DNA of 64,000 bases. It comes from Gramella sp. MAR_2010_147. GTDB lineage: Bacteria > Bacteroidota > Bacteroidia > Flavobacteriales > Flavobacteriaceae. Made by a program: the position numbers and the translations under genes. Below, in pieces: positions 1 to 64,000 of the stretch. A model generated the notes under the pieces. That model saw only the letters and a program-made list of their open reading frames with translations, did no database searches and was not told where the DNA came from. Position 1 is the stretch's first letter. Every line of letters begins with the position of its first letter. The stretch covers positions 1,612,001-1,676,000 of the forward strand of contig NZ_LT629741.1 in NCBI RefSeq assembly GCF_900105135.1, in the 5' to 3' direction.

Positions 1-48
1 CTTTACCTGATACCAGCTTCCTGTAGATTTATAAACCGTTCCCTGCAT
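1..48 (-). CDS. rsgA: RsgA, ribosome small subunit-dependent GTPase A, N-terminal fragment cut by window edge
   Basis: Only the first 16 codons are in the window, reading M-Q-G-T-V-Y-K-S-T-G-S-W-Y. This opening matches the N-terminal OB-fold start of Bacteroidota RsgA, a circularly permuted GTPase that helps 30S maturation. It lies 99 bases downstream of the DAHP synthase gene on the same strand, so it may be the tail of the aromatic operon. The rest lies outside the window, and the call rests on a short but characteristic segment. Confidence 0.6.
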   Translation of the reverse strand, partial: MQGTVYKSTGSWYQVK

Positions 49-147
49 TTATCCTAAATTATTCATATCCTGAGTCATCTTTTAATTTCAATACAAATTT
101 AGAAGAATAATTCCAGACAACGGCTTCGTCTAACTATTGCTTTCAAA

Positions 148-1236
148 TTACCTAATCCCATCAAGAATTTTTTGCTGATGATTGATAGATTCCTGGTGAA
201 TAGCTTTGAACATTCTAAGAACGAACTCTTCACTAAGTCCCTTTTCCTCGCCTTCCAGCACCATTTTACCAAGAATTTCATTCCATCTCTTAGTTTGTAA
301 AATAGCCACGTTTTTATCCTTTTTAACCTCTCCAATCTCCTCGGCGATTTTCATTCTCTTGGAAAGAATCTCCAGAATCTGACTATCAGTAATGTCGATT
401 TTAGATCTCAGGGCGGTCAATTTATTCTGAAACTCTTCATTTCCAGAAATTTCCTTTCTAACTTTTAGATCTTCCATCATTTTAATAAGTGTTTCAGGGG
501 TAATTTGCTGTGCAGCATCACTCCAGGCTTTATCCGGGGTGTGATGTGTTTCCACCATAAGTCCGTCATAGTTTAGATCCAGGGCAGTCTGACAAAGGTC
601 AAAGATGATATCCCTTCTACCTGCAATGTGAGATGGATCGAGGATTAAAGGCAAATCTGGAAATTTGTTCTGAAGCTCAATCGGGATTTGCCATTCCGGA
701 TTGTTTCTGTACTTGGTTTTTTCGTAGGCTGAAAAGCCTCTATGAATTACCCCCAGTTTCGAAATATTAGCAGTATGTAATCTTTCCACAGCACCAAGCC
801 ATAACGAAAGGTCTGGATTCACCGGGTTTTTCACCAATACGATCTTATCTGTTCCTTTCAGGGCATCAGCAATTTCCTGAACAATAAAAGGAGACACGGT
901 GGTTCTTGCACCTATCCAAAGAATATCTACATCATGCTTTAACGCAAGATCTACATGATTTGGGTTTGCCACTTCGGTAGTAGTAAGCATTCCTGTTTCC
1001 TCCTTTGCCTTTTGAAGCCATTTTAAACCAAGTGCACCTACACCTTCAAAGTTTCCGGGTCTGGTTCTTGGCTTCCAGATTCCTGCTCTTAGCACAGTTG
1101 CATCACTGTCTTTTAACTGGTGGGCGATCGTTAAAACCTGTTCCTCTGTTTCGGCACTACAGGGACCTGCAATAACCAGTGGATGTGACAATCCGAAATC
1201 ATCCAACCACGTTCTGAGTTCTTTGTTATTTTCCAT
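148..1236 (-). CDS. Bifunctional 3-deoxy-7-phosphoheptulonate synthase / chorismate mutase
   Basis: It catalyses the first shikimate step (PEP plus erythrose 4-phosphate to DAHP) and the chorismate to prephenate rearrangement. Residues about 1-255 are a DAHP synthase barrel of the short beta type (VIAGPCSAE near the N-terminus, LRAGIWKPRTRPG, DPSHIAGRRD). Residues about 268-362 are an AroQ-type helical chorismate mutase (LRSKIDITDSQILEILSKR). This order, synthase first and mutase last, is known in Bacteroidota; Bacillus has the reverse. Its start overlaps the tyrA stop by 11 bases, so it is translationally coupled in the Phe/Tyr operon. In such fusions the mutase domain commonly also serves as a feedback sensor. 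Confidence 0.95.
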   Translation of the reverse strand: MENNKELRTWLDDFGLSHPLVIAGPCSAETEEQVLTIAHQLKDSDATVLRAGIWKPRTRPGNFEGVGALGLKWLQKAKEETGMLTTTEVANPNHVDLALKHDVDILWIGARTTVSPFIVQEIADALKGTDKIVLVKNPVNPDLSLWLGAVERLHTANISKLGVIHRGFSAYEKTKYRNNPEWQIPIELQNKFPDLPLILDPSHIAGRRDIIFDLCQTALDLNYDGLMVETHHTPDKAWSDAAQQITPETLIKMMEDLKVRKEISGNEEFQNKLTALRSKIDITDSQILEILSKRMKIAEEIGEVKKDKNVAILQTKRWNEILGKMVLEGEEKGLSEEFVLRMFKAIHQESINHQQKILDGIR

Positions 1237-2110
1237 TTTCTACTATTTTAAATTCTTCGTTCTTATTTATTCCGTTTAATACTTCTCTTATATGGTTCGT
1301 TCTTTCCATTTCACTGAATATTTCCTCAAAATTATCTTCATCTATCAGTTTTCTGAAATGTTTCAAATTTAAAATATACTCATCCAGTGTTTCCATAACA
1401 TTTTTCTTATTCTGACGGAAGATGGGCGTCCACATTGCCGGAGAACTTTTCGCCAGTCTTACTGTAGAAGCAAATCCACTACCGGCCAGATCGAAAATAT
1501 CCCTCTCATTCTTCTCTTTTTCCAGCACCGTTTTACCAAGCATAAAAGAACTTATGTGTGATAAATGCGACACATAGGCGATATGCCTGTCGTGGGAAGA
1601 AGGATCCATATATCTAATTCTCATCCCAATTGCCTTAAATATTTCCAAAGCCCTTTCCTGAAGTTTGAAAGCTGTTTTTTCTACTTCACAAATGATGTTT
1701 GTCTTATTCTTAAATAAACCACGAACTGCAGCGGTAGGCCCCGAAAATTCTGTTCCGGCAATGGGATGTGCAGAAAGATAATTTCGTCTTTTAGGATGTT
1801 CAGCAACTATTTTGCAAATTTCTTCTTTGGTAGACCCGGCATCTATTACCATACAATCTTCTTTTACTATATCTAATACCCTGGGCAGTACATTTAAAGA
1901 GGTGTCTACGGGAATTGCCATATATACCAGGTCGGCTTTAATAAGTTCTTCGAATTGTGCTTTTTTATCGATCAATCCAAGCTCTAAAGCTTTCGCAAGA
2001 TGTTCTTCATTTTCGTCTATCCCATAGACCTCAACGTTCTCCATTACAGATTTCAGATCCAGGGTAAAAGATCCACCTATCAAGCCTATACCTATTACAA
2101 AAACTTTCAT
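1226..2110 (-). CDS. tyrA: Prephenate dehydrogenase
   Basis: It oxidatively decarboxylates prephenate to 4-hydroxyphenylpyruvate, the tyrosine branch. The N-terminal Rossmann fold shows VIGIGLIGGSF at residues 5-15, followed by the family signature SAHPIAGTEFSGP near residue 115 and the helical dimerisation domain. At 294 residues it is a stand-alone TyrA without chorismate mutase or ACT domains; the mutase activity is supplied by the next gene. The start codon overlaps the preceding aminotransferase stop by four bases (ATGA type), which supports coupled translation in the operon. Confidence 0.95.
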   Translation of the reverse strand: MKVFVIGIGLIGGSFTLDLKSVMENVEVYGIDENEEHLAKALELGLIDKKAQFEELIKADLVYMAIPVDTSLNVLPRVLDIVKEDCMVIDAGSTKEEICKIVAEHPKRRNYLSAHPIAGTEFSGPTAAVRGLFKNKTNIICEVEKTAFKLQERALEIFKAIGMRIRYMDPSSHDRHIAYVSHLSHISSFMLGKTVLEKEKNERDIFDLAGSGFASTVRLAKSSPAMWTPIFRQNKKNVMETLDEYILNLKHFRKLIDEDNFEEIFSEMERTNHIREVLNGINKNEEFKIVENGK

Positions 2111-3252
2111 AATTTAATTCTTTTCAGTGCTTCATCGATATCATCCTCTGTCGCGCAGAGTGAAAAACGCACATAGCCTTCACCCTGAGAACCAAAAATG
2201 AATCCCGGTGTAATAAAAATGTCCTTATTATAAAGCAAGTCATCTACAATATCACTGGAAGTCTTTTCTTTGGGAGTCTTGGCCCATAAAAAAAGGCCTA
2301 CCTGATCGCCCTTCACCTCACAGTTTAATTCTGAAATTAACTCAAGGATCTTTTTCTTCCTTCTGGTATACACTTTATTGATTTCTTCGAACCAGGAACC
2401 TGACAATTTCAATGCTTCCACAGCACCGGCCTGCACCGGGTAAAACATTCCGCTGTCCATATTAGATTTTACTTTTAAAACAGCATTGATATTCTTTTCA
2501 CTTCCTGCAAGTATCCCCACTCTCCAACCGGCCATATTGAAACTTTTACTCAAGGAATTTAACTCCATTACATAATCGCTTAAACCTTCTTTTCTTAAAA
2601 TGGTTTTAGGATGATCATTCTGAATAAAACTATAGGGATTATCGTTTATCACTAATATTTTATGCTCTTCAGCAAACCTGGTCAGTTTTTCAAAAAAGCT
2701 GTCCGGTGCTACAGATCCTGTAGGCATATGCGGATAGTTCACCCACATTATTTTTACTTTACTAAGGTCTTCTTTCGATAATTTATCAAGATCTGGAAGC
2801 CAATTATTCTCTGGTTTTAATTCATAATTGCGTTCTTTCGCTTCCAGTAATTTAGAAACTGAACTATAAGTAGGATAACCGGGATTTGGTAATAAAACCT
2901 CATCACCAGGATTTAAGAAAGTCATAGAAATATGCATGATTCCCTCCTTACTTCCCATTAATGGCAATATTTCTGCATCGGGATCTAAATCAAGCTGATA
3001 GAATTTTTTATAAAATTCTGAAATGGCATTTCTCAATTCTGTAATTCCTTTATAAGGCTGGTACTGGTGGGCGGCACTATTTTCAAGAGCAGTATTCAAT
3101 GCTTCTATAACCGCAGGTGGTGGAGCAAGATCAGGACTGCCAATCCCCAGATTGATAATTGGTTTTCCTTTGGCTCTGAGATCGGCTACTTCACGAAGTT
3201 TCTTCGAGAAATAGTATTCCTGAACTGTATCGAGCCTTTTTGCAGTTATCAT
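2107..3252 (-). CDS. Class I/II pyridoxal-phosphate aminotransferase, probably aromatic amino acid aminotransferase
   Basis: This 381-residue fold type I aminotransferase has the substrate loop NLGIGSPDLAPP near residue 34, the DNPYSF segment near 204-209, and the PLP lysine in SLSKSFNMAGWRVG (K236). By sequence style it belongs to the aspartate/LL-diaminopimelate aminotransferase group. Its place between pheA and tyrA, with four-base overlaps on both sides, argues that it transaminates phenylpyruvate and 4-hydroxyphenylpyruvate (or prephenate to arogenate). The specificity is inferred from context only; the PLP-enzyme call is secure. Confidence 0.85.
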   Translation of the reverse strand: MITAKRLDTVQEYYFSKKLREVADLRAKGKPIINLGIGSPDLAPPPAVIEALNTALENSAAHQYQPYKGITELRNAISEFYKKFYQLDLDPDAEILPLMGSKEGIMHISMTFLNPGDEVLLPNPGYPTYSSVSKLLEAKERNYELKPENNWLPDLDKLSKEDLSKVKIMWVNYPHMPTGSVAPDSFFEKLTRFAEEHKILVINDNPYSFIQNDHPKTILRKEGLSDYVMELNSLSKSFNMAGWRVGILAGSEKNINAVLKVKSNMDSGMFYPVQAGAVEALKLSGSWFEEINKVYTRRKKKILELISELNCEVKGDQVGLFLWAKTPKEKTSSDIVDDLLYNKDIFITPGFIFGSQGEGYVRFSLCATEDDIDEALKRIKL

Positions 3253-4076
3253 GACAATTTGTTTTTATAGATTCCCAAAATTTTTAAATCTTCCGTCATT
3301 ATTTTCAACACATCGATCGCCTTTTCAAAATCCTGTGTTCTTTCAAAAGTCACATCCACAAAAAATGAATATTTCCAGGGTTCGTCAATAATAGGGAGCG
3401 ACTGAATTTTAGTCATATCTAAGTAAGAGTCCCTTAAAATATTCAATACCGAAACCAGACTGCCGCGATCACTGCTCAAATCAAATTTCAGGGAAGCTTT
3501 ATCTAGTTTCTCTCCATTTGGCTTTTGCATTTCTGTACCTAACACGAGAAACCTGGTGGCATTACTTTTTATGGTGTGAATTTCTCTGGCCAGAATTTCC
3601 AATCCATACATACTCGCCGCTGCCGGACTGGCAACAGCAGCAACCTTCAACTTTCCTTCTTCTGAAATTCTTTTAGCAGCTTCAGCAGTATCTGCATCTT
3701 CAATCAACTTAATATGAGGATGCTTTTTAAAGAACTCTTTACATTGCAGTAAAGCCATAGGATGGGAAAACACCTTTTTAATATCTTTAATCTCCTGCCC
3801 TTCAACTGCCATTAGATTCATATTTACCGGAGTATAATGCTCCCCGATCACACTTAAATTGTATTCATCTATAAGAGCATAATTTGGTAAAATGGAGCCG
3901 GCAATACTGTTCTCTATAGCCATTACCGCTTCATTGGTCTCGTTTGAAGCCAGCTTTTCTGCCAGCTCGTGAAAGGACATATGTTCCACCACCGCTACTT
4001 CGTTAGGGTAATAATCCATGACCACCAGATGATGGAAAGAACCTTTAATACCCTGAATTCCGACTTTTTTACTCAT
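3249..4076 (-). CDS. pheA: Prephenate dehydratase with C-terminal ACT domain
   Basis: It converts prephenate to phenylpyruvate, the committed step to phenylalanine. The catalytic domain covers residues about 5-180 and contains the diagnostic TRF motif (174-176) in NATRFLVLG and the ENSIAGS segment (55-61). An ACT domain follows at about 200-270. The ESRP motif that usually marks the phenylalanine-binding ACT domain is replaced here by QSLP (225-228), so feedback behaviour may differ. It is the first structural gene after the leader peptide and terminator, so the whole operon is expected to be under attenuation control. Confidence 0.95.
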   Translation of the reverse strand: MSKKVGIQGIKGSFHHLVVMDYYPNEVAVVEHMSFHELAEKLASNETNEAVMAIENSIAGSILPNYALIDEYNLSVIGEHYTPVNMNLMAVEGQEIKDIKKVFSHPMALLQCKEFFKKHPHIKLIEDADTAEAAKRISEEGKLKVAAVASPAAASMYGLEILAREIHTIKSNATRFLVLGTEMQKPNGEKLDKASLKFDLSSDRGSLVSVLNILRDSYLDMTKIQSLPIIDEPWKYSFFVDVTFERTQDFEKAIDVLKIMTEDLKILGIYKNKLS

Positions 4077-4087
4077 ATTGATACAAT

Positions 4088-4119
4088 AAAAAAAGTCCCG
4101 ATTTTAGATCGAGACTTTT
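4088..4119 (-). terminator. Attenuator terminator before pheA
   Basis: On the minus strand a 12-bp stem (4108-4119 with 4091-4102, one G-U pair) closes a 5-base loop and is followed by a run of seven U residues. It sits between the leader peptide and pheA, only 12 bases from the pheA start, so it must be read through for operon expression. Confidence 0.9.
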
Positions 4120-4142
4120 ATATAATTTGATGTATTAATTAA

Positions 4143-4220
4143 TCATATAGCATTCCCGATCCTATTCCTGGTATAGAAATAAAAATAATAGAACGCGTTC
4201 CAATTAATTAAACCTGTCAT
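4143..4220 (-). CDS. Phe/Tyr-rich leader peptide of the aromatic operon (25 aa)
   Basis: This short ORF has ATG at 4220 and TGA at 4143. Codons 10-16 read F-Y-Y-F-Y-F-Y, seven consecutive phenylalanine/tyrosine codons in a 25-residue peptide. It lies 24 bases before an intrinsic terminator and 67 bases before pheA, whose operon makes exactly phenylalanine and tyrosine. RNA of codons 19-22 (4154-4161) can pair with the 5' arm of the terminator (4107-4114; 8 bp with one G-U), giving an antiterminator. This is classical ribosome-stalling attenuation logic; it has not been tested here. Confidence 0.9.
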   Translation of the reverse strand: MTGLINWNAFYYFYFYTRNRIGNAI

Positions 4221-4239
4221 TTCTTATAATATTAAGTGA

Positions 4240-4269
4240 CTAAATTAGTCTTTAAATCCTAGATTCAAA
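4240..4269 (-). promoter_or_regulatory. Probable promoter of the aromatic operon leader
   Basis: A -33 element TTTG (4266-4269) is followed after 18 bases by TAATTTAG (4240-4247), one mismatch from the Bacteroidota -7 consensus TAnnTTTG. The -7 box lies in a perfect 13-bp palindrome (4238-4250, GACTAATTTAGTC). The leader ATG is about 20 bases downstream, consistent with a short 5' UTR. Confidence 0.55.
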
Positions 4270-4405
4270 ATTTTTCTCCTTCAAAATAACGAGTTTTCGC
4301 ATATTCGGAAAATCGATAGTGTTTTAATACGAATTACAATTTCTCACTACTAATTTTCGTTTAAAGTTTGAATTATTTTCAGCAACATCCCTGATTATTT
4401 ATTCC

Positions 4406-4413
4406 TAATTTTG
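4406..4413 (+). promoter_or_regulatory. Candidate -7 promoter box for gldA
   Basis: TAATTTTG matches TAnnTTTG exactly and lies 12 bases before the ATG at 4426, implying a very short leader. I found no convincing -33 element at the right distance, so it is a candidate only. Confidence 0.4.
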
Positions 4414-4425
4414 AAATTTGAAGCA

Positions 4426-5343
4426 ATGTCTATAACAGTAACAAACATATCTAAACATTTTGGGAGCCAAAAAGCGCTGAATGAGGTTAGTTTTGAAATT
4501 TCAAAAGGAGAGATCGTTGGATTTCTTGGTCCTAACGGCGCAGGGAAGTCTACATTAATGAAAATCCTTACCGGCTATCTAAACCCGGAAAGTGGAGAAG
4601 CCAGTGTAGACGGACTTAAATTGGAAGATCAGAAATCTAAGATTCAAAAACGAATAGGATATCTGCCAGAGCACAACCCATTATATACTGAAATGTTCGT
4701 TAGAGAATATCTGCTCTTTAATGCTTCAGTCTATAAAACAGATAAAAAACGGGTTGAAGAAGTGATTAAACTTACCGGTCTTACGCCGGAAGCAAATAAG
4801 AAAATAGAACAACTCTCCAAAGGTTACCGCCAGCGTGTTGGACTGGCCGCTGCCTTGCTACATGACCCAGAAGTATTGATTCTGGATGAACCCACCACTG
4901 GTCTTGATCCTAATCAATTGGTAGAAATAAGGACGCTTATTAAGAATATAGGGAAGAATAATTCTGAGGGAAAAGCCGGAAAAACGGTTTTTCTTTCTAC
5001 TCATATTATGCAGGAAGTAGAGGCTATATGTGATCGTGTTATTATTATCAATAAAGGGAAAATAGTAGCCGATAAGAATCTGAATGATTTGAGAAAAGGG
5101 AATGATCAAATCATTTTTGTAGAATTTGATTATAGAATTGAAGAAATTGCTCTTCAAAAAATACCTTATCTGGCTTCAGCTAAAAATACCGGCGGATTCA
5201 CTTATGAACTTATTTTTGACACAGATAAGGATATGAGACCCGCAGTTTTCGATTTTGCCCATGATAATGGATTAAAAACACTGCAGCTCAATCAGAAGAC
5301 TAAGAATCTCGAAAGCCTCTTCACTGAATTGACCAATTCTTAA
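4426..5343 (+). CDS. gldA: GldA-like gliding motility ABC transporter ATP-binding protein
   Basis: This 305-residue cytoplasmic ATPase has Walker A GPNGAGKST, signature LSKGYRQRVG and Walker B LILDEPTTGLD, followed by the C-terminal extension typical of GldA. GldA works with membrane proteins GldF and GldG in Flavobacteriia gliding. Neither partner is adjacent here, so it is encoded apart from them, as is common. The longer frame at 4411 begins with TTG; the ATG at 4426 is chosen because homologues start M-S-I. A general ABC-2 type exporter ATPase is the alternative if it is not the gliding paralogue. Confidence 0.8.
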   Translation: MSITVTNISKHFGSQKALNEVSFEISKGEIVGFLGPNGAGKSTLMKILTGYLNPESGEASVDGLKLEDQKSKIQKRIGYLPEHNPLYTEMFVREYLLFNASVYKTDKKRVEEVIKLTGLTPEANKKIEQLSKGYRQRVGLAAALLHDPEVLILDEPTTGLDPNQLVEIRTLIKNIGKNNSEGKAGKTVFLSTHIMQEVEAICDRVIIINKGKIVADKNLNDLRKGNDQIIFVEFDYRIEEIALQKIPYLASAKNTGGFTYELIFDTDKDMRPAVFDFAHDNGLKTLQLNQKTKNLESLFTELTNS

Positions 5344-5354
5344 ATAAGGTTAGA

Positions 5355-5417
5355 GTGTCATCCTTAACTTGATTCAGGATCTCATAAAAAGAAACTGAAA
5401 CAAGTTCAGCTTGACAC
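5355..5417. repeat. Dispersed inverted repeat, family A (copy 1)
   Basis: An imperfect palindrome of the form GTCATCCTGAACTTGATTCAGGATCT...CTGAAACAAGTTCAGCTTGAC lies in the convergent gap between gldA and the GIN lipoprotein gene. It belongs to a family with further copies near 8471, 11276, 15397, 18433 and 27421. In this position it could fold in RNA from either strand. Confidence 0.8.
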
Positions 5418-5442
5418 AAATATAAATTTTGACACAGACCAG

Positions 5443-6192
5443 TTATTCAAAAATAAGCTTACCCCTAAATTTCTCCTCTACATCTACCTCTGGAGGTCGG
5501 TTTACAGAAATTATATCTCCATAACTTACAATTTCGCCCTTAAGGCTTTGCTGCGGATTTATGATGAGCTTATTCGTACCACGGTGAAATATTTCGTAAT
5601 GCTGAACAATAAGATCTCTAGCTTCCAGCCTGCCGTCGCCTGCTGCAAAGAAGAAATCTGCATTCTGCACTTTTCCGGTCATGAAATAATTAGAATAATT
5701 ATCATTGGTAATTCTTAAATTTTCAACATTTAGATCCAGTATAAAATCTCCGTTGGTATGAATTTCAGGATCCAGCGCCTGATTTTCAGAAACCAGCCAT
5801 AAATCTTCAAAATTCAATGTTCCAACGCTTTCTAACGGAATATTACCTGCGTGACGTAAATAGGTAAGTTCTGGCACCGTCACATAGATTTTCGTGATCT
5901 CATAATCTCTTAACAGGTTACATACGTTTTCATTCATTAAAATCAATCTCCCTTCAGTAACTTCAGCCGATATCTCATTCACTAGGTTTTCTCCGGTTTC
6001 TATAACTACTTTCTGTTTCGTGCCCTGTTCAATGAAAAGCTTGATCTTATCATAGACCATAATCTCAGTAAAATCAGCTACTTCTACTTCAGTTTGAGTG
6101 ATCTCCCCTGCTTGTTGAAAACAGTCTCCTGTATCTTCAGAATCACAGCTCAGAAAACATATAATTGTAATTAAGAATAGTATTTTTTTCAT
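5443..6192 (-). CDS. GIN domain lipoprotein (DUF2807-like)
   Basis: This 249-residue protein has a lipoprotein signal peptide with the lipidated cysteine at residue 16 (CFLSC). The rest resembles the GIN domain, a right-handed beta-repeat found in Bacteroidota surface lipoproteins and described as an auto-transporter adhesin head-like fold (VADFTEIMVYDKIKLFIEQG near the start, then GxLxL-type turns). It is probably anchored in the outer membrane or periplasm. The function is unknown. It follows the PagL-like gene by only three bases, so the two are likely co-transcribed. Confidence 0.8.
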   Translation of the reverse strand: MKKILFLITIICFLSCDSEDTGDCFQQAGEITQTEVEVADFTEIMVYDKIKLFIEQGTKQKVVIETGENLVNEISAEVTEGRLILMNENVCNLLRDYEITKIYVTVPELTYLRHAGNIPLESVGTLNFEDLWLVSENQALDPEIHTNGDFILDLNVENLRITNDNYSNYFMTGKVQNADFFFAAGDGRLEARDLIVQHYEIFHRGTNKLIINPQQSLKGEIVSYGDIISVNRPPEVDVEEKFRGKLIFE

Positions 6193-6195
6193 CTC

Positions 6196-7299
6196 TTATA
6201 ATCTGTATCCAATTGAAAATTCTACAGCTTCGGCATTCGCTCCATGAGATCTAACCGTGGCAGATGCCCACCAGTGCTCAGACAGTTCTCTTTGCAAACC
6301 CATCCTGTTATAAACCTGCTCCACATAATCTGTATATGGATAGTAAACATAATAGCCTAAATGAGTGATGAGGGACATTTTATTAAAAGTAAGTTTATGA
6401 CCTACAAAAAGTCCTACCCTTTTCGCATCCTCATCGCCCGTGGTTCCTTTCTGCGGAAATGCAACCGACTGGTATTCTATAAATTCTTCCAGCGATCGTG
6501 AAAAGAACAATTCAGCACCACCCTGCAAGGTACTTTTATGATTCAGCACCTTATCGGCATACGCAGCAAAAGTCAAAAACGGAAGCTTTGGCGATCCAAT
6601 GACTCCGGCAGTATTTATCCCGCTTCTCACCGCAAAATTATAATGAAATGGTTCGGTATATTTTTCTTCTTCTCCCCTTGGTATAAAATCAGGATGATTT
6701 TTATGATCGAGGAGGTAATTCAAACCAACATTGAAGGTAAACGTATTTGTGCTGTGGTTTGGAGAACCAAGATCGGCATTGGAATAGTGAATAATAGTCA
6801 CACCTGCCTGCACACCCAGACCTCCAATGATATTTTCCTTATGGATATTCCCCATTAAATAGGTAGAACTTAGAAATCTTGTTCCGTAGGCATTATTGAT
6901 ATAATTCTCGTCTGCATCATACGGATTTGTTGTATAGGCCACACCCTGACCAATCCTGAACATCAGTAATCTTTTTAAAGCATAAAAGCTGAAATGACCA
7001 TATAATGAGTAATTCTCCCCCAGATAGGTGTTTTTCATGTTCTGATAAATGAAAGAATACCCGAAATCAGGATAATTATACCGGCTTTCCCATTTCTCCA
7101 GTCCATAAGTTTTCCTGTTCCAGCTAAGAAGGAAACCATCAGGATGATCGGTAATTAAATGAGCAATATCTGGATTGTGTTCTAAAATAGTCCCATAGAA
7201 GTACTGGGCATCCAGAGAGAAGTATTTTTCAGGTTTTTCTTCCTGTGCCAGAGCAACATAACTCAACAGAAACAGTAGGCAGGGGATAACTTTTTTCAT
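6196..7299 (-). CDS. Acyloxyacyl hydrolase / PagL-like lipid A deacylase, outer membrane beta-barrel
   Basis: A 367-residue protein with a cleavable signal peptide (residues 1-18, ending VALA). Residues about 100-210 resemble lipid A 3-O-deacylase PagL, including the motif HYSNADLGSPN, whose H171 and S173 correspond to the catalytic His-Ser pair. The rest consists of amphipathic strands rich in aromatic residues, with a C-terminal YRL ending typical of an outer membrane barrel. It should trim acyl chains from lipid A in the outer leaflet. It is longer than PagL (about 150-170 residues), so the second half may form further strands. It precedes the GIN lipoprotein. Confidence 0.75.
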   Translation of the reverse strand: MKKVIPCLLFLLSYVALAQEEKPEKYFSLDAQYFYGTILEHNPDIAHLITDHPDGFLLSWNRKTYGLEKWESRYNYPDFGYSFIYQNMKNTYLGENYSLYGHFSFYALKRLLMFRIGQGVAYTTNPYDADENYINNAYGTRFLSSTYLMGNIHKENIIGGLGVQAGVTIIHYSNADLGSPNHSTNTFTFNVGLNYLLDHKNHPDFIPRGEEEKYTEPFHYNFAVRSGINTAGVIGSPKLPFLTFAAYADKVLNHKSTLQGGAELFFSRSLEEFIEYQSVAFPQKGTTGDEDAKRVGLFVGHKLTFNKMSLITHLGYYVYYPYTDYVEQVYNRMGLQRELSEHWWASATVRSHGANAEAVEFSIGYRL

Positions 7300-7360
7300 A
7301 CGAGGGCAAATCTAACATATTTACGAAAAAAAAGCCGTGAAGTTTTTCAACTTGCAAAAA

Positions 7361-8314
7361 TTAAAATATCGCCCTGCCGATTTGCTCAATATTGCTGCTT
7401 TTCCCCATGGAATAGTAATGTAACACCGGAGCTCCGCCTTCCATCAATTCCTTAGATTGCTTAATACACCATTCTATTCCAACCTGTCTTACCTCTTTAT
7501 TATTTTTACATTTTTCAACTTCAGAAATCAGTGCTTCCGGAAGATCAATTTTAAAAACCTGTGGTAACATTTGCAAATGCTTTGAAATTGCAATGGGCTT
7601 TAGTCCTGGGATTATCGGCACTGTAATACCCGCTTTTTTAGCTTCCTCTACAAATTCAAAATATTTGGAATTATCAAAAAACATTTGAGTAACCACATAG
7701 TCTGCTCCTGCGTCTACTTTTTCTTTTAATCTTTTAAGATCAGAACTTAAGGAAGGTGCCTCAATATGTTTTTCGGGATAACCTGCAACACCTATGCAGA
7801 AATCTGCCAAATCATCAGTTTCTATCACATCGTGCAGATACTTTCCTTTGTTCAGGTTAGTAATTTGCTTCACCAGATCACAGGCATATGGATGGCCTCC
7901 ATTAGAAGGTTCAAAATACCTTTGGTGACTCATGGCATCCCCGCGCAGCGCCATCACATTCTCTATCCCTAAATAATGACAATCTACCAGCAGGTATTCC
8001 GTCTCCTCTTTAGAAAATCCACCGCAAAGCACATGAGGCACCGTATCTACATTGTACTTATGTTTGATCGCCGCGCAAATTCCTACGGTCCCCGGACGCA
8101 TACGCGTGATCTTTCTGTCAAAAAGCCCGTCACGATCTACATACACATGTTCCTCCCGTGAAGTTGTCACATCAATAAAGGGTGGTTTAAAATCCATTAA
8201 AGGATCTATATTATTATAAAGTTCCTGGATATTTTTTCCTTTTTTCGGCGGAATTATTTCAAAAGAGAACAAGGTTTTTCCGTTTGCTTTTTCGATGTGT
8301 TCGGTAACTTTCAT
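7361..8314 (-). CDS. metF: Methylenetetrahydrofolate reductase
   Basis: It reduces 5,10-methylene-THF to 5-methyl-THF using FAD and supplies the methyl group for MetH. The 317-residue TIM barrel shows FSFEIIPPKKG at the N-terminus, the GDAMSHQ loop, and QMFFDNSKYFEF near residue 215. It lies downstream of both metH genes on the same strand, separated by about 210 bases that hold two repeats. It probably shares the SAM-I-controlled transcript. Confidence 0.95.
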   Translation of the reverse strand: MKVTEHIEKANGKTLFSFEIIPPKKGKNIQELYNNIDPLMDFKPPFIDVTTSREEHVYVDRDGLFDRKITRMRPGTVGICAAIKHKYNVDTVPHVLCGGFSKEETEYLLVDCHYLGIENVMALRGDAMSHQRYFEPSNGGHPYACDLVKQITNLNKGKYLHDVIETDDLADFCIGVAGYPEKHIEAPSLSSDLKRLKEKVDAGADYVVTQMFFDNSKYFEFVEEAKKAGITVPIIPGLKPIAISKHLQMLPQVFKIDLPEALISEVEKCKNNKEVRQVGIEWCIKQSKELMEGGAPVLHYYSMGKSSNIEQIGRAIF

Positions 8315-8342
8315 TTCAAATCAATTCTTATTTTTATTATCG

Positions 8343-8443
8343 GGGCGTTGCCTTTCAGGCCGGGCTTTTCGCTTTATCTTTTACCGCTATGCTTCGATAA
8401 ACTCAGCATGCAGGTAAAAGGATGCCGCTGCAATCCCTAACGC
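8343..8443 (-). repeat. Dispersed repeat, family C (copy 1)
   Basis: This roughly 100-base element reads on the minus strand from GCGTTAGGGAT to a segment with AAAGCCCGGCC and AACGCCC. A second copy with the same end sequences but a different middle lies at 27783-27887. The middle of this copy contains a piece resembling repeat family B (CTTCGATAAACTCAGCATG). It sits between metH and metF. Confidence 0.75.
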
Positions 8444-8470
8444 ATTTATTTCTATATACTTTATAAAATC

Positions 8471-8520
8471 TCGTCATTCTGAATTTGTTTCAGAAGCTCA
8501 AAATAAATTCAGAATGACGT
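8471..8520. repeat. Dispersed inverted repeat, family A (copy 2)
   Basis: A compact near-perfect hairpin, TCGTCATTCTGAATTTGTTT followed by the complementary AAATTCAGAATGACG, ends only five bases after the metH C-subunit stop codon. It could act as a transcript 3'-end or stability structure. Confidence 0.8.
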
Positions 8521-8525
8521 ATTAT

Positions 8526-11261
8526 CTAATCCGCAATATTTGGATTCAGCCACTTTTCTGCCTTTTTGAAATCGATACCTTTTCTTTCTGCAAAATCTTT
8601 CACCTGATCTTCTTTTATTTTTCCAACTCCAAAATACCTCGCTTCAGGATTGGCAAAATAATAGCCACTCACACTGGCCGCCGGCCACATCGCCAGGCTT
8701 TCAGTAAGTTTCACGCCAATATTTTCTTCCACATTCAGTACTTCCCAAATACTCAGTTTTTCAAGATGATCGGGACAGGCAGGATAACCGGGTGCGGGCC
8801 GAATCCCTTTATATGACTCTTTTATTAACTCTTCATTGCTCAAATTTTCATTGGAAGCATACCCCCAATGCTTCGTTCTCACTTCCTTATGCAAATATTC
8901 AGCAAAAGCTTCGGCAAGCCTGTCGGCTAATGCTTTTACCATAATAGAATTATAATCATCGTGATCTTTTTCAAATTCTGCGGCAAGTTCAGCAGTTCCA
9001 AAACCGGTGGTCACACAAAAACATCCCATATAATCCTGGATGCCGCTTTCTTTTGGGGCTATAAAATCTGAAAGGGCGAAATTTGGCTTTTCAGCATACT
9101 TCTTTAATTGCTGGCGGAGTGTTATAAAAACCATCCTTTTCTCCTCAGAAGCTTCTTCATGTTTCACTTCAATATCATCGTGATTAATAGAATTTGCTTC
9201 AAATAAGCCATAAACCGCTTTGGCTTTCAGAAGTCTTTCATCAAGAATCCTTTGAAGTAAAGCCTGAGCATCATCAAAAAGAATTTGTGCCTGCTCACCT
9301 ACTTTGTCATCTTTTAGAATATCGGGATAGCGGCCATGAAGATCCCAGCTTCTAAAAAACGGGCTCCAGTCTATATAATCTGTAAGTTTATTCAGCTCAA
9401 AATTTTCTATAACCTGGATTCCAGGTTTTTTCGGTTTTGTGACCTGAGCTTTCTCCCAGTTGATCTGAAATTTATTTTCCCGCGCCTCGTCAATACTTAA
9501 AAAGGATTTAACCTTACTCCTTTTACTAAAATTCTTTCTGAACTTATCATACTGCTCCTTAAGTTCAATTTTATATTCCTCCCTCGAGTTTTCTTTCATT
9601 AGATCTCCAACCACTGTAACCGCCCTCGAGGCATCATTTACATGAGCCACTGCATGCTTATATTGTGGATCTATCTTTACCGCTGTATGTGCCTTCGAAG
9701 TAGTTGCTCCACCAATCAACAATGGAACAGAGAATTCCTGGCGCTCCATCTCCTTAGCCAGAAAAACCATTTCGTCCAGCGACGGAGTAATAAGTCCGCT
9801 AAGACCAATCACATCTACATTTTCTTTTTTGGCTGTTTCAATGATCTTTTCCGGTGGAACCATTACGCCCAAATCAATGATCTCATAATTGTTACAGCCA
9901 AGAACAACACTTACGATATTTTTACCAATATCATGTACGTCCCCTTTTACGGTTGCCATTAAAACTCGACCAGCCGATTGTCTTTTGCTTGATTTATCTG
10001 CTTCTATATATGGTAATAAATATGCTACCGCCTTTTTCATCACCCGAGCCGACTTTACTACCTGGGGAAGAAACATTTTTCCACTACCAAAAAGATCTCC
10101 CACTACATTCATCCCGATCATAAGCGGACCTTCGATTACGTCCAAAGGGCGCTCCGCTTCCTGCCTGGCCTGTTCTATATCTTCTAAAATATAGGCGTCA
10201 ATTCCTTTAACCAACGCATGAGTGATCCTGTCTTGCAAGGGCTTTTCTCTCCAGGAGAGATCAACTTTATTTTCTTTTTTTCTACCAACCACATTCTCAG
10301 CAAAATCCAGTAGCCTTTCGGTAGCATCTTCCCTTCTGTCGAACATAACATCCTCCACATGCTCCAGAAGATCTTTCGGGATCTCATCATAAACCTCCAG
10401 CATCGATGGATTCACGATCCCGATATTCATTCCAGCCTTGATGGCATGATAAAGAAAAACGGAATGCATCGCTTCTCTCACCGGATTATTTCCGCGGAAA
10501 GAAAAGGAAACATTACTCACACCGCCACTCACACTACAGTACGGAAGATTTTCTTTTACCCACCTGGTGCCTTCAATAAAATCTATGGCATTTCTTTTAT
10601 GTTCATCCATCCCCGTTCCAACCGGGAAAATATTGAGATCAAAAATGATATCTTCGGGAGGAAATTTTACTTTGTTCACCAAAATATCATAAGAACGTCT
10701 TGCAATTTCAATGCGGCGTTCATAATTATCAGCCTGTCCAACCTCATCAAATGCCATCACGATCACCGATGCCCCGTATCGTTTTATTTTTTTTGCATGC
10801 TCTATAAATTCTTCTTCCCCTTCCTTTAAACTAATGGAATTCACCACACATTTCCCCTGTACTACCTGAAGCCCGGCTTCAATAATTTCCCATTTGGAAC
10901 TGTCTATCATTATTGGAACTCTAGCGATATCAGGTTCGGCTACCACTAAATTCAAAAATTTAACCATGGCTTCTTTTCCTTCAATAAGGCCATCGTCCAT
11001 GTTGATGTCTATGATCTGCGCACCATTATCTACCTGTTCCCGGGCAACATCCAGTGCTTCATCAAACTTTTCTTCTTTAATGAGTCGAAGGAATTTTTTA
11101 GAACCGGCTACATTGGTGCGTTCGCCAACATTAATAAAATTACTATCCGGTGTGATCACCAAAGGTTCCAGACCTGATAGTTTTAGAGGTCTAACGGTCC
11201 CTCCCGGCCTCAGTGGGGAGGTGTCTATCTTGTTAATTGAATTTGTACCTGTTGTACTCAT
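8526..11261 (-). CDS. metH: Cobalamin-dependent methionine synthase, folate/B12/reactivation subunit (split MetH, C-terminal part)
   Basis: This 911-residue protein carries MetH modules 2-4: a pterin-binding barrel (about 30-290, [15 protein letters not shown]), a cap domain (about 330-420), a B12-binding domain with the cobalt-ligand motif DVHDIGKN near residue 435, and a C-terminal AdoMet reactivation domain ([12 protein letters not shown] near 825). It lacks the homocysteine-binding module, which is the separate upstream gene. Together they transfer the methyl group from 5-methyl-THF to homocysteine. The 49-base gap to the upstream gene contains part of a family A repeat. Confidence 0.95.
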
Positions 11262-11275
11262 AATTCATAATTTTT

Positions 11276-11358
11276 CGTCACCCTGAACTTGATTCAGGGT
11301 CTCTTATTCTTTATAAATCGGTTGATTGTTGAGATGCTGAAACAAGTTGAGCATGACG
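11276..11358. repeat. Dispersed inverted repeat, family A (copy 3), overlapping a coding end
   Basis: This copy pairs GTCACCCTGAACTTGATTCAG with TGAAACAAGTTGAGCATGAC about 40 bases apart. Its 11311-11358 half lies inside the upstream metH-N gene and encodes its last residues (H-A-Q-L-V-S-A-S and on). The other half forms the intergenic spacer. Confidence 0.85.
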
Positions 11359-12366
11359 TTCTTCTTTGTTTTTTGCAGGGATCGGTCTTGGCTTGTAATC
11401 CTTTGTAATCTCTGCTATTGCTTTAATATGTTTTGGTGTCGTTCCGCAGCAACCCCCAAGGATATTTACGAGGCCTTTTTCCAGGTACTCTTTGATTTGA
11501 GCAGCCATTTCCTGCGCATCCTGATCGTATTCTCCAAATGCATTTGGCAATCCTGCATTTGGATACGCTGAAACTCCCGAATTTGCAAACCGATTTAGAA
11601 CTTCCAGATGTGGAGTCAGCTGCTTTGCTCCAAGTGCACAATTAAATCCAATACTCAACAATGGAATATGTGAAACAGAAATCAGGAATGCTTCCGCGGT
11701 CTGCCCGGAGAGTGTTCTCCCTGATGCATCTGTAATTGTTCCGCTAACCATTACGGGAATATCCGCATCTAATTCTTCCTTAAGTTCTTCGATTGCAAAA
11801 AGAGCTGCTTTGGCATTTAAGGTATCAAAAACTGTTTCCACCAAAAGAACATCCACGCCACCTTCAACAAGAGCTTTTGCCTGTTGTTTATAGGCAATTC
11901 TAAGTTCTTCAAATGAAATTGCTCTATACCCGGGATCATTCACATCCGGACTCATACTGGCTGTTTTGTTCGTAGGACCAATAGCCCCGGCAACAAATCG
12001 TGGTTTTTCAGGATTTTCAGCAGTAACTTCTTCAGCTACCTTTTTAGCGATTCTGGCAGATTCATAATTCAATTCATAGACCAACTCTTCCATTTGATAA
12101 TCGGCCATGGCAATAGTGGTTCCAGAGAAGGTATTGGTTTCAACAATATCGGCTCCGGCATCAAAATATTTACGGTGAATGGTCGCAATCGCCTCAGGCT
12201 GGGTGATGGAAAGAAGATCATTATTTCCTTTCAGAGAAACGGGCCAATCGGCAAAACGTTTTCCGCGGAAATCTTCTTCAGAAAACTTATATTCCTGAAG
12301 CATGGTACCCATGGCACCGTCTAGTATTAATATTTTTTTTGAGAGTAACTCTTCTATTTTTGACAT
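11311..12366 (-). CDS. metH: Homocysteine-binding subunit of split methionine synthase
   Basis: This 351-residue homocysteine S-methyltransferase barrel corresponds to MetH module 1. Zinc ligands are visible: one Cys in [13 protein letters not shown] and two in [11 protein letters not shown]. The N-terminus [12 protein letters not shown] is standard. Module 1 should end shortly after [15 protein letters not shown]; the final residues [14 protein letters not shown] are encoded by a family A repeat and are unlikely to be ancestral. It follows a SAM-I riboswitch, so it is expected to be off when SAM is abundant. Confidence 0.95.
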
Positions 12367-12416
12367 GCTTTTATAAATAAAACGATATCAAAAAAAGAAG
12401 ACGAATAAGAAGTCTT

Positions 12417-12523
12417 GTGTTATCTATCCACAATGATCGTGGTAGAACGTAGCACCTTCTCCCATTACAGGAGGGTTGCCAAGGTTTCACAGGGTCTAAT
12501 CCCTCAACCTTTCTTGATAACGA
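12417..12523 (-). ncRNA. SAM-I (S-box) riboswitch controlling metH-metF
   Basis: The minus strand shows the S-box core in order: TTATCAAGA, GGTTGAGGGA, GACCCTGTGAAACC, GGCAACC, a variable hairpin, GGTGCTACGTTC, and the closing GATAAC that pairs with the opening GTTATC (P1). This is the conserved SAM-binding aptamer. Just downstream (12394-12415) a weak AAGAC/GTCTT hairpin followed by a U-rich run could be the expression platform. The aptamer starts about 28 bases after a TATATTTG promoter box and ends about 50 bases before the metH-N start. Confidence 0.95.
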
Positions 12524-12550
12524 ATGTTAGTAAACAATGAACTTACAGAG

Positions 12551-12558
12551 CAAATATA
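12551..12558 (-). promoter_or_regulatory. Promoter -7 box of the metH operon
   Basis: TATATTTG on the minus strand matches TAnnTTTG exactly and lies immediately upstream of the SAM-I aptamer. A TTG occurs upstream, but at only about 15 bases, shorter than usual. Confidence 0.55.
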
Positions 12559-12599
12559 ATGTTATAATACACCCAACAGCAAGGATTTAAGAAAATTTT

Positions 12600-13022
12600 C
12601 TATAAAACCTTCTCACCATTTAATTGAATGGAATAACTGATCTCAGCAGCTTTTTCCAGCATTTTTGAAACAGAACAGTATTTGTCCATAGATAACTTAA
12701 CAGCTCTTTCGACTTTTGCAGCTGGAATATCCCCTTTCAAAATGAAATCTAATTGAATCTTCTTAAAGACGTTGGGAATAGAACCATCTTCACGGTATCC
12801 ATCCACCTCAACCCTGAGGTCTTCCAGCTCATGTTGCTGTTTTCTCAAAATCATAACAATATCTATACTGCTGCAACCGGCAATACCCCTAAGAATAAGA
12901 TCCATAGGACTGGCACCTTTCGGCTCTTCATCAGTTTTATTGTCCAGAAGAACAATATTGCCGCGCTCGTTTACAGTTTCAAATAGATAATTATCGTTGA
13001 TTCTTTTTAAGCTGATCTTCAT
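12600..13022 (-). CDS. OsmC family protein
   Basis: This 140-residue OsmC/Ohr-fold protein has the central helix segment GCSSIDIVMILRKQQHELEDL, with the conserved cysteine that in Ohr and OsmC reduces organic hydroperoxides. The second cysteine is in DKYCSVSKML. Both are present, so peroxidase activity is plausible, but many YhfA-like relatives have unknown substrates. The frame could start with TTG at 13040; the ATG at 13022 is preferred because a TATCTTTG promoter box lies at 13038-13045. It is probably a single-gene unit. Confidence 0.85.
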   Translation of the reverse strand: MKISLKRINDNYLFETVNERGNIVLLDNKTDEEPKGASPMDLILRGIAGCSSIDIVMILRKQQHELEDLRVEVDGYREDGSIPNVFKKIQLDFILKGDIPAAKVERAVKLSMDKYCSVSKMLEKAAEISYSIQLNGEKVL

Positions 13023-13037
13023 GTTTTCAATTTTGAC

Positions 13038-13045
13038 CAAAGATA
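13038..13045 (-). promoter_or_regulatory. Promoter -7 box of the osmC-like gene
   Basis: TATCTTTG on the minus strand is an exact TAnnTTTG match 15 bases before the ATG at 13022. It overlaps the alternative TTG start, which argues against that start. Confidence 0.5.
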
Positions 13046-13084
13046 ATATTCCTAAATTGAAATCAGAATCCCGGATTAACAGAA

Positions 13085-13579
13085 TTATAGCTTTTCCAGA
13101 TGTTCATCAAGCTGTAAAAGTCCGGCTGTAAAACCTTCCTGGAATCCCATATTTAAAATTGCTTCCAGCGCCTCTTTAGTTTCGTATTTCGTTTCAATTG
13201 TAACCAGTGTATGAGAACCTTCAGGTTCGAACTCCACTTTCCAGGTCGATTTTGGTAATTCTTTATTAATACGCCCGTTTTCATCACAAAATGAATCCAA
13301 TCCTACGAACCTTTGTTCCTGCACAATTTCTTTGTATTCGGCCAGGGCATAATGTTCTTCACCCTCGGGACCCTGCATGACGTATAACCAACTTCCATTT
13401 TCCCTGAAATTCATCCGTTTAGTTTTGGCTTTCCATGGTTTTGGCGCCCACCATTTATCCAAAGTTTCAGCACGTGTCCAGGAAGACCATACCACATCCA
13501 AGGGTGCTGCGAATTCTTTTTCCACTATAATAGTCCGCTTTTCCCTGTTTATTTTAAACTCCAATTTCAATGTTTCCAT
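13085..13579 (-). CDS. SRPBCC / AHSA1 family protein
   Basis: This 164-residue START-like fold protein opens with IVEKEFAAPLDVVWSSWTRAETLDKWWAPKPW, typical of the AHSA1 (activator of Hsp90 ATPase homologue) branch of SRPBCC proteins, and ends with GFTAGLLQLDEHLEKL. Such bacterial proteins bind hydrophobic ligands in a deep cavity, but the ligand here is unknown. An in-frame TTG at 13615 would add 12 residues; ATG 13579 is chosen because the family opening follows closely. A perfect 15-bp palindrome lies about 50 bases upstream. Confidence 0.85.
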   Translation of the reverse strand: METLKLEFKINREKRTIIVEKEFAAPLDVVWSSWTRAETLDKWWAPKPWKAKTKRMNFRENGSWLYVMQGPEGEEHYALAEYKEIVQEQRFVGLDSFCDENGRINKELPKSTWKVEFEPEGSHTLVTIETKYETKEALEAILNMGFQEGFTAGLLQLDEHLEKL

Positions 13580-13627
13580 TTGCTTTAAAATTTTGAATAA
13601 AATGCATTTTTTCAAAAAAATACAATC

Positions 13628-13642
13628 AACCTAAATTAGGTT
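13628..13642. promoter_or_regulatory. Perfect 15-bp palindrome, possible operator
   Basis: AACCTAAATTAGGTT is fully symmetric around 13635. It lies between the SRPBCC gene and the upstream flavoprotein gene stop, where an operator for the SRPBCC promoter would be expected. No binding protein is identified. Confidence 0.3.
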
Positions 13643-13722
13643 ATTAAAGCATAAGTTATTGAGAATAAGAAGTTAAAAACCAGCAAAAAACTATAAGTTT
13701 CTCAAATCAATTTTATAACAGG

Positions 13723-14787
13723 TTAAACACTAATACTTTGCACAACTTCCTTTTTCGCTTCTTTTTTCGATCCATCAAATCCTTCCACACCTCCAACAGT
13801 TGTATATTTCAGCGCATATTTTTTATCCGGATAGATTCGTGCATAAGCACTCTGACACATGATCGCTGCTTCATGAAATCCGGAAAGTATAAGTTTCAGT
13901 TTCCCTTTATAGGTATTCACATCACCAATGGCGTAAACCCCTGGAATGTTGGTCTGGTAATCATAAGAATTATCAACTTTAATTGCATTTCTTTCAATTT
14001 CCAGTCCCCAACTACCTATAGGTCCGAGTTTAGGAGATAAACCAAATAATGGAATAAAATCATCTACTTCTCTAAATTCTTCTCCTCTCGCTTTATCTTT
14101 ATGGCGTATCACTACTTTTTCCAGTTGGTCTTCTCCTCTCAGGCCAACAACCTCCGCATTCGTGATCATTTCTATTTTGCCAAGTTTAGCCAATTCTGAT
14201 ACTCTTTCCACTGAATCCAACGCTCCACGGAATTCTTCCCTTCTATGAACCAAAGCAACTTCTGAAGCTATATCTGCTAAATAAATTGCCCAGTCCAGAG
14301 CGGAATCACCACCACCGGCGATCACTACCCTTTTATCACGATAGACTTCAGGATCTTTAATAAAATAAGAAACCCCTTTATCTTCAAAATCAGAAATATT
14401 GGCGATAGGCGGTTTACGAGGTTCAAAAGATCCCAGTCCGCCTGCAATCGCAACTACAGGAGCATGATGCTGAGTTCCTTTATTCGTGGTCACTATAAAA
14501 GTACCGTCGTCCAGCTTTTCCAAAGTTTCGGCACGTTCCCCAAGCGTAAATCCAGGCTCAAAAGGTCTTATCTGTTCCATAAGATTCTTTACCAGGTCTC
14601 CCGCCAGGATCTCCGGGAAAGCCGGAATATCATATATTGGTTTCTTTGGATAAATTTCTGAACACTGCCCTCCAGGTTGCGGAAGCGCATCTATTAAATG
14701 TGTTTTTAATTTTAATAATCCCGCTTCAAAAACGGTAAACAATCCGGTTGGCCCGGCCCCGATGATCAGGATGTCTGTTTTAATCAT
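13723..14787 (-). CDS. Ferredoxin-NADP reductase-like flavoprotein (thioredoxin reductase fold)
   Basis: This 354-residue FAD/NAD(P)H oxidoreductase has an N-terminal FAD motif IIGAGPTGLF, an NADPH motif VIAGGGDSALDWA near residue 150, and the C-terminal FAD motif VYAIGDVNTY. There is no redox CxxC between the nucleotide domains, so it is not a thioredoxin reductase but the YumC-type ferredoxin/flavodoxin-NADP reductase. Its position as the last gene of the sulfite reductase-siroheme operon suggests that it supplies electrons to sulfite reduction through ferredoxin. It overlaps the preceding gene by eight bases. Confidence 0.85.
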   Translation of the reverse strand: MIKTDILIIGAGPTGLFTVFEAGLLKLKTHLIDALPQPGGQCSEIYPKKPIYDIPAFPEILAGDLVKNLMEQIRPFEPGFTLGERAETLEKLDDGTFIVTTNKGTQHHAPVVAIAGGLGSFEPRKPPIANISDFEDKGVSYFIKDPEVYRDKRVVIAGGGDSALDWAIYLADIASEVALVHRREEFRGALDSVERVSELAKLGKIEMITNAEVVGLRGEDQLEKVVIRHKDKARGEEFREVDDFIPLFGLSPKLGPIGSWGLEIERNAIKVDNSYDYQTNIPGVYAIGDVNTYKGKLKLILSGFHEAAIMCQSAYARIYPDKKYALKYTTVGGVEGFDGSKKEAKKEVVQSISV

Positions 14788-15373
14788 TACTCTCTTTTTT
14801 TACGATTAAGGATTCTGTTATTGTATTCATCTGTTCCACTTTGGCTTCAAAATCACCTTTTATGGATTTTCTATATTCATTTAAGTTTTCAACCATCTGG
14901 TTTACATTCTCCGGAATCACTTCCTCAAAGAATTGTCGCAAACGTTTTGCAGTGGTTGGAGATTTTCCATTCGTGGAAATCGCTATTTTCACGTGGCCTT
15001 TATTCACAATACCACCCATGTAAAAATCACACAGTTCTGGAGTATCGGCGATATTGGCCAGTAAATATCTCTTCTTTGCATGACGGTGTACCTTTTTATT
15101 CAGTTTAGCATCATTGGTAGCAGCGATCACGAAATGCTTCTTTTTTAAATATTTCTTTTTATAGCTGCCTTTTATAAGTTTTGCGCCATGCTTTTTTGCC
15201 AGTTCTTCTGTTTCTGGTAAAAACCATTTTGCTACCAGCTCAACATTAGCATTCGGACTGGATTTAAAAAGAAAATGTAATTTCTCATGCCCCACATTTC
15301 CGCCGCCAACCACTAAAATATTTAGTTGAATTACTTTTAAAAAGACAGGGTATAATTCGTTTCTTTCTTCCAT
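14780..15373 (-). CDS. Precorrin-2 dehydrogenase (siroheme synthesis, SirC/Met8-like)
   Basis: This 197-residue NAD-dependent enzyme oxidises precorrin-2 to sirohydrochlorin. It has the Rossmann motif NILVVGGGNVGHEK and the family segment AATNDAKLNKKVHRHAKK, followed by FYMGGIVNKGHVKIAISTNGKSPTTAKRLR. There is no fused methyltransferase as in CysG; SUMT is the neighbouring gene. It lies in the operon that encodes the siroheme-requiring sulfite reductase, which fixes its role. Separate ferrochelatase activity is not obvious in the window. Confidence 0.9.
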   Translation of the reverse strand: MEERNELYPVFLKVIQLNILVVGGGNVGHEKLHFLFKSSPNANVELVAKWFLPETEELAKKHGAKLIKGSYKKKYLKKKHFVIAATNDAKLNKKVHRHAKKRYLLANIADTPELCDFYMGGIVNKGHVKIAISTNGKSPTTAKRLRQFFEEVIPENVNQMVENLNEYRKSIKGDFEAKVEQMNTITESLIVKKESND

Positions 15374-15396
15374 TTCTTCTATTTTAATTTACGTTC

Positions 15397-15454
15397 TGTC
15401 ATCCTGAACTCGATTCAGGATCTCCATAGAAGCTGAATCAAGTTCAGCTTGACG
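15397..15454. repeat. Dispersed inverted repeat, family A (copy 4)
   Basis: TGTCATCCTGAACTCGATTC and GAATCAAGTTCAGCTTGACG form a hairpin between the SUMT stop and the precorrin-2 dehydrogenase start. It is located inside an otherwise tight operon, so it lies in the mRNA. Confidence 0.8.
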
Positions 15455-15465
15455 TAAATGTCTAT

Positions 15466-16254
15466 TTAAGCTGCTCCTACTTTTACAAATTTCGATCTCG
15501 GAAGGTTTTTTACATTTTGAAAAACTTTTTGTAATACATTCGCTTCCCGAACTACCTCACCAATTACTATAATAGCCGGCGCTCCCAGTTGTTTCTCTGA
15601 AACGATATTCTCAATCGTCTTTAGGGTCCCAAAACCTGATTTTTCATTCACCGTAGTTCCATTTTGAATGATCCCAACAGGAATATCTTCCTTTCCAAAA
15701 CCTCTAAAAACTTCTACGATCTCTTTCAGTTTTCCCATTCCCATCAGGATTACTACCGTTGCTGTAGATTGAGCCGCGAGTTGAACATCATTAGATAGTT
15801 TTCTCTGGGAAGTAGTTCCTGTTATTACCCAAAAACTTTCAGAAGTTCCTCTTTGTGTAAGCGGAATGCCAACATTAGCCGGTACTGCAATCGAAGAAGT
15901 TATTCCGGAAACTACCGCCGTTTCCAGTCCGTGTTCTCTCGCGTAACTGATCTCTTCTGAACCTCTTCCGAAGATAAATGGATCGCCACCTTTTAATCGT
16001 ACTACATGGCCTCTCTCCAGAGCGTATTTCACAATCAGTTTATTGATCTCTTCCTGCGGAAATCGATGTTTATCCTTTCGTTTTCCAACAAAAATATGCT
16101 CTGCCTGTGGGGCGTAATCCAATAGGTCCCGATTGATCAACGCATCGTACAATATTACGCTAGCCGACTTTAAAGTATTCAAAGCCTTAACGGTGATCAA
16201 TTCCGGATCACCCGGTCCTGCACCCACTACGGTTAATTTTGGTGAATTATACAT
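15466..16254 (-). CDS. cobA: Uroporphyrinogen-III C-methyltransferase (SUMT)
   Basis: It methylates uroporphyrinogen III twice with SAM to make precorrin-2, the start of siroheme synthesis. The protein shows VVGAGPGDPELITVKAL, VRLKGGDPFIFGRG (SAM/substrate loop) and SGITSSIAVPANVGIPLTQRG. ATG 16254 is chosen because this places the conserved N-terminus at residue 8 and overlaps the sulfite reductase stop in ATGTATAA; a longer frame begins at 16281. It is coupled to sulfite reductase, consistent with cofactor supply. Confidence 0.95.
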   Translation of the reverse strand: MYNSPKLTVVGAGPGDPELITVKALNTLKSASVILYDALINRDLLDYAPQAEHIFVGKRKDKHRFPQEEINKLIVKYALERGHVVRLKGGDPFIFGRGSEEISYAREHGLETAVVSGITSSIAVPANVGIPLTQRGTSESFWVITGTTSQRKLSNDVQLAAQSTATVVILMGMGKLKEIVEVFRGFGKEDIPVGIIQNGTTVNEKSGFGTLKTIENIVSEKQLGAPAIIVIGEVVREANVLQKVFQNVKNLPRSKFVKVGAA

Positions 16255-18340
16255 TTTGTACCTCCTTTGTTCTATATGCATCCACCCTTTTAAGAAATAG
16301 ATGCGCGTCTTCTAAATATTTATTTGCAAAAGCCTCACTTGGCTCATTATCATTTAACTGATAAACGAATTCCTTAAAAGAAGTTGATAATTCTATCTTT
16401 CCCGTTTCTACGAACAATTCATCATACTGGGCAATGATCCCGGCTTGTGTATTCGTTTTCACATCTTCTGCTATCAATAGGGCTTTAGCCGAATTCACGA
16501 TAGAAGTATAAGAATGATAAATACTATCTGCCCAGTCCTTTCTTTCAAGTGCAGATTTTGCGTTATCAATTTTTTCTTCACTTTCAAAAAGCAGGGTCGC
16601 AATGAGATCTATTACCACTCCGGCACATTCACCCACACCAACTGCCTTGATATATGGCGATTCATGGCCCCAATCCACAAAATCATTTTCAGAGAGATTG
16701 GAGGTATTTGCAAGGTCCTTTAAGAGATCATAGAAATAGGTTTTCTCTTTTCGATCATAATATTCGACGAATTTCTCATCCGCTTCTGAATTTGCTTCAA
16801 AATCATTTAACAAGACTCTTAAAGCTTCCGGCCCACGTTTGCTGGGAACTTTCACCACTTTATCTGCAAATCTTCCTTGGCCGTCTCCTAAGGTTCCACC
16901 ACCAAGCAGCACCTGAAGGGCGGGAGCAACGGTTTTACCGACTTTTATAGACATTCCCTGGAATCCAATTTCAGCCATATTATGTTGCCCGCACGCATTC
17001 ATACATCCGCTGATCTTAATGGTAATATCTTTTCCATTTATAAATTGTGGATATTCCTCTTTTAAAACATCTTCCAGTACATCAGCAATTCCAGTACTAC
17101 TGGCGATTCCAAGATTACAGGTATCTGTTCCCGGGCAGGCAGTTATATCTACGGTTTTGTTATATCCAGTTTCGGCATAGCCCAGTTTTTTCAATTCTGA
17201 ATAAAAGAAAGGCAGAAACTCCTCACGTACATGACGAATCAAAATATCCTGTCTTAGTGTCAACCTAATTTCATTTCCAGCGTATTTCTTCACCAGGTCG
17301 GCAAGTTGTCTTGCCCCTCCTGTATAAAAATCACCTAACGGAACGCGAATTCCCACAGCGAACAAGCCTTCCTGCTTTTGTGCGGTAACATTTGTATTCT
17401 TCCAGGTTTGAAAATCTTTCTGATCTTCAATTTCTACGGAAGGAACTTCTACATCCTGTAGTGGTGGCGCAGCTTCGAATTTCTCAATCTCAAATTTTGG
17501 CTGTTTTTGAGAAAGGGAAGTTTTCTGCTCCTCCACTAATTCCATAAAAGCTTCTTTCCCGATATCTTTAATCAGAAACTTCATTCTCGCTTTCAATCTT
17601 TTAGAGCGTTCACCATGACGATCAAAAACCCTCAATACTCCTTCGGTTAAAGGAATAATTTCTTCAGCCGGGAGAAAATCGTATAGTTCATCGGCATGAC
17701 GTGGTTGCGAACCGAGTCCGCCACCTAACATTACCTTAAAACCACGTTTTCCATCCTTCAGTTTGGCGATAAAACCAAGATCATGAATATAGCTAAGCGC
17801 GGTATCTTCATCTGAAGAAGAAAAAGACATCTTGAATTTTCTCCCCATCTCCTGGCAAATCGGGTTCCGAAGAAAAAACTGGAAAGCCGCATGTGCATAA
17901 GGCGAAACATCAAAAGGCTCGTTTGGATCTATCCCGGCGGTTGGCGATGCGGTAATATTCCTAACAGTATTTCCACAAGCCTCTCGAAGAGTAACATCAT
18001 CCTTTTCCAGCTGTGCCCAAAGCTCCGGCGTTCGGTCCAGACTCACATAATGGATCTGGATATCCTGTCGCGTGGTGATATGCAACCTACCTTTAGAGTA
18101 TTCATCGGAAACATCCGCGATTCGGTGCAACTGTTCTGAAGTAACTTTACCAAATGGTAGTTTTATACGAACCATTTGAACTCCTGCCTGTCTCTGCCCG
18201 TAAACTCCACGCGCCAGACGCAGACTTCGGAACTTCTCTTCATCAGCCTTTCCTTCACGGAAAAGTCTGATCTTTTTTTCTAAATCCAGGATATCTTTCT
18301 CGACAACAGGATTTTCAATTTCGGTTCTAAAACTTTGCAT
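16247..18340 (-). CDS. Assimilatory sulfite reductase (siroheme/4Fe-4S) with C-terminal HEPN-like domain
   Basis: It reduces sulfite to sulfide in six electrons. Two ferredoxin-like/siroheme repeats cover about 1-270 and 310-580. The Fe-S/siroheme cysteines are C402 and C408 (ACPGTDTC) and C446 and C450 (GCMNAC). Residues about 585-697 form an additional all-helical, HEPN-like domain (SALERKDWADSIYHSYTSIV) that classical sulfite/nitrite reductases lack; no Rx4-6H ribonuclease motif is visible. Co-transcription with siroheme genes favours sulfite over nitrite as substrate. A Cys/Met leader peptide and attenuator lie upstream. Confidence 0.92.
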   Translation of the reverse strand: MQSFRTEIENPVVEKDILDLEKKIRLFREGKADEEKFRSLRLARGVYGQRQAGVQMVRIKLPFGKVTSEQLHRIADVSDEYSKGRLHITTRQDIQIHYVSLDRTPELWAQLEKDDVTLREACGNTVRNITASPTAGIDPNEPFDVSPYAHAAFQFFLRNPICQEMGRKFKMSFSSSDEDTALSYIHDLGFIAKLKDGKRGFKVMLGGGLGSQPRHADELYDFLPAEEIIPLTEGVLRVFDRHGERSKRLKARMKFLIKDIGKEAFMELVEEQKTSLSQKQPKFEIEKFEAAPPLQDVEVPSVEIEDQKDFQTWKNTNVTAQKQEGLFAVGIRVPLGDFYTGGARQLADLVKKYAGNEIRLTLRQDILIRHVREEFLPFFYSELKKLGYAETGYNKTVDITACPGTDTCNLGIASSTGIADVLEDVLKEEYPQFINGKDITIKISGCMNACGQHNMAEIGFQGMSIKVGKTVAPALQVLLGGGTLGDGQGRFADKVVKVPSKRGPEALRVLLNDFEANSEADEKFVEYYDRKEKTYFYDLLKDLANTSNLSENDFVDWGHESPYIKAVGVGECAGVVIDLIATLLFESEEKIDNAKSALERKDWADSIYHSYTSIVNSAKALLIAEDVKTNTQAGIIAQYDELFVETGKIELSTSFKEFVYQLNDNEPSEAFANKYLEDAHLFLKRVDAYRTKEVQNV

Positions 18341-18387
18341 GATCTTGATTATTTAAATTCTTCTACTAAAACTGGTATTCTATTTCT

Positions 18388-18513
18388 CTGAGATGCTGAA
18401 ATAAGTTCAGCCTGACATATTTTATTTAGAATCGTCACCCTAAACTCGTTTCAGAGTCTCCCTAAAAGTGGATTTTATATTGCTGAGATCCTGAAATAAA
18501 TTCAGGATGACGC
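18388..18513. repeat. Family A repeats: half copy (18388-18418) plus full copy (18433-18513)
   Basis: A right half (GATGCTGAAATAAGTTCAGC...) is followed by a complete copy with arms GTCACCCTAAACTCGTTTCAG and CTGAAATAAATTCAGGATGAC separated by about 40 bases. The pair fills the leader between the attenuator and the sulfite reductase start. Confidence 0.8.
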
Positions 18514-18541
18514 CCCACTATTTTCTAACTTCTCATTAATG

Positions 18542-18580
18542 AAAAAAGTCCTTTTAGCTACTATACTTAAAAGGACTTTT
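18542..18580 (-). terminator. Attenuator terminator before sulfite reductase operon
   Basis: A perfect 12-bp stem (18544-18555 with 18569-18580, AAAAGTCCTTTT and complement) with a 13-base loop ends in a U run on the minus strand. It lies 26 bases after the stop of the Cys/Met leader peptide. The 5' arm and loop (18565-18573) can instead pair with leader RNA 18604-18612 (9 bp, one G-U). Confidence 0.85.
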
Positions 18581-18606
18581 TATAATTCAGTTTATAAAAC
18601 AGGCTT

Positions 18607-18654
18607 CTAAGTGTGCGGCGAATGGCGCATACACATATTTGATAAAATGTTCAT
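18607..18654 (-). CDS. Cys/Met leader peptide of sulfite reductase operon (15 aa)
   Basis: This tiny ORF, ATG at 18654 and TAG at 18607, encodes M-N-I-L-S-N-M-C-M-R-H-S-P-H-T. The run M-C-M resembles the M-C-M in the second Met leader near 27300. It lies between cysN and an intrinsic terminator that precedes the sulfite reductase operon. RNA at its stop codon can pair with the terminator 5' arm. Ribosome stalling at the Cys or Met codons would favour antitermination when sulfur amino acids are scarce. With only one Cys codon the evidence is weaker than for the other leaders. Confidence 0.7.
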   Translation of the reverse strand: MNILSNMCMRHSPHT

Positions 18655-18683
18655 ATTGAAATGTTTCACTTTTTTTTAAATTC

Positions 18684-19928
18684 TTATTTTATAAATCCAA
18701 CTCCGGCAGTTGTATTTGTTTGGGAGTCTATTAAAATAAACCTGCCATTTGCCCTATTACTTTTATAGCTATCTGCAAAAATTGGTTTACTAAGCTTGAT
18801 CTTCACACTTCCTATATCATTTAGATTTAATGATGACACTTGTTCTTCAGCTCCAAAATTGCTATCTGTATGTCCTTCCACTTTATCAATTTTTGCAAGT
18901 ATGCCATTCGTATTATGTTGCAATACATATTTCGCCCCGGGAACCAGTACCTTGTTGTCCATCCAACATACCATGGCATCCAGTACTTTTATTTCTACAG
19001 GAACTTCTTTGGATTTCACCAACATATCTCCCCTGGCAACATTAATATCATCTGCCAGGCTAATAGTTACCGAACTTCCGGCAGGAGCTTCTTCGAAATT
19101 CTCCTCGAAAAAATGAATTTCTTTAATTGTTGAAGTCGTTAAAGAAGGTAACACGGTAACTTTATCTCCTACCCGAAAACTACTACCAGAAATTTTTCCG
19201 GCATATCCACGATAATCATGAAATTTCTCGGTTTTGGGTCTTATCACTGTTTGCACGGAGAATCTTGCCTGACTTTCTTCCGAGAAATCTTCAGCTTTAA
19301 GATTTTCCAGGTGTTCCAGGATATTCTGTCCTTTATACCAGGGCATTGCGGTTGATCTTTCAGCTATATTTTCTCCCCACAAAGCACTTACCGGAATAAA
19401 GGTGAGCTTCTGATCTTTGAAATCACTTTTACTTCTTATATCTTCAAAATCCTGAACTATCTCATTAAAAACCTCTTCTGAATAATTCACAAGATCCATT
19501 TTATTAACTGCAACGATTACCTCCTTGACCCTTAGCAGGTTATTGATGAAAAAATGCCTGTATGTCTGCTCAATAACTCCCTTCCTAGCGTCAATAAGAA
19601 TTATGGATGTTTGAGATGTTGATGCTCCAGTTACCATGTTTCGGGTATATTCAATATGACCCGGAGTATCGGCTATGATGTAACTTTTTTTTGGTGTAGA
19701 AAAGTAAATATGCGCCACATCTATGGTGATTCCCTGTTCCCGCTCTGCCACTAATCCATCTGTAGCAAGCGAAAAGTCAAGATAGTCCAAACCATTCTTC
19801 TTGCTTACCCTGTCAATCGCTTCAATTTTGTCTGAAGTAAGGGATTTGGTATCGTAAAGCAGTCTTCCTATGAGGGTACTCTTACCATCGTCTACACTTC
19901 CTGCTGTTGCTATTTTTAAAACTTCCAT
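18684..19928 (-). CDS. cysN: Sulfate adenylyltransferase, GTPase subunit
   Basis: With CysD it forms ATP sulfurylase, which activates sulfate to adenosine 5'-phosphosulfate, driven by GTP hydrolysis. The EF-Tu-like GTPase shows GSVDDGKSTLIGRL (P-loop), DTPGHIEYTRNM (G3) and NKMD (G4), then two beta-barrel domains. At 414 residues it ends after the barrels, so there is no fused APS kinase (CysC). It follows cysD by 12 bases in the same operon. Confidence 0.97.
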   Translation of the reverse strand: MEVLKIATAGSVDDGKSTLIGRLLYDTKSLTSDKIEAIDRVSKKNGLDYLDFSLATDGLVAEREQGITIDVAHIYFSTPKKSYIIADTPGHIEYTRNMVTGASTSQTSIILIDARKGVIEQTYRHFFINNLLRVKEVIVAVNKMDLVNYSEEVFNEIVQDFEDIRSKSDFKDQKLTFIPVSALWGENIAERSTAMPWYKGQNILEHLENLKAEDFSEESQARFSVQTVIRPKTEKFHDYRGYAGKISGSSFRVGDKVTVLPSLTTSTIKEIHFFEENFEEAPAGSSVTISLADDINVARGDMLVKSKEVPVEIKVLDAMVCWMDNKVLVPGAKYVLQHNTNGILAKIDKVEGHTDSNFGAEEQVSSLNLNDIGSVKIKLSKPIFADSYKSNRANGRFILIDSQTNTTAGVGFIK

Positions 19929-19940
19929 TTTCTTAATTTT

Positions 19941-20840
19941 TTAGAAATACCCCTGTTGCTTTCTGGTTTCCATAGCGGCTTCAGATCTTTTATCATCAAT
20001 ACGAGCTCCCCTTTCAGAGATTGCTGATTCCCGTATTTCCTGAATTATCTTTTCTACGGAATCTGCTTCAGATTCTACGGCAGCCGTACAGGTAATATCC
20101 CCCACTGTTCTGAATCTTACCTTTTTTGTTTCAGTAATTTCATGATCATCTTTATAGACATATTCTGAAGCGGTCCAGATCAATCCATCCCTTTCAAAAA
20201 TCTCTCTTTCATGTGCGAAATAGATTGGAGGGATCTCGATTTTTTCTGAATCTATATAATTCCAAACATCCAGCTCGGTCCAGTTTGAAATTGGGAATAC
20301 ACGTACATTCTGCCCAATATCAATCCTGCCATTCAGCATATCAAAAACTTCAGGCCGCTGATTCTTTTCATCCCATTCTCCAAAATCATTTCTGATAGAA
20401 AAAATTCTTTCTTTCGCCCTGGCCTTTTCTTCATCCCTTCGGGCACCTCCAATACAGGCATCAAACTTAAATTCTTCAATCGCATTCAATAGCGTATTGG
20501 TTTGTAAAGAATTTCTACTGGAATATTTTCCTTTTTCTTCAATGGAACGCCCCTTATCTATATCATCCTGTACGTGACGTACAATAAGCTGAAGTCCCAG
20601 TTCTTTTACCAGTTTATCCCTGAATTCGATAGTTTCAGGAAAATTATGGCCTGTATTTATGTGTAAGAGGGGAAACGGAATTCTAGCCGGATAAAAAGCT
20701 TTCTGGGCCAGTCTTACCAGGGTAATTGAATCTTTTCCTCCTGAAAATAATAAGACAGGATTTTCAAATTGAGCTACTACTTCCCTGAAGATGTAAATAG
20801 CTTCACTTTCTAATGTATTTTGATTTAATATCGAACTCAT
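19941..20840 (-). CDS. cysD: Sulfate adenylyltransferase, small (ATP pyrophosphatase) subunit
   Basis: This 299-residue member of the PP-loop family has the signature LLFSGGKDSITL near residue 31 and CysD features such as HINTGHNFPETIEFRD and CIGGARRDEEKARAKER. It performs the adenylyl transfer in the CysDN complex. It sits between cysH and cysN, with 10- and 12-base spacers. Confidence 0.97.
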   Translation of the reverse strand: MSSILNQNTLESEAIYIFREVVAQFENPVLLFSGGKDSITLVRLAQKAFYPARIPFPLLHINTGHNFPETIEFRDKLVKELGLQLIVRHVQDDIDKGRSIEEKGKYSSRNSLQTNTLLNAIEEFKFDACIGGARRDEEKARAKERIFSIRNDFGEWDEKNQRPEVFDMLNGRIDIGQNVRVFPISNWTELDVWNYIDSEKIEIPPIYFAHEREIFERDGLIWTASEYVYKDDHEITETKKVRFRTVGDITCTAAVESEADSVEKIIQEIRESAISERGARIDDKRSEAAMETRKQQGYF

Positions 20841-20850
20841 TTATAAACTT

Positions 20851-21480
20851 TTAAGCGTGTAATCCACATTCTCTATTATTTAATACTTTGGTAGGATCAA
20901 AATACTTGGGCTCATTTGGTAACTTATGTTCACGCAAATAGCCATCAAGTTTTTCATCTGTCCAGTGATAGAAAGGACTTACTTTCAAAATTCCATCTTT
21001 GCTATAGCTCAGTATATCGATACTATCCCTGAAACTAGTTTGTCCTTTTCTAAGGTTAGTGAACCATACATCTGGTTGCTGTTGAGCCATCGCACGCTGA
21101 AATGGCTCTAATTTTACCTGTCTTGTAAATTCTTCATGTTCCAGAGAATCTACCGAAGGAATACCATTAAAATATGCATCTCTATATGCCGCAGTTTCCC
21201 TGGGCGTATATAATTTTACATTCAGATTTAATTGTTCTATCAAGAACTTCGCGTGCTTATAAGTTTGAGGTGTATTATACCCGGTATCGCACCATATCAC
21301 TTTTATGCGAGCATCTACTTTTACACATGCGTGAAGAATTGCCGCCTCATAAGGTCTGAAGTTGGTGGTAACCACCGGTTGATCACATGAAGATAAAATC
21401 CATTGAATGATCTCTGAAGGAGCCACCCCTCGTAACTGACTATTCAGTTTTTTTAATTCTATCGCTGTAAACTTTCTCAT
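20851..21480 (-). CDS. cysH: Phosphoadenylyl-sulfate reductase (CysH family, PAPS type)
   Basis: This 209-residue reductase of the PAPS/APS reductase family makes sulfite. It has the nucleotide-binding segments VIWCDTGYNTPQTY and WFTNLRKGQTSFR, and the catalytic cysteine in the C-terminal ECGLH. The CC pair and CxxC that bind the 4Fe-4S cluster in APS reductases are absent: the equivalent region reads VKLEPFQRAM. By family rules it should therefore use PAPS with thioredoxin, yet no APS kinase gene lies nearby. It is the first cys gene after DUF2061. Confidence 0.92.
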   Translation of the reverse strand: MRKFTAIELKKLNSQLRGVAPSEIIQWILSSCDQPVVTTNFRPYEAAILHACVKVDARIKVIWCDTGYNTPQTYKHAKFLIEQLNLNVKLYTPRETAAYRDAYFNGIPSVDSLEHEEFTRQVKLEPFQRAMAQQQPDVWFTNLRKGQTSFRDSIDILSYSKDGILKVSPFYHWTDEKLDGYLREHKLPNEPKYFDPTKVLNNRECGLHA

Positions 21481-21564
21481 CTTTTTATTCTTTTTAAGTG
21501 AATGCTCCTGCAGATCTAAATTGCCAGGAATTATTCATTTTTCGTCAACTTCAAACTTTCATTA

Positions 21565-21819
21565 TTACTTTCCGAAACTTATTAAGTTCCAGATTCTTTC
21601 ATGCCCAAAATACAGGATCATTTTAGTAACTAATTCTACTGAACCAATAGCCAGAGCTGTATCAATTTCATCTGTTAAAAACCATGATATCACTATAGTG
21701 TCTATAGTTCCAACTATTCTCCAGCTAATAGTTTTCAAGATGCTTCTAACAGGTTTTTCTCTCTGCTTATCTTTTTTATAAGTACTTCCTTGCTTCGTAT
21801 GATCTAGTAACATCAACAT
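21565..21819 (-). CDS. DUF2061 small membrane protein
   Basis: This 84-residue protein has a central segment RSILKTISWRIVGTIDTIVISWFLT followed by a second hydrophobic helix and the family-typical ending LVTKMILYFGHERIW. DUF2061 proteins have two transmembrane helices and often sit beside sulfate activation genes in Bacteroidota. A role in sulfate uptake or as a partner of CysDN has been suggested by context only. It leads the cysH-cysD-cysN operon. The start could be at 21819 or two codons later. Confidence 0.85.
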   Translation of the reverse strand: MLMLLDHTKQGSTYKKDKQREKPVRSILKTISWRIVGTIDTIVISWFLTDEIDTALAIGSVELVTKMILYFGHERIWNLISFGK

Positions 21820-21843
21820 GTTTTCTTCATTAAAAACTATTAC

Positions 21844-21860
21844 CCTATAGATTTACTAGG
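21844..21860. promoter_or_regulatory. Candidate operator upstream of the cys operon
   Basis: CCTATAGATTTACTAGG has 4-bp inverted CCTA/TAGG arms and lies 25 bases before the DUF2061 start. The divergently placed neighbour upstream is an Rrf2 regulator, a family that often controls sulfur genes. The link is inferred from position only. Confidence 0.3.
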
Positions 21861-21939
21861 TTTTAAACAAAACTAAACGCTACAGGTTTAATAGCCAATT
21901 ATTTCAATAAGTAAAATTAAATTTTAACACTCGGGAAAA

Positions 21940-22353
21940 CTACACAAACGCAATATCCTCCAAAGTATTTTCACCAAGTACATTGAGAGAAGCATCCCTC
22001 ACCTGAATCATTAAATTATGTACTGAACAGGTCTTCTCATCAGGGCAATCATCACATTTTTCGTAATAATTAAGGCTCACACAAGGAACCATCGCAATGG
22101 GTCCTTCCAAAACCCTTATTACCGCAGTCATTCTAATTTCATTTGGCTCCTTAATCAAATAGTAACCTCCGCCTTTACCCTTTTTGGAACCAAGAAATCC
22201 TGATTTTCGCAACTCCAGAAGAATACTTTCAAGGAATTTCTGCGAAATGTTCTCACTCTCAGATATTTCTGAAGCCTGAACCGGTTTCCTGTCTTTTTTT
22301 CTGGCAATATATGCCAGAGCTTTAATTCCGTACTTGGTCTTTTTAGAAAGCAT
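21940..22353 (-). CDS. Rrf2 family transcriptional regulator (CymR/IscR-like)
   Basis: This 137-residue winged-helix regulator starts MLSKKTKYGIKALAYIA and has the wing segment GFLGSKKGKGGGYYL. Four cysteines lie in a C-terminal cluster (C98 to about C117, in VPCVSLNYYEKCDDCPDEKTC), which could bind an Fe-S cluster or sense redox state. Rrf2 proteins control cysteine metabolism (CymR) or Fe-S assembly (IscR). It lies between the sulfate reduction operon and the methionine operon on the same strand, so control of sulfur genes is the likely role, but no site has been proven. Confidence 0.88.
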   Translation of the reverse strand: MLSKKTKYGIKALAYIARKKDRKPVQASEISESENISQKFLESILLELRKSGFLGSKKGKGGGYYLIKEPNEIRMTAVIRVLEGPIAMVPCVSLNYYEKCDDCPDEKTCSVHNLMIQVRDASLNVLGENTLEDIAFV

Positions 22354-22490
22354 GAAGCGAATATAACCAATTTCAAAAAAGTTTCAATTTCTCTTCTAAC
22401 ATTCCAAATTTCACATTTCGACTGCGCTTAATGCGACGAACTTTCAACTATTACTTTTCGTTTCTCACTTCTCAAACTAACTTCTCATTT

Positions 22491-23705
22491 TCAACCTAAA
22501 GCCTGTTTTAAATCCTTAATAATATCTTCCACATTTTCAAGTCCTACAGATACACGCACCAATCCTTCTGCAATCCCAGCTGAACTAAGTTCTTCCGGAG
22601 AAAGTTTGCTATGCGTTGTTGAGGCCGGATGCGTCACGATGGTTCGTGTATCTCCCAAATTTGCCGATCTTGTACAAAGCTGGAGCTTATCAATAAATTT
22701 TCTGCCGGCTTTAATTCCTCCCTTGATTTCAAATGCAACCACATTTCCTCCCAGTTTCATCTGTTTTTTTGCAACTTCATATTGAGGATGAGACTTCAAA
22801 AACGGATATTTCACCAATTGAATACTTTTATTCTCCTGTAAAAACTCAGCGACTTTTAAGGCATTATCGCAATGCTTATCTAACCGAACTGCAAGGGTTT
22901 CTAAACTTTTCGAAAGCACCCAGGCATTGAATGGTGAAAGCGCCGGGCCTGTATTTCTACTAAAAAGATAAATTTCCCTTATTAGGTCTTCTCTACCAAC
23001 CGTTACTCCTCCAAGTACCCTTCCCTGGCCATCGATCAACTTTGTTGCAGAATGGATCACTAAATCTGCTCCGAATTTTATAGGATTTTGAAGATAAGGC
23101 GTGGCAAAACAATTATCGATGATAAGAATCAAGTTATATTTTCTGGCAATTTCACCCAGATATTCCAGATCCAGAATATCCACCCCGGGATTGGTTGGGG
23201 ACTCCGCAAACAAAACTTTAGTTTCAGGTTTAATAAGCTCCTCGATCGTCTCAGGCTTATTCACATCAAAGTAACTGTGCGAGATATTCCACTTCGGAAA
23301 ATATTTGGTAAATAAGCCATGGGTAGATCCAAACACCGATCTTGCTGAAACAATGTGATCCCCGCTATCCAGCAAGGCTGCCAGTGTTGAAAAAACCGCG
23401 GCCATCCCGGTTGCAAAAGCAAAACCTGTCTCGGCACCTTCCATCCTCGCGATCTTCTCAACAAACTCAGAAGTATTTGGATTTGAGAATCGGCTATAGA
23501 TATTCCGTTGCTTCTCCTCGGCAAAACTTGCTCTCATATCTTCAGAATCTTCAAAAACATAACTTGAAGTAAGATATAAGGGCACCGAATGCTCCTGAAA
23601 CTGCGTCCTGGCGCTCTGAGTTCTTACCGCAATGGTCTCAAAATTCTCCTTCAAATACCCATTACAGTCTTTTTCATCTTTCCCGATAGCTTGTAGGTTT
23701 TCCAT
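22491..23705 (-). CDS. metZ: O-acylhomoserine sulfhydrylase / trans-sulfuration PLP enzyme (MetZ-like)
   Basis: This 404-residue Cys/Met metabolism PLP enzyme has the PLP lysine in DLVIHSATKLIDGQGRVLGG and the signature THPASTTHSKL. The VLGG and FNAWVLSKSLETL segments match O-succinylhomoserine sulfhydrylases, which make homocysteine from an acylhomoserine and sulfide. A second such enzyme (MetY) is in the same operon, so the two may differ in acyl donor. It follows homoserine dehydrogenase by seven bases. Cystathionine gamma-synthase activity cannot be excluded. Confidence 0.85.
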   Translation of the reverse strand: MENLQAIGKDEKDCNGYLKENFETIAVRTQSARTQFQEHSVPLYLTSSYVFEDSEDMRASFAEEKQRNIYSRFSNPNTSEFVEKIARMEGAETGFAFATGMAAVFSTLAALLDSGDHIVSARSVFGSTHGLFTKYFPKWNISHSYFDVNKPETIEELIKPETKVLFAESPTNPGVDILDLEYLGEIARKYNLILIIDNCFATPYLQNPIKFGADLVIHSATKLIDGQGRVLGGVTVGREDLIREIYLFSRNTGPALSPFNAWVLSKSLETLAVRLDKHCDNALKVAEFLQENKSIQLVKYPFLKSHPQYEVAKKQMKLGGNVVAFEIKGGIKAGRKFIDKLQLCTRSANLGDTRTIVTHPASTTHSKLSPEELSSAGIAEGLVRVSVGLENVEDIIKDLKQALG

Positions 23706-23712
23706 CTCGATT

Positions 23713-24783
23713 TTAATTTAAACGTTCAGAAATTTTCAAAATATCACCAAATACTCCTCTTGCAGTGACCTCTGCTCCGGCTCCGGCTCCGCGAATCACC
23801 AAAGGCAGATCATTATAAGATTCGGTATAGATTTCAAAAATGTTATCGGCTCCTTCTATTTGTCCAAGCACGGATGATTTTGGTTCATTGATAAGTTTTG
23901 CTTCTAATTCTCCACTTACTGCATTTAATTCTCCAATATATCTAAGCACCTCATCTTTAGATTTTTCATCTTTATAACTTTTAAAGTGCGAATCCAGTAA
24001 TCTAGATTTCTTATTGAATTCCTCTAATGTAGTTTCACCGTTAAGTTGCTTCGGAATCAAAGACTGAATCTTTACATCTGTTAGTTCTTTATGTAGTTCC
24101 AGTTCTCTGGCCAGGATCAATAATTTTCGTCCAACGTCTTTTCCGCTTAGATCTATACGGGCATCTGGCTCTGTATACCCTAGTACTCCGGCTTCTTTTA
24201 ATACTTCAGAAAACTCTTTTTCCTCTTCTGAATAGGTATTAAAAATATAGCTCAAGGATCCTGAGAAAACTCCGCGTATCCTGGTCACTTTTTCTCCTGA
24301 AAGATGCAGATTTCTTAGTGTTTCAACTATTGGTAAACCTGCTCCCACATTGGTCTCGTAGATAAATTTCTTATTGTTTTTCTTTAATTCCTTTCTCAAG
24401 GTCTCGTAAAATTCTGAGGACAGCGTGTTGGCAACTTTATTAGCTGCAATAATATGGCTCCCCGAATTTACCAGTGAGATATAGTTTTGCGGAAAATCGT
24501 CACTAGCCGTGGTATCTATAGAAACAAGGTTTTCAAAATTGCTTTCTCTGAAATAGTCTTCAATATCCTTAAAAGAATATCTCCTTGCATCTGATTTAAA
24601 ACCGTTCCAGCCAGATTTAATGCCCTGGGGATTTAATAAGGCATGAGAAGAATCGGCTACCAGTACTATTTTTATCATAATTCCGGAAGCATTCTTTAAA
24701 TGTTCTTCAGAACTTGCAAGTTGCTGTAGCAGCTTACTTCCTACCTTACCCGGCCCAAACAGAGCGAGATGAATCGTTTTCAT
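23713..24783 (-). CDS. Homoserine dehydrogenase
   Basis: It reduces aspartate semialdehyde to homoserine. The 356-residue protein starts LALFGPGKVGSKLLQQL (nucleotide-binding) and has SGSLSYIFN and the signature VLGYTEPDARIDLSGKDVGRKLLILAREL. It lacks an aspartate kinase and a C-terminal ACT domain and resembles the dehydrogenase half of ThrA/MetL. Its start lies 38 bases inside the metX reading frame, and it is followed closely by metZ. This places homoserine supply in the methionine operon. Confidence 0.93.
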   Translation of the reverse strand: MKTIHLALFGPGKVGSKLLQQLASSEEHLKNASGIMIKIVLVADSSHALLNPQGIKSGWNGFKSDARRYSFKDIEDYFRESNFENLVSIDTTASDDFPQNYISLVNSGSHIIAANKVANTLSSEFYETLRKELKKNNKKFIYETNVGAGLPIVETLRNLHLSGEKVTRIRGVFSGSLSYIFNTYSEEEKEFSEVLKEAGVLGYTEPDARIDLSGKDVGRKLLILARELELHKELTDVKIQSLIPKQLNGETTLEEFNKKSRLLDSHFKSYKDEKSKDEVLRYIGELNAVSGELEAKLINEPKSSVLGQIEGADNIFEIYTESYNDLPLVIRGAGAGAEVTARGVFGDILKISERLN

Positions 24784-25759
24784 ATTTTTTTGTTGTTTGT
24801 TGAAAAATTGGTTTTAAAAATCTGTTTAATTGATCTGTTTCGATCAAAAAAGCATCGTGGCCGTGTATGGATTGAATCTCATGAATATTGATATTATCTT
24901 TTATTAATGATAGTTCTACATAGGTATTCCAGTTTTCTTCTGCCAGGAAAAAAAGGTCTGAATTAACTGTTACTATATGAATATCTCCCTGAATTTTACT
25001 TGCGGCTTCCAGGTAATTGCCAGATCCATGGCTGATGTCTATGGTAGTTAGCAAATGATTCATCAGTTTATAAGACTTCAAATTGAACCGGTTACTTAGT
25101 TTTTCACCATGATGTAAAAGCCAATGCTCCACTTCAAAAACCTGATCTTTTGAATTCCTCTTACTCTCAAATTTTTGAGCAAGCGATTGCGGAGTTCGAT
25201 AAAATGTCATGGCATGCATTCTGGCATCGTTTACCGGATTGGAAGAATTATTCAAAATATGATCCTGAATTCTGCAATTGGCTACCAACCAGTCCGTCGA
25301 CTTATAATCAGTTGCAATTGGGATAATATGTTTCGCCAGTTCAGGCTTCAGCACTGCAAGTTCCCAGGCCAGTGCGCCGCCAATACTGCCCCCGATAATG
25401 GCAAAAAGCTTTCTGATATTCAATTTTTCAAGTGCAAGAGCCTGAATCGCGGCAATATCTTTTAATGTAAATTCTTTGTAATTTTCAAAGAACTGGTCCT
25501 TATGTCCTTTGAATCCGTTTCCCGGAATATTAAAAGCCAGTACACAGAATTCATTAATATCTATGCATTTGTTTTCTCCAATAAGTTCCTTCCACCAGCC
25601 TTTTCTTCCCGTGATAAGAGAATTTCCCGTTAATGCATGATTGACCAGAATGATAGGTGCTTCTGTTGAGTTTTTTCCGAAGAATTGATAGCTCAAATGA
25701 ATATCCTGTACTGTTCCTGCAGAATTTTTAAAGTTCTCTATTTTAATTTCTTCAAGCAT
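24746..25759 (-). CDS. metX: Homoserine O-acetyltransferase-like alpha/beta hydrolase (MetX)
   Basis: This 337-residue alpha/beta-hydrolase fold protein has the nucleophile elbow GGSIGGALAWE and ends with a catalytic-histidine segment IHGHDAFLIE, preceded by an Asp-bearing strand (VNSDLFF). These fit MetX, which acetylates homoserine with acetyl-CoA. In the MetX family the elbow is GGSMGG, close to that seen. It is shorter at the N-terminus than many MetX proteins. The operon context (metY, homoserine dehydrogenase, metZ) supports the call. Confidence 0.88.
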   Translation of the reverse strand: MLEEIKIENFKNSAGTVQDIHLSYQFFGKNSTEAPIILVNHALTGNSLITGRKGWWKELIGENKCIDINEFCVLAFNIPGNGFKGHKDQFFENYKEFTLKDIAAIQALALEKLNIRKLFAIIGGSIGGALAWELAVLKPELAKHIIPIATDYKSTDWLVANCRIQDHILNNSSNPVNDARMHAMTFYRTPQSLAQKFESKRNSKDQVFEVEHWLLHHGEKLSNRFNLKSYKLMNHLLTTIDISHGSGNYLEAASKIQGDIHIVTVNSDLFFLAEENWNTYVELSLIKDNINIHEIQSIHGHDAFLIETDQLNRFLKPIFQQTTKKYENDSSRSVWAG

Positions 25760-25788
25760 ATTTTATAAAACTCTTTTATCTTATGTTT

Positions 25789-25862
25789 TGTCCGGCTGAG
25801 CCTGTCGAAGGCTTCAATTAAATTGTGATATTAACCCCACTTCGACAAGCTCAATGCGACAA
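25789..25862. repeat. Dispersed inverted repeat, family B
   Basis: Arms TTGTCCGGCTGAGCCTGTCG and CTTCGACAAGCTCAATGCGAC face each other across an AT-rich spacer between metY and metX. A single related arm lies at 22416-22440, and a related piece is nested in the family C copy near 8391. Confidence 0.7.
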
Positions 25863-25868
25863 GTCTAT

Positions 25869-27161
25869 TTAAACCAATGATTTCTTTTGAATTTGAGAAA
25901 AAGCTTCTTTTAGATCTGCTTTGAGATCGCCTACTTCTTCCAAACCGACTGATAATCTTATAAGATCTGGTGTTACCCCGGTTGATCTTTGTTCGTCTTC
26001 CGTTAATTGCTGGTGGGTAGTACTGGCTGGATGAATAATTAGTGACTTCGTGTCGCCAATATTTGCCAGTAGCGAAAATACTTTTGACGCATCTACTACT
26101 GTTTTGGCTGCTTCAAATCCTCCTTTTACTCCAAATGTCACTAGTCCGCTCTGTCCTTCCGGTAAATATTCCTGAGCTAATTGATAGTATTTATTATCTT
26201 CAAGTCCCGGATAATTCACCCACTCCACTTCTTCCTGTTGCTGAAGCCATTTCGCTAGTTCCAATGCATTCTGACTATGTTCCTTAATCCTAATCTTCAA
26301 CGTTTCAAGCCCCTGAATGATCTGAAAAGCGTTAAATGGACTCAAAGCCGCACCATGATCTCTTAGACCTTCAATCCTAACCTTCGCTATAAAAGCAGCT
26401 TCTTCAAGTGCTTCATGATAAACAAGGCCATGATAACCAGGAGATGGTTCTGTAAACTCCGGAAATTTCCCGTTAGCCCAGTCGAACCGACCCGCATCAA
26501 TGATCGCTCCTCCCAGGGAAGTTCCATTTCCGTTAATATATTTCGTCAAGGAATGGATCACAATATCGGCGCCGTGTTCTATTGGATTCAATAGGTATGG
26601 GGTAGCTACTGTATTATCTACAATAAAAGGGACTTTAAATGCCTTCGCTTCTTTAGAGATTGCTTTAAGATCCAGTACATCCAGTTTGGGGTTTCCAAGA
26701 GATTCCACAAAAAAGACGCGTGTATTTTCTTTTGCCGCTTTCGTGAAGTTCTCAGGATTTTGTGGATCTACAAAGGTGGTAGTGATACCGAATCTTGGTA
26801 AGGTGTTTTTTAGCAAATTAAATGTTCCGCCATACAAACTGCTGGATGCTACAATATGATCGCCCGCTTTAAGCAAGGTTAATAAGGCAGTATTAATTGC
26901 AGCAGTTCCTGATGCAGTGACCACAGCCCCAATTCCGCCTTCTATCGCAGCCAGTCGCTGTTCAAGAATGTCGTTGGTTGGATTGTTTAACCTGGTGTAT
27001 ATAAATCCAGGTTTTGCCAGTGAAAAAAGATCTGCAGCGTGATCACTATCGTTAAAAACGTATGAACTTGTTTGATAAATTGGAACTGCTCTGGTTCCGC
27101 CATTCTGAGTGGTATCATGTCCTGCATGAAGTGCTTTGGTTGAAAAATTTTGAGTGCTCAT
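25869..27161 (-). CDS. metY: O-acetylhomoserine aminocarboxypropyltransferase (sulfhydrylase)
   Basis: It condenses O-acetylhomoserine with sulfide to homocysteine. The 430-residue PLP enzyme has the PLP lysine in DIVIHSLTKYINGNGTSLGG and the MetY-type insertion around FPEFTEPSPGYHGLVYHEA, which distinguishes it from the shorter MetZ. It is the first structural gene after two tandem Met-rich leader peptides with terminators, so it is the main target of that control. N-terminus TKALHAGHDTTQNGGTRAVP is standard. Confidence 0.95.
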   Translation of the reverse strand: MSTQNFSTKALHAGHDTTQNGGTRAVPIYQTSSYVFNDSDHAADLFSLAKPGFIYTRLNNPTNDILEQRLAAIEGGIGAVVTASGTAAINTALLTLLKAGDHIVASSSLYGGTFNLLKNTLPRFGITTTFVDPQNPENFTKAAKENTRVFFVESLGNPKLDVLDLKAISKEAKAFKVPFIVDNTVATPYLLNPIEHGADIVIHSLTKYINGNGTSLGGAIIDAGRFDWANGKFPEFTEPSPGYHGLVYHEALEEAAFIAKVRIEGLRDHGAALSPFNAFQIIQGLETLKIRIKEHSQNALELAKWLQQQEEVEWVNYPGLEDNKYYQLAQEYLPEGQSGLVTFGVKGGFEAAKTVVDASKVFSLLANIGDTKSLIIHPASTTHQQLTEDEQRSTGVTPDLIRLSVGLEEVGDLKADLKEAFSQIQKKSLV

Positions 27162-27197
27162 AATTCTAATATTTTTATAAATGAAAATTCTACTAAT

Positions 27198-27236
27198 AAA
27201 AAAGTCCCCCTGATATGCTATTACCAGGGGGACTTT
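27198..27236 (-). terminator. Attenuator terminator 2 before metY
   Basis: A perfect 12-bp stem (27201-27212 with 27225-27236, AAAGTCCCCCTG and complement) is followed by a U run on the minus strand and lies about 40 bases before the metY start. Its loop and 5'-arm boundary (27217-27225) are perfectly complementary over 9 bases to leader RNA 27278-27286 inside the Met leader ORF. Confidence 0.92.
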
Positions 27237-27260
27237 ACGAATTGAACTTTATAACTAGAT

Positions 27261-27356
27261 CTATATTCTCAAGTTTTGGTAATAGCTTGCCATGCGATAC
27301 ATACACATCGCCATCATATTAGACATCATCATATTTGCTATTATTTGAGTTTTCAT
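27261..27356 (-). CDS. Met-rich leader peptide 2 of the methionine operon (31 aa)
   Basis: ATG at 27356 and TAG at 27261 define a 31-residue ORF with nine methionines, including N-M-M-M-S-N-M-M-A-M-C-M. It immediately precedes an intrinsic terminator and metY. Codons 23-26 overlap GCTATTACC, which pairs perfectly with GGTAATAGC in the terminator. A ribosome stalled at the Met cluster (codons 9-22) would leave this segment free to form the antiterminator. No separate promoter is visible, so it depends on transcription passing attenuator 1. Confidence 0.92.
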   Translation of the reverse strand: MKTQIIANMMMSNMMAMCMYRMASYYQNLRI

Positions 27357-27420
27357 TTGTTTAATTTTTAAGACACTTCACTACACTCAGCCTAACATTT
27401 TATTTACTGACTTTAATTTT

Positions 27421-27478
27421 TGTCAAGCTGAACTTGATTCAGTTTCTCAATAGATCCTGAAACAAGTTCAGGATGACG
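27421..27478. repeat. Dispersed inverted repeat, family A (copy 6)
   Basis: TGTCAAGCTGAACTTGATTC and GAAACAAGTTCAGGATGACG form a hairpin located between the two attenuators, inside the transcribed leader. Confidence 0.8.
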
Positions 27479-27511
27479 CTATTTTTTATTTCAACTTAAA
27501 AATGAAGACAT

Positions 27512-27544
27512 AAAAAAAGCCGCTGCGGTTGGCAGCGGCTTTTT
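27512..27544 (-). terminator. Attenuator terminator 1 of the methionine operon
   Basis: A 13-bp GC-rich stem (27514-27526 with 27532-27544, AAAAAGCCGCTGC and complement) ends in seven U residues on the minus strand. Its 5' arm can instead pair with GCAGCG in leader 1 RNA (27579-27584). It lies 20 bases after the leader 1 stop. Confidence 0.9.
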
Positions 27545-27563
27545 GCAATATATCTTTTTCAGT

Positions 27564-27632
27564 TTATGCAATAGTGTGCGCTGCGGAGGCTTCCGGCATC
27601 ATACACATCATATTACAAATTGTTCTGATCAT
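27564..27632 (-). CDS. Met/Cys-rich leader peptide 1 of the methionine operon (22 aa)
   Basis: ATG at 27632 and TAA at 27564 define 22 residues opening M-I-R-T-I-C-N-M-M-C-M-M, with five Met and two Cys codons. It starts 19 bases after an excellent promoter and is followed by a strong terminator. Codons 16-18 include GCAGCG, able to pair with the terminator 5' arm. This is the first of two tandem leader-terminator modules before metY. Confidence 0.88.
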   Translation of the reverse strand: MIRTICNMMCMMPEASAAHTIA

Positions 27633-27650
27633 TTTTTTATTCTTCGTTTA

Positions 27651-27682
27651 CAAAGATAACGACGGACTTTTTTATTTTCCAA
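27651..27682 (-). promoter_or_regulatory. Promoter of the methionine operon leader
   Basis: -33 TTG at 27680-27682 and -7 TATCTTTG at 27651-27658 (exact TAnnTTTG) are separated by 21 bases. The leader 1 ATG follows 18 bases after the -7 box. Confidence 0.8.
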
Positions 27683-27782
27683 GCTTTTGAAGAAGAATTA
27701 TTAAAAATAATTATTTAGCCCATTATTTTAAGAATTTCGAAATTAAAATCGGTTTGTATAGTTAATTTCAAAAAATTTCTTT

Positions 27783-27887
27783 GCGTTAGGGATAGAGTGG
27801 TTTGTTTGAGCTCTCCCGATTTTTTTTTATCGGGAAGCGAGCCGCGAAAGCCCGGCGCTAGCCTGTTTAAGGCGAAGCGCAACGCCC
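27783..27887 (+). repeat. Dispersed repeat, family C (copy 2)
   Basis: It begins GCGTTAGGGAT and ends with AAAGCCCGGC...AACGCCC, as in the copy at 8343-8443. The centre differs and holds a strong hairpin (CTCCCGAT, a T run, ATCGGGA). It occupies the divergent gap between the metY leaders and metK. Confidence 0.75.
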
Positions 27888-27968
27888 AGATCATTAGTAA
27901 ATCATAACTTTTACTTGTTCAACAAATCTTATTAAAACTTCAAATAGGATAAAATGACGTTAAATCAA

Positions 27969-27998
27969 TTTGTCATGATATGAATTTTCATACATTTG
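27969..27998 (+). promoter_or_regulatory. Promoter of metK
   Basis: -33 TTTG (27969-27972), an 18-base spacer and -7 TACATTTG (27991-27998, exact TAnnTTTG). The predicted transcript begins just before the SAM-II-like element. Confidence 0.75.
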
Positions 27999-28008
27999 TG
28001 CTCAACAT

Positions 28009-28076
28009 ATTGAAAGGGATAGATTTGACTGATTGCAACCCTAATATCTAAAGAGGTATTTTAAAATGCTAAAGCA
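28009..28076 (+). ncRNA. Probable SAM-II (SAM-alpha)-like riboswitch of metK
   Basis: The metK 5' UTR contains CTGATTGCAACC followed by AGAGGT and ATGCTAAAGC. These match the SAM-II hallmarks: a UGAUU loop, a CC/GG pseudoknot pairing and a GCUAAA segment. A P1 stem can form from TAGAT (28020-28024) and ATCTA. A pseudoknot from GCAACC with GGT and TGC is plausible. The position directly at the predicted transcript start of a SAM synthase gene supports the call. I cannot score it against the covariance model, and some Env12-type residues differ. Confidence 0.62.
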
Positions 28077-28147
28077 GAATGTTTCTACACTCCAATTAGC
28101 TCTTCACGTCAAATTTTTCCATTTTTATAAACTTAAAAAGGAATTGA

Positions 28148-29413
28148 ATGGCTTATTTATTTACTTCAGAAAGTGTTTCTGAAGGCCACCCCGATAAAAT
28201 TGCAGATCAGATTAGTGATGCCTTACTGGATAATTTCCTGGCGTTTGATGGTGAATCTAAAGTTGCCTGCGAAACCATGGTAACTACAGGACAGGTTGTT
28301 CTTGCTGGTGAAGTGAGAAGCAACACCTATCTGGATGTTCAAAATATTGCCCGCGACGTGATCAATGATATTGGTTATACTAAAGGCGCCTATAAATTTA
28401 GCGGTGATTCCTGTGGGGTCATTTCATTAATCCATGAACAATCCCAGGATATTTACCAGGGGGTAGATCGTGGAAAAAAAGAGGAACAGGGTGCCGGCGA
28501 CCAGGGAATGATGTTTGGTTATGCCACCAACGAGACTGAAAATTATATGCCTCTTGCGCTTGACATTTCGCACAAGATCCTTATTGAACTTGCTAAATTA
28601 AGACGTGAAGGCAAGGAAATAGAATATCTGAGACCCGATTCTAAAAGCCAGGTGACTATTGAATATAGCGATGAGAATGTTCCAGAAAGAATTGTGGCAA
28701 TTGTAGTTTCTACTCAGCATGATGATTTTGATGCAGATGACGAAAAAATGTTGGCGAAGATCAAAAAAGATATTATTGAAATTTTGATTCCGAGGGTAAA
28801 AGAGCAGCTACCAGACTATGTTCAGAAATTATTTAATGATGATATTGTATATCATATTAATCCAACCGGGAAATTTGTAATAGGTGGACCTCATGGTGAT
28901 GCAGGACTTACTGGTAGAAAGATCATCGTGGACACTTATGGAGGCAAAGGTGCACATGGAGGTGGAGCATTTTCAGGAAAAGACCCATCCAAGGTAGACC
29001 GTTCTGCCGCCTATGCTTCCAGGCATATTGCTAAGAATCTAGTGGCTGCAGGCGTAGCTCCGGAAATTCTGGTTCAGGTTTCGTATGCAATTGGAGTGGT
29101 TGAGCCAACATCTATTTCAGTATATACCTACGGAAAGAAAAACACAGATTTAAGCGACGGGCAAATTGCTGAAAAAGTAAAAGAGATTTTTGATATGCGT
29201 CCCGCTGCTATTGAAGACAGGTTGAAACTTAGAAATCCTATTTACCGGGAAACTGCGGCTTACGGCCATATGGGAAAAGAGCCCCGGAAGATCACCAAAA
29301 TTTTTGAAAGCCCTTACAAAGGAAAAATCACCAGGGAAGTGGAGTTATTTACCTGGGAGAAGCTTGATTATGTAGATAAAGTGAAAGAAGCAATATCGAT
29401 CAACGAGAACTAA
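28148..29413 (+). CDS. metK: S-adenosylmethionine synthase
   Basis: It makes SAM from methionine and ATP. The 421-residue protein has the N-terminal [21 protein letters not shown], the signature [12 protein letters not shown], and [19 protein letters not shown]. It is a single-gene unit with its own promoter, a SAM-II-like 5' UTR and a strong terminator. It stands divergent to the methionine operon. Confidence 0.98.
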
Positions 29414-29418
29414 AATTT

Positions 29419-29446
29419 AAAAGCCGCCACTGAGCGGCTTTTTTTT
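29419..29446 (+). terminator. Terminator of metK
   Basis: AAAAGCCGC and GCGGCTTTT form a stem with a short loop, followed by a T run, starting five bases after the metK stop. Confidence 0.9.
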
Positions 29447-29522
29447 ATCATTTCTTCGGAAAACCTTAACAGCAGTGAGCTTTATTAATTCCTATTTTTA
29501 AAATTCACCAAGAGGTTTTCCA

Positions 29523-30887
29523 ATGTCTATATTTAGAAAAGTCAAAAACACCATCAGCCTTTTAAAGTCGGTTGACATGGATCAATTAGCTAAGATCAAT
29601 GAAAAAATAGATCTGGGTGATGCCATGAAATCTTTAGGAAGTCTGGACGACCGTCAATTGGCCGGATTGATGAAAATGTTAAAAACGAAACGCAAAAAAG
29701 GCCAGCATGACCACCCTCCCATCGATGGTGATTTTTATAATCTGGATCTTAAACTAACCGAAAAACAACGCGAAATTCAGCTGAAGGTTCGCAATTTCAT
29801 GGAAGATGAAATTAAACCTTTGGTAAATGAATACTGGAAGAAAGATCAGTTTCCTTTTGAGATCATTGAAAAATTCAGAGACCTGAATATTGTAGGAGTT
29901 CCATATGAAGGATATGGCTGCCCAAATTTGCCATTTTTAATGGAAGGTATCATCGCCCAGGAGATCGCCAGGGTTGATGTTTCCATCTCTACATTTTTTG
30001 GAGTTCATAGCGGACTGGCCATGGGTTCTATTTATTTATGCGGAAGTGAGGAGCAAAAACAGGAATGGCTCCCAAAAATGCAGAAAATGGAAAAAATAGG
30101 TGCATTTGGCCTTACAGAACCCAATGTAGGCTCTGGAGTTGCCGGCGGGCTGGAAACCACCTGCAAATTTGATGGTGAAAACTGGATTTTAAATGGTCAG
30201 AAAAAATGGATTGGTAACGCTACTTTTGCTGATGTTACGATTATCTGGGCCAGGGATCTTGACTCTAATCAGGTGAAAGGTTTTTTGGTGCGAAAAGAAA
30301 ATCCAGGTTTTAAAACCGAAAAGATCAAAGATAAAATGGCCTTAAGAATTGTTCAAAATGCCATTATTACTTTAACAGATTGCAAAATTCCGGAAGGCGA
30401 CAGGCTTCAAAATGCAAATTCCTTTAAAGACACTGCCAACGTTCTAAGAATGACCAGAGCCGGAGTAGCCTGGCAAGCAGTTGGATGTGCAAGGGGAGCT
30501 TACGAAAGTGCTTTGAAATACACTAAAAAAAGAGAACAGTTTGGAAGACCTATTGCTTCTTTCCAGTTAATTCAGGATCATTTAGTGGAAATGCTTTCAA
30601 ATCTAACAGCGATGCAAACCCTGGTTTTCAGACTTTCAGAAATGCAGGACCAGGAACTGCTCACAGATGAACATGCAAGTCTGGCCAAAGTATATTGTAG
30701 CATGCGTATGAGAGATGTGGTTAGCCGGGCTAGAGAAGTACTTGGAGGTAACGGAATATTATTAGAATATGATGTAGCCCGCTTTGTTGCAGATGCAGAA
30801 GCGATCTACAGCTATGAAGGAACCAAAGAAATTAATTCGCTTATTGTAGGCAGGGCCATTACAGGCTATAGTGCCTTTGTAAGCTAA
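29523..30887 (+). CDS. Acyl-CoA dehydrogenase, glutaryl-CoA dehydrogenase-like
   Basis: This 454-residue FAD enzyme has the ACAD core from about residue 78: GAFGLTEPNVGSGVAGG, the REQFGRPIASFQLIQ helix, and the C-terminal YEGTKEINSLIVGRAITG with the catalytic-base glutamate position of the glutaryl-CoA dehydrogenase branch. An N-terminal extension of about 75 residues rich in Lys and Leu (MSIFRKVKNTISLLKSVDMD) precedes the usual start. The substrate is uncertain; glutaryl-CoA or a branched acyl-CoA are options. Electrons would go to ETF, encoded at 54113-55881. Confidence 0.88.
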   Translation: MSIFRKVKNTISLLKSVDMDQLAKINEKIDLGDAMKSLGSLDDRQLAGLMKMLKTKRKKGQHDHPPIDGDFYNLDLKLTEKQREIQLKVRNFMEDEIKPLVNEYWKKDQFPFEIIEKFRDLNIVGVPYEGYGCPNLPFLMEGIIAQEIARVDVSISTFFGVHSGLAMGSIYLCGSEEQKQEWLPKMQKMEKIGAFGLTEPNVGSGVAGGLETTCKFDGENWILNGQKKWIGNATFADVTIIWARDLDSNQVKGFLVRKENPGFKTEKIKDKMALRIVQNAIITLTDCKIPEGDRLQNANSFKDTANVLRMTRAGVAWQAVGCARGAYESALKYTKKREQFGRPIASFQLIQDHLVEMLSNLTAMQTLVFRLSEMQDQELLTDEHASLAKVYCSMRMRDVVSRAREVLGGNGILLEYDVARFVADAEAIYSYEGTKEINSLIVGRAITGYSAFVS

Positions 30888-30904
30888 AATGAAAAAGAGA
30901 AATT

Positions 30905-31834
30905 ATGTCAGTTTTGATTGTATGTCCGGGAAGAGATCCGGAGAATTGGGTAAAAGCTTTAGAGAACCAGCATCCGGGGATGAATATTTATGTATATCCT
31001 GAAGATCATGATAACGAAGAGGTAGAATTCGCTTTAACATGGAATCATCCAAGAGGATTATTTAAAAATTATCCAAACCTCAAGGTTATTGCAAGTATGG
31101 GTGCAGGAGTAGATCATATTTTGAGCGACAATGCTTTACCGGAAGGCGTTAAGATCACTAAGGTAATAGATGATACTCTCACAGAAGACATGGGGGATTT
31201 TGTATTAAGCCAGGTAATGAACCATATAAGAGGCTTACATCATTATGTAAAATGCCAGAAAGAAAAACAGTGGGATAAATTTCAGTATAAAAGACCTCAG
31301 AATACCAAAGTCGGGATTATGGGGCTTGGTGTCCTTGGTAATGCGGTTGCAGAAAAACTTCACAAGAATTTTTTCAAGGTTTATGGATGGTCTCGAACCG
31401 AGAAAAACTGCGATAATATAACAAGTTTTCATGGAAGAGAACAGCTTGAAGAGTTTCTAGAAAATTCTGAAATTCTGATATGTTTATTACCTTTAACAGA
31501 AGACACTGAAAATATATTGAATGCAGACCTATTTGATATGCTACCGGAAGGTGCCTATGTAATAAATGTCGCCAGAGGTGAACATCTGGTGGAACACGAC
31601 CTTATTGAGATGATAGGTAACGGCCATCTTGCCGGAGCTTCATTAGATGTTTTTAGAGAAGAACCATTACCAGAAGAACATCCATTCTGGGAGCATTCCA
31701 GGATAAACATCACCCCCCATATTGCCAGTGTGACAAAACCTGAATCTGTGGTACCCCAAGTTGTAGATAATTACGAAAGAATGAAAGAAGAAGAACCTCT
31801 TAAAAACAGGGTCGAATTAGATAAAGGGTATTAA
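30905..31834 (+). CDS. D-2-hydroxyacid dehydrogenase, glyoxylate/hydroxypyruvate reductase A-like
   Basis: This 309-residue NAD(P)H-dependent dehydrogenase has the Rossmann motif GIMGLGVLGNAVAEKL and the catalytic series VARGEHL (Arg), EEPLPEEHPFWEH (Glu) and NITPHIAS (His). The DVFREEPLP context matches the GhrA group, which reduces glyoxylate or hydroxypyruvate. It begins 17 bases after the acyl-CoA dehydrogenase stop and 18 bases before the universal stress protein gene, so the three may be co-transcribed. Confidence 0.9.
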   Translation: MSVLIVCPGRDPENWVKALENQHPGMNIYVYPEDHDNEEVEFALTWNHPRGLFKNYPNLKVIASMGAGVDHILSDNALPEGVKITKVIDDTLTEDMGDFVLSQVMNHIRGLHHYVKCQKEKQWDKFQYKRPQNTKVGIMGLGVLGNAVAEKLHKNFFKVYGWSRTEKNCDNITSFHGREQLEEFLENSEILICLLPLTEDTENILNADLFDMLPEGAYVINVARGEHLVEHDLIEMIGNGHLAGASLDVFREEPLPEEHPFWEHSRINITPHIASVTKPESVVPQVVDNYERMKEEEPLKNRVELDKGY

Positions 31835-31852
31835 TAATTAAATTTTTTACAG

Positions 31853-32299
31853 ATGGATACTTTTAAGAATATCATGGTAGCTGTAGATTTTAATGACAGC
31901 ATTGGGGAACTTATGGTTTATGCTGATAGTCTGGCTCAAAAATTTGGATCGAAAGTATGGGTATTGCATGTTGCCGAACCAGAACCCGATTTTATTGGCT
32001 ATGAACCTGGCCCTCAGTACATAAGAGATATTAAAGCTGAAGAGTATCGCGAAGAACATCGTAATCTCCAGGAAATCTGTAAAAATTTCTTAAGTGAAGA
32101 TGTGAAAGTAGATGCTTTATTAATTCAGGGGTCAACCGTGGAAACCGTTATGAGTGAAGCTCAAAACCTGAATATTGACCTACTGATTGTAGGAACACAT
32201 AAACATAGTTTTTTACACAATTTATTGCAGGAGAGCGTATCTATGGAGCTAATTAAAAAAGCTGAAATCCCCATGCTTGCTATTCCTATAGATGAATAA
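31853..32299 (+). CDS. Universal stress protein, UspA family
   Basis: This 148-residue single Usp domain opens NIMVAVDFNDSIGELMVYA and has the nucleotide-binding segment LLIVGTHKHSFLHNLLQESVSMELIKKAEIPML. The G-x-H spacing resembles, but is not identical to, the ATP-binding GxxG...GS motif, so ATP binding is uncertain. It follows the hydroxyacid dehydrogenase closely and ends before a terminator-like hairpin. Confidence 0.9.
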   Translation: MDTFKNIMVAVDFNDSIGELMVYADSLAQKFGSKVWVLHVAEPEPDFIGYEPGPQYIRDIKAEEYREEHRNLQEICKNFLSEDVKVDALLIQGSTVETVMSEAQNLNIDLLIVGTHKHSFLHNLLQESVSMELIKKAEIPMLAIPIDE

Positions 32300-32308
32300 A
32301 AAATAAAT

Positions 32309-32372
32309 AGAAATCTGTCTCAAAAGGGATCTATTTTCAAGCTGAATTTTGAGACAGGTTCTTTATTTTCAC
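32309..32372 (+). terminator. Terminator after uspA-like gene
   Basis: TCTGTCTCAAAA and TTTTGAGACAGG are complementary arms around a loop of about 20 bases, followed by TTCTTTATTTT. The element closes the 29523-32299 group. Confidence 0.65.
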
Positions 32373-32388
32373 ACCAAATCCACAAATT

Positions 32389-33330
32389 TTGGAAATAAAA
32401 AAATCTCATTTAGAAGCTGTTTTAAAAAGAATTGAACCGCACATCCATCGCACCCCTGTATTAAGTTCCACACTTATTAATAAAATAGTTGAGGCAGATC
32501 TGTGGTTTAAGTGTGAGAACTTTCAAAAGATGGGAGCTTTTAAAATGCGAGGCGCTACCAACGCGATCTTAAATCTTTCCGAAGAAAAAAAAGCGAAGGG
32601 AGTGGTGACTCATTCTTCCGGGAATTTCGCCCAGGCACTTTCACTTGCCGCTAAAAGTTTAAATGTTCCAGCCTACATCGTCATGCCAGATTCTGCTCCT
32701 GAAGTAAAAAAAGCGGCAGTTAGAAACTATAACGGAGAAATAACAGAGTGCCCCTCTACTTTAAAAGATCGTGAAGAGACTGCAAATAAAATACAGGAAG
32801 AGACAGGAGCTACTTTTTTACATCCATCTAATGACCTGGATGTAATCCTGGGCCAGGGAACCGCAGCACTAGAATTGCTTCAGGATCATCCAGATCTGGA
32901 TTATATTATATGTCCTGTTGGAGGTGGCGGACTTATAGCTGGCACCGCACTCGCCGTCAAGCATTTTGGGAATAACTGTAAATGTATTGGCGGTGAACCT
33001 ATGGAAGCCGATGATGCCTGGCGCTCTTTACAAAGCGGTAAGATTGAAACTAATGATACTGCAAATACCATTGCCGATGGTTTAAAAACTCAATTAGGCG
33101 ATCAAAACTTTCCCATTATTCTTGAAAATGTAGATGAAATCATTAGAGTTTCTGAAGAAGAAATCAAAGCTGCACTTAGATTGATCTGGGAACGAATGAA
33201 GATCGTAGTAGAAGCCTCCAGTGCTGTTCCGCTTGCAGCATTAATAAAAGAAAAGCATCGATTCAGGAATAAAAATATTGGAATAATAATTTCTGGTGGA
33301 AATGTAGATCTAAGCAAACTTCCATTTTAA
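32389..33330 (+). CDS. Threonine/serine dehydratase or serine racemase-like PLP enzyme
   Basis: This 313-residue fold type II PLP enzyme has the lysine in FQKMGAFKMRGATNA and the phosphate loop VGGGGLIAG. It resembles catabolic threonine dehydratases and serine/threo-hydroxyaspartate racemase-type enzymes; no C-terminal regulatory domain is present, so it is not biosynthetic IlvA. The start appears to be TTG at 32389: no ATG occurs in frame before residue 44, which is within the conserved core. Its gene stands alone after a terminator-like element. Confidence 0.85.
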   Translation: MEIKKSHLEAVLKRIEPHIHRTPVLSSTLINKIVEADLWFKCENFQKMGAFKMRGATNAILNLSEEKKAKGVVTHSSGNFAQALSLAAKSLNVPAYIVMPDSAPEVKKAAVRNYNGEITECPSTLKDREETANKIQEETGATFLHPSNDLDVILGQGTAALELLQDHPDLDYIICPVGGGGLIAGTALAVKHFGNNCKCIGGEPMEADDAWRSLQSGKIETNDTANTIADGLKTQLGDQNFPIILENVDEIIRVSEEEIKAALRLIWERMKIVVEASSAVPLAALIKEKHRFRNKNIGIIISGGNVDLSKLPF

Positions 33331-33421
33331 AACTCCGGGAGTAGTTTTGCAAATTAATAATAGGCTGTCTTTCATCACATAGAAAGTTGCTGTATATTTA
33401 AGTACTATAAACTACTCAATC

Positions 33422-36400
33422 ATGCATCAATACTTAAAGGCTACGATCCTTTTATTTATTATTACCAGTTTCAATTTTTCATCAGCTCAGAAGAAAGATG
33501 AGAAGAAGGATGAAAAATGGGAGGTTGCCAATCCCTATCCTGAAGACTGGAATTTCAAAACGATGACGCTTAATACTACTGAGGGAACATGGATGAACCT
33601 TGATGTAAGTCCCGATGGGAAAACACTGGTTTTTGATCTTTTGGGAGACATATATAAAATGCCTATTTCAGGAGGTAAGGCCACGATTCTAAGAACAGGA
33701 ATTCCGTACGAAGTTCAACCCAGATTTAGCCCTGATGGCTCGAAAATATCATTCACCAGTGATGCAGGTGGTGGAGATAATATTTGGGTAATGGACACCA
33801 ATGGCAAAAATGCCAAACAGATCACGGAAGAAAAATTCAGATTACTGAATAACGCGGTGTGGACTCCTGATGGAAATTCATTGATAGCCAGAAAACACTT
33901 TACTTCAGGACGGTCTCTGGGGGCGGGAGAAATGTGGCAATATCATATTGCCGCAAAAGAAGGTTTGCAAATTACTGAACGTAAGAACGATCAGCAGGAT
34001 GTAAATGAGCCGAGTATTACCGCAGATGGCAAATATCTTTTTTACAGTGAGGATATGTATCCTGGTGGAAATTTTCAATATAACAAAGATCCCAATAAGC
34101 AGATATATGTAATTAAACGATATGATTTCGAAACCGGTGAAACTATTACCATTACTGGAGGGCCAGGTGGCGCAGCCCGGCCTGAAGTTTCTCCCGACGG
34201 AAAAAAACTTGCATTTGTAAAACGAATCAGGACCAAATCTGTATTATTTATTCATGATCTTGAAACCGGGGAAGAGTGGCCTGTGTTTGATAAGCTAAGC
34301 AAAGATCAGCAGGAAGCCTGGGCAATCTTTGGGGTATATCCAAATTTTAGCTGGATGCCGAATAACAAGGAACTGGTTTTCTGGGCGAATGGAAAAATAA
34401 ATAAGGTAGATATTGACAGTTATGAAGTCTCTGAGATTCCATTTCAGGTAAATAATAATATCGAAATCGCTGAAACTTTACAAACCGATCATCAAGTATT
34501 TTCGGAAAAATTTAATCCAAAAGTAATTCGCCATGCTGTTACTTCTCCAAACGGAAAAACTCTGGTTTTCAACGCTGTTGGTTTTCTATGGAAAAAATCG
34601 CTGCCGAATGGAAAACCTCAACGAATCACCAATTCAGAAGATTTTGAATTTGAACCGAGTTTTTCACCAGATGGAAATCATATTATTTATGTAACCTGGG
34701 ATGACCAGAATCTTGGTGCCATTAAAAGTGTTTCTTTGTCTGGGGGCTCTTCAAAAACGATTACTTCAGAAAAAGGAATTTATAGAAATCCTTCTTATTC
34801 TAATGATGGGAAAATGATCGTTTTTTCAAAAGAGTCTGGTAACAGCGATCTGGGACAGACCTTTACCAAAGAACCGGGAATTTACACGATGAATGCTTCC
34901 GGAGAAAATGTAAAAAAACTGGTTAAAGAAGGAATTTTCCCTGTTTTTAATGTGGATAATTCCCGTATTTTCTTTCAGACAGGCGGATATTTCTTCGGAG
35001 ATATCACTAAAAGTCTTAAAAGTGTTGATCTGAATGGGAAAGATGAAAGAACGCATATTAATTCAAAATATGCCAATAGAATTCTGCCTAGTCCTGATAA
35101 TAAATGGATCCTATTCAGCAATTTACATAAAGCATATGTAGCGCCTTTTGCCTTGACTGGCCAGGCAATAGATCTTACTCCAGATTCAAAAACATTACCT
35201 GTAACCCAAATAACAAAAGATGCCGGAATTAATTTACACTGGTCTAATAATAGTGAGAAAATTCACTGGACACTGGGCGATGAATATTTTACAAATGAAC
35301 TTGAAAAGAGATTTACGTTCTTAAAGAATTCTCCAGATTCTATTCCCGCAGTTACCGAAAAAGGGATCAAAGTTGGTCTTGAAATCAAGACAGACGTCCC
35401 TGAAGGTATGGTCGCCTTTACTAACGCACGAATTATCACTATGGCTGGTGATAGAGTGATTGAAAACGGAAGTATTCTGATAAAAGGCAATAAAATTGAG
35501 GCTATTGGAGAAAATGATGAAGTGAATATTCCTTCTTCGGCTAAAACTTATGATGTTCAGGGAAAAACGATCATGCCGGGTATTGTAGATGCTCATGCTC
35601 ATATTGGAGCTTTTAGATACGGACTTACTCCCAAAAAACACTGGCCATCTTATGCAAACTTAGCATTTGGCGTGACCACCGCACATGATCCTTCCGCTTT
35701 AAGTGAAACCGTTTTTGGAATTGCTGAACTGATCAAAAGTGGCGATATGGTAGGCCCAAGATTATATTCTACAGGAATTATTCTTTACGGGGCTGACGGG
35801 GATTTTAAAGCGGAAATCAATAGCATCGATGATGCACGTTCTGCTTTACAAAGAACCAAGGCTTTTGGAGCCACTTCAGTAAAAAGTTATAATCAGCCCA
35901 GACGGGAACAAAGACAACAGGTTCTTTTAGCAGCAAAAGAGTTAAATATGAATGTAGTTCCTGAAGGCGGGTCTACCTTCTTTCACAATATGAATATGAT
36001 CGTCGACGGTCACACCGGAATTGAACATAACATTCCTGTGGCTCCGGTTTATAAAGATGTTCTAAGCTTATGGGGAGCTTCGAATACCGGCTATACCCCT
36101 ACGCTTATTGTTAATTATGGCGGAATAAATGGAGAATATATTTTCTATGATAAAACCAATGTCTGGGAGAATGAACGACTTTTAACTTTTACTCCACGGG
36201 AACTGGTAGATTCAAGATCGCGACATAGAACCAAGTTACCGGAAGAAGAATATGAAAACGGACCTATTTTAGTTTCAGAAACGGCCAAAGCACTTTCAGA
36301 CGAAGGCGTGAAAGTAAATCTTGGCGCACATGGACAATTACAGGGACTAGGTGCTCACTGGGAATTATGGTTGCTTCAAATGGGCGGGATGACCAATATG

Positions 36401-36727
36401 GAAGCTTTACAGGCAGCAACCATTAACGGAGCTGAGTATATAGGGATGGATAAGGAGATCGGTTCACTGGAAAAAGGAAAACTGGCAGACCTTATTGTAC
36501 TGGATAAAAATCCGCTAGAGGACATTAGAAATTCTGAGTCTGTGATCTATACGATGGTAAACGGGCGATTATTTGACGCTACAACCATGCATCAAATTGG
36601 AAATGAGCCTGAAGAACGAACCAATTTTTACTGGGAAAACAACAAATATAATTCAGCTTTTCAATGGCATGAAAGCACGCAAAGTTTTACCAGACCTAAT
36701 TGTGTTTGCCATGGAACGGGAAATTAA
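33422..36727 (+). CDS. Secreted PD40/TolB-like beta-propeller fused to an amidohydrolase
   Basis: A 1101-residue periplasmic or surface enzyme. A signal peptide (residues 1-22, ending SSA) precedes about 600 residues of WD40-like PD40 repeats (LDVSPDGKTLVFDLLGD, PRFSPDGSKISFTSDAGG, FSPDGNHIIYVTWD). An amidohydrolase domain follows from about residue 660, with metal-binding VDAHAHIGAF and the C-terminal GSLEKGKLADLIVLDKNPL. Such fusions are annotated as amidohydrolases or Xaa-Pro dipeptidase-like hydrolases in Bacteroidota. The substrate is unknown. It ends with an unusual NCVCHGTGN. Confidence 0.88.
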   Translation: MHQYLKATILLFIITSFNFSSAQKKDEKKDEKWEVANPYPEDWNFKTMTLNTTEGTWMNLDVSPDGKTLVFDLLGDIYKMPISGGKATILRTGIPYEVQPRFSPDGSKISFTSDAGGGDNIWVMDTNGKNAKQITEEKFRLLNNAVWTPDGNSLIARKHFTSGRSLGAGEMWQYHIAAKEGLQITERKNDQQDVNEPSITADGKYLFYSEDMYPGGNFQYNKDPNKQIYVIKRYDFETGETITITGGPGGAARPEVSPDGKKLAFVKRIRTKSVLFIHDLETGEEWPVFDKLSKDQQEAWAIFGVYPNFSWMPNNKELVFWANGKINKVDIDSYEVSEIPFQVNNNIEIAETLQTDHQVFSEKFNPKVIRHAVTSPNGKTLVFNAVGFLWKKSLPNGKPQRITNSEDFEFEPSFSPDGNHIIYVTWDDQNLGAIKSVSLSGGSSKTITSEKGIYRNPSYSNDGKMIVFSKESGNSDLGQTFTKEPGIYTMNASGENVKKLVKEGIFPVFNVDNSRIFFQTGGYFFGDITKSLKSVDLNGKDERTHINSKYANRILPSPDNKWILFSNLHKAYVAPFALTGQAIDLTPDSKTLPVTQITKDAGINLHWSNNSEKIHWTLGDEYFTNELEKRFTFLKNSPDSIPAVTEKGIKVGLEIKTDVPEGMVAFTNARIITMAGDRVIENGSILIKGNKIEAIGENDEVNIPSSAKTYDVQGKTIMPGIVDAHAHIGAFRYGLTPKKHWPSYANLAFGVTTAHDPSALSETVFGIAELIKSGDMVGPRLYSTGIILYGADGDFKAEINSIDDARSALQRTKAFGATSVKSYNQPRREQRQQVLLAAKELNMNVVPEGGSTFFHNMNMIVDGHTGIEHNIPVAPVYKDVLSLWGASNTGYTPTLIVNYGGINGEYIFYDKTNVWENERLLTFTPRELVDSRSRHRTKLPEEEYENGPILVSETAKALSDEGVKVNLGAHGQLQGLGAHWELWLLQMGGMTNMEALQAATINGAEYIGMDKEIGSLEKGKLADLIVLDKNPLEDIRNSESVIYTMVNGRLFDATTMHQIGNEPEERTNFYWENNKYNSAFQWHESTQSFTRPNCVCHGTGN

Positions 36728-36755
36728 TATATAACATGCGATAATACCAAAAGGT

Positions 36756-38561
36756 ATGGAATTGTATCTAACAGTTGCGATAATTATCATAGGGATCATT
36801 CTCTTTGTGCGCGATTATTTCTCGATAGATACCACTTCCATTATCATCATGGCGTTATTTATCGTCTCAGGGGTGTTAAGCCCCGAAGAAGGATTTTCTG
36901 GTTTTAATCACCCGGCGACGATCACGCTTGGCTGTATGTTTGTAGTAAGCGCCGCGGTTTTCAAATCTGGACTTATTGATGGCTTAAGTACAAAGCTTAT
37001 TAAAATTGCAAGGATCAATTATTTCTTTGCGCTGGTTTCCCTGTGTATTACTTCGGCGGTACTTTCAGCATTTATCAATGATTCAGCAGTAGTGGCTATT
37101 TTAATTCCTGTAGCATTGCTTGTATGTAGAGAAGCCAGTATAAGTCCCGCGAGATTACTTATTCCTATTTCCTTTTCAGCATTATTTGGCGGCACCTGTA
37201 CCCTTATAGGAACTTCTACTAACATCCTGGTAAGCAGTTATGCTGAAAAACTAGGGTCGGAAGCTTTTGGAATGTTTGAATTCTCTCTTGCAGCCCTATG
37301 TTTACTTTCTATTGGAATGGCGTATATTTTTATTGTAGGCCCCATACTTCTACCTAAAAGAGATACCCCGGAAGAAGCAGGTCTTAAAAAACAGGCGGAA
37401 AAATATATGGCTGAAATTGAACTTCTTGGTACTAGCGATGATGTAGATATTTCTATAGCAGCATCAAAACTGGTAAATGATTTTAAAGTTCAAATACTTA
37501 GGATCAAGAGAAAACATTATCGGGTGTATGAAATCAACGGTGAGACTGTATTGAGAGAAAATGATCTTATTAGAATACTTGTAGACCCGGTAAATCTCTC
37601 AAAACTTAAGCTTAGAAAAGGTCTAAAGGTAATTGGCGACAAAGAGAATGTTAAAGCTGTAGAACCAGATGATCAAATAAATCCTAAAAATACCTCTCCA
37701 AGCGAAGAGAAGAAAATCTATGAGGTCATGATACCTTACGGGTCTGAACTTGCAGGAAGATCTATAAAACAACTTAATTTTAGAAGCACCTATTACGCTT
37801 CGGTAATTGCAATCAGGCATCGTAAGGAAACCATTACCGAAGATGTTTCTCACGTGGTATTGAAAGAAGGCGATATGATGTTGCTATTCGCATCAGAAAA
37901 AGCGATCTCTTTACTGGCTTCAGAAAAATTAATTGTCACACTTTCTGAATATCAGGGAAAAAAAGTAGATTATAAAAAAGCCATCCCGGCTCTTCTAATC
38001 GTGATTGGTGTTGTTAGTGCCGCAGCATTTAATCTAACTTCCATTCTTATAAGTGCCATGGTTGGAAGTCTTCTATTGGTAACGCTTACTATCTTGAAAC
38101 CTCAGGAAGCATACGAAGCCATAGAATGGAAAGTAATCTTTATGATCGCAGGAGTACTTTCTATGGGAAAAGCCCTGGAGAAAACTGGTGGATCTGATAT
38201 TATTTCTCAACATATCTATGAATCATTAGGCTCACTGGATCCAAGATGGACGCTTAGTCTCATTTTTCTTTTCACATTTTTATCTACTAATGTACTTTCC
38301 AGCAAAGCTGCGGCCGCTTTGATGACACCCATTGTAATAAGTCTTGCTGCGGCCATGCAGGTAAGTGAAAAACCTTTTTTAATCGGGGTCATGTTCGCGT
38401 GCTCCCTAACTTTTATGACTCCGGTAAGTTATCCTGTAAATACCATGGTCTATGCACCGGGAAATTATAAGTTCAGAGATTTTTTAAAGTTCGGTACACC
38501 GCTTAACTTTATCATCTGGATCGCAGCATCCTTTGTAATTCCAATATTTTTTCCTTTTTGA
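36756..38561 (+). CDS. SLC13/DASS family permease with two TrkA-C (RCK_C) domains
   Basis: This 601-residue inner-membrane transporter has N- and C-terminal bundles of helices (SAFINDSAVVAILIPV and VNTMVYAPGNY near the ends, with the DASS motif TLIGTSTNILV) separated by a soluble region at about 205-400. That region contains two RCK_C-like units (VQILRIKRKHYRVYEINGET and YYASVIAIRHRKETITEDV). Members carry sulfate, dicarboxylates or other anions, usually with sodium. Substrate is unresolved. The stop overlaps the next gene's start region. Confidence 0.88.
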   Translation: MELYLTVAIIIIGIILFVRDYFSIDTTSIIIMALFIVSGVLSPEEGFSGFNHPATITLGCMFVVSAAVFKSGLIDGLSTKLIKIARINYFFALVSLCITSAVLSAFINDSAVVAILIPVALLVCREASISPARLLIPISFSALFGGTCTLIGTSTNILVSSYAEKLGSEAFGMFEFSLAALCLLSIGMAYIFIVGPILLPKRDTPEEAGLKKQAEKYMAEIELLGTSDDVDISIAASKLVNDFKVQILRIKRKHYRVYEINGETVLRENDLIRILVDPVNLSKLKLRKGLKVIGDKENVKAVEPDDQINPKNTSPSEEKKIYEVMIPYGSELAGRSIKQLNFRSTYYASVIAIRHRKETITEDVSHVVLKEGDMMLLFASEKAISLLASEKLIVTLSEYQGKKVDYKKAIPALLIVIGVVSAAAFNLTSILISAMVGSLLLVTLTILKPQEAYEAIEWKVIFMIAGVLSMGKALEKTGGSDIISQHIYESLGSLDPRWTLSLIFLFTFLSTNVLSSKAAAALMTPIVISLAAAMQVSEKPFLIGVMFACSLTFMTPVSYPVNTMVYAPGNYKFRDFLKFGTPLNFIIWIAASFVIPIFFPF

Positions 38562-38563
38562 TT

Positions 38564-38896
38564 ATGAGAAGAGTAAAACTCCACAATCCGTTTAAAACAA
38601 GAATCATTGACGAGAAACTCCTTCGGGAACATCTTGCCCTGGAGCGAACAAAACTTGCTAATGAACGCACTTTGCTCTCCTATATCAGAGCTTCAATTTA
38701 TTTGCTAATTAGCGGTCTGGCTTTACTTCAAATTAAGGAATACCAGGGAATAAGCCTGATGTGGGTTGGATACCTATCATTATTTATCTGCATTCTTTTT
38801 CTTCTAGTAGGAATTTCCAGATATATTGCATTAGAAAGAAGATTAAATGATCTGCTTAGAGATGATAATTCAGAAGAATCTGAAAGTTCCAAATAA
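38564..38896 (+). CDS. DUF202 small membrane protein
   Basis: This 110-residue protein has the DUF202 signature LALERTKLANERTLLSYIRASIY followed by two hydrophobic helices. The family (YidH-like) has no firm function. The ATG at 38564 is taken; an upstream TTG at 38558 lies inside the permease stop region. The near-overlap indicates translational coupling with the SLC13 permease. Confidence 0.88.
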   Translation: MRRVKLHNPFKTRIIDEKLLREHLALERTKLANERTLLSYIRASIYLLISGLALLQIKEYQGISLMWVGYLSLFICILFLLVGISRYIALERRLNDLLRDDNSEESESSK

Positions 38897-38902
38897 TTAG
38901 AA

Positions 38903-39256
38903 GTGACCCAGCAAATAGTACATTATTCCCTTCATTTTTTAGTCATTGGAGCCATCGCTTATTTCTATGATAAGAATAACTGGCTTAAATACTGGTTAAT
39001 TCTTGCAGCTACCATGCTGGTTGATCTGGATCACCTACTTGCAGATCCTGTATTTGACCCGGAACGCTGCGGAATTGGATTTCATCCGTTACATTCTGAA
39101 CTTGCCATTACCGCTTACGTTTTGGGGATGATTTTTATAAAGCAAAAAATAATCCGATTAATATGTATCGGATTATTCTTTCATATGTTCACAGATTTTG
39201 TGGATTGTATATGGACCCACGCACGATGTGCTACCTGTCTTCAAGATATTTTTTAA
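38903..39256 (+). CDS. DUF6122-like small membrane protein
   Basis: This 117-residue protein of about three hydrophobic helices has the segment ATMLVDLDHLLADPVFDPERCGIGFHPLHS, as in the DUF6122 family of Bacteroidota, where the Asp/His residues hint at a metal site like that of YdjM-type membrane hydrolases. The start is GTG at 38903, six bases after the DUF202 stop; there is no ATG at the N-terminus. It ends with a cysteine-containing ARCATCLQDIF. The stop overlaps the convergent DUF302 gene stop. Confidence 0.75.
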   Translation: MTQQIVHYSLHFLVIGAIAYFYDKNNWLKYWLILAATMLVDLDHLLADPVFDPERCGIGFHPLHSELAITAYVLGMIFIKQKIIRLICIGLFFHMFTDFVDCIWTHARCATCLQDIF

Positions 39257-40203
39257 TTGGAAATAGCAGTATCAGACAGATTGTTCAAAGCAGAACTGAT
39301 GGTTTCAAGTATTTCCTGCGACCCCTCAATATAATGTCTTTCCGCAATAAAATATGGATCATTATACGAAACAAAGACTTCTCCTTCTTCATTTTCCCAA
39401 ACCAGCATTTTCTGAGGTAAATCCAGCCCAATACTTTGTTCTTTTTGCAATAAAGGGGTTCCTAAATTTGGGTTTCCAAAAATGATGATTTTAGTTGGAT
39501 TCAAATCAAGGCCTACACTTGCTGCGTTGGCTTTATGATCCAGCTCTGCAACTATTGAAATATTCTCATTAGTGCTTAAGGCATTTCTTAAACTATTATA
39601 AGTTTCATCAAAACTTTTGGAACTGGTTTTAGTGATAATTCCTTCGCCAGAACTTACTTCCTGATGAGCAGCGTACTTAATCTCTGACTTTGTTGCCGCA
39701 GAAACAAGATTTTCCAGGGCTCCGGATATTTTACTTAAAGTTGGCACGCCTTCAAGATCATGACGAGAACTTAAATAATCTACACTGTTATATAATGCTA
39801 TATTATTTTTATTCTCATCTCTATAGAACAGAACTTTTTGAGGCAAATCTAGTCCTGCCAGCTGATTTTTCTGCATCAATGGGGTTCCCAGCTTAGGGTT
39901 TCCAAAAAAGATGATTTTAGTATAATCTAACTTTTTCCCAACAGAGTTCGCGTTTTTTGAGTGATCAACTTCTGCGACGATACCAATAGCATCATTTTTA
40001 TTCAGATTTTGCTTTAATTGATTATAGGCTCCGGCTGCAGCGACTTCGCTATCAGCAATTCCTGTACCTACCGGGTACCCATAATTCTCGATATTCTCAG
40101 ATTTAGCATTTGCAGTGCTTAAGTTTTCAGGAGGATCATTTTGCGAACAAGAAGTAAACCCAAAAATAAGACTTAAAATTAAAATTGTATTTTTCATAGT
40201 CAT
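39253..40203 (-). CDS. Lipoprotein with two tandem DUF302 domains
   Basis: A lipoprotein signal peptide (lipidated Cys near residue 19, GFTSC) is followed by two copies of a DUF302 domain, about residues 50-165 and 190-310. Equivalent segments are KIIFFGNPKLGTPLMQK with LDLPQKVLFYRDE, and KIIIFGNPNLGTPLLQK with LDLPQKMLVWENE. DUF302 is a small fold of unknown function that often forms dimers, so this is probably a fused dimer in the periplasm. Start may be ATG 40203 or two codons later. Confidence 0.85.
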   Translation of the reverse strand: MTMKNTILILSLIFGFTSCSQNDPPENLSTANAKSENIENYGYPVGTGIADSEVAAAGAYNQLKQNLNKNDAIGIVAEVDHSKNANSVGKKLDYTKIIFFGNPKLGTPLMQKNQLAGLDLPQKVLFYRDENKNNIALYNSVDYLSSRHDLEGVPTLSKISGALENLVSAATKSEIKYAAHQEVSSGEGIITKTSSKSFDETYNSLRNALSTNENISIVAELDHKANAASVGLDLNPTKIIIFGNPNLGTPLLQKEQSIGLDLPQKMLVWENEEGEVFVSYNDPYFIAERHYIEGSQEILETISSALNNLSDTAISN

Positions 40204-40376
40204 TGATTTTCAATGAAAATAGATTTATATAAACTTCTAATTCAATTAATTAATATTTTTTAACTGCCAATTGTTAAGCATCCTAAAAAAATGTGCGCAG
40301 TCTGTCTTCTATTGCCCCCTTATTAAATCAATTATTTTATATTTACAGTCCTTAATTCAGCCTAAGAAATCAAATT

Positions 40377-40991
40377 ATGCATGTAGCCATCGCCGGAAAC
40401 ATTGGTGCAGGAAAGACCACTTTAACCAGATTACTCGCAAAACATTATAAATGGGAACCACAGTTTGAAGACGTACTGGAAAACCCATATCTCGAGGATT
40501 TCTACAACAAAATGGAACGCTGGTCGTTTAATCTGCAAATCTATTTTTTAAACAGTAGGTTTAGACAGATTTTGCAAATTAGAGAAAGTGGAAAAAAGAT
40601 CATTCAGGATAGAACAATCTATGAAGATGCTTATATTTTTGCGCCCAATTTACATGCGATGGGCCTGATGACCAACAGGGATTTCGAAAATTATAAATCT
40701 TTGTTTGATCTAATGGAAAGCGTAGTACAGGGGCCAGATCTTCTTATTTACCTGAGAAGCAGCATCCCAAATCTTGTTGCACAGATACATAGCCGGGGAA
40801 GAGATTATGAGAACAGTATATCTATCGATTATTTAAGTAGATTGAATGAGCGTTATGAAGCATGGGTACATAATTATGATAAAGGAAATTTGCTAATTAT
40901 TGACGTAGATAATATTAACTTTGTAGACAATCCAGAAGATCTTGGAGATATTATTAACCGTATTGATGGACAGTTACACGGACTTTTTTAA
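40377..40991 (+). CDS. Deoxynucleoside kinase
   Basis: This 204-residue kinase of the dNK/dGK family has P-loop GNIGAGKTTL at residues 6-15, a substrate segment QDRTIYEDAYIFA, and the LID-type SRGRDYENSISIDYLSRLNERYE. It salvages deoxynucleosides to monophosphates in the cytoplasm. It is followed six bases later by the fatty acid hydroxylase gene. The exact nucleoside preference cannot be read from sequence. Confidence 0.93.
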   Translation: MHVAIAGNIGAGKTTLTRLLAKHYKWEPQFEDVLENPYLEDFYNKMERWSFNLQIYFLNSRFRQILQIRESGKKIIQDRTIYEDAYIFAPNLHAMGLMTNRDFENYKSLFDLMESVVQGPDLLIYLRSSIPNLVAQIHSRGRDYENSISIDYLSRLNERYEAWVHNYDKGNLLIIDVDNINFVDNPEDLGDIINRIDGQLHGLF

Positions 40992-40997
40992 AATGAA

Positions 40998-41672
40998 ATG
41001 AATATGGAATCGACAAAATTAAAAAGACCAAAACATAAGGGTTCTCCTAAGTTGTTTGACAACCCTATACTTGAAAAACTAACACATACGCATATATCAC
41101 TTCCTCTTATCATTTTCGGGGTTATATCTGCCGCTTTAGTTTACTATGGTGTTATTGAAAAAGGTTTTGAAGCTCCAGCAATGATTGGTTTATTTCTTGC
41201 CGGACTTTTCTTTTTCACTTTTATAGAGTACGTGATGCATAGATATTTATACCACATCCCTGCAACCACACCCAGAAAACAGAAAATTTCTTATACCATG
41301 CATGGGGTTCATCATGATTATCCAAAAGATAAGTCAAGACTGGCCATGCCACCACTGTTAAGCTTAATTATAGCAACGGTGTTGTTTATAATCTATCGTG
41401 CCGTATTAGGAGATTATGTCTTCGGATTTTTAGCAGGTTTCTTAATTGGATACGCTGCCTATCTCGCAGTTCATTATTCTGTACATGCCTTTAAAGTTCC
41501 TGATAATTTTCTAAAAATATTATGGCATCATCATAGTATACACCATTACAGAGAGCCAGACAGGGCTTTTGGAGTCTCTTCTCCTCTATGGGACCAGATC
41601 TTTAGAACAATGCCCAGAAAAGCGCCTAATAGTCAGCGTGCAGCTGTTGGAACCAGTATAGATCCTAGTTAA
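40998..41672 (+). CDS. Fatty acid hydroxylase / sterol desaturase superfamily membrane protein
   Basis: A 224-residue di-iron membrane protein with four hydrophobic helices and the histidine clusters HRYLYH, HGVHH, HYSVH and HHHSIHH, which supply iron ligands. It resembles the 2-hydroxylase-like (FA2H) branch; Bacteroidota sphingolipid or fatty acid 2-hydroxylation is a plausible role but is inferred. Two starts (40998 and ATG 41004) are possible. A terminator follows. Confidence 0.85.
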   Translation: MNMESTKLKRPKHKGSPKLFDNPILEKLTHTHISLPLIIFGVISAALVYYGVIEKGFEAPAMIGLFLAGLFFFTFIEYVMHRYLYHIPATTPRKQKISYTMHGVHHDYPKDKSRLAMPPLLSLIIATVLFIIYRAVLGDYVFGFLAGFLIGYAAYLAVHYSVHAFKVPDNFLKILWHHHSIHHYREPDRAFGVSSPLWDQIFRTMPRKAPNSQRAAVGTSIDPS

Positions 41673-41696
41673 ATTAGACTTTAGAAGAATAATAGA

Positions 41697-41733
41697 AATC
41701 GGTATGCTAAATTAAGCTTACCGATTTTTTTAT
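41697..41733 (+). terminator. Terminator after fatty acid hydroxylase gene
   Basis: AAATCGGTA and TACCGATTT arms surround a 14-base loop and are followed by a T run. Confidence 0.88.
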
Positions 41734-41742
41734 TGGATCTCG

Positions 41743-42780
41743 TTACTGAATAAACCCATTCTCCCTGGCATGCTTTTCAGCTTCATTTGAATTTTCCGCA
41801 AGTAAAACAGGCACCGTATCAAAATTATCAATCAAACTCCTAACCCGCTGCATTTGTTTCTTGTGCTTTACGCTACGAAGATAAATCGCCAGTATCCTGT
41901 CTGAGTACTGAGCAGCGATATCTGTATAAATACTGGCATCATGTTCCCCGCTATCGCCTATGAGGATAAATTTCATATCAGGATAGGTTTCAAGGATGTT
42001 AGTAATCTCTTTTTGTTTATGTGGCTTTTCGGGTTTTAAGGTTCTATCAAAAGGAGTGACGAAATCTCTGAGTAATATGGGGCCTTTAGGAAACCTATTA
42101 TGATCCAGAAATAATTTTAAATATTCGTATAAATTCCAGGGGCTATTGCTCAAATAAAATATAGGATTCTTCGATTCTCCAGATTGTCCCTTATGTAGTT
42201 TTTGATATAGATCTGGCGCACCTTTAAACGGAATCCTGGCGTAAGCATTGGTAAGCAACGAATTTTTTAACAGGCGAAGTTTTAAGAACGAAGTGACCCC
42301 CGTTTGTAAGATCGTATCATCAATGTCGCTAATCACCCCATATTCAGCATCTACATGTGGAACGAGAAATTCGCCTATAGCAGGATTGTCTATTAATTCG
42401 GTTTTTGGTGCAAGTTCATTTTTATAATAAACTTCAAATTCCAGCCAGCCTTCTTTATCTGCATGTTCAGCCAGGTTTTCATCAATTGTTTTGTCGAAGA
42501 GAAAGTAGCCTTCATCATCTGTTTTTCCTGTTAGGTTTACTTTATCCCTAAGGATTAATTGCATCTCCGCATCCGGGATCTCAAAACTATCAAACTGTTT
42601 CCAGGTATTTTTTATCGTCTTCCATATAGACTGGTCTTTGACAATATGAAGTGGTTCGTTATCCAGAACACGACCTTTAATATATAAGTGAGAATAAGTA
42701 CCATAACTTCTATAAGGCAACACATAAACCTGATCCAGATTTTTGTATCTGCCTAAAACTTTCTTGAAACGTTTACGCAT
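41743..42780 (-). CDS. App1 family phosphatase (DUF2183)
   Basis: This 345-residue protein has an N-terminal beta-rich part (about 1-140) and a HAD-like phosphatase domain with the DxDxT motif in GVISDIDDTILQTG near residue 155. Further motifs are FYLSNSPWNLYEYL and LIGDSGEHDASIY. Yeast App1 is a phosphatidate phosphatase; bacterial homologues are presumed lipid phosphatases, but no substrate is known. It is convergent with the hydroxylase gene and lies downstream of ligD. Confidence 0.85.
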   Translation of the reverse strand: MRKRFKKVLGRYKNLDQVYVLPYRSYGTYSHLYIKGRVLDNEPLHIVKDQSIWKTIKNTWKQFDSFEIPDAEMQLILRDKVNLTGKTDDEGYFLFDKTIDENLAEHADKEGWLEFEVYYKNELAPKTELIDNPAIGEFLVPHVDAEYGVISDIDDTILQTGVTSFLKLRLLKNSLLTNAYARIPFKGAPDLYQKLHKGQSGESKNPIFYLSNSPWNLYEYLKLFLDHNRFPKGPILLRDFVTPFDRTLKPEKPHKQKEITNILETYPDMKFILIGDSGEHDASIYTDIAAQYSDRILAIYLRSVKHKKQMQRVRSLIDNFDTVPVLLAENSNEAEKHARENGFIQ

Positions 42781-42862
42781 TAAGGCTGGTAGTTTTTTTC
42801 AATTTAGGTTATATTCTCAAAAGCCGCGTAAATAGTAGGAAGTTTTATAAATTATTTAATAT

Positions 42863-45271
42863 TTATAATTCATTGAGGTGAGATAAAGCTTCTTCCATAT
42901 CAATTTTATCGAGAAGCACTGGCTGAAAAATGTCTCCGTTTTTTTCTAATCTTTCTGGCATATTCTGAATATTAAAATCTGTGATTTTAATTCCTTTCTT
43001 GAGTTCTTTCCACCCTAAGGGAGTTGAAACCGGGGCTCCCGGTTTGGGTCGTACGCAATATGCTGAAGCCAGGGTTTGACCGCGACGGTTTTGTAAATAA
43101 TCCAGATAGATCTTCCCTTTTCTATTCTTTACAGCTCGTTCCATGCTCGTAAGGCCTTTCGTTCTTTCCTGTATAAAATAACAGATCAATTTCGTGAAAT
43201 CACGAGCTTCCTCATGTGAATAACCGGCTTGAAGTGGAAGATAAATATGGAGCCCACTGGAGCCTGAAGTTTTTAAATAGGCTTTTATTTTGGCTTCATT
43301 CAAAATTTCCTGTGCCACCTGGGCTACTTCTATAACCTCATCAAAAGTATTTTCATTTGAAGGATCTAAGTCAATCACTGAATAATCCGGGTTTTCCAGA
43401 TTATTGATGCGGGAATTCCAGGAATTTATTTCTATACAACCCAGATTGGCCATGTATAAAAGCGTCGCTTCATTCTGGCAAAGAAGATATTTTATCTGTT
43501 TATCGGCAGATTTTGAGTATATCTGTTCTGTTTCTACCCAGGATTCTAAAAGTCCCTCATTATCTTTCTGATAAAATCCTTTTTTATCGATTCCGTTTGG
43601 ATGCCTATGTAAATTCTGAGGTCTATCCTTAAGATAGGGTAATATATAATCTGAAATTTTTATATAGTAATCAATAAGGTCATATTTCCGAAGTCCAGAA
43701 TCCGGCCAGTAAATTTTGTCTAGATTGGTTAGTTTTACGTCTTTTCCGTTTACTTCCAAACTATTATTGGATGATGTGGTTTTTGTCTTTCGAGATTCCT
43801 GAGGTAATTCAGTGTTTATTTCTTTGGTCGGCTTGTCTTCTCGCAAACCTTTATATACAGGGTGTCTCATTCTGCCGGCTGAGGTCCATTCCGAAAAAGT
43901 AACTTCGCATACCAGCTCCGGTTTGATCCAATTCGCTTTTCTTCCTTTTAAATTCGGTTTATCTTTGAAGGGAATAGCAGTAGTTTCAAGCTCCTTCATC
44001 TTCTTCAGTAATTCCTGCTGGGATTTATTTGAAAAACCGGTACCACAGTTCCCTATATATTCAAAGTCAGTATCTTTTACTATTCCCAGGATCAGAGAAC
44101 CAAATAAGGCTCCTTCAGAATCTGTATATCCACAGATGATAGTCTCCAGGCTCTCATTTGCTTTAACTTTCAACCATTTTTCAGTTCTATAGCCCGGAGT
44201 ATAGGTGGAATCAGCTTTCTTAGCCATAACTCCTTCCATGCCCGCATCGATGGCTTTCTGATAAAAAGAAGTACCCATTCCCTCTATATGATCACAATAG
44301 ACAGCTATATTGGTTTCTTCAAGCACCTCCGGGATAAGGCTTTTGCGTTCCATTAATTTTAAATCCAGCATACTATGTCCGTTTAGGTAGAGCATATCAA
44401 AAACATAAAATTTCAGAGTTCCTTTAGTCTTCGGACTATAATTCTGTAATTTTTGAAAATCGGGAATACCATTTTTATCTACCACTACCACCTCACCATC
44501 CAGAATGGCTTCATGGGGAATATTTTCCAGGTCCTCTACCAGATTCGGAAATTTGGTATTATAAGAAATACCATTTCGGGAATGAAGAGTGACTTCTCCA
44601 TCATTAACATGGGCTATAATCCGGTAGCCATCCCATTTTAGCTCATAGATCCAATTGGGATCGTTGAAAATCTTTTTCGTGGTAGAAGCCAGCATTGGTT
44701 TTACCGCATCTCTGAATTCAAGCTTTACTACCTTCCCCGGTATTTTAGCCTCTTTTTCCAGGAGATCTTCGGCGTCATAATTAAGATCTGTAGCGTTTTG
44801 ATCTTTTTTCTTAATAAGCAGCCATTGATTCTTCTTATCTCCCCGATTTGTTTTTACCAGAGCAAACTCGCCTTTTAACTTTTTTCCGAAGAATTTAATT
44901 TTAAGATTTCCTGTATGAACCTGTTCTGAAAGATCTTTCGAAATGGCCGACTCAAAAATCCCCTTATCCCAAATTTGCATTTCCCCTGCTCCATAATTCC
45001 CTTTAGGAATGCTGGCCTGAAAAGTCAAATATTTTATCGGGTGATCCTCGGTTTGAATGGCCAGTCTTTTATCTTTTGGATTCATCGACGGACCTTTGGG
45101 AACTGCCCAACTTTTGAGCACCCCATCTATTTCCAGTCTGAGGTCATAATGCAACCTGCTGGCCTGATGCCGCTGAATAACAAATCTCCGTTTATTTTCT
45201 TCAGAAATTTCGCCTACAGGCTCCGGCGTATTCTTAAAGTCTCTTTTCTGAATATAGTCCTCGAGGCTCAT
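42863..45271 (-). CDS. ligD: DNA ligase D (phosphoesterase-ligase-polymerase), non-homologous end joining
   Basis: This 802-residue enzyme repairs double-strand breaks with Ku. Domain order is a 3'-phosphoesterase (about 1-160, QRHQASRLHYDLRLEIDGVLKSWAVPKG), an ATP-dependent ligase (about 195-500, lysine nucleophile in YELKWDGYR), and a C-terminal primase/polymerase (about 515-800, IDLDPS and SGSSGLHIYLPL). The order differs from mycobacterial LigD, which has the polymerase first. Its start is four bases after the ku stop, so the two are co-translated. Confidence 0.97.
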   Translation of the reverse strand: MSLEDYIQKRDFKNTPEPVGEISEENKRRFVIQRHQASRLHYDLRLEIDGVLKSWAVPKGPSMNPKDKRLAIQTEDHPIKYLTFQASIPKGNYGAGEMQIWDKGIFESAISKDLSEQVHTGNLKIKFFGKKLKGEFALVKTNRGDKKNQWLLIKKKDQNATDLNYDAEDLLEKEAKIPGKVVKLEFRDAVKPMLASTTKKIFNDPNWIYELKWDGYRIIAHVNDGEVTLHSRNGISYNTKFPNLVEDLENIPHEAILDGEVVVVDKNGIPDFQKLQNYSPKTKGTLKFYVFDMLYLNGHSMLDLKLMERKSLIPEVLEETNIAVYCDHIEGMGTSFYQKAIDAGMEGVMAKKADSTYTPGYRTEKWLKVKANESLETIICGYTDSEGALFGSLILGIVKDTDFEYIGNCGTGFSNKSQQELLKKMKELETTAIPFKDKPNLKGRKANWIKPELVCEVTFSEWTSAGRMRHPVYKGLREDKPTKEINTELPQESRKTKTTSSNNSLEVNGKDVKLTNLDKIYWPDSGLRKYDLIDYYIKISDYILPYLKDRPQNLHRHPNGIDKKGFYQKDNEGLLESWVETEQIYSKSADKQIKYLLCQNEATLLYMANLGCIEINSWNSRINNLENPDYSVIDLDPSNENTFDEVIEVAQVAQEILNEAKIKAYLKTSGSSGLHIYLPLQAGYSHEEARDFTKLICYFIQERTKGLTSMERAVKNRKGKIYLDYLQNRRGQTLASAYCVRPKPGAPVSTPLGWKELKKGIKITDFNIQNMPERLEKNGDIFQPVLLDKIDMEEALSHLNEL

Positions 45272-45274
45272 TTT

Positions 45275-46051
45275 CTATGAGGCTTTACCTTTTTTCTTTT
45301 TGTCCAGACTGGCCTTCAATTGCGCCATTAGATCTTTAGCCGGGGTTGGGTCACTTTTAAATTCTTTCACCTCAGATTTTTCACCAGTAGCTTTAGATTC
45401 GATAATTTTCATTAACTGGTCATTATAAACATCCTTATATTTCTTAAAATCGAATTCGGTGGTGTATTGTTCAATCAGGGAAACTGCCATATCCACCTCT
45501 TTCTTTTTTACCGTTGCCTTGGACATCTTAAGTTCTGAAGGGTTTCTTATTTCATCCATAAACCTTATTACATGCAGGACGAGTACCTTTTTATATACAC
45601 CTATGAGACTAAGGTGCTCTTTTTGCCTCATTACAAAAGTAGCTACACCAAGCTTGCCAGTTTCCTCGAGAGAATCCCGAAGAAGATTATATGACTTCCC
45701 TCCTTCTTTTTGAGGTTCAAGAAAATAGGGTTTTTTAAATAGCACATCGGCTACTTCACTCTCCTCTATAAATTCTTCGATATCTATAGTTTTGCTTTTC
45801 TTGAGGTTCGCTTTTTCAAAATCTTCTTTCTCCAGGATCACATAGCCTTCATCTTTCTTAAATCCCTTTACAATATCTTTCCATTCTACCTCCTTGCCTG
45901 TATCTTCATTCACTCTTTTATAGCGAATCTTACCGTTATCCCGTCTATCCAGCATATCCAGATCCAATTTCCGATCTTCCGATCCGGAATATAATTTTAC
46001 CGGTATAGAAACCAGTCCAAAGCTTATAGAACCATTCCAGATTGATCTCAT
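45275..46051 (-). CDS. ku: Ku protein (NHEJ DNA-end binding)
   Basis: This 258-residue bacterial Ku starts MRSIWNGSISFGLVSIPVKLYSG and has the family segments YVILEKEDFEKANL and YFLEPQKEGGKSYNLL. It forms the homodimeric ring that threads onto DNA ends and recruits LigD. A lysine-rich tail (LDKKKKGKAS) fits the DNA-interacting C-terminus of bacterial Ku. It is flanked by the Rho-N-like gene directly upstream (stop and start adjacent) and by ligD downstream. Confidence 0.97.
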   Translation of the reverse strand: MRSIWNGSISFGLVSIPVKLYSGSEDRKLDLDMLDRRDNGKIRYKRVNEDTGKEVEWKDIVKGFKKDEGYVILEKEDFEKANLKKSKTIDIEEFIEESEVADVLFKKPYFLEPQKEGGKSYNLLRDSLEETGKLGVATFVMRQKEHLSLIGVYKKVLVLHVIRFMDEIRNPSELKMSKATVKKKEVDMAVSLIEQYTTEFDFKKYKDVYNDQLMKIIESKATGEKSEVKEFKSDPTPAKDLMAQLKASLDKKKKGKAS

Positions 46052-46300
46052 TTAATGGTTTCTTAAGGCGTTAATCAACTCCTCCTTAGACATATCACTT
46101 CTACCGTCAATACCTACTTCTTTAGCTTTTTGGTATAGCTCCTCTTTAGTTCGCTCCTCATACTTTTCCGCTTTACCACCTTTTTTTCCTGAATTAGGAT
46201 CATTAGCTATACGAGCTGCTTTCTCCTTACTTACACCCTGATCCCTTAATTTTTCGTACTGCTCGTCGTTTTTAATGTGTGGTCCGTGATCTTTAGCCAT
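46052..46300 (-). CDS. Small Rho N-terminal-like / DUF7218 protein in the Ku-LigD operon
   Basis: This 82-residue charged protein opens AKDHGPHIKNDEQYEKLRDQGVSKEKAARIAN, the DUF7218 pattern, and ends with a SAP/Rho-N type helix-turn-helix (TKEELYQKAKEVGIDGRSDMSKEELINALR) that commonly binds nucleic acid. It directly abuts ku, so it could be an accessory of end joining or a stress-induced DNA-binding protein. The function is not established. Confidence 0.82.
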   Translation of the reverse strand: MAKDHGPHIKNDEQYEKLRDQGVSKEKAARIANDPNSGKKGGKAEKYEERTKEELYQKAKEVGIDGRSDMSKEELINALRNH

Positions 46301-46602
46301 AATTATGTTTTTTTGATTTATCTAAAATTACGATTTCATCACTTTAAATAGAACTATAAAAAACAGATTAACCAGAGTTTAACGGTTAGTTTTAACAAGG
46401 TTAAACGCTTATTAATACTTTGTTAAGAAACAGAGTCCCGGGTTTATATGATTTTACTGCTACTCATATTTCAGATGGAAATGCAAATCCAGTTTATTTG
46501 ATAAAAATGAGTTAATTAGGTTAAAAATTTCCCGGATTTTGAAATGGTATTATAAATTTAAAAGTCGAAAAATGATTCAAATAATGGATTAATATTTTTT
46601 CC
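46301..46602. other. AT-rich divergent intergenic region with TTAAC-like boxes
   Basis: No gene is seen. Between 46366 and 46406 several ATTAACC, GTTTAAC, TTTTAAC and GGTTAAAC words cluster in both orientations, about 65-105 bases before the first gene of the Ku operon. They may be regulatory, but AT-rich background makes chance clustering possible. Confidence 0.3.
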
Positions 46603-46604
46603 AA

Positions 46605-46613
46605 AAAGGAGGA
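46605..46613 (+). promoter_or_regulatory. Strong Shine-Dalgarno sequence, unusual for this genome
   Basis: AAAGGAGGA lies six to seven bases before the ATG at 46620. Nearly all other starts in the window lack such a sequence, as expected in Flavobacteriia. Confidence 0.7.
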
Positions 46614-46619
46614 TGAGTT

Positions 46620-47087
46620 ATGAATATTTCTGAAAAGAAAAAGACGGTGGAATTACTGGAAAAACTGAGGATTCTAAATTACAAAAGCGCCTATATTTAT
46701 AAGATAATCGCAGGAAATGAGAAGCGTTTGATATTGAAATTTTTTTATGAGAAAATCTATCATCAGAAACTTGAATTTTTAAAGGACATTGAAGATAAAA
46801 TTGAACAGCTAAAAAAAGAGATCTCACCTATAAAAGACCCAAAACTACTCTCATTCTATAAAAGGAAAAAATGTGAATTGACACAGTTTTACCTGAAATA
46901 TAAACTGAGTCATAAATATGCTGATATCCATAATAGAGAGTGGAAAAGTTATAAAAAATACAGAAAATATCTTTCTAAAATTAATCACGCATGCGTGAGG
47001 GAACTTCTGTTGGCCCATAAACATAAAATTAAACACAACATTATCAACATGAACAACACAGGGGTAATGAAATTTCCTATTGCATAA
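46620..47087 (+). CDS. Small basic helical protein of unknown function
   Basis: I do not recognise this 155-residue protein with confidence. It is rich in Lys, Tyr, Ile and Leu, strongly basic and predicted mostly helical. The first 65 residues (KKTVELLEKLRILNYKSAYI and on) faintly recall the ferritin-like PA2169/DUF2383 four-helix family, but the Glu-His iron pattern is not evident. It stands alone between the Ku operon and hppA, has a strong Shine-Dalgarno, and shares a bidirectional terminator with hppA. The AT-rich codon usage hints at acquired DNA. Confidence 0.65.
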   Translation: MNISEKKKTVELLEKLRILNYKSAYIYKIIAGNEKRLILKFFYEKIYHQKLEFLKDIEDKIEQLKKEISPIKDPKLLSFYKRKKCELTQFYLKYKLSHKYADIHNREWKSYKKYRKYLSKINHACVRELLLAHKHKIKHNIINMNNTGVMKFPIA

Positions 47088-47088
47088 A

Positions 47089-47124
47089 AAAACCTCCGCA
47101 TTTTGAGCGGAGGTTCTTGTTTTT
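47089..47124. terminator. Bidirectional terminator
   Basis: AACCTCCGC and GCGGAGGTT form a 9-bp stem (47091-47115) with A-rich sequence on the left and T-rich on the right, serving the convergent genes ending at 47087 and 47142. Confidence 0.88.
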
Positions 47125-47141
47125 AAAAGGTACTTAATAAT

Positions 47142-49559
47142 TTATCTAATCTCATCCACCTTGCTTCTAACCTCGGTTTCTTTTCCTTCAAATTCAAAGG
47201 TTTCTGTAACTTCCTCTCCATTATCTGATCTTGTCACTACTACATATGCTGTTACAAAATCATTTTCTGTGGTTTTTTCCATTTTCACTTCTTTGGAAAT
47301 AATCTTAGAATCATTTTCAGAAGTATAAACAGTCGCAGTTTCTTCCTGATTCGGTATTTCCCCTTCCGTATGGCCACCAAGAATTGGCGCAATCACAAGA
47401 CCAATCAGGCAAGTTAGCTTTATCAGAATATTCATTGATGGGCCTGAAGTATCTTTAAAAGGATCTCCTACCGTATCGCCGGTTACAGCCGCTTTATGAG
47501 CATCAGACCCCTTATAGGTCATTTCACCATTGATCATCACACCAGCTTCAAAAGATTTTTTGGCATTATCCCACGCACCTCCGGCGTTATTTTGAAATAT
47601 AGCCCATAAGACACCGCTCACCGTTACACCGGCCATATAACCACCAAGCATTTCAGCGATCAGTACATTTTCATATCCAAAAGCCATTGGAAGAAACGCT
47701 ATAAGAATAGGGAAACCAATAGTGATTACTCCAGGCAATAACATTTCCTTTAGCGCCGCTTCCGTAGAGATCGCCACACATTTATCGTATTCAGGCTTTC
47801 CGGTTCCTTCCATAATTCCCGGAATATCTTTAAACTGCCTTCTAACCTCTCTCACCATTTGCATAGCTGCTTTTCCAACGGAACTCATGGCAAGGGCAGA
47901 GAAGACAACGGGTACCATACCTCCAACAAAAAGCATCGCCAGAACTGGCGCTTTAAAGATATTGATGCCGTCTATTCCAGTAAAGGTTACATAAGCTGCA
48001 AAAAGCGCCAGAGATGTTAATGCTGCGGAAGCGATCGCAAAACCTTTCCCGGTTGCAGCAGTGGTATTACCTACGGAATCCAGAATATCTGTTCTTTCCC
48101 TAACCTCTGAAGGCAATTCGCTCATTTCAGCAATACCTCCGGCATTATCTGCGATGGGTCCAAAGGCATCAATAGCGAGTTGCATCGCTGTAGTAGCCAT
48201 CATTGCTGAAGCTGCCAGAGCAACCCCGTAGAAGCCTGCAAAGGCATATGAAGCCCAGATTGCTGTTGCGAACAATAAAATTGAAAAGAATGTAGAGATC
48301 ATCCCGGTTGAAAGACCGGCAATAATATTGGTAGCAGCTCCTGTACTTGAGTTCTGGACAATACTCATTACTGGTTTTTTACCTAATCCGGTATAATATT
48401 CAGTAACCGCAGAAATTACTCCACCCACTATAATTCCCACTAACGAAGCGTAGAAAACATTCAGGGAACTAATAGATTTCATTTCAAAACCTTCCTGCCC
48501 ACCTACAAAGAAGCCCATGGTCATAGATTCTGACGGCAACATCCAGGTAACTAAGAAATAACTCGCAATGGCTACCAGAATAATCGATACCCAGTTTCCA
48601 ATATTCAGTGCTTTTTGAACTTCAGATTCTTTGGCATCGTTAGATTTTATACGAACCAATAATGTTCCTATTATGGAAATGATAATCCCGGCACCGGCAA
48701 TTGCCATTGGCAATAAAATCGGGCCTATTCCTCCAAAACCTTCAGAAGTGATATCACCTCCCATATCTTCAATGATATAATTTCCTAGAACCATTGCTGC
48801 AAGTACGGTAGCTACATAACTACCAAAAAGATCGGCTCCCATCCCGGCAACATCACCTACATTATCACCAACGTTATCTGCAATCGTTGCAGGATTACGA
48901 GGATCATCTTCAGGAATTCCGGCTTCCACCTTTCCAACCAGATCGGCTCCAACGTCTGCTGCTTTGGTGTAAATTCCACCACCTACACGAGCAAACAACG
49001 CGATAGATTCGGCACCCAGTGAAAAACCTGCCAGCGTTTCCAGCACGATCGTCATTTGTTGAGTATTGGTCCATTCTCCTCCCATAAAATAATTAAAGAA
49101 AAGAATAAAGAAACCTGTGAGACCCAGTACGGCGAGACCTGCAACTCCTAATCCCATCACGGTTCCCCCTCCAAAAGATACATTTAAAGCTTTCGGTAAA
49201 CTGGTTCTTGCGGCCTGAGTAGTTCTTACATTGGTTTGGGTTGCAATCTTCATCCCCATATTTCCTGCAAGAGCAGAAAAGAAGGCTCCAAAGATAAATG
49301 CTACTATAATAAGGTAATGTGTTGTGGGAACAAAATAAGCAATAGCGGCCAGGGCTATACTGGCACCAATCACAAAGAGCGTCAATAATTTATATTCTGC
49401 TTTCAGAAAGGCGAGTGCGCCTTCATAGATGTGAGCTGAAATTTCTTTCATCTTTCCGTCTCCGGAATCCTGTTTCATTACCCAGGATCTTTTGACCCAC
49501 ATATAAATGAGTCCGATTATTGCCAGCACTGCAGGCATATAAATCATTATTGCTTCCAT
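47142..49559 (-). CDS. hppA: Membrane-bound proton/sodium-pumping pyrophosphatase
   Basis: This 805-residue, roughly 16-helix pump couples pyrophosphate hydrolysis to ion transport across the inner membrane. It has the substrate motifs [35 protein letters not shown] and GGAWDNAKK, and [14 protein letters not shown] near residue 705. [10 protein letters not shown] carries Ala where potassium-independent enzymes have Lys, which predicts a K+-dependent pump. About 70 polar residues extend beyond the last helix (residues about 735-805). H+ versus Na+ selectivity is unresolved. It follows the soluble pyrophosphatase gene after a terminator. Confidence 0.96.
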
Positions 49560-49626
49560 ATTGTAGCTAGGTTAATTTGTTAATTATTTATTAATGCCCG
49601 CTAATGTAGTAAATTCAGCAATAATT

Positions 49627-49660
49627 AAAAAAGCAATAACTTTTTAAGGTTATTGCTTTT
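49627..49660 (-). terminator. Terminator after soluble pyrophosphatase
   Basis: AAAAGCAATAAC and GTTATTGCTTTT arms flank a short loop, with a U run on the minus strand; it separates ppa from hppA. Confidence 0.85.
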
Positions 49661-49692
49661 AATATATCAATATAAAAGAAAAAAAATTAGAA

Positions 49693-50205
49693 TTATATAC
49701 CGAAGCGTGATTTATCCCCTTCGTATTCCTCAAATCTCTTCACACATTGTCTTATGATCTCACGAGCTTCTTCAGCATCACCAAAGTCTCCTGTATCTAC
49801 TTTTTTCTTCTCAAGATCCTTATAAACTTTAAAGAAATGTTCTATCTCCTTGATCATATGACCATTCAATTCTTTAAGATCGTTCAATCTATTCCAGATT
49901 GGGTCTGAAACCGGCACACAAATAATTTTCTCATCAGGGCCCTTCTCATCAGCCATATGGAAAACCCCAATTGGCTTTACTTCCATAACAATCCCTGGAA
50001 AGGTAGGTTCAGAAACCAACACTAGTACATCAAGTGGATCTTCATCCAAAGCCAAAGTGTTAGGAATAAAACCATAATCTGCAGGATACATCATCGAAGA
50101 GAAGATCATCCTGTCATAACGAACTTTTTTAAGTTCAAAATCATATTCGTACTTGTTTCTACTCCCTTTTGGGATTTCGATCAATACGTCAAAAGTATCA
50201 GACAT
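49693..50205 (-). CDS. ppa: Inorganic pyrophosphatase (family I, soluble)
   Basis: This 170-residue cytoplasmic enzyme hydrolyses pyrophosphate to phosphate. It opens VLIEIPKGSRNKYEYD and has the metal-binding signature DEDPLDVLVLV (Asp triad) near residue 57. It lies upstream of hppA but is separated by a terminator, so soluble and membrane pyrophosphatases can be independently expressed. Confidence 0.97.
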   Translation of the reverse strand: MSDTFDVLIEIPKGSRNKYEYDFELKKVRYDRMIFSSMMYPADYGFIPNTLALDEDPLDVLVLVSEPTFPGIVMEVKPIGVFHMADEKGPDEKIICVPVSDPIWNRLNDLKELNGHMIKEIEHFFKVYKDLEKKKVDTGDFGDAEEAREIIRQCVKRFEEYEGDKSRFGI

Positions 50206-50239
50206 TTTTATTTATTTTCTTCATTAAAATTAAGGGCTG

Positions 50240-50247
50240 CAAATATA
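50240..50247 (-). promoter_or_regulatory. Promoter -7 box of ppa
   Basis: TATATTTG on the minus strand is an exact TAnnTTTG match 34 bases before the ppa start. The upstream region runs into the end of the DUF5686 gene, and the -33 element is not clear. Confidence 0.5.
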
Positions 50248-50273
50248 GTTAATTCTGATCTTTAAAACCTTAA

Positions 50274-52769
50274 CTAAAAGTGAAATCCGAAATCTATTGT
50301 AAATGCCATAGATCTGGCATCGGGATTATCAAAATAATTCCCCCTGAAATGCACATCAAAACGCATAACCTTAAAGATATTTCCAATACCAACACTATAC
50401 TCATAAAAAGGATCGGAATCTGGCGCGACCAATGGTAGCCCGGAAGCATCTATATCTTTACTTTCCTGAGAAATATCACCGTACACAGCTCTAAATCCAA
50501 CCAGCTCCCTTAGATTCAGTTCTCTTAAAAGCGGTATCCTTGAAAACAACCTTCCGTTAAAGTTATGGTCTATATGAATTGCCGAATAGCTATCGGTAAC
50601 AAATTCGTAAAAATCGAGTGTTGGAAATGTATTGTAAAGCGCAAAATAGGTCTGGTTACCAGGAACCACACTTAGCAGTCCCAGTGGAATCGCATCAAAA
50701 GTTTTCCCAGCTTCAAGGCTAATATTGGAACGTCCAAGCCCTCCAACCAATAGCGGCTGGTTATAAAAGAACTGAAGCTTTTTATAATTAAAATCACTAT
50801 TGAACACATCTTTCACCCCAAGACTGTAATTTAAGAACAGTGTTGGAAAATCTTCGTCATTCACTACACTTCGCTCCACCCCGAAGCCTGAAACCTTTCT
50901 TCCCGGTGTCCAGGTTATAATACTGGATAATTCAGTCTGGTTGATTTCTGAATCTATTATTGTTCTTTCTTCATCTACATAGTAATCGAGGCTAAACTCT
51001 GGAGAGGCAGGTTTTAATACCCTGTAGTTAGCTCCCACACGAACCTTTAGATTCTTTAAAGGTTCCATTTCAATGGCGAAGACACTTAAATTAATAGAGC
51101 TCAATTTATCATTATCGCCAACATTCAGTAACGAAGAAGAAGCCAGGCTTCTACCTAATACATCAGTAGAATTGGTAAGGCTGGTCCCTAGCTGCTCTAC
51201 ATCCCTTCGATTTCCGCCGGTTAATATCAATCTTGATTTAGGATCCAGGAGTACCTTTCCCGAAATCCCGTACTTGAATTTCTGATCTTTAAAACCGTAA
51301 GCACCATAAGCTTCAATTCGCCATGGGTCATTTTGTCCAAAATAAGTTCGCCCCCCAAATCGTGTTCTCACACCTTCTACATCATTAAATCCAAAAGTTG
51401 AGTAGACAGGACCGTAATCCCATCCATCAAACTCTACGTATCCAGATTGCGCAATGGTCGCAATATCATAAAGTCTATTGAATGCTTTTGTTTTGGTAAG
51501 ACTATCTAACATCACATAGATCCCTTCCTCATCTTTATTCAGTTCTTCCATGCGGTTTTCAGACCAGAATTCTTCACTTCTATTATAAGCTTCAGATTGA
51601 GGATTATACACCGATTGCTGATAAAAAGAAGCTGGTTTCTCATTGTTGAATTCATACTCATCAAACAGCAAAGTTCTTTTAGCATAAACCCCTCTTGAAG
51701 TTTTCTTTTTATTCAGACCAAAATCAGCCATAAAGAAATCTTTAGTGATAAGAAAGATGGAATCGTTCAACACCTTAAAATCCTGTTCTATATAAACCTG
51801 CTTGATCCAGTTGATGTTTACATCTCTGGTAGTTTCAAGATTAATGTTCTTCACTGCCCAAGTGGTATCATTTACCCAAAAATCTCCTTTAAAGGTGAGT
51901 TCGTTTTCACGCCTTGGATAATAGACAATATTATAACACCACTTATTATCTATATACGCGCTATCAGAAAGTACATAATTATAGGTATCTATCCCGGTAG
52001 TTGAAACAGGACTTACAAAACTCTTGTCAAAAAATTTGATGTAATTCTTATAAATATCATAGTCGTCATAAATATCCTTTACATAATCTATAAGATTTCT
52101 ATTCTGACTAAAACCTGAATTCTTATTCCCCAGCAATACTTCTTTTTCCTCATTCAAAAGATTGTCTCCATAGACCTGATTAATGGATTCATTGATGAAC
52201 ATAGGCAGGTAGGTTTTCCCGGTCACGCTATTGGTATCTGCATAATCAAAAATGAATTCCATTCCATTAAAAATCCTGCTTTCAATTAAGGTACTATCTA
52301 TTTTATTAATATCGAATTCAAGCTTTTCATATTCTTTATACGAATACTGATCGAAGGCATTTACACCATTGGAACGCCTGTTGGCCCAAACCTTTTTCAG
52401 AATATCTATCGCGGGGTTATTCTTTTTGGAAGTCTTTCCTCGGTAGATCACCACTTCATCAAGACTAGCAGCCTCTTCTTCCAGTGTGATCTTCATATTT
52501 AAGTTAACTGAAGATTTTAATGGAACTTTTAATGTTTTATAACCAATAAATGAAACTACGATGGTATCGAAATTTCCATCGTCCTGCAGGTAAAATTCGC
52601 CATCTTCATTGGTGGTAGTACCACTGGAAGAATTAGCAAAAACCACATTTGCGAAGGGCACCGTTTTTCCGGTATTATCATTCACCACTCCACCCACCTT
52701 GGTTTGAGCTTGAACTAAATTAAGACCGGCAATAAATAGGAAAAATAAGTAGGCTTGTTTGTTCAGCAT
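50274..52769 (-). CDS. DUF5686 outer-membrane protein with N-terminal carboxypeptidase-regulatory-like domain
   Basis: This 831-residue protein has a signal peptide (MLNKQAYLFFLFIAGLNLVQA), a CarboxypepD_reg-like beta domain (VGGVVNDNTGKTVPFANVVFAN) as in TonB-dependent receptors, and a DUF5686 region ending in strands that look like an outer-membrane barrel. Function is unknown; it is common in Bacteroidota. The start is ATG 52769, since the longer frame to 52808 begins with TTG and its first codons form the terminator of pdhB. A TATCTTTG box and that hairpin lie directly upstream. Confidence 0.88.
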   Translation of the reverse strand: MLNKQAYLFFLFIAGLNLVQAQTKVGGVVNDNTGKTVPFANVVFANSSSGTTTNEDGEFYLQDDGNFDTIVVSFIGYKTLKVPLKSSVNLNMKITLEEEAASLDEVVIYRGKTSKKNNPAIDILKKVWANRRSNGVNAFDQYSYKEYEKLEFDINKIDSTLIESRIFNGMEFIFDYADTNSVTGKTYLPMFINESINQVYGDNLLNEEKEVLLGNKNSGFSQNRNLIDYVKDIYDDYDIYKNYIKFFDKSFVSPVSTTGIDTYNYVLSDSAYIDNKWCYNIVYYPRRENELTFKGDFWVNDTTWAVKNINLETTRDVNINWIKQVYIEQDFKVLNDSIFLITKDFFMADFGLNKKKTSRGVYAKRTLLFDEYEFNNEKPASFYQQSVYNPQSEAYNRSEEFWSENRMEELNKDEEGIYVMLDSLTKTKAFNRLYDIATIAQSGYVEFDGWDYGPVYSTFGFNDVEGVRTRFGGRTYFGQNDPWRIEAYGAYGFKDQKFKYGISGKVLLDPKSRLILTGGNRRDVEQLGTSLTNSTDVLGRSLASSSLLNVGDNDKLSSINLSVFAIEMEPLKNLKVRVGANYRVLKPASPEFSLDYYVDEERTIIDSEINQTELSSIITWTPGRKVSGFGVERSVVNDEDFPTLFLNYSLGVKDVFNSDFNYKKLQFFYNQPLLVGGLGRSNISLEAGKTFDAIPLGLLSVVPGNQTYFALYNTFPTLDFYEFVTDSYSAIHIDHNFNGRLFSRIPLLRELNLRELVGFRAVYGDISQESKDIDASGLPLVAPDSDPFYEYSVGIGNIFKVMRFDVHFRGNYFDNPDARSMAFTIDFGFHF

Positions 52770-52774
52770 AGGAT

Positions 52775-52804
52775 AAAAAAAAACTTCATCGTAAAGATGA
52801 AGTT
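52775..52804 (-). terminator. Terminator of pdhB just upstream of DUF5686
   Basis: AACTTCATC and GATGAAGTT arms, a 5-base loop and a nine-U run lie between the pdhB stop and the DUF5686 ATG. Confidence 0.88.
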
Positions 52805-52805
52805 T

Positions 52806-52813
52806 CAAAGATA
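52806..52813 (-). promoter_or_regulatory. Promoter -7 box of DUF5686 gene
   Basis: TATCTTTG, an exact TAnnTTTG match, abuts the pdhB terminator. Transcripts from it would start with the terminator hairpin sequence. Confidence 0.55.
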
Positions 52814-52825
52814 AGTTGATTAAGG

Positions 52826-53803
52826 TTACTTATACATCACCTTTTTCACAGCTTTAACAACATCTTCACTATTTGGAAGCCATTCCTTAAGAAGTCCGGG
52901 TGAATATGGTGCCGGCGTATCGGCTGTATTAAGTTTTACAATCGGCGCATCAAGGTAATCAAATGCTTTAGATTGTACCTGATAAACAATCTCTGTGGCA
53001 ACATTTCCAAATGGCCATGCTTCCTCCAGGATTACCAGTCTATTTGTTTTTTTAACAGATTCAAGAATTGCTTCATGATCCATTGGACGAACCGTTCTAA
53101 GATCTATGATCTCACAGGAGATATCTTCTTCAGCAAGTTCTTCTGCTGCTTTGTATGCTTCCTTAATGATCTTTCCGAAAGACACGATAGTTACATCACT
53201 ACCTTCTCTTTTAATATCTGCCTTTCCAATTTCAATTAGATACTCATCTTCAGGCACTTCTCCTTTATCACCATACATCTGCTCACTCTCCATAAAAATA
53301 ACCGGATCGTTATCGCGAATTGCCGACTTTAAAAGACCTTTCGCATCATAAGGATTTGAAGGAACAATCACTTTAAGCCCCGGAGTATTGGCGAACCAGC
53401 TTTCCAGTGCCTGTGAGTGTGTGGCTCCTAACTGACCCGCAGAACCAGTTGGCCCACGAAAAACAATAGGAATATTGAACTGCCCGCCACTCATCTGACG
53501 CATTTTAGCAGCATTATTTATTATCTGGTCAATTCCCACTAACGAGAAGTTGAAGGTCATAAATTCAATGATAGGTCTGTTACCATTCATTGCTGAACCA
53601 ACGCCAATTCCTGAAAATCCAAGTTCTGAAATAGGTGTATCTATAACTCTTTCAGGACCAAATTCATCTAGCATTCCTTTTGAAGCTTTATAAGCTCCGT
53701 TATACTCAGCAACTTCCTCTCCCATTAAATAGATGCTGTCGTCCAGACGCATTTCCTCGCTCATCGCCTCCGCAACGGCTTCTCTAAATTGAATTGTCCT
53801 CAT
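52826..53803 (-). CDS. pdhB: Pyruvate dehydrogenase E1 component, beta subunit
   Basis: This 325-residue thiamine pyrophosphate-linked subunit opens TIQFREAVAEAMSEEM and has the E1-beta segments GEEVAEYNGAYKASKG, IEFMTFNFSLVGIDQIINNAAKM and GPTGSAGQLGATHSQ. It pairs with the alpha subunit in the PDH complex. No alpha subunit or E2/E3 gene is adjacent, so the complex is encoded at several loci, as in many Flavobacteriia. Branched-chain keto acid dehydrogenase beta is a less likely alternative. Confidence 0.93.
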   Translation of the reverse strand: MRTIQFREAVAEAMSEEMRLDDSIYLMGEEVAEYNGAYKASKGMLDEFGPERVIDTPISELGFSGIGVGSAMNGNRPIIEFMTFNFSLVGIDQIINNAAKMRQMSGGQFNIPIVFRGPTGSAGQLGATHSQALESWFANTPGLKVIVPSNPYDAKGLLKSAIRDNDPVIFMESEQMYGDKGEVPEDEYLIEIGKADIKREGSDVTIVSFGKIIKEAYKAAEELAEEDISCEIIDLRTVRPMDHEAILESVKKTNRLVILEEAWPFGNVATEIVYQVQSKAFDYLDAPIVKLNTADTPAPYSPGLLKEWLPNSEDVVKAVKKVMYK

Positions 53804-53835
53804 TATGTAATATCTTATTTTTTATTACTGCAGAG

Positions 53836-53843
53836 CAAAAATA
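53836..53843 (-). promoter_or_regulatory. Promoter -7 box of pdhB
   Basis: TATTTTTG on the minus strand matches TAnnTTTG and lies 32 bases before the pdhB ATG. Confidence 0.5.
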
Positions 53844-54112
53844 GTAATTCATAAAGGTAAATACCATATTTGCCGATTAAAATTTTCTCAAGTCCTTTAA
53901 TAATAAAAGCTCAAAATACGCAGTAAGGATAATTCACAATATTTTAGACTTTCTCACAAGTTATTCCCATTAAAACCAGGCAAAGACTAAATATTACTTA
54001 AAATATCTCGCAACTTTTAAGTTGAATTTATTATGCACGCATAGCTTTTTTTGATTTAAAATACTTACCTTCGTCATCGAAAACGTTTTATTAAAAATAA
54101 AGAACCTTATAT
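53844..54112. other. Divergent intergenic region pdhB/etfB without visible genes
   Basis: The region is AT-rich and presumably holds the etfB promoter (TACCTTCG near 54066 resembles a -7 box with two mismatches). I see no RNA gene, repeat or ORF with support. Confidence 0.4.
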
Positions 54113-54859
54113 ATGAAAATCTTAGTATGTATTAGTCACGTGCCTGACACTACATCGAAAATCAATTTCACTGAAGGAGACACTAAATTTGACACGAATG
54201 GTGTTCAATTCGTAATAAACCCTAATGATGAATTTGGTCTTACTAGAGCGATGTGGTTTAAAGAAAAACAAGGCGCAAGTGTAGATGTTATAAATGTTGG
54301 TAGTGCTGAAACTGAACCTACTCTAAGAAAGGCTCTTGCTATTGGTGCAGATACTGCCATTAGAGTGAACACTCCGGCAACCGATGGATATCAGGTAGCT
54401 AAAGAACTTGCAAAAGTTGCAAAAGACGGCGGTTACGATCTTGTAATTGCCGGACGTGAATCTATTGACTATAATGGTGGAATGGTACCAGGAATGTTGG
54501 CGCAACTAATTAAAGCTAATTTCATAAATAACTGTATTAGTCTTGAAGTTGATGGTGAAAAAGCCAAAGCGGTACGTGAGATCGATGGCGGTAAAGAAAC
54601 CTTAACTGCTTCTCTACCTTTGGTAATTGGTGGACAGAAAGGGCTTGTAGAAGAAAGTGATCTTCGCATCCCGAATATGAGAGGGATCATGCAAGCACGT
54701 AAAAAACCTTTAAACGTGGTGGAGCCTGCAGATACTTCTGTAAAAACCGAAGCGGTTAAATTTGAAAAGCCAGCTCCAAAAGGAGACGTTAAACTTATTG
54801 ATCCTGAAAATCTTGATGAGCTAATAGATCTGCTTCACAATGAAGCGAAAGCGATCTAA
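54113..54859 (+). CDS. etfB: Electron transfer flavoprotein, beta subunit
   Basis: This 248-residue subunit opens KILVCISHVPDTTSKI and has the AMP-binding signature VREIDGGKETLTASLPLVIGGQKGL. With EtfA it accepts electrons from acyl-CoA dehydrogenases, such as the one at 29523, and passes them to the quinone pool. It is followed 53 bases later by etfA. Confidence 0.97.
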   Translation: MKILVCISHVPDTTSKINFTEGDTKFDTNGVQFVINPNDEFGLTRAMWFKEKQGASVDVINVGSAETEPTLRKALAIGADTAIRVNTPATDGYQVAKELAKVAKDGGYDLVIAGRESIDYNGGMVPGMLAQLIKANFINNCISLEVDGEKAKAVREIDGGKETLTASLPLVIGGQKGLVEESDLRIPNMRGIMQARKKPLNVVEPADTSVKTEAVKFEKPAPKGDVKLIDPENLDELIDLLHNEAKAI

Positions 54860-54912
54860 TTTAAGTTTCTGACAGGTCAAAAAGAATTTCAAAATTTAAA
54901 ATCAGAAGAAAA

Positions 54913-55881
54913 ATGTCAATTTTAGTATATATAGAATCAGAAGAAGGAAAATTCAAGAAAGCTTCTTACGAAGTTGCTTCTTATGCAAAAGGAATAGCAG
55001 AGAAAATGGGAACATCGGTTACTGCGATTGCTTTTAACGCAGACGATGTTTCAGAATTAGGAAATTATGGAGTGGATAAAGTCCTTAACGTAAAAAGTGA
55101 TAAACTAAAGAACTTTAATGCTGAAGCTTATTCAGATGCTATTAAACAGGCTGCTGAAAAAGAAGGAAGTAAAGTGGTAGTTCTTAGTCAGAGTGCAAAC
55201 AGCAAATACCTTGCACCTTTACTGGCAGTACAGCTTGAAGCAGGTTACGCTTCCAATGTAGTTGCCCTTCCGGAAAGTACAGATCCTTTTACCGTAAAAA
55301 GAACTGCTTTTACCAACAAAGCATTCAATTTTACCAAAATCACTACCGACGTGAAAGTGATTGGATTGTCAAAAAATGCATATGGACTTAAAGAATCTCA
55401 GGGAGCTGCAGCCTCTGAAGACTTTAGCCCAAACCTTTCAGAAGAAGATTTTTCAGTAAATGTAGAATCTGTAGATAAGGCCACAGATAAAGTAACAATT
55501 GCAGACGCTGAAGTCGTGGTATCTGGTGGTCGTGGACTTAAAGGTCCTGAAAACTGGGGAATGGTAGAAGAAATGGCAGATATTCTTGGTGCGGCCACCG
55601 CATGCTCCAAACCCGTTAGTGATATGGGGTGGAGACCGCATAGTGAACACGTTGGACAAACCGGAAAACCTGTTGCTTCTAACCTTTACATAGCCATTGG
55701 TATTTCAGGAGCAATTCAGCATCTTGCAGGAATCAATGCCGCGAAAACAAAAGTTGTGATCAACAACGATCCTGAAGCGCCATTCTTTAAAGCAGCAGAC
55801 TACGGAGTAGTTGGTGATGCCTTTGAAGTGGTGCCGAAACTAAATGAAAAATTGAAGGAATTTAAAGAGAAAAACGCATAA
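54913..55881 (+). CDS. etfA: Electron transfer flavoprotein, alpha subunit
   Basis: This 322-residue subunit has the C-terminal FAD domain with VSGGRGLKGPENW, the GQTGK segment (HVGQTGKPVASNLYIAIGISGAIQH), and NNDPEAPFFKAADYGVVGD. It forms the EtfAB heterodimer with the previous gene. A hairpin terminator follows. Confidence 0.97.
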   Translation: MSILVYIESEEGKFKKASYEVASYAKGIAEKMGTSVTAIAFNADDVSELGNYGVDKVLNVKSDKLKNFNAEAYSDAIKQAAEKEGSKVVVLSQSANSKYLAPLLAVQLEAGYASNVVALPESTDPFTVKRTAFTNKAFNFTKITTDVKVIGLSKNAYGLKESQGAAASEDFSPNLSEEDFSVNVESVDKATDKVTIADAEVVVSGGRGLKGPENWGMVEEMADILGAATACSKPVSDMGWRPHSEHVGQTGKPVASNLYIAIGISGAIQHLAGINAAKTKVVINNDPEAPFFKAADYGVVGDAFEVVPKLNEKLKEFKEKNA

Positions 55882-55905
55882 TTTTCCTAAATTGCGAGCC
55901 ATAAA

Positions 55906-55952
55906 GGGGCTGTCTAAATATGGTAAATGTCCTTATTTTAGACAGCCTTTTT
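55906..55952 (+). terminator. Terminator after etfA
   Basis: GGCTGTCTAAA and TTTAGACAGCC arms with a T run; the sequence resembles the element after the uspA gene. Confidence 0.85.
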
Positions 55953-55966
55953 AATTTTACTGAAGT

Positions 55967-56593
55967 ATGAGTTTAGTGCGACTGAATATAAAGGGAATAT
56001 CTTATAGTCAAACACAAAACGGAGCTTACGCATTGATCCTCAACGAAGTTGGGGGTGAACGTAAGTTGCCTATTGTGATCGGAGCATTTGAAGCACAATC
56101 AATTGCAATTGCCCTGGAGAAGGAGATAAAACCTCCAAGACCCCTCACCCACGATCTTTTTAAGAATTTTTCAGATAGATTTGAAATTATTGTCAAACAG
56201 GTGATTATCCACAAACTGGTTGATGGTGTTTTCTACTCCAGTCTTATTTGTGAAAGAGACGGGATTGAAGAAATTATCGATGCAAGAACCAGTGATGCTA
56301 TTGCCCTGGCCCTTAGATTTGACGCACCAATATTCACATATAAAAATATTCTTGATAAAGCCGGCATTTACTTAAAAGCCGAAGAAAAACAGCGTGAAAA
56401 AGAAGAGAAGCACGAAGAGGAAATTATTGAAGAAGAACTTTTAAAGGAGGAAATAGCCTTACAATCTGACGATACTTCAGATTATAAAAAAATGTCCCTC
56501 GAAGAATTAAAAGAACTACTTTCCCAAGCTGTAAGTCAGGAAGATTATGAAAAAGCGGCCCGAATCAGGGACGAAATTTCCAAAAGAAAATAA
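55967..56593 (+). CDS. Bifunctional nuclease (DUF151) with C-terminal UVR domain
   Basis: This 208-residue protein has an N-terminal DUF151/BFN domain (about 1-135, LNEVGGERKLPIVIGAFEAQSIAIALE, DARTSDAIALALR) and a C-terminal UvrB/UvrC-type helical hairpin (LEELKELLSQAVSQEDYEKAARIRDEI, about 170-205). The family is annotated as a nuclease from plant and bacterial work, but its role in Bacteroidota is unclear. It ends six bases before the nucleoside transporter gene, suggesting co-transcription. Confidence 0.93.
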   Translation: MSLVRLNIKGISYSQTQNGAYALILNEVGGERKLPIVIGAFEAQSIAIALEKEIKPPRPLTHDLFKNFSDRFEIIVKQVIIHKLVDGVFYSSLICERDGIEEIIDARTSDAIALALRFDAPIFTYKNILDKAGIYLKAEEKQREKEEKHEEEIIEEELLKEEIALQSDDTSDYKKMSLEELKELLSQAVSQEDYEKAARIRDEISKRK

Positions 56594-56599
56594 CCCGAA

Positions 56600-58306
56600 A
56601 TGAACAAAATCTGGTGTTGCCTATTCCTGATTGTATTTTCTATTACATCAGCTTCTTCTCAAACAATTTCAAAAAACTGGCAACTAGAAACATCAGCAGA
56701 TGATCCCGTCCAGGAACAGGTATTTGGCGGGGCAAAAGAAATAAATTTTAAAGAAGGCAGGTTTAGTTTTCTCAATGAAAAAGCTGGAGATACTTTAGCT
56801 TCTGGCGATTACTTATATCAAAACAAACTGCTCGTCTTATTTTATAATACCCCAAAAGATACCATTCGAAATCTTCGTGTTTCTGAACTTACAGATTCCA
56901 GCATGGTAATTTCTTCAAAAGAAGCAAATTATCAACTTAAAGTGCAGAAGAAAGAAGCATCAGAAGTGATCCCGGCAAAAACCGCGAAAGAGATGATTCC
57001 CAGCGCAGGGATAAGCACTTCAAGCTTAATTCGTGGTATTATAGGGATGATCGCATTGATCTTAATAGCTTTTATTTTTAGCAGTAACCGAAGGGCGGTC
57101 AACTGGAAAACTGTGGGTATAGGTCTGGCCGCTCAGCTTACCCTCGCCATTGGTGTATTGAAAATAACCGTTGTACAGAAGGTTTTTGAATTTGTAGGAA
57201 ATATTTTTGTTCTGATCCTGGATTTTACTGCTGCTGGTAGTGAATTTTTGCTTGGCGGAATGATGGATGTAGATAGTTTTGGATTTATCTTTCTTTTTCA
57301 GGTTTTACCCACTATTATTTTCTTTTCAGCATTAACATCGGTGCTCTTCTATTTAGGAGTTATACAAATCGTTGTAAAAGGAATGGCCTGGGTACTTACT
57401 AAATTATTGGGGATTTCAGGCCCTGAAAGTTTAAGTGTCGCCGGAAATATTTTTCTTGGACAAACCGAGGCTCCTTTAATGATCAAGGCTTATTTGGAGA
57501 GAATGACAAGGTCTGAGATCCTGCTGGTGATGGTTGGAGGAATGGCTACTGTTGCCGGCGGTGTACTTGCCGCTTACATAGGTTTTCTAGGCGGTGACGA
57601 TCCGGAATTAAGGTTGCAATTTGCAAAACACCTTCTGGCAGCCTCTGTAATGGCTGCGCCCGGAGCCATTGTGATCTCAAAAATATTATATCCCCAGCAG
57701 GAACCTGTAAATACTGATGTAGAAGTGTCTTCAGAAAAAATTGGTTCTAATATTCTGGATGCGATTGCAAATGGAACTACCGAAGGTTTAAAGCTGGCCG
57801 CGAATGTTGCGGCGATGCTCCTGGTGTTCATTGCATTCATCGCAATGATCAACTATATCCTGGGATACATTGGCGGTTTAACCACTCTGAACAGTCTAAT
57901 GGCTGAATATACCCCCTATTCCAAATTCTCTCTGGAATCTATTTTAGGAATTATTTTCGCTCCTTTAATGTGGTTAATTGGAGTTGCAAAAGAAGACATG
58001 ATGCTCATGGGGCAACTGCTCGGGATAAAACTTGCGGCAAGTGAATTTGTAGGCTACGTACAATTAGCCGATCTTAAGAATCCAGCCAACGCACTGAGTC
58101 TCAATTACGAAAAATCGGTGATCATGGCTACCTATATGCTTTGCGGATTTGCCAATTTTGCGTCTATTGGTATCCAGATTGGGGGAATTGGCTCCCTGGC
58201 CCCCGGACAGAGAAAAACACTTTCTGAATTCGGAATGAAAGCATTGATTGGAGGTACTTTAGCCTCCTTACTTTCTGCTACTATCGCTGGAATGATCATT
58301 GGTTAA
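56600..58306 (+). CDS. Concentrative nucleoside transporter with N-terminal secreted domain
   Basis: This 568-residue protein starts with a signal peptide (about 1-20) and a soluble segment (about 20-140, ISKNWQLETSADDPVQE) followed by a NupC/CNT transporter core (about 165-568: GQTEAPLMIKAYL, GTTEGLKLAANVAAML, MCGFANFASIGIQIGG-type ending). The transporter takes up nucleosides with H+ or Na+. The first domain resembles a lipocalin-like beta-rich fold facing the periplasm. The extra domain is unusual against about 400 residues for NupC. Confidence 0.9.
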   Translation: MNKIWCCLFLIVFSITSASSQTISKNWQLETSADDPVQEQVFGGAKEINFKEGRFSFLNEKAGDTLASGDYLYQNKLLVLFYNTPKDTIRNLRVSELTDSSMVISSKEANYQLKVQKKEASEVIPAKTAKEMIPSAGISTSSLIRGIIGMIALILIAFIFSSNRRAVNWKTVGIGLAAQLTLAIGVLKITVVQKVFEFVGNIFVLILDFTAAGSEFLLGGMMDVDSFGFIFLFQVLPTIIFFSALTSVLFYLGVIQIVVKGMAWVLTKLLGISGPESLSVAGNIFLGQTEAPLMIKAYLERMTRSEILLVMVGGMATVAGGVLAAYIGFLGGDDPELRLQFAKHLLAASVMAAPGAIVISKILYPQQEPVNTDVEVSSEKIGSNILDAIANGTTEGLKLAANVAAMLLVFIAFIAMINYILGYIGGLTTLNSLMAEYTPYSKFSLESILGIIFAPLMWLIGVAKEDMMLMGQLLGIKLAASEFVGYVQLADLKNPANALSLNYEKSVIMATYMLCGFANFASIGIQIGGIGSLAPGQRKTLSEFGMKALIGGTLASLLSATIAGMIIG

Positions 58307-58439
58307 ACCTGGAACTTCACTGAATTTTTTTAGAAAACTTTCTAATTTGATTTTCTTTAAGGTGAGGTATAAATTCTAAATTGCAGCTCATCTTTTTCAT
58401 CCTGAACGAGTTGCAAGAAGATTTTTATTTCCTTTTTTG

Positions 58440-59429
58440 ATGAGTAATACTAATAGAAAATCATTATATCGTGGCGAGGAAGCCCAGTGGCCACACCAAA
58501 TTCCGTTGAGGGGATGGGTAGATATAGGCAAGCGTGTCTGGCGTGAAATGAAGGTAGATCATGTACAAATTGTGTCTGCCGGAGTTGCTTTTTATTTTTT
58601 CCTGTCTATTTTTCCAACCATTGTCGTTGCTATTTCCATATACAGCCTGGTTCTGGATCCCGCTCAAATTCAGGAACAAATGTCGCGGCTTACGCTTATT
58701 ATGCCAGAACAAGCTTATGGTATGATAACCGATATACTCAACCCCGTGATTAATCAAGACCGGAAAGAAATAGGATGGGGATTATTTGTTAGTATCATTG
58801 TAAGTATCTGGAGTGCAAATAAAGGAACCAGTGCTTTATTTCAAGGGGTTAACATAGCTTACGATGAAATTGACGACAGGGGTCTTATTAAAAAGAACTT
58901 GTTGACTTTAATATTTACCCTGGCGGGAGTTGTAATTGGTCTTATTAGCCTGTTAATTGTGATCTTCTTCCCTCTTCTTGTAACAAATATTGGTCTTACT
59001 CCGGCTTTGGAGGACATGTTTACATGGCTGCGCTGGGTATTTTTAGGTTTAATTCTTATTAGTACACTTAGCATGGTTTACAAAATAGCCCCGAACCGTT
59101 CACGTCCAAAATTCCGGTGGGTTAGCTGGGGAGCGATTCTTGGAACGATCTTCTGGTTAGCCGGCTCAATGGGCTTTTCGTGGTACGTGGGTAATTTTGG
59201 AAGTTATGATGATCTCTACGGAAGTTTTGCAGCAGTGGCCATATTAATGCTTTGGTTATTTCTCACGGCATTTATCGTTTTAATGGGTGCTGAAATTAAT
59301 TCTGAAATGGAACATCAAACCAGGTTTGATACCACAAGCGGGCCTCAAAAACCAATGGGAGAACGCAATGCATGGCATGCCGACCACTGTGCGGTAGAAA
59401 ATCGTGATGATAAGTTAAAACAAAGTTGA
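58440..59429 (+). CDS. YihY/BrkB family membrane protein
   Basis: A 329-residue protein with about six transmembrane helices and the family pattern VSAGVAFYFFLSIFPTIV, EIGWGLFVSIIVSIWSANKGTSALFQGVNIAYDE and GSFAAVAILMLWLFLTAFIVLMGAEIN. Once named ribonuclease BN, it is in fact a membrane protein of uncertain function. The ATG at 58440 is preferred over a TTG one codon earlier. Confidence 0.93.
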   Translation: MSNTNRKSLYRGEEAQWPHQIPLRGWVDIGKRVWREMKVDHVQIVSAGVAFYFFLSIFPTIVVAISIYSLVLDPAQIQEQMSRLTLIMPEQAYGMITDILNPVINQDRKEIGWGLFVSIIVSIWSANKGTSALFQGVNIAYDEIDDRGLIKKNLLTLIFTLAGVVIGLISLLIVIFFPLLVTNIGLTPALEDMFTWLRWVFLGLILISTLSMVYKIAPNRSRPKFRWVSWGAILGTIFWLAGSMGFSWYVGNFGSYDDLYGSFAAVAILMLWLFLTAFIVLMGAEINSEMEHQTRFDTTSGPQKPMGERNAWHADHCAVENRDDKLKQS

Positions 59430-59531
59430 TAACTATTCTGGAATACATCTGAAATAAGACCTGAAATTTTACCTGTTTTGTTATTTTTATTGGAACTTAA
59501 CCTGAAGTTTTTCCGAATAAAATATCTTTCA

Positions 59532-60356
59532 ATGAAACAGTATCATGACCTCCTTAAACACGTATTGGAGCACGGAGCACAAAAAGGAGACCGCACCGGC
59601 ACAGGAACTAAAAGTGTATTTGGGTACCAGATGAGATTTGATCTTAGTGAAGGTTTTCCTATGGTCACCACTAAAAAATTACATTTAAAATCTATTATTT
59701 ACGAATTATTATGGTTTTTGAAAGGTGATACTAATATTGATTATTTAAAGGAGAATGGTGTAAGGATCTGGAATGAATGGGCCGATGAGAACGGAGATCT
59801 TGGTCCGGTATATGGTCACCAATGGAGAAACTGGAATAGCGAAGAAATAGATCAGATACAGGAAATAATCAATACGCTAAAGAATAATCCAAATAGTAGA
59901 AGAATGCTAGTGTCTGCGTGGAATCCTTCGGTTTTGCCTGATACTTCAGTTTCATTTTCAGAAAATGTCGCGAACGGAAAAGCGGCACTCCCGCCCTGCC
60001 ATGCATTTTTTCAGTTTTATGTAGCTAATGGAAAACTATCCTGTCAGCTTTATCAAAGAAGTGCCGATATATTTCTTGGCGTACCATTTAACATTGCTTC
60101 CTACGCTTTGTTAACTATGATGATGGCCCAGGTTTGCGGATACGAGCCGGGAGATTTTATTCACACTTTTGGTGATGCTCACATATACAGCAATCATATG
60201 GAACAGGTAGAACTTCAATTAAGTCGTGAGCCAAGAGCACTTCCAACGATGAAGATCAATCCTGAAATAAAAGATATTTTTGATTTTAAGTTTGAAGATT
60301 TTATATTGGAGAATTATGATCCGTATCCAGGCATAAAAGCCAGGGTTGCGGTCTAA
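59532..60356 (+). CDS. thyA: Thymidylate synthase
   Basis: It methylates dUMP to dTMP with methylene-THF. The 274-residue protein starts [15 protein letters not shown] and has [13 protein letters not shown], the active cysteine in [12 protein letters not shown], and [20 protein letters not shown]. The ATG at 59532 is chosen because homologues begin here; an in-frame TTG at 59478 would add 18 hydrophobic, unlikely residues. Confidence 0.98.
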
Positions 60357-60383
60357 TTTAATCTTATAAAATTTTTAAATATT

Positions 60384-60761
60384 ATGAAAAAGTTAGTAGT
60401 GATCACATGTTTTTTATTTGGAGGAATAGCTCTCTCAAATGCTCAGCAAACCTCCCCGGTTTGGCCAGGATGTGAGAACAGCGAAGATGTAAAAAAGTGT
60501 TTTAACCAGAAACTCTCTCAACATGTGAGTGAGAATTATGAATACCCTCAAAATGATGCAGGGGAATATGTGAGAGGTAAAGTCACCATTTCTTTTGCTA
60601 TAGATGAGAATGGCGAGGTTGTTGTAAACTCTATCGAAGGTGATAAGCCTGCTGTTAAAAAAGCAGCCAGAGAAATGATCATGAAAATTCCAGAAATGGA
60701 ACCTGGAACTCTAAATGGAGAACCAGACTCAAGAAACTTTACGGTTCCATTTAATTTCTAG
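60384..60761 (+). CDS. Secreted TonB C-terminal-like protein (copy 1)
   Basis: This 125-residue protein has a signal peptide (about 1-20, ending SNA) and a TonB_C-like domain with RGKVTISFAIDENGEVVVNSIEG. Cysteines at about residues 30 and 38 flank the segment CENSEDVKKC and could form a disulfide. It lacks the transmembrane anchor and ExbBD partners of TonB, so it is a stand-alone periplasmic domain of unknown function. A paralogue follows 25 bases downstream. Confidence 0.78.
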   Translation: MKKLVVITCFLFGGIALSNAQQTSPVWPGCENSEDVKKCFNQKLSQHVSENYEYPQNDAGEYVRGKVTISFAIDENGEVVVNSIEGDKPAVKKAAREMIMKIPEMEPGTLNGEPDSRNFTVPFNF

Positions 60762-60786
60762 ATAAGATTTAAATAATAAAATTGCT

Positions 60787-61197
60787 ATGAAAAAATTACT
60801 GATTATTGCTTTGATGCTTACAGGTCTTACATCTTTCGCACAGGATGATGTAAATGTAAAAGGGAATAAAGTGAGCATGAAAGAGACGGCCCCAATCTGG
60901 ACCGGTTGTGAAGAAAGTGCCGATAAAAAGGCCTGCTTCAATAAAATGCTTATGCAGCATATTAAAGAGAATATTAAATATTCTAAAAATGCTAACGGAG
61001 AATGGATTCGCGGAAAAGCGATCGTTAAGATGGAGGTGAACGAAAAAGGGAATGTGGTAGTAAATTCTGTTGACAGTAAATATCCTGAACTAAAAACTGA
61101 AGCTAAAAGATTGATGGAATCTATTCCAGCGATGACTCCCGGAAAACTGGCTGGAAAGCCAAAAGCTATTAAATACACTATTCCGCTTACGTTTTAA
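60787..61197 (+). CDS. Secreted TonB C-terminal-like protein (copy 2)
   Basis: This 136-residue paralogue of the preceding gene has the same layout: signal peptide (ending SFA), a Cys pair in GCEESADKKAC, and the TonB_C-like core RGKAIVKMEVNEKGNVVVNS. The tandem arrangement and divergence (recognisable but not close) suggest an old duplication in one transcript. Confidence 0.78.
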   Translation: MKKLLIIALMLTGLTSFAQDDVNVKGNKVSMKETAPIWTGCEESADKKACFNKMLMQHIKENIKYSKNANGEWIRGKAIVKMEVNEKGNVVVNSVDSKYPELKTEAKRLMESIPAMTPGKLAGKPKAIKYTIPLTF

Positions 61198-61251
61198 GCA
61201 CTTTTAACTCGACCTTAACGAGTGATTAGCAAGGTGATTTTGAAAAAATTG

Positions 61252-61259
61252 TAAATTTG
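61252..61259 (+). promoter_or_regulatory. Promoter -7 box of egtB
   Basis: TAAATTTG is an exact TAnnTTTG match 29 bases before the egtB ATG. It abuts the terminator hairpin described next. Confidence 0.5.
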
Positions 61260-61288
61260 AGTGATACCAAAACGTATCACTCTTTTTT
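61259..61288 (+). terminator. Terminator immediately before egtB
   Basis: GAGTGATAC and GTATCACTC arms with a 6-base loop and a T run end exactly at the egtB start codon. It would end the upstream TonB_C pair transcript. Confidence 0.85.
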
Positions 61289-62452
61289 ATGCTTTCACAG
61301 AACAAAATCATTCAACTCTTTAAGGAAACCAGAGCCGATTCAGAAAAGATATGTTCTTTTCTCGAAACCGAAGATTATGTTGTTCAGCCTATAGAGAATG
61401 TTTCTCCTCCCAAATGGCATTTGGGACATACTACCTGGTTCTTTGAAGAATTTGTTCTGAAAAAATATGCAGGTTCCCACAAACTATTTGATGAGAACAC
61501 GGCATATGTTTTCAACAGTTACTATGAAAGTGTAGGAGAGAAAGTGATAAGAACTAACAGGGGTAATTTGTCACGCCCAACAGTAGCATGGATCTACCAA
61601 TTCAGAAAATATGTTACTGAAGAGATGTTGAAATTTCTTGAAGCTAATGAGCTTGACAATGAGATTCTTGATGTTATTGAGATTGGTTGTCATCATGAAA
61701 AACAACACCAGGAATTACTTTATACAGATATTAAATATATTCTAGGCAACAACCCACTTCTTCCCAAATATAATAATGATTTCAAGGAGAATATCATTCA
61801 GGATTTCAACCAGGAATGGATAGGGTTATCAGAAGGGATTTATGAGATTGGGCATAATTGTGATGATTTTTGTTATGATAATGAGCAGGGATTTCATAAA
61901 AAGTATCTTAACGATTTCAGTATATCAAACAAACTGGTAACCAACGAAGAGTTTATTGAATTTATGGACGCTGGCGGTTATAAAGATGTGCTCTTATGGC
62001 ATGCAGAGGGCTGGGACTGGAAAAATGAAAATGATATAAGCTCCCCGGCGTACTGGCATAAGATTGACGATGAATGGCATCAATATACCATGAATGGGCT
62101 TGTTAAGCTGAATCAAAAAGCACCGGTCACCCATATTTCATATTTTGAAGCATTTGCTTATTCCCAATGGAAAGGAATGCGATTACCAACCGAAGAAGAG
62201 TGGGAATCGGCCCAAAGTAAATTTAATTGGGGAACGAGATGGGAATGGACCGAAAGCGCTTATGCTCCATATCCCAATTATAAAAAACCTGAAGGAGCCC
62301 TTGGAGAGTACAATGGTAAATTCATGGTAAGTCAAAAAGTTTTAAGAGGCAGTTCGGTTGCTACCTCCAACAATCATAGCAGACCAACCTATAGAAATTT
62401 TTTTCATCCGCAGCTCAGATGGCAGTTTACAGGCTTCAGACTGGCAAAATAG
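61289..62452 (+). CDS. egtB: Ergothioneine biosynthesis sulfoxide synthase (EgtB-like)
   Basis: This 387-residue non-heme iron protein joins a sulfur donor to trimethylhistidine. The N-terminal DinB-like helical domain supplies iron ligands in WHLGHTTWFFEEF and CHHEKQHQELL; the C-terminal FGE-sulfatase domain shows FSISNKLVTNEEFIEFMDAGGYK, WKGMRLPTEEEWESA and RGSSVATSNNHSRPTYRNFF. It is co-directional with egtD 12 bases downstream. Bacteroidota EgtB may use cysteine or gamma-glutamylcysteine; the donor is undetermined. Confidence 0.9.
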   Translation: MLSQNKIIQLFKETRADSEKICSFLETEDYVVQPIENVSPPKWHLGHTTWFFEEFVLKKYAGSHKLFDENTAYVFNSYYESVGEKVIRTNRGNLSRPTVAWIYQFRKYVTEEMLKFLEANELDNEILDVIEIGCHHEKQHQELLYTDIKYILGNNPLLPKYNNDFKENIIQDFNQEWIGLSEGIYEIGHNCDDFCYDNEQGFHKKYLNDFSISNKLVTNEEFIEFMDAGGYKDVLLWHAEGWDWKNENDISSPAYWHKIDDEWHQYTMNGLVKLNQKAPVTHISYFEAFAYSQWKGMRLPTEEEWESAQSKFNWGTRWEWTESAYAPYPNYKKPEGALGEYNGKFMVSQKVLRGSSVATSNNHSRPTYRNFFHPQLRWQFTGFRLAK

Positions 62453-62464
62453 TGATAGATTTAT

Positions 62465-63433
62465 ATGAAAAATCCACCAGAAACAATGTTTGAAACAGCC
62501 TTTGCTGAAGATACCTATAAAGGACTCACGAGCTATCCCAAATACCTCTACTCTAAATACATCTATGACAAGAAGGGTGACAAACTCTTTCAAAAAATCA
62601 TGGATATGCCAGAGTATTATTTAACTTCAAGCGAATTTGATATCCTCAAACTGAATGCTGATGCGATCACCAATTCATTTAGCAGTGAAGATGGCCTGGA
62701 TCTAATTGAACTTGGCGCTGGTGACGGGAAAAAGACAAAGATAATTCTTAAAAAACTCATTGCGAAAAATGCCAAATTTGATTATTTACCTATAGACATC
62801 AGTCAAAATGTTCTTGACGAATTGAAAGATGCTCTTAGTTATGAAATTCCCGAAGTCAATGTAAAAGTGCAGCAGGGAACCTATTTTAAGACACTCGAAA
62901 AACTTTCGGAATATAATACTCGAAAAAAAGTGATCCTTGTTTTAGGAAGTAATATTGGCAACCTATCTCATAAGGAAGCTGTTGATTTTCTCGCTCATAT
63001 TGCCAAGGCAATGAGCCAGGAGGACATGCTTTTTATGGGTTTTGATCAAAAGAAACATCCCCAGAAGATCCTGGATGCTTATAATGATCCTGCCGGAATT
63101 ACTGAAGAATTTAATAAGAACTTACTGGTAAGGATTAATACTGAATTAGGCGGCGAATTTAACACTGATAATTTTCTTCACTGGGAAACATACGATCCTG
63201 AAACCGGAACGGCAAAGAGTTTTCTGGTTAGTAAAAACCAACAGCAGGTAAATATTAAAAAACTTGGGCTGGAAATTAATTTTGATGCATGGGAAAGCAT
63301 TCATACCGAAATTTCCCAAAAATATGATGATTCCATCGTAAACTGGCTGGCCGATGAAGCCGGGCTTTTAGTAGAGAAGTCCTTTAGTGATAAGGAAAAT
63401 TACTATAAAAACTATATCTTTAGAAGAAAGTAA
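62465..63433 (+). CDS. egtD: Histidine N-alpha-methyltransferase (EgtD)
   Basis: This 322-residue SAM-dependent enzyme trimethylates histidine to hercynine. It shows YFLTSSEFD-type opening (EYYLTSSEFDILKL), the SAM loop LIELGAGDGKKTKIIL, LPIDISQNVLDEL and VLGSNIGNL. It lies directly after egtB. An EgtC/EgtA partner is not seen, so the pathway is EgtB/EgtD-minimal here. Confidence 0.93.
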   Translation: MKNPPETMFETAFAEDTYKGLTSYPKYLYSKYIYDKKGDKLFQKIMDMPEYYLTSSEFDILKLNADAITNSFSSEDGLDLIELGAGDGKKTKIILKKLIAKNAKFDYLPIDISQNVLDELKDALSYEIPEVNVKVQQGTYFKTLEKLSEYNTRKKVILVLGSNIGNLSHKEAVDFLAHIAKAMSQEDMLFMGFDQKKHPQKILDAYNDPAGITEEFNKNLLVRINTELGGEFNTDNFLHWETYDPETGTAKSFLVSKNQQQVNIKKLGLEINFDAWESIHTEISQKYDDSIVNWLADEAGLLVEKSFSDKENYYKNYIFRRK

Positions 63434-63451
63434 CTTCTAATTTATTAGATT

Positions 63452-63736
63452 ATGAAAGCCATCTGGAATGACACAATAATTGCTGAAAGTTCCAATACCA
63501 AAATCGTGGAAAACAACCATTATTTTCCCAGAGAGGACATTAAGGAAGAATATTTTGAACCTAGCGATTCTCATACACGCTGCCCCTGGAAAGGCAAGGC
63601 GTCATATTTTCACATAAAGGTTAACAAAGAAATTAATAAGGATGCAGCATGGTATTACCCTGAGGCTAGTCACGCTGCAAAACCTATTGAAAATCACGTT
63701 GCATTCTGGAATGGAGTTAAAGTGGTGGAAGACTAA
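63452..63736 (+). CDS. DUF427 domain protein
   Basis: This 94-residue protein matches DUF427 with the signature YFPREDI, HTRCPWKGKASYFHI and AWYYPEASHAAKPIENHVAFW. The family is small, beta-rich and uncharacterised. It is 18 bases after egtD, so it may share the ergothioneine transcript. A role in that pathway is only an inference from adjacency. Confidence 0.9.
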   Translation: MKAIWNDTIIAESSNTKIVENNHYFPREDIKEEYFEPSDSHTRCPWKGKASYFHIKVNKEINKDAAWYYPEASHAAKPIENHVAFWNGVKVVED

Positions 63737-63756
63737 TCTCCTCCAAAATGAGATGT

Positions 63757-64000
63757 TCAGACTTTTAAAACACTATTTTCAGTAGCGGCATAATCATTCC
63801 ATTTGTAAGCATCGGCTTCAGATTCATTAACCCATTCCCCATCAACGATATATCTAAATTGATATTCCCTATCTACAGGAAGATTTAAATGTCCCTTGAA
63901 ATTTCCGTTCTTATATTTTTTCAGGGAAGATGTATTCCAGTTACTGAAATCACCCGCTACTTCAACTTTGTTAGCCTCCTTTGCAGGCACTACAAAAGTT
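63757..64000 (-). CDS. CBM48 (isoamylase N-terminal/AMPK-beta-like) protein, 5' end beyond the window
   Basis: The reading frame stays open to the window edge (preceding residues T-F-V before VPAKEANKVEVAGDFSNWN), so this is the 3' part. The fold is a carbohydrate-binding CBM48, with DFSNWNTSSLKKYKNGNFKG and REYQFRYIVDGEW. Such small proteins may bind glycogen. The stop codon at 63757 is 20 bases after the convergent DUF427 gene stop. Confidence 0.85.
   Translation of the reverse strand, partial: TFVVPAKEANKVEVAGDFSNWNTSSLKKYKNGNFKGHLNLPVDREYQFRYIVDGEWVNESEADAYKWNDYAATENSVLKV

Follow-up and report, generated by a model that had tools for sequence, protein, structure and literature searches.

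Amino acid operons can be controlled by ribosome-mediated attenuators, of which the trp, his, thr, phe, leu and ilv leaders are known examples. For methionine genes the textbook forms of control are SAM riboswitches, T-boxes and MetJ. A leader that reads Met is awkward in principle, because every open reading frame (ORF) starts with Met and starvation therefore also hits initiation. The two candidate leaders analyzed here, upstream of a metY gene, are like the classical attenuators in that each combines a short ORF, whose cognate codons cluster at the switch, with protector, antiterminator and terminator hairpins. They are unlike them in using the Met codon, in standing as two units in series and in belonging to Bacteroidota.

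As presented in PMC3641672, the Salmonella mgtCBR leader is a single RNA with two short ORFs and attenuation-like control that answers two different signals, ATP and proline-tRNA; it is contrasted there with metE, which has two intrinsic terminators. The metY leader would share with mgtCBR, as outlined in that text, two short ORFs in one RNA and attenuation-like control, but both of its ORFs are Met-rich, each has its own intrinsic terminator, and the placement of Cys differs between them. The tandem SAM and B12 riboswitches of Bacillus clausii metE, in the account of the same paper (PMC3641672), likewise put two serial terminators before a methionine gene; they are aptamers, whereas metY uses leader peptides, and the pairs of Met leader and SAM-I reported below mix both kinds. 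Leader-peptide attenuation is noted in the main text of PMC9723704 for amino acid operons of Flavobacterium psychrophilum, a member of the same bacterial family whose record in our set (L051) matches the models of both leaders; the word methionine is absent from that main text, and metY is possibly in the supplements. In Actinobacteria, according to the text of PMC1262725, Cys-rich leader peptides lie upstream of cys operons. They share with the metY leaders the sulfur amino acid codons near the end of the short ORF, but that text gives no terminator for them; for the methionine operons of Actinobacteria it reports no conserved upstream RNA structures. Exchanges between a riboswitch or T-box and a leader peptide at one gene are described in PMC2965389, where methionine leader peptides do not appear to be among those presented and the terms "Bacteroidetes" and "Flavobacteri" are absent from the main text. 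The class of mechanism is thus known; for a Met leader-peptide attenuator, a same-signal tandem or a pair of leader and SAM-I, no earlier description was found in open-licence PMC full text, a body to which subscription papers and supplements do not belong.

The window analyzed is a stretch of 64,000 nucleotides from Gramella sp. MAR_2010_147. The promoter, two leaders, two terminators and metY of the original prediction are all present on its minus strand (Table 1), where they follow one another in the order promoter, leader 1, terminator 1, leader 2, terminator 2, metY, between metK and metY. Leader 1 has 5 Met and 2 Cys in 22 residues, leader 2 has 9 Met and 1 Cys in 31, and the two rank first and second by Met fraction among the window's 404 short ATG ORFs (15–45 aa). 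Set against how often Met occurs in ten window genes, the Met contents of leaders 1 and 2 have binomial probabilities of 5e-4 and 4e-8, respectively. A terminator scan of 1.1 kb returned 4 sites against 0.6 in shuffles, namely terminators 1 and 2, a sub-hairpin of terminator 1 and its plus-strand mirror. An Rrf2-family regulator gene (21940-22353, minus strand) lies downstream of the metZ-like gene; its match to the CymR model is below the cut-off. The spacer between terminator 1 and leader 2 (about 27475-27360, minus strand) is repeat-like, ATCCTGAACTTG...TTCAGGATCTA; some Christiangramia species have it and others are without it.

Table 1. Features of the metY region (positions in the window; distinct units are those aligned in the present work)
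Feature	Position	Strand	Basis
Promoter, Bacteroidota type, TTG-N21-TATCTTTG	27651..27682	-	sequence; motif conservation
Promoter sub-elements: TTG, 21-nt spacer, TATCTTTG	TTG 27682-27680; TATCTTTG 27658-27651	-	
Leader peptide 1, MIRTICNMMCMMPEASAAHTIA	27564..27632	-	47 distinct units aligned
Leader 1 region 1 (TGTAATA), 5' arm of protector hairpin with 27573-27567	27611..27617	-	92.7% of cells paired
Leader 1 region 2a (GCAGCG), antiterminator strand within the ORF	27579..27584	-	100% of cells paired with 27537-27532
Leader 1 region 2b (TATTGCA), partner of region 1 in the protector or, via TTGCA, of 27547-27543 in the antiterminator	27567..27573	-	
Leader 1 region 3, TGCAA and 5' arm of terminator 1 (CGCTGC)	27532..27547	-	
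Terminator 1	27514..27544	-	terminator scan; 99.4% of cells keep pairing
Leader peptide 2, MKTQIIANMMMSNMMAMCMYRMASYYQNLRI	27261..27356	-	70 distinct units aligned
Leader 2 region 1 (TAATAGC), can pair with GCTATTA 27286-27280	27337..27343	-	sequence of the window; forms in the ribosome-free full-length fold
Leader 2 region 2 (GCTATTACCA), antiterminator strand	27277..27286	-	93.2% of lettered cells paired with 27226-27217
Leader 2 region 3 (TGGTAATAGC), loop and top of 5' arm of terminator 2	27217..27226	-	pairing counts, folding
Terminator 2	27201..27236	-	terminator scan; 97.5% of cells paired; both-side changes at 7 of 9 pairs
metY, O-acetylhomoserine sulfhydrylase	25869..27161	-	TIGR01326 above cut-off
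metX-like homoserine O-acyltransferase	24746..25759	-	best NCBIfam matches are MetX models, below cut-offs
Homoserine dehydrogenase (hom)	23713..24783	-	model matches below cut-offs
metZ-like, O-succinylhomoserine sulfhydrylase kind	22491..23705	-	510 bits against a cut-off of 522
SAM-II riboswitch before metK	28009-28082	+	
SAM-I riboswitch before metH-metF	12417-12523	-	

Known RNA elements were searched for in the same region. No Rfam family reached its gathering score over the leader region: Thr_leader scored 26.1 of 55 bits and Phe_leader 20.4 of 55, and no T-box match was found there. SAM-I and SAM-II were discarded as candidates for the leader region, with nothing at the gathering score and, in 26900-28300, nothing up to E=5 except the SAM-II of metK. 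A genome-wide search with the pattern ATGATGTGYATG was dropped as well, since it found 3 places against 2 for the reversed control. The remark that methionine genes are usually under riboswitches holds within this very genome, which has SAM-I before metH-metF and SAM-II before metK; with the metY leaders, three kinds of methionine control therefore lie within about 16 kb. The MetH methionine synthase of the window is split into two ORFs (8526-11261 and 11311-12366, minus strand), the homocysteine-binding part and the rest, and a Flavo-1 RNA, of unknown function, lies between the metH and metF genes (8354-8451, minus strand).

We consider it highly probable (roughly 0.87) that metY, metX, hom and metZ are read from one promoter through two consecutive trp-type attenuators with Met leader peptides, a reading built on sequence comparison and computed folds. 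The ribosome would trail RNA polymerase through each short leader ORF. When charged tRNA-Met is scarce it would stall in the Met run and leave region 2 free; region 2 would then pair with the 5' part of the terminator, and the polymerase would read through. With plentiful Met the ribosome would cover region 2 and the terminator would form. Since both gates must be passed, the response should multiply. We infer translation of the leaders, termination, read-through, Met as the signal and the multiplication.

Loci of metY were collected from 59 related genomes (40 matched, 30 loci kept) and, as the best 80 of 576, from named genomes. They cover Christiangramia/Gramella, Salegentibacter, Gillisia, Mesonia, Salinimicrobium, Flavobacterium, Winogradskyella, Aquimarina and others. 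Covariance models R1 and R2 were built for leaders 1 and 2, respectively. A Met-rich ORF with a terminator precedes metY in 89 of these 110 loci (the 30 and the best 80 of 576), giving 141 units, with some species represented twice. By rule, the leader-bearing loci, those of the best-80-of-576 set included, comprise 52 with both leaders, 33 with leader 2 only (L051 among them, though R1 matches leader 1 there with 89 bits) and 4 with leader 1 only (L005, L006, L032 and L034, yet a leader-2 ORF is present in all four and R2 matches L032 and L034). The second units of L045, L047 and L049 had been sorted as leader 1 and were reassigned to leader 2 by eye. L052, in which the rule counts a leader 2 and R1 scores 69.9 bits, was doubtful and was omitted from the leader-2 alignment and folding counts; L010 and L036 are contig ends. 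Conservation among relatives had been set beforehand as one of the points on which the original prediction, two serial Met leader-peptide attenuators, would turn. Leaders and terminators stand before metY in several genera, their Met codons lie in frame and their antiterminators match, and this supports the core reading of that prediction.

At E<=0.01, R1 gave weak matches (about 33–48 bits) in most of the 59 genomes, which were treated as noise, and E<=1e-6 or 1e-5 was used thereafter. Within the window's genus, 23 of 24 genomes have a single strong R1 match, and in the genome of the window the sole strong R1 match is the metY locus. In 249 genomes spread evenly over the family, R1 was found in 17 (16 of 236 genera) and R2 in 12 (11 of 236) at E<=1e-6. 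Among 395 genomes of the phylum, at E<=1e-5, there were 22 with R1, all within the window's family, and 22 with R2, two of which (G312 and G548) lie outside it.

The pairings required by such a switch are present in the window. For leader 2 the proposed 9-bp antiterminator match is perfect, and a tenth base pair adjoins it (27286-27277 with 27226-27217). For leader 1 the proposed 6-bp match (27584-27579 with 27537-27532) turned out to be half of a two-part antiterminator, the other half of which pairs 27571-27567 with 27547-27543 (TTGCA/TGCAA). The shares of paired cells in the alignments of both leaders are listed in Table 1; for antiterminator half 2b the share is 71.8%. A pair of region 2a changes from C-G to A-U in 11 of 47 leader-1 rows, which may be a single event within one clade, and in L022 and L023 region 2b reads ATTACA in place of ATTGCA, with region 3 matchingly TGTAA. 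By these alignments there appear to be some compensatory changes in the antiterminators, but few. Cells paired and covariation scores beat all or all but one of 500 shuffles, a control that ignores relatedness. The number of pairs changed on both sides is unremarkable for leader 1, as 59 of 500 shuffles reach that of the protector and 142 of 500 that of the antiterminator. The sliding control leans toward structure drawn from a member of the set.

Tails were also shuffled and the antiterminator duplex recomputed. The mean z was -2.25 for leader 1 and -2.85 for leader 2, and 27 of 47 leader-1 units and 44 of 70 leader-2 units reached p<=0.05; for the window alone, leader 1 was non-significant (p=0.19) and leader 2 gave p 0.01. 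In leader 2 of the window the antiterminator spans just the top of the terminator stem and the loop, and a pseudoknot in which the lower stem forms nonetheless is conceivable.

The RNA of region 2a (GCAGMG) is kept across shifted reading frames in leader 1 (SAAH, SPQR and others), and that of leader 2 region 2 is kept in L107 and L118 despite the frame, with APPAIAKK versus the usual RYCQN. Such retention of RNA while the peptide tails shift frame argues against peptides that act in trans as Met/Cys-rich metal binders, followed by ordinary terminators. Met and Cys are, as a matter of general knowledge, common metal ligands, but the computed switch point coincides with the end of the Met run, and the units precede Met/Cys genes and alternate with SAM riboswitches, so that we hold a trans-acting peptide to be very improbable.

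The proposed switch was modelled by folding the RNA downstream of the ribosome, up to the terminator loop, with the leading edge of the ribosome assumed to lie 13 nt from the A-site codon. For leader 1 of the window the computed probability (P) of the antiterminator is 0.96–0.97 at codons 6–12, codon 12 being the last Met, and 0 from codon 14. For leader 2 the value is 0.91 at codon 22, the last Met, or 0.73 by a coarser measure, and 0 from codon 23. Among the relatives P>=0.5 is reached at the last Met in 46 of 47 leader-1 and 64 of 70 leader-2 units, the antiterminator being absent at that codon in 6 of the 70, and none reaches it at the stop codon. Region 2 starts 8–23 nt past the first base of the last Met codon preceding it (15 and 8 nt in the window). 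When the window RNA is folded at full length, the terminator invariably prevails (P 1.0), and the switch must therefore be kinetic.

Folded without a ribosome, leader 2 is in the antiterminator state in 59 of 70 units, i.e. gate 2 is mostly open. This could be cited in favour of a sensor that responds generally to slow translation, or to failed initiation (fMet-tRNA), and not to Met-tRNA charging in elongation. Such a general sensor would need no Met codons ending at the switch, and ribosome-free leader 1 is mostly closed, 13 of its 47 units having an antiterminator with P>=0.5; we judge a sensor of this kind quite unlikely. Given the ribosome-free difference, the folds suggest that the two gates may differ in how they handle failed initiation.

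The placement of codons agrees with sensing of Met in elongation. In frame, ATG makes up 0.198 of codons in leader 1 and 0.229 in leader 2, against 0.000–0.009 in the other frames. Of 197 internal Met codons in leader 1, 196 come no later than the switch codon, where 116 would be expected from an even spread; for leader 2 the figure is 429 of 440 (322 if evenly spread). The suggestion that Cys and Met might be sensed separately is not supported in the form in which it was put. In leader 1 the Cys codons occupy the sensing position, 87 of 89 coming no later than the switch codon, but in leader 2 they are not concentrated there (189 of 284, expected 211), and Cys as a signal in both leaders is thus not supported for leader 2. 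Cys sensing by leader 1 is possible, judging from codon position. We regard as tentative, and as clearly short of an even chance, the alternative in which the attenuators are the same but at least gate 1 would sense Cys besides Met and act as a sulfur amino acid gate. It draws on the enrichment of Cys over ten window genes (10.9-fold in leader 1, 17.8-fold in leader 2), on the position of 65 of 69 Cys codons at or before the switch in units of a distant order described below, and on a leader-1 unit, MMLFVCNMCCMMWKNPQSISIA, that precedes a cysE-cysK-siroheme synthase-cysJ-cysI operon (L150, 1073-7961) upstream of the tandem leaders of metY. TGY codons, however, occur about as often in the +1 frame (0.099 per codon in leader 1, 0.111 in leader 2) as in frame (0.089 and 0.146), unlike ATG, and part of the Cys excess is therefore a by-product of RNA letters. 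Conservation of the letters TTGCC in the RNA can account for the Cys codons that fall within region 2 of leader 2, and some units, such as leader 1 of L046 and L055, keep Met without Cys.

The arrangement in series was assessed from promoter motifs. TTG-N17-21-TANNTTTG stands before leader 1 in 36 of the 52 two-leader loci (shuffle expectation 0.4) and between terminator 1 and leader 2 in none of the 52. For F. psychrophilum the -7 consensus given in the text of PMC9723704 is TAnnTTTG. Because the motif precedes leader 1 but not leader 2, the gates would act in series, the same polymerase most likely passing both. That no second promoter is visible, as first stated, needs to be qualified: a sigma70-like TTGACA-18-TAAAAT (11/12 match) is found between the window leaders (27426-27397), but it is not conserved, and the TANNTTTG motif is missing from that interval in every two-leader locus. 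A sigma70 promoter before leader 2 was accordingly rejected, such a match being present in only 2 of 52 loci (shuffle expectation 0.7).

This sigma70-like match bears on the alternative of a single working gate, in which leader 2 would be active with leader 1 a relic, or leader 2 would have a promoter of its own. Before metY, in the stretch fetched, the best 80 of 576 named loci include 34 that match R1 and R2, 30 that match only R2, 1 that matches only R1 and 15 that match neither, and the R2-only loci fit a single gate, although in some Flavobacterium leader 1 may lie beyond the fetched 3 kb. It does so in L152 (240-3276), where a leader-1 unit precedes a gene for a TonB-dependent receptor, itself upstream of leader 2 and metY; a separation of this kind also speaks for one gate, and, as judged by eye, leader 2 of Flavobacterium may have its own promoter. 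Both units nevertheless keep their pairings and Met codons and, given also the lack of a conserved promoter before leader 2, a single gate seems unlikely to us.

Two serial Met gates are not the only arrangement at metY. The 21 leaderless loci of the 110 have SAM-I (18) or SAM-II (1, L029) directly upstream, and the remaining 2 are contig ends (L025, L053; 383 bases). No SAM-I was found before metY in the window or in the 35 named leader-bearing loci (of 89) that were scanned. A quick tree of metY was drawn with 81 rows, of which 80 were labelled by leader/SAM-I state; that state needs 2 changes on the tree, in which support is weak at many forks. L067, a contig labelled as a Bifidobacterium breve MAG, falls inside Flavobacterium on this tree and is probably mis-binned. 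At one metX locus of the window's family, L132, leader 1 precedes a SAM-I.

The R2 matches in G312 and G548 led to a distant order, in which 57 of 116 genomes have the same metY (E<=1e-120). The loci of 42 of the 57 genomes were read, with repeated upstream regions dropped (60 loci, 42 distinct). Of the 42 loci, 28 have leader units before metY. Six (L158-L162, L171) carry a tandem of Met leaders together with two terminators, and 17 carry a Met leader with terminator followed by SAM-I; of the rest, 5 have a single leader without SAM-I, 13 have SAM-I alone and 1 (L165) has neither, the Rfam scan covering 40 of the 42 loci and leaving out L159 and L162, both tandem. A stall-dependent antiterminator is computed for 33 of 34 leader units, and for none at the stop codon. 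With one shuffle per tail, units with P>=0.5 at the last Met fall from 24 to 8 of 32, two of the 34 having been excluded for too short a tail. Upstream of the leader the promoter motif is present in 4 of the 6 tandem loci and in 10 of the 17 mixed ones (shuffle expectation 1.5 for the mixed ones); between the gates it is present in 0 of 6 tandem and 0 of 16 testable mixed loci. Terminator and tail sequences differ between the window's family and the distant order; the leaders of the two lineages may have a common origin or may have converged.

We think it somewhat more probable than otherwise that metY of Bacteroidota is controlled by a modular series of two gates, the first a Met-tRNA leader and the second either a Met leader or SAM-I. 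The mixed form would be an AND gate, in which the operon opens only if Met is short in translation and SAM is short as well, so that two pools belonging to one pathway would be read together.

Leader units are not confined to metY. Besides the cysE operon, they precede metX (L153, L154) and, in L151, a metZ/metY superfamily gene that is split between two ORFs; Met-rich short ORFs within long genes or on the opposite strand were not counted as leaders in the search for such targets. From these neighbourhoods sulfur amino acids appear to be the theme common to the targets. In Flavobacterium a second pair with the same RNA scaffold lies downstream of hom (L061 6045-6182, L071 5867-6184, L069 5977-6289 and others). 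In the best 80 of 576 named loci it scores 34–56 bits with R2 in 32 and 38–63 bits with R1 in 9. This pair has few Met codons, its leader 2 has a conserved ALICV-like stretch, and SAM-I or metX comes next in the loci read; it may have been retargeted to other amino acids or be in decay. In L061, L057, L071 and L099 the stretch from terminator 2 to metY contains a small ORF of about 55–65 aa with an SLLF/SLLL...Y motif near its end, and in L071 a similar small SLLF/SLLL...Y ORF is found behind the second pair.

Loci with one gate, two gates and mixed gates constitute a natural set for measuring serial logic. If the proposed reading is true, attenuators and riboswitches would be exchangeable modules at one gene, and the cell could tell too little Met for translation from too little SAM.
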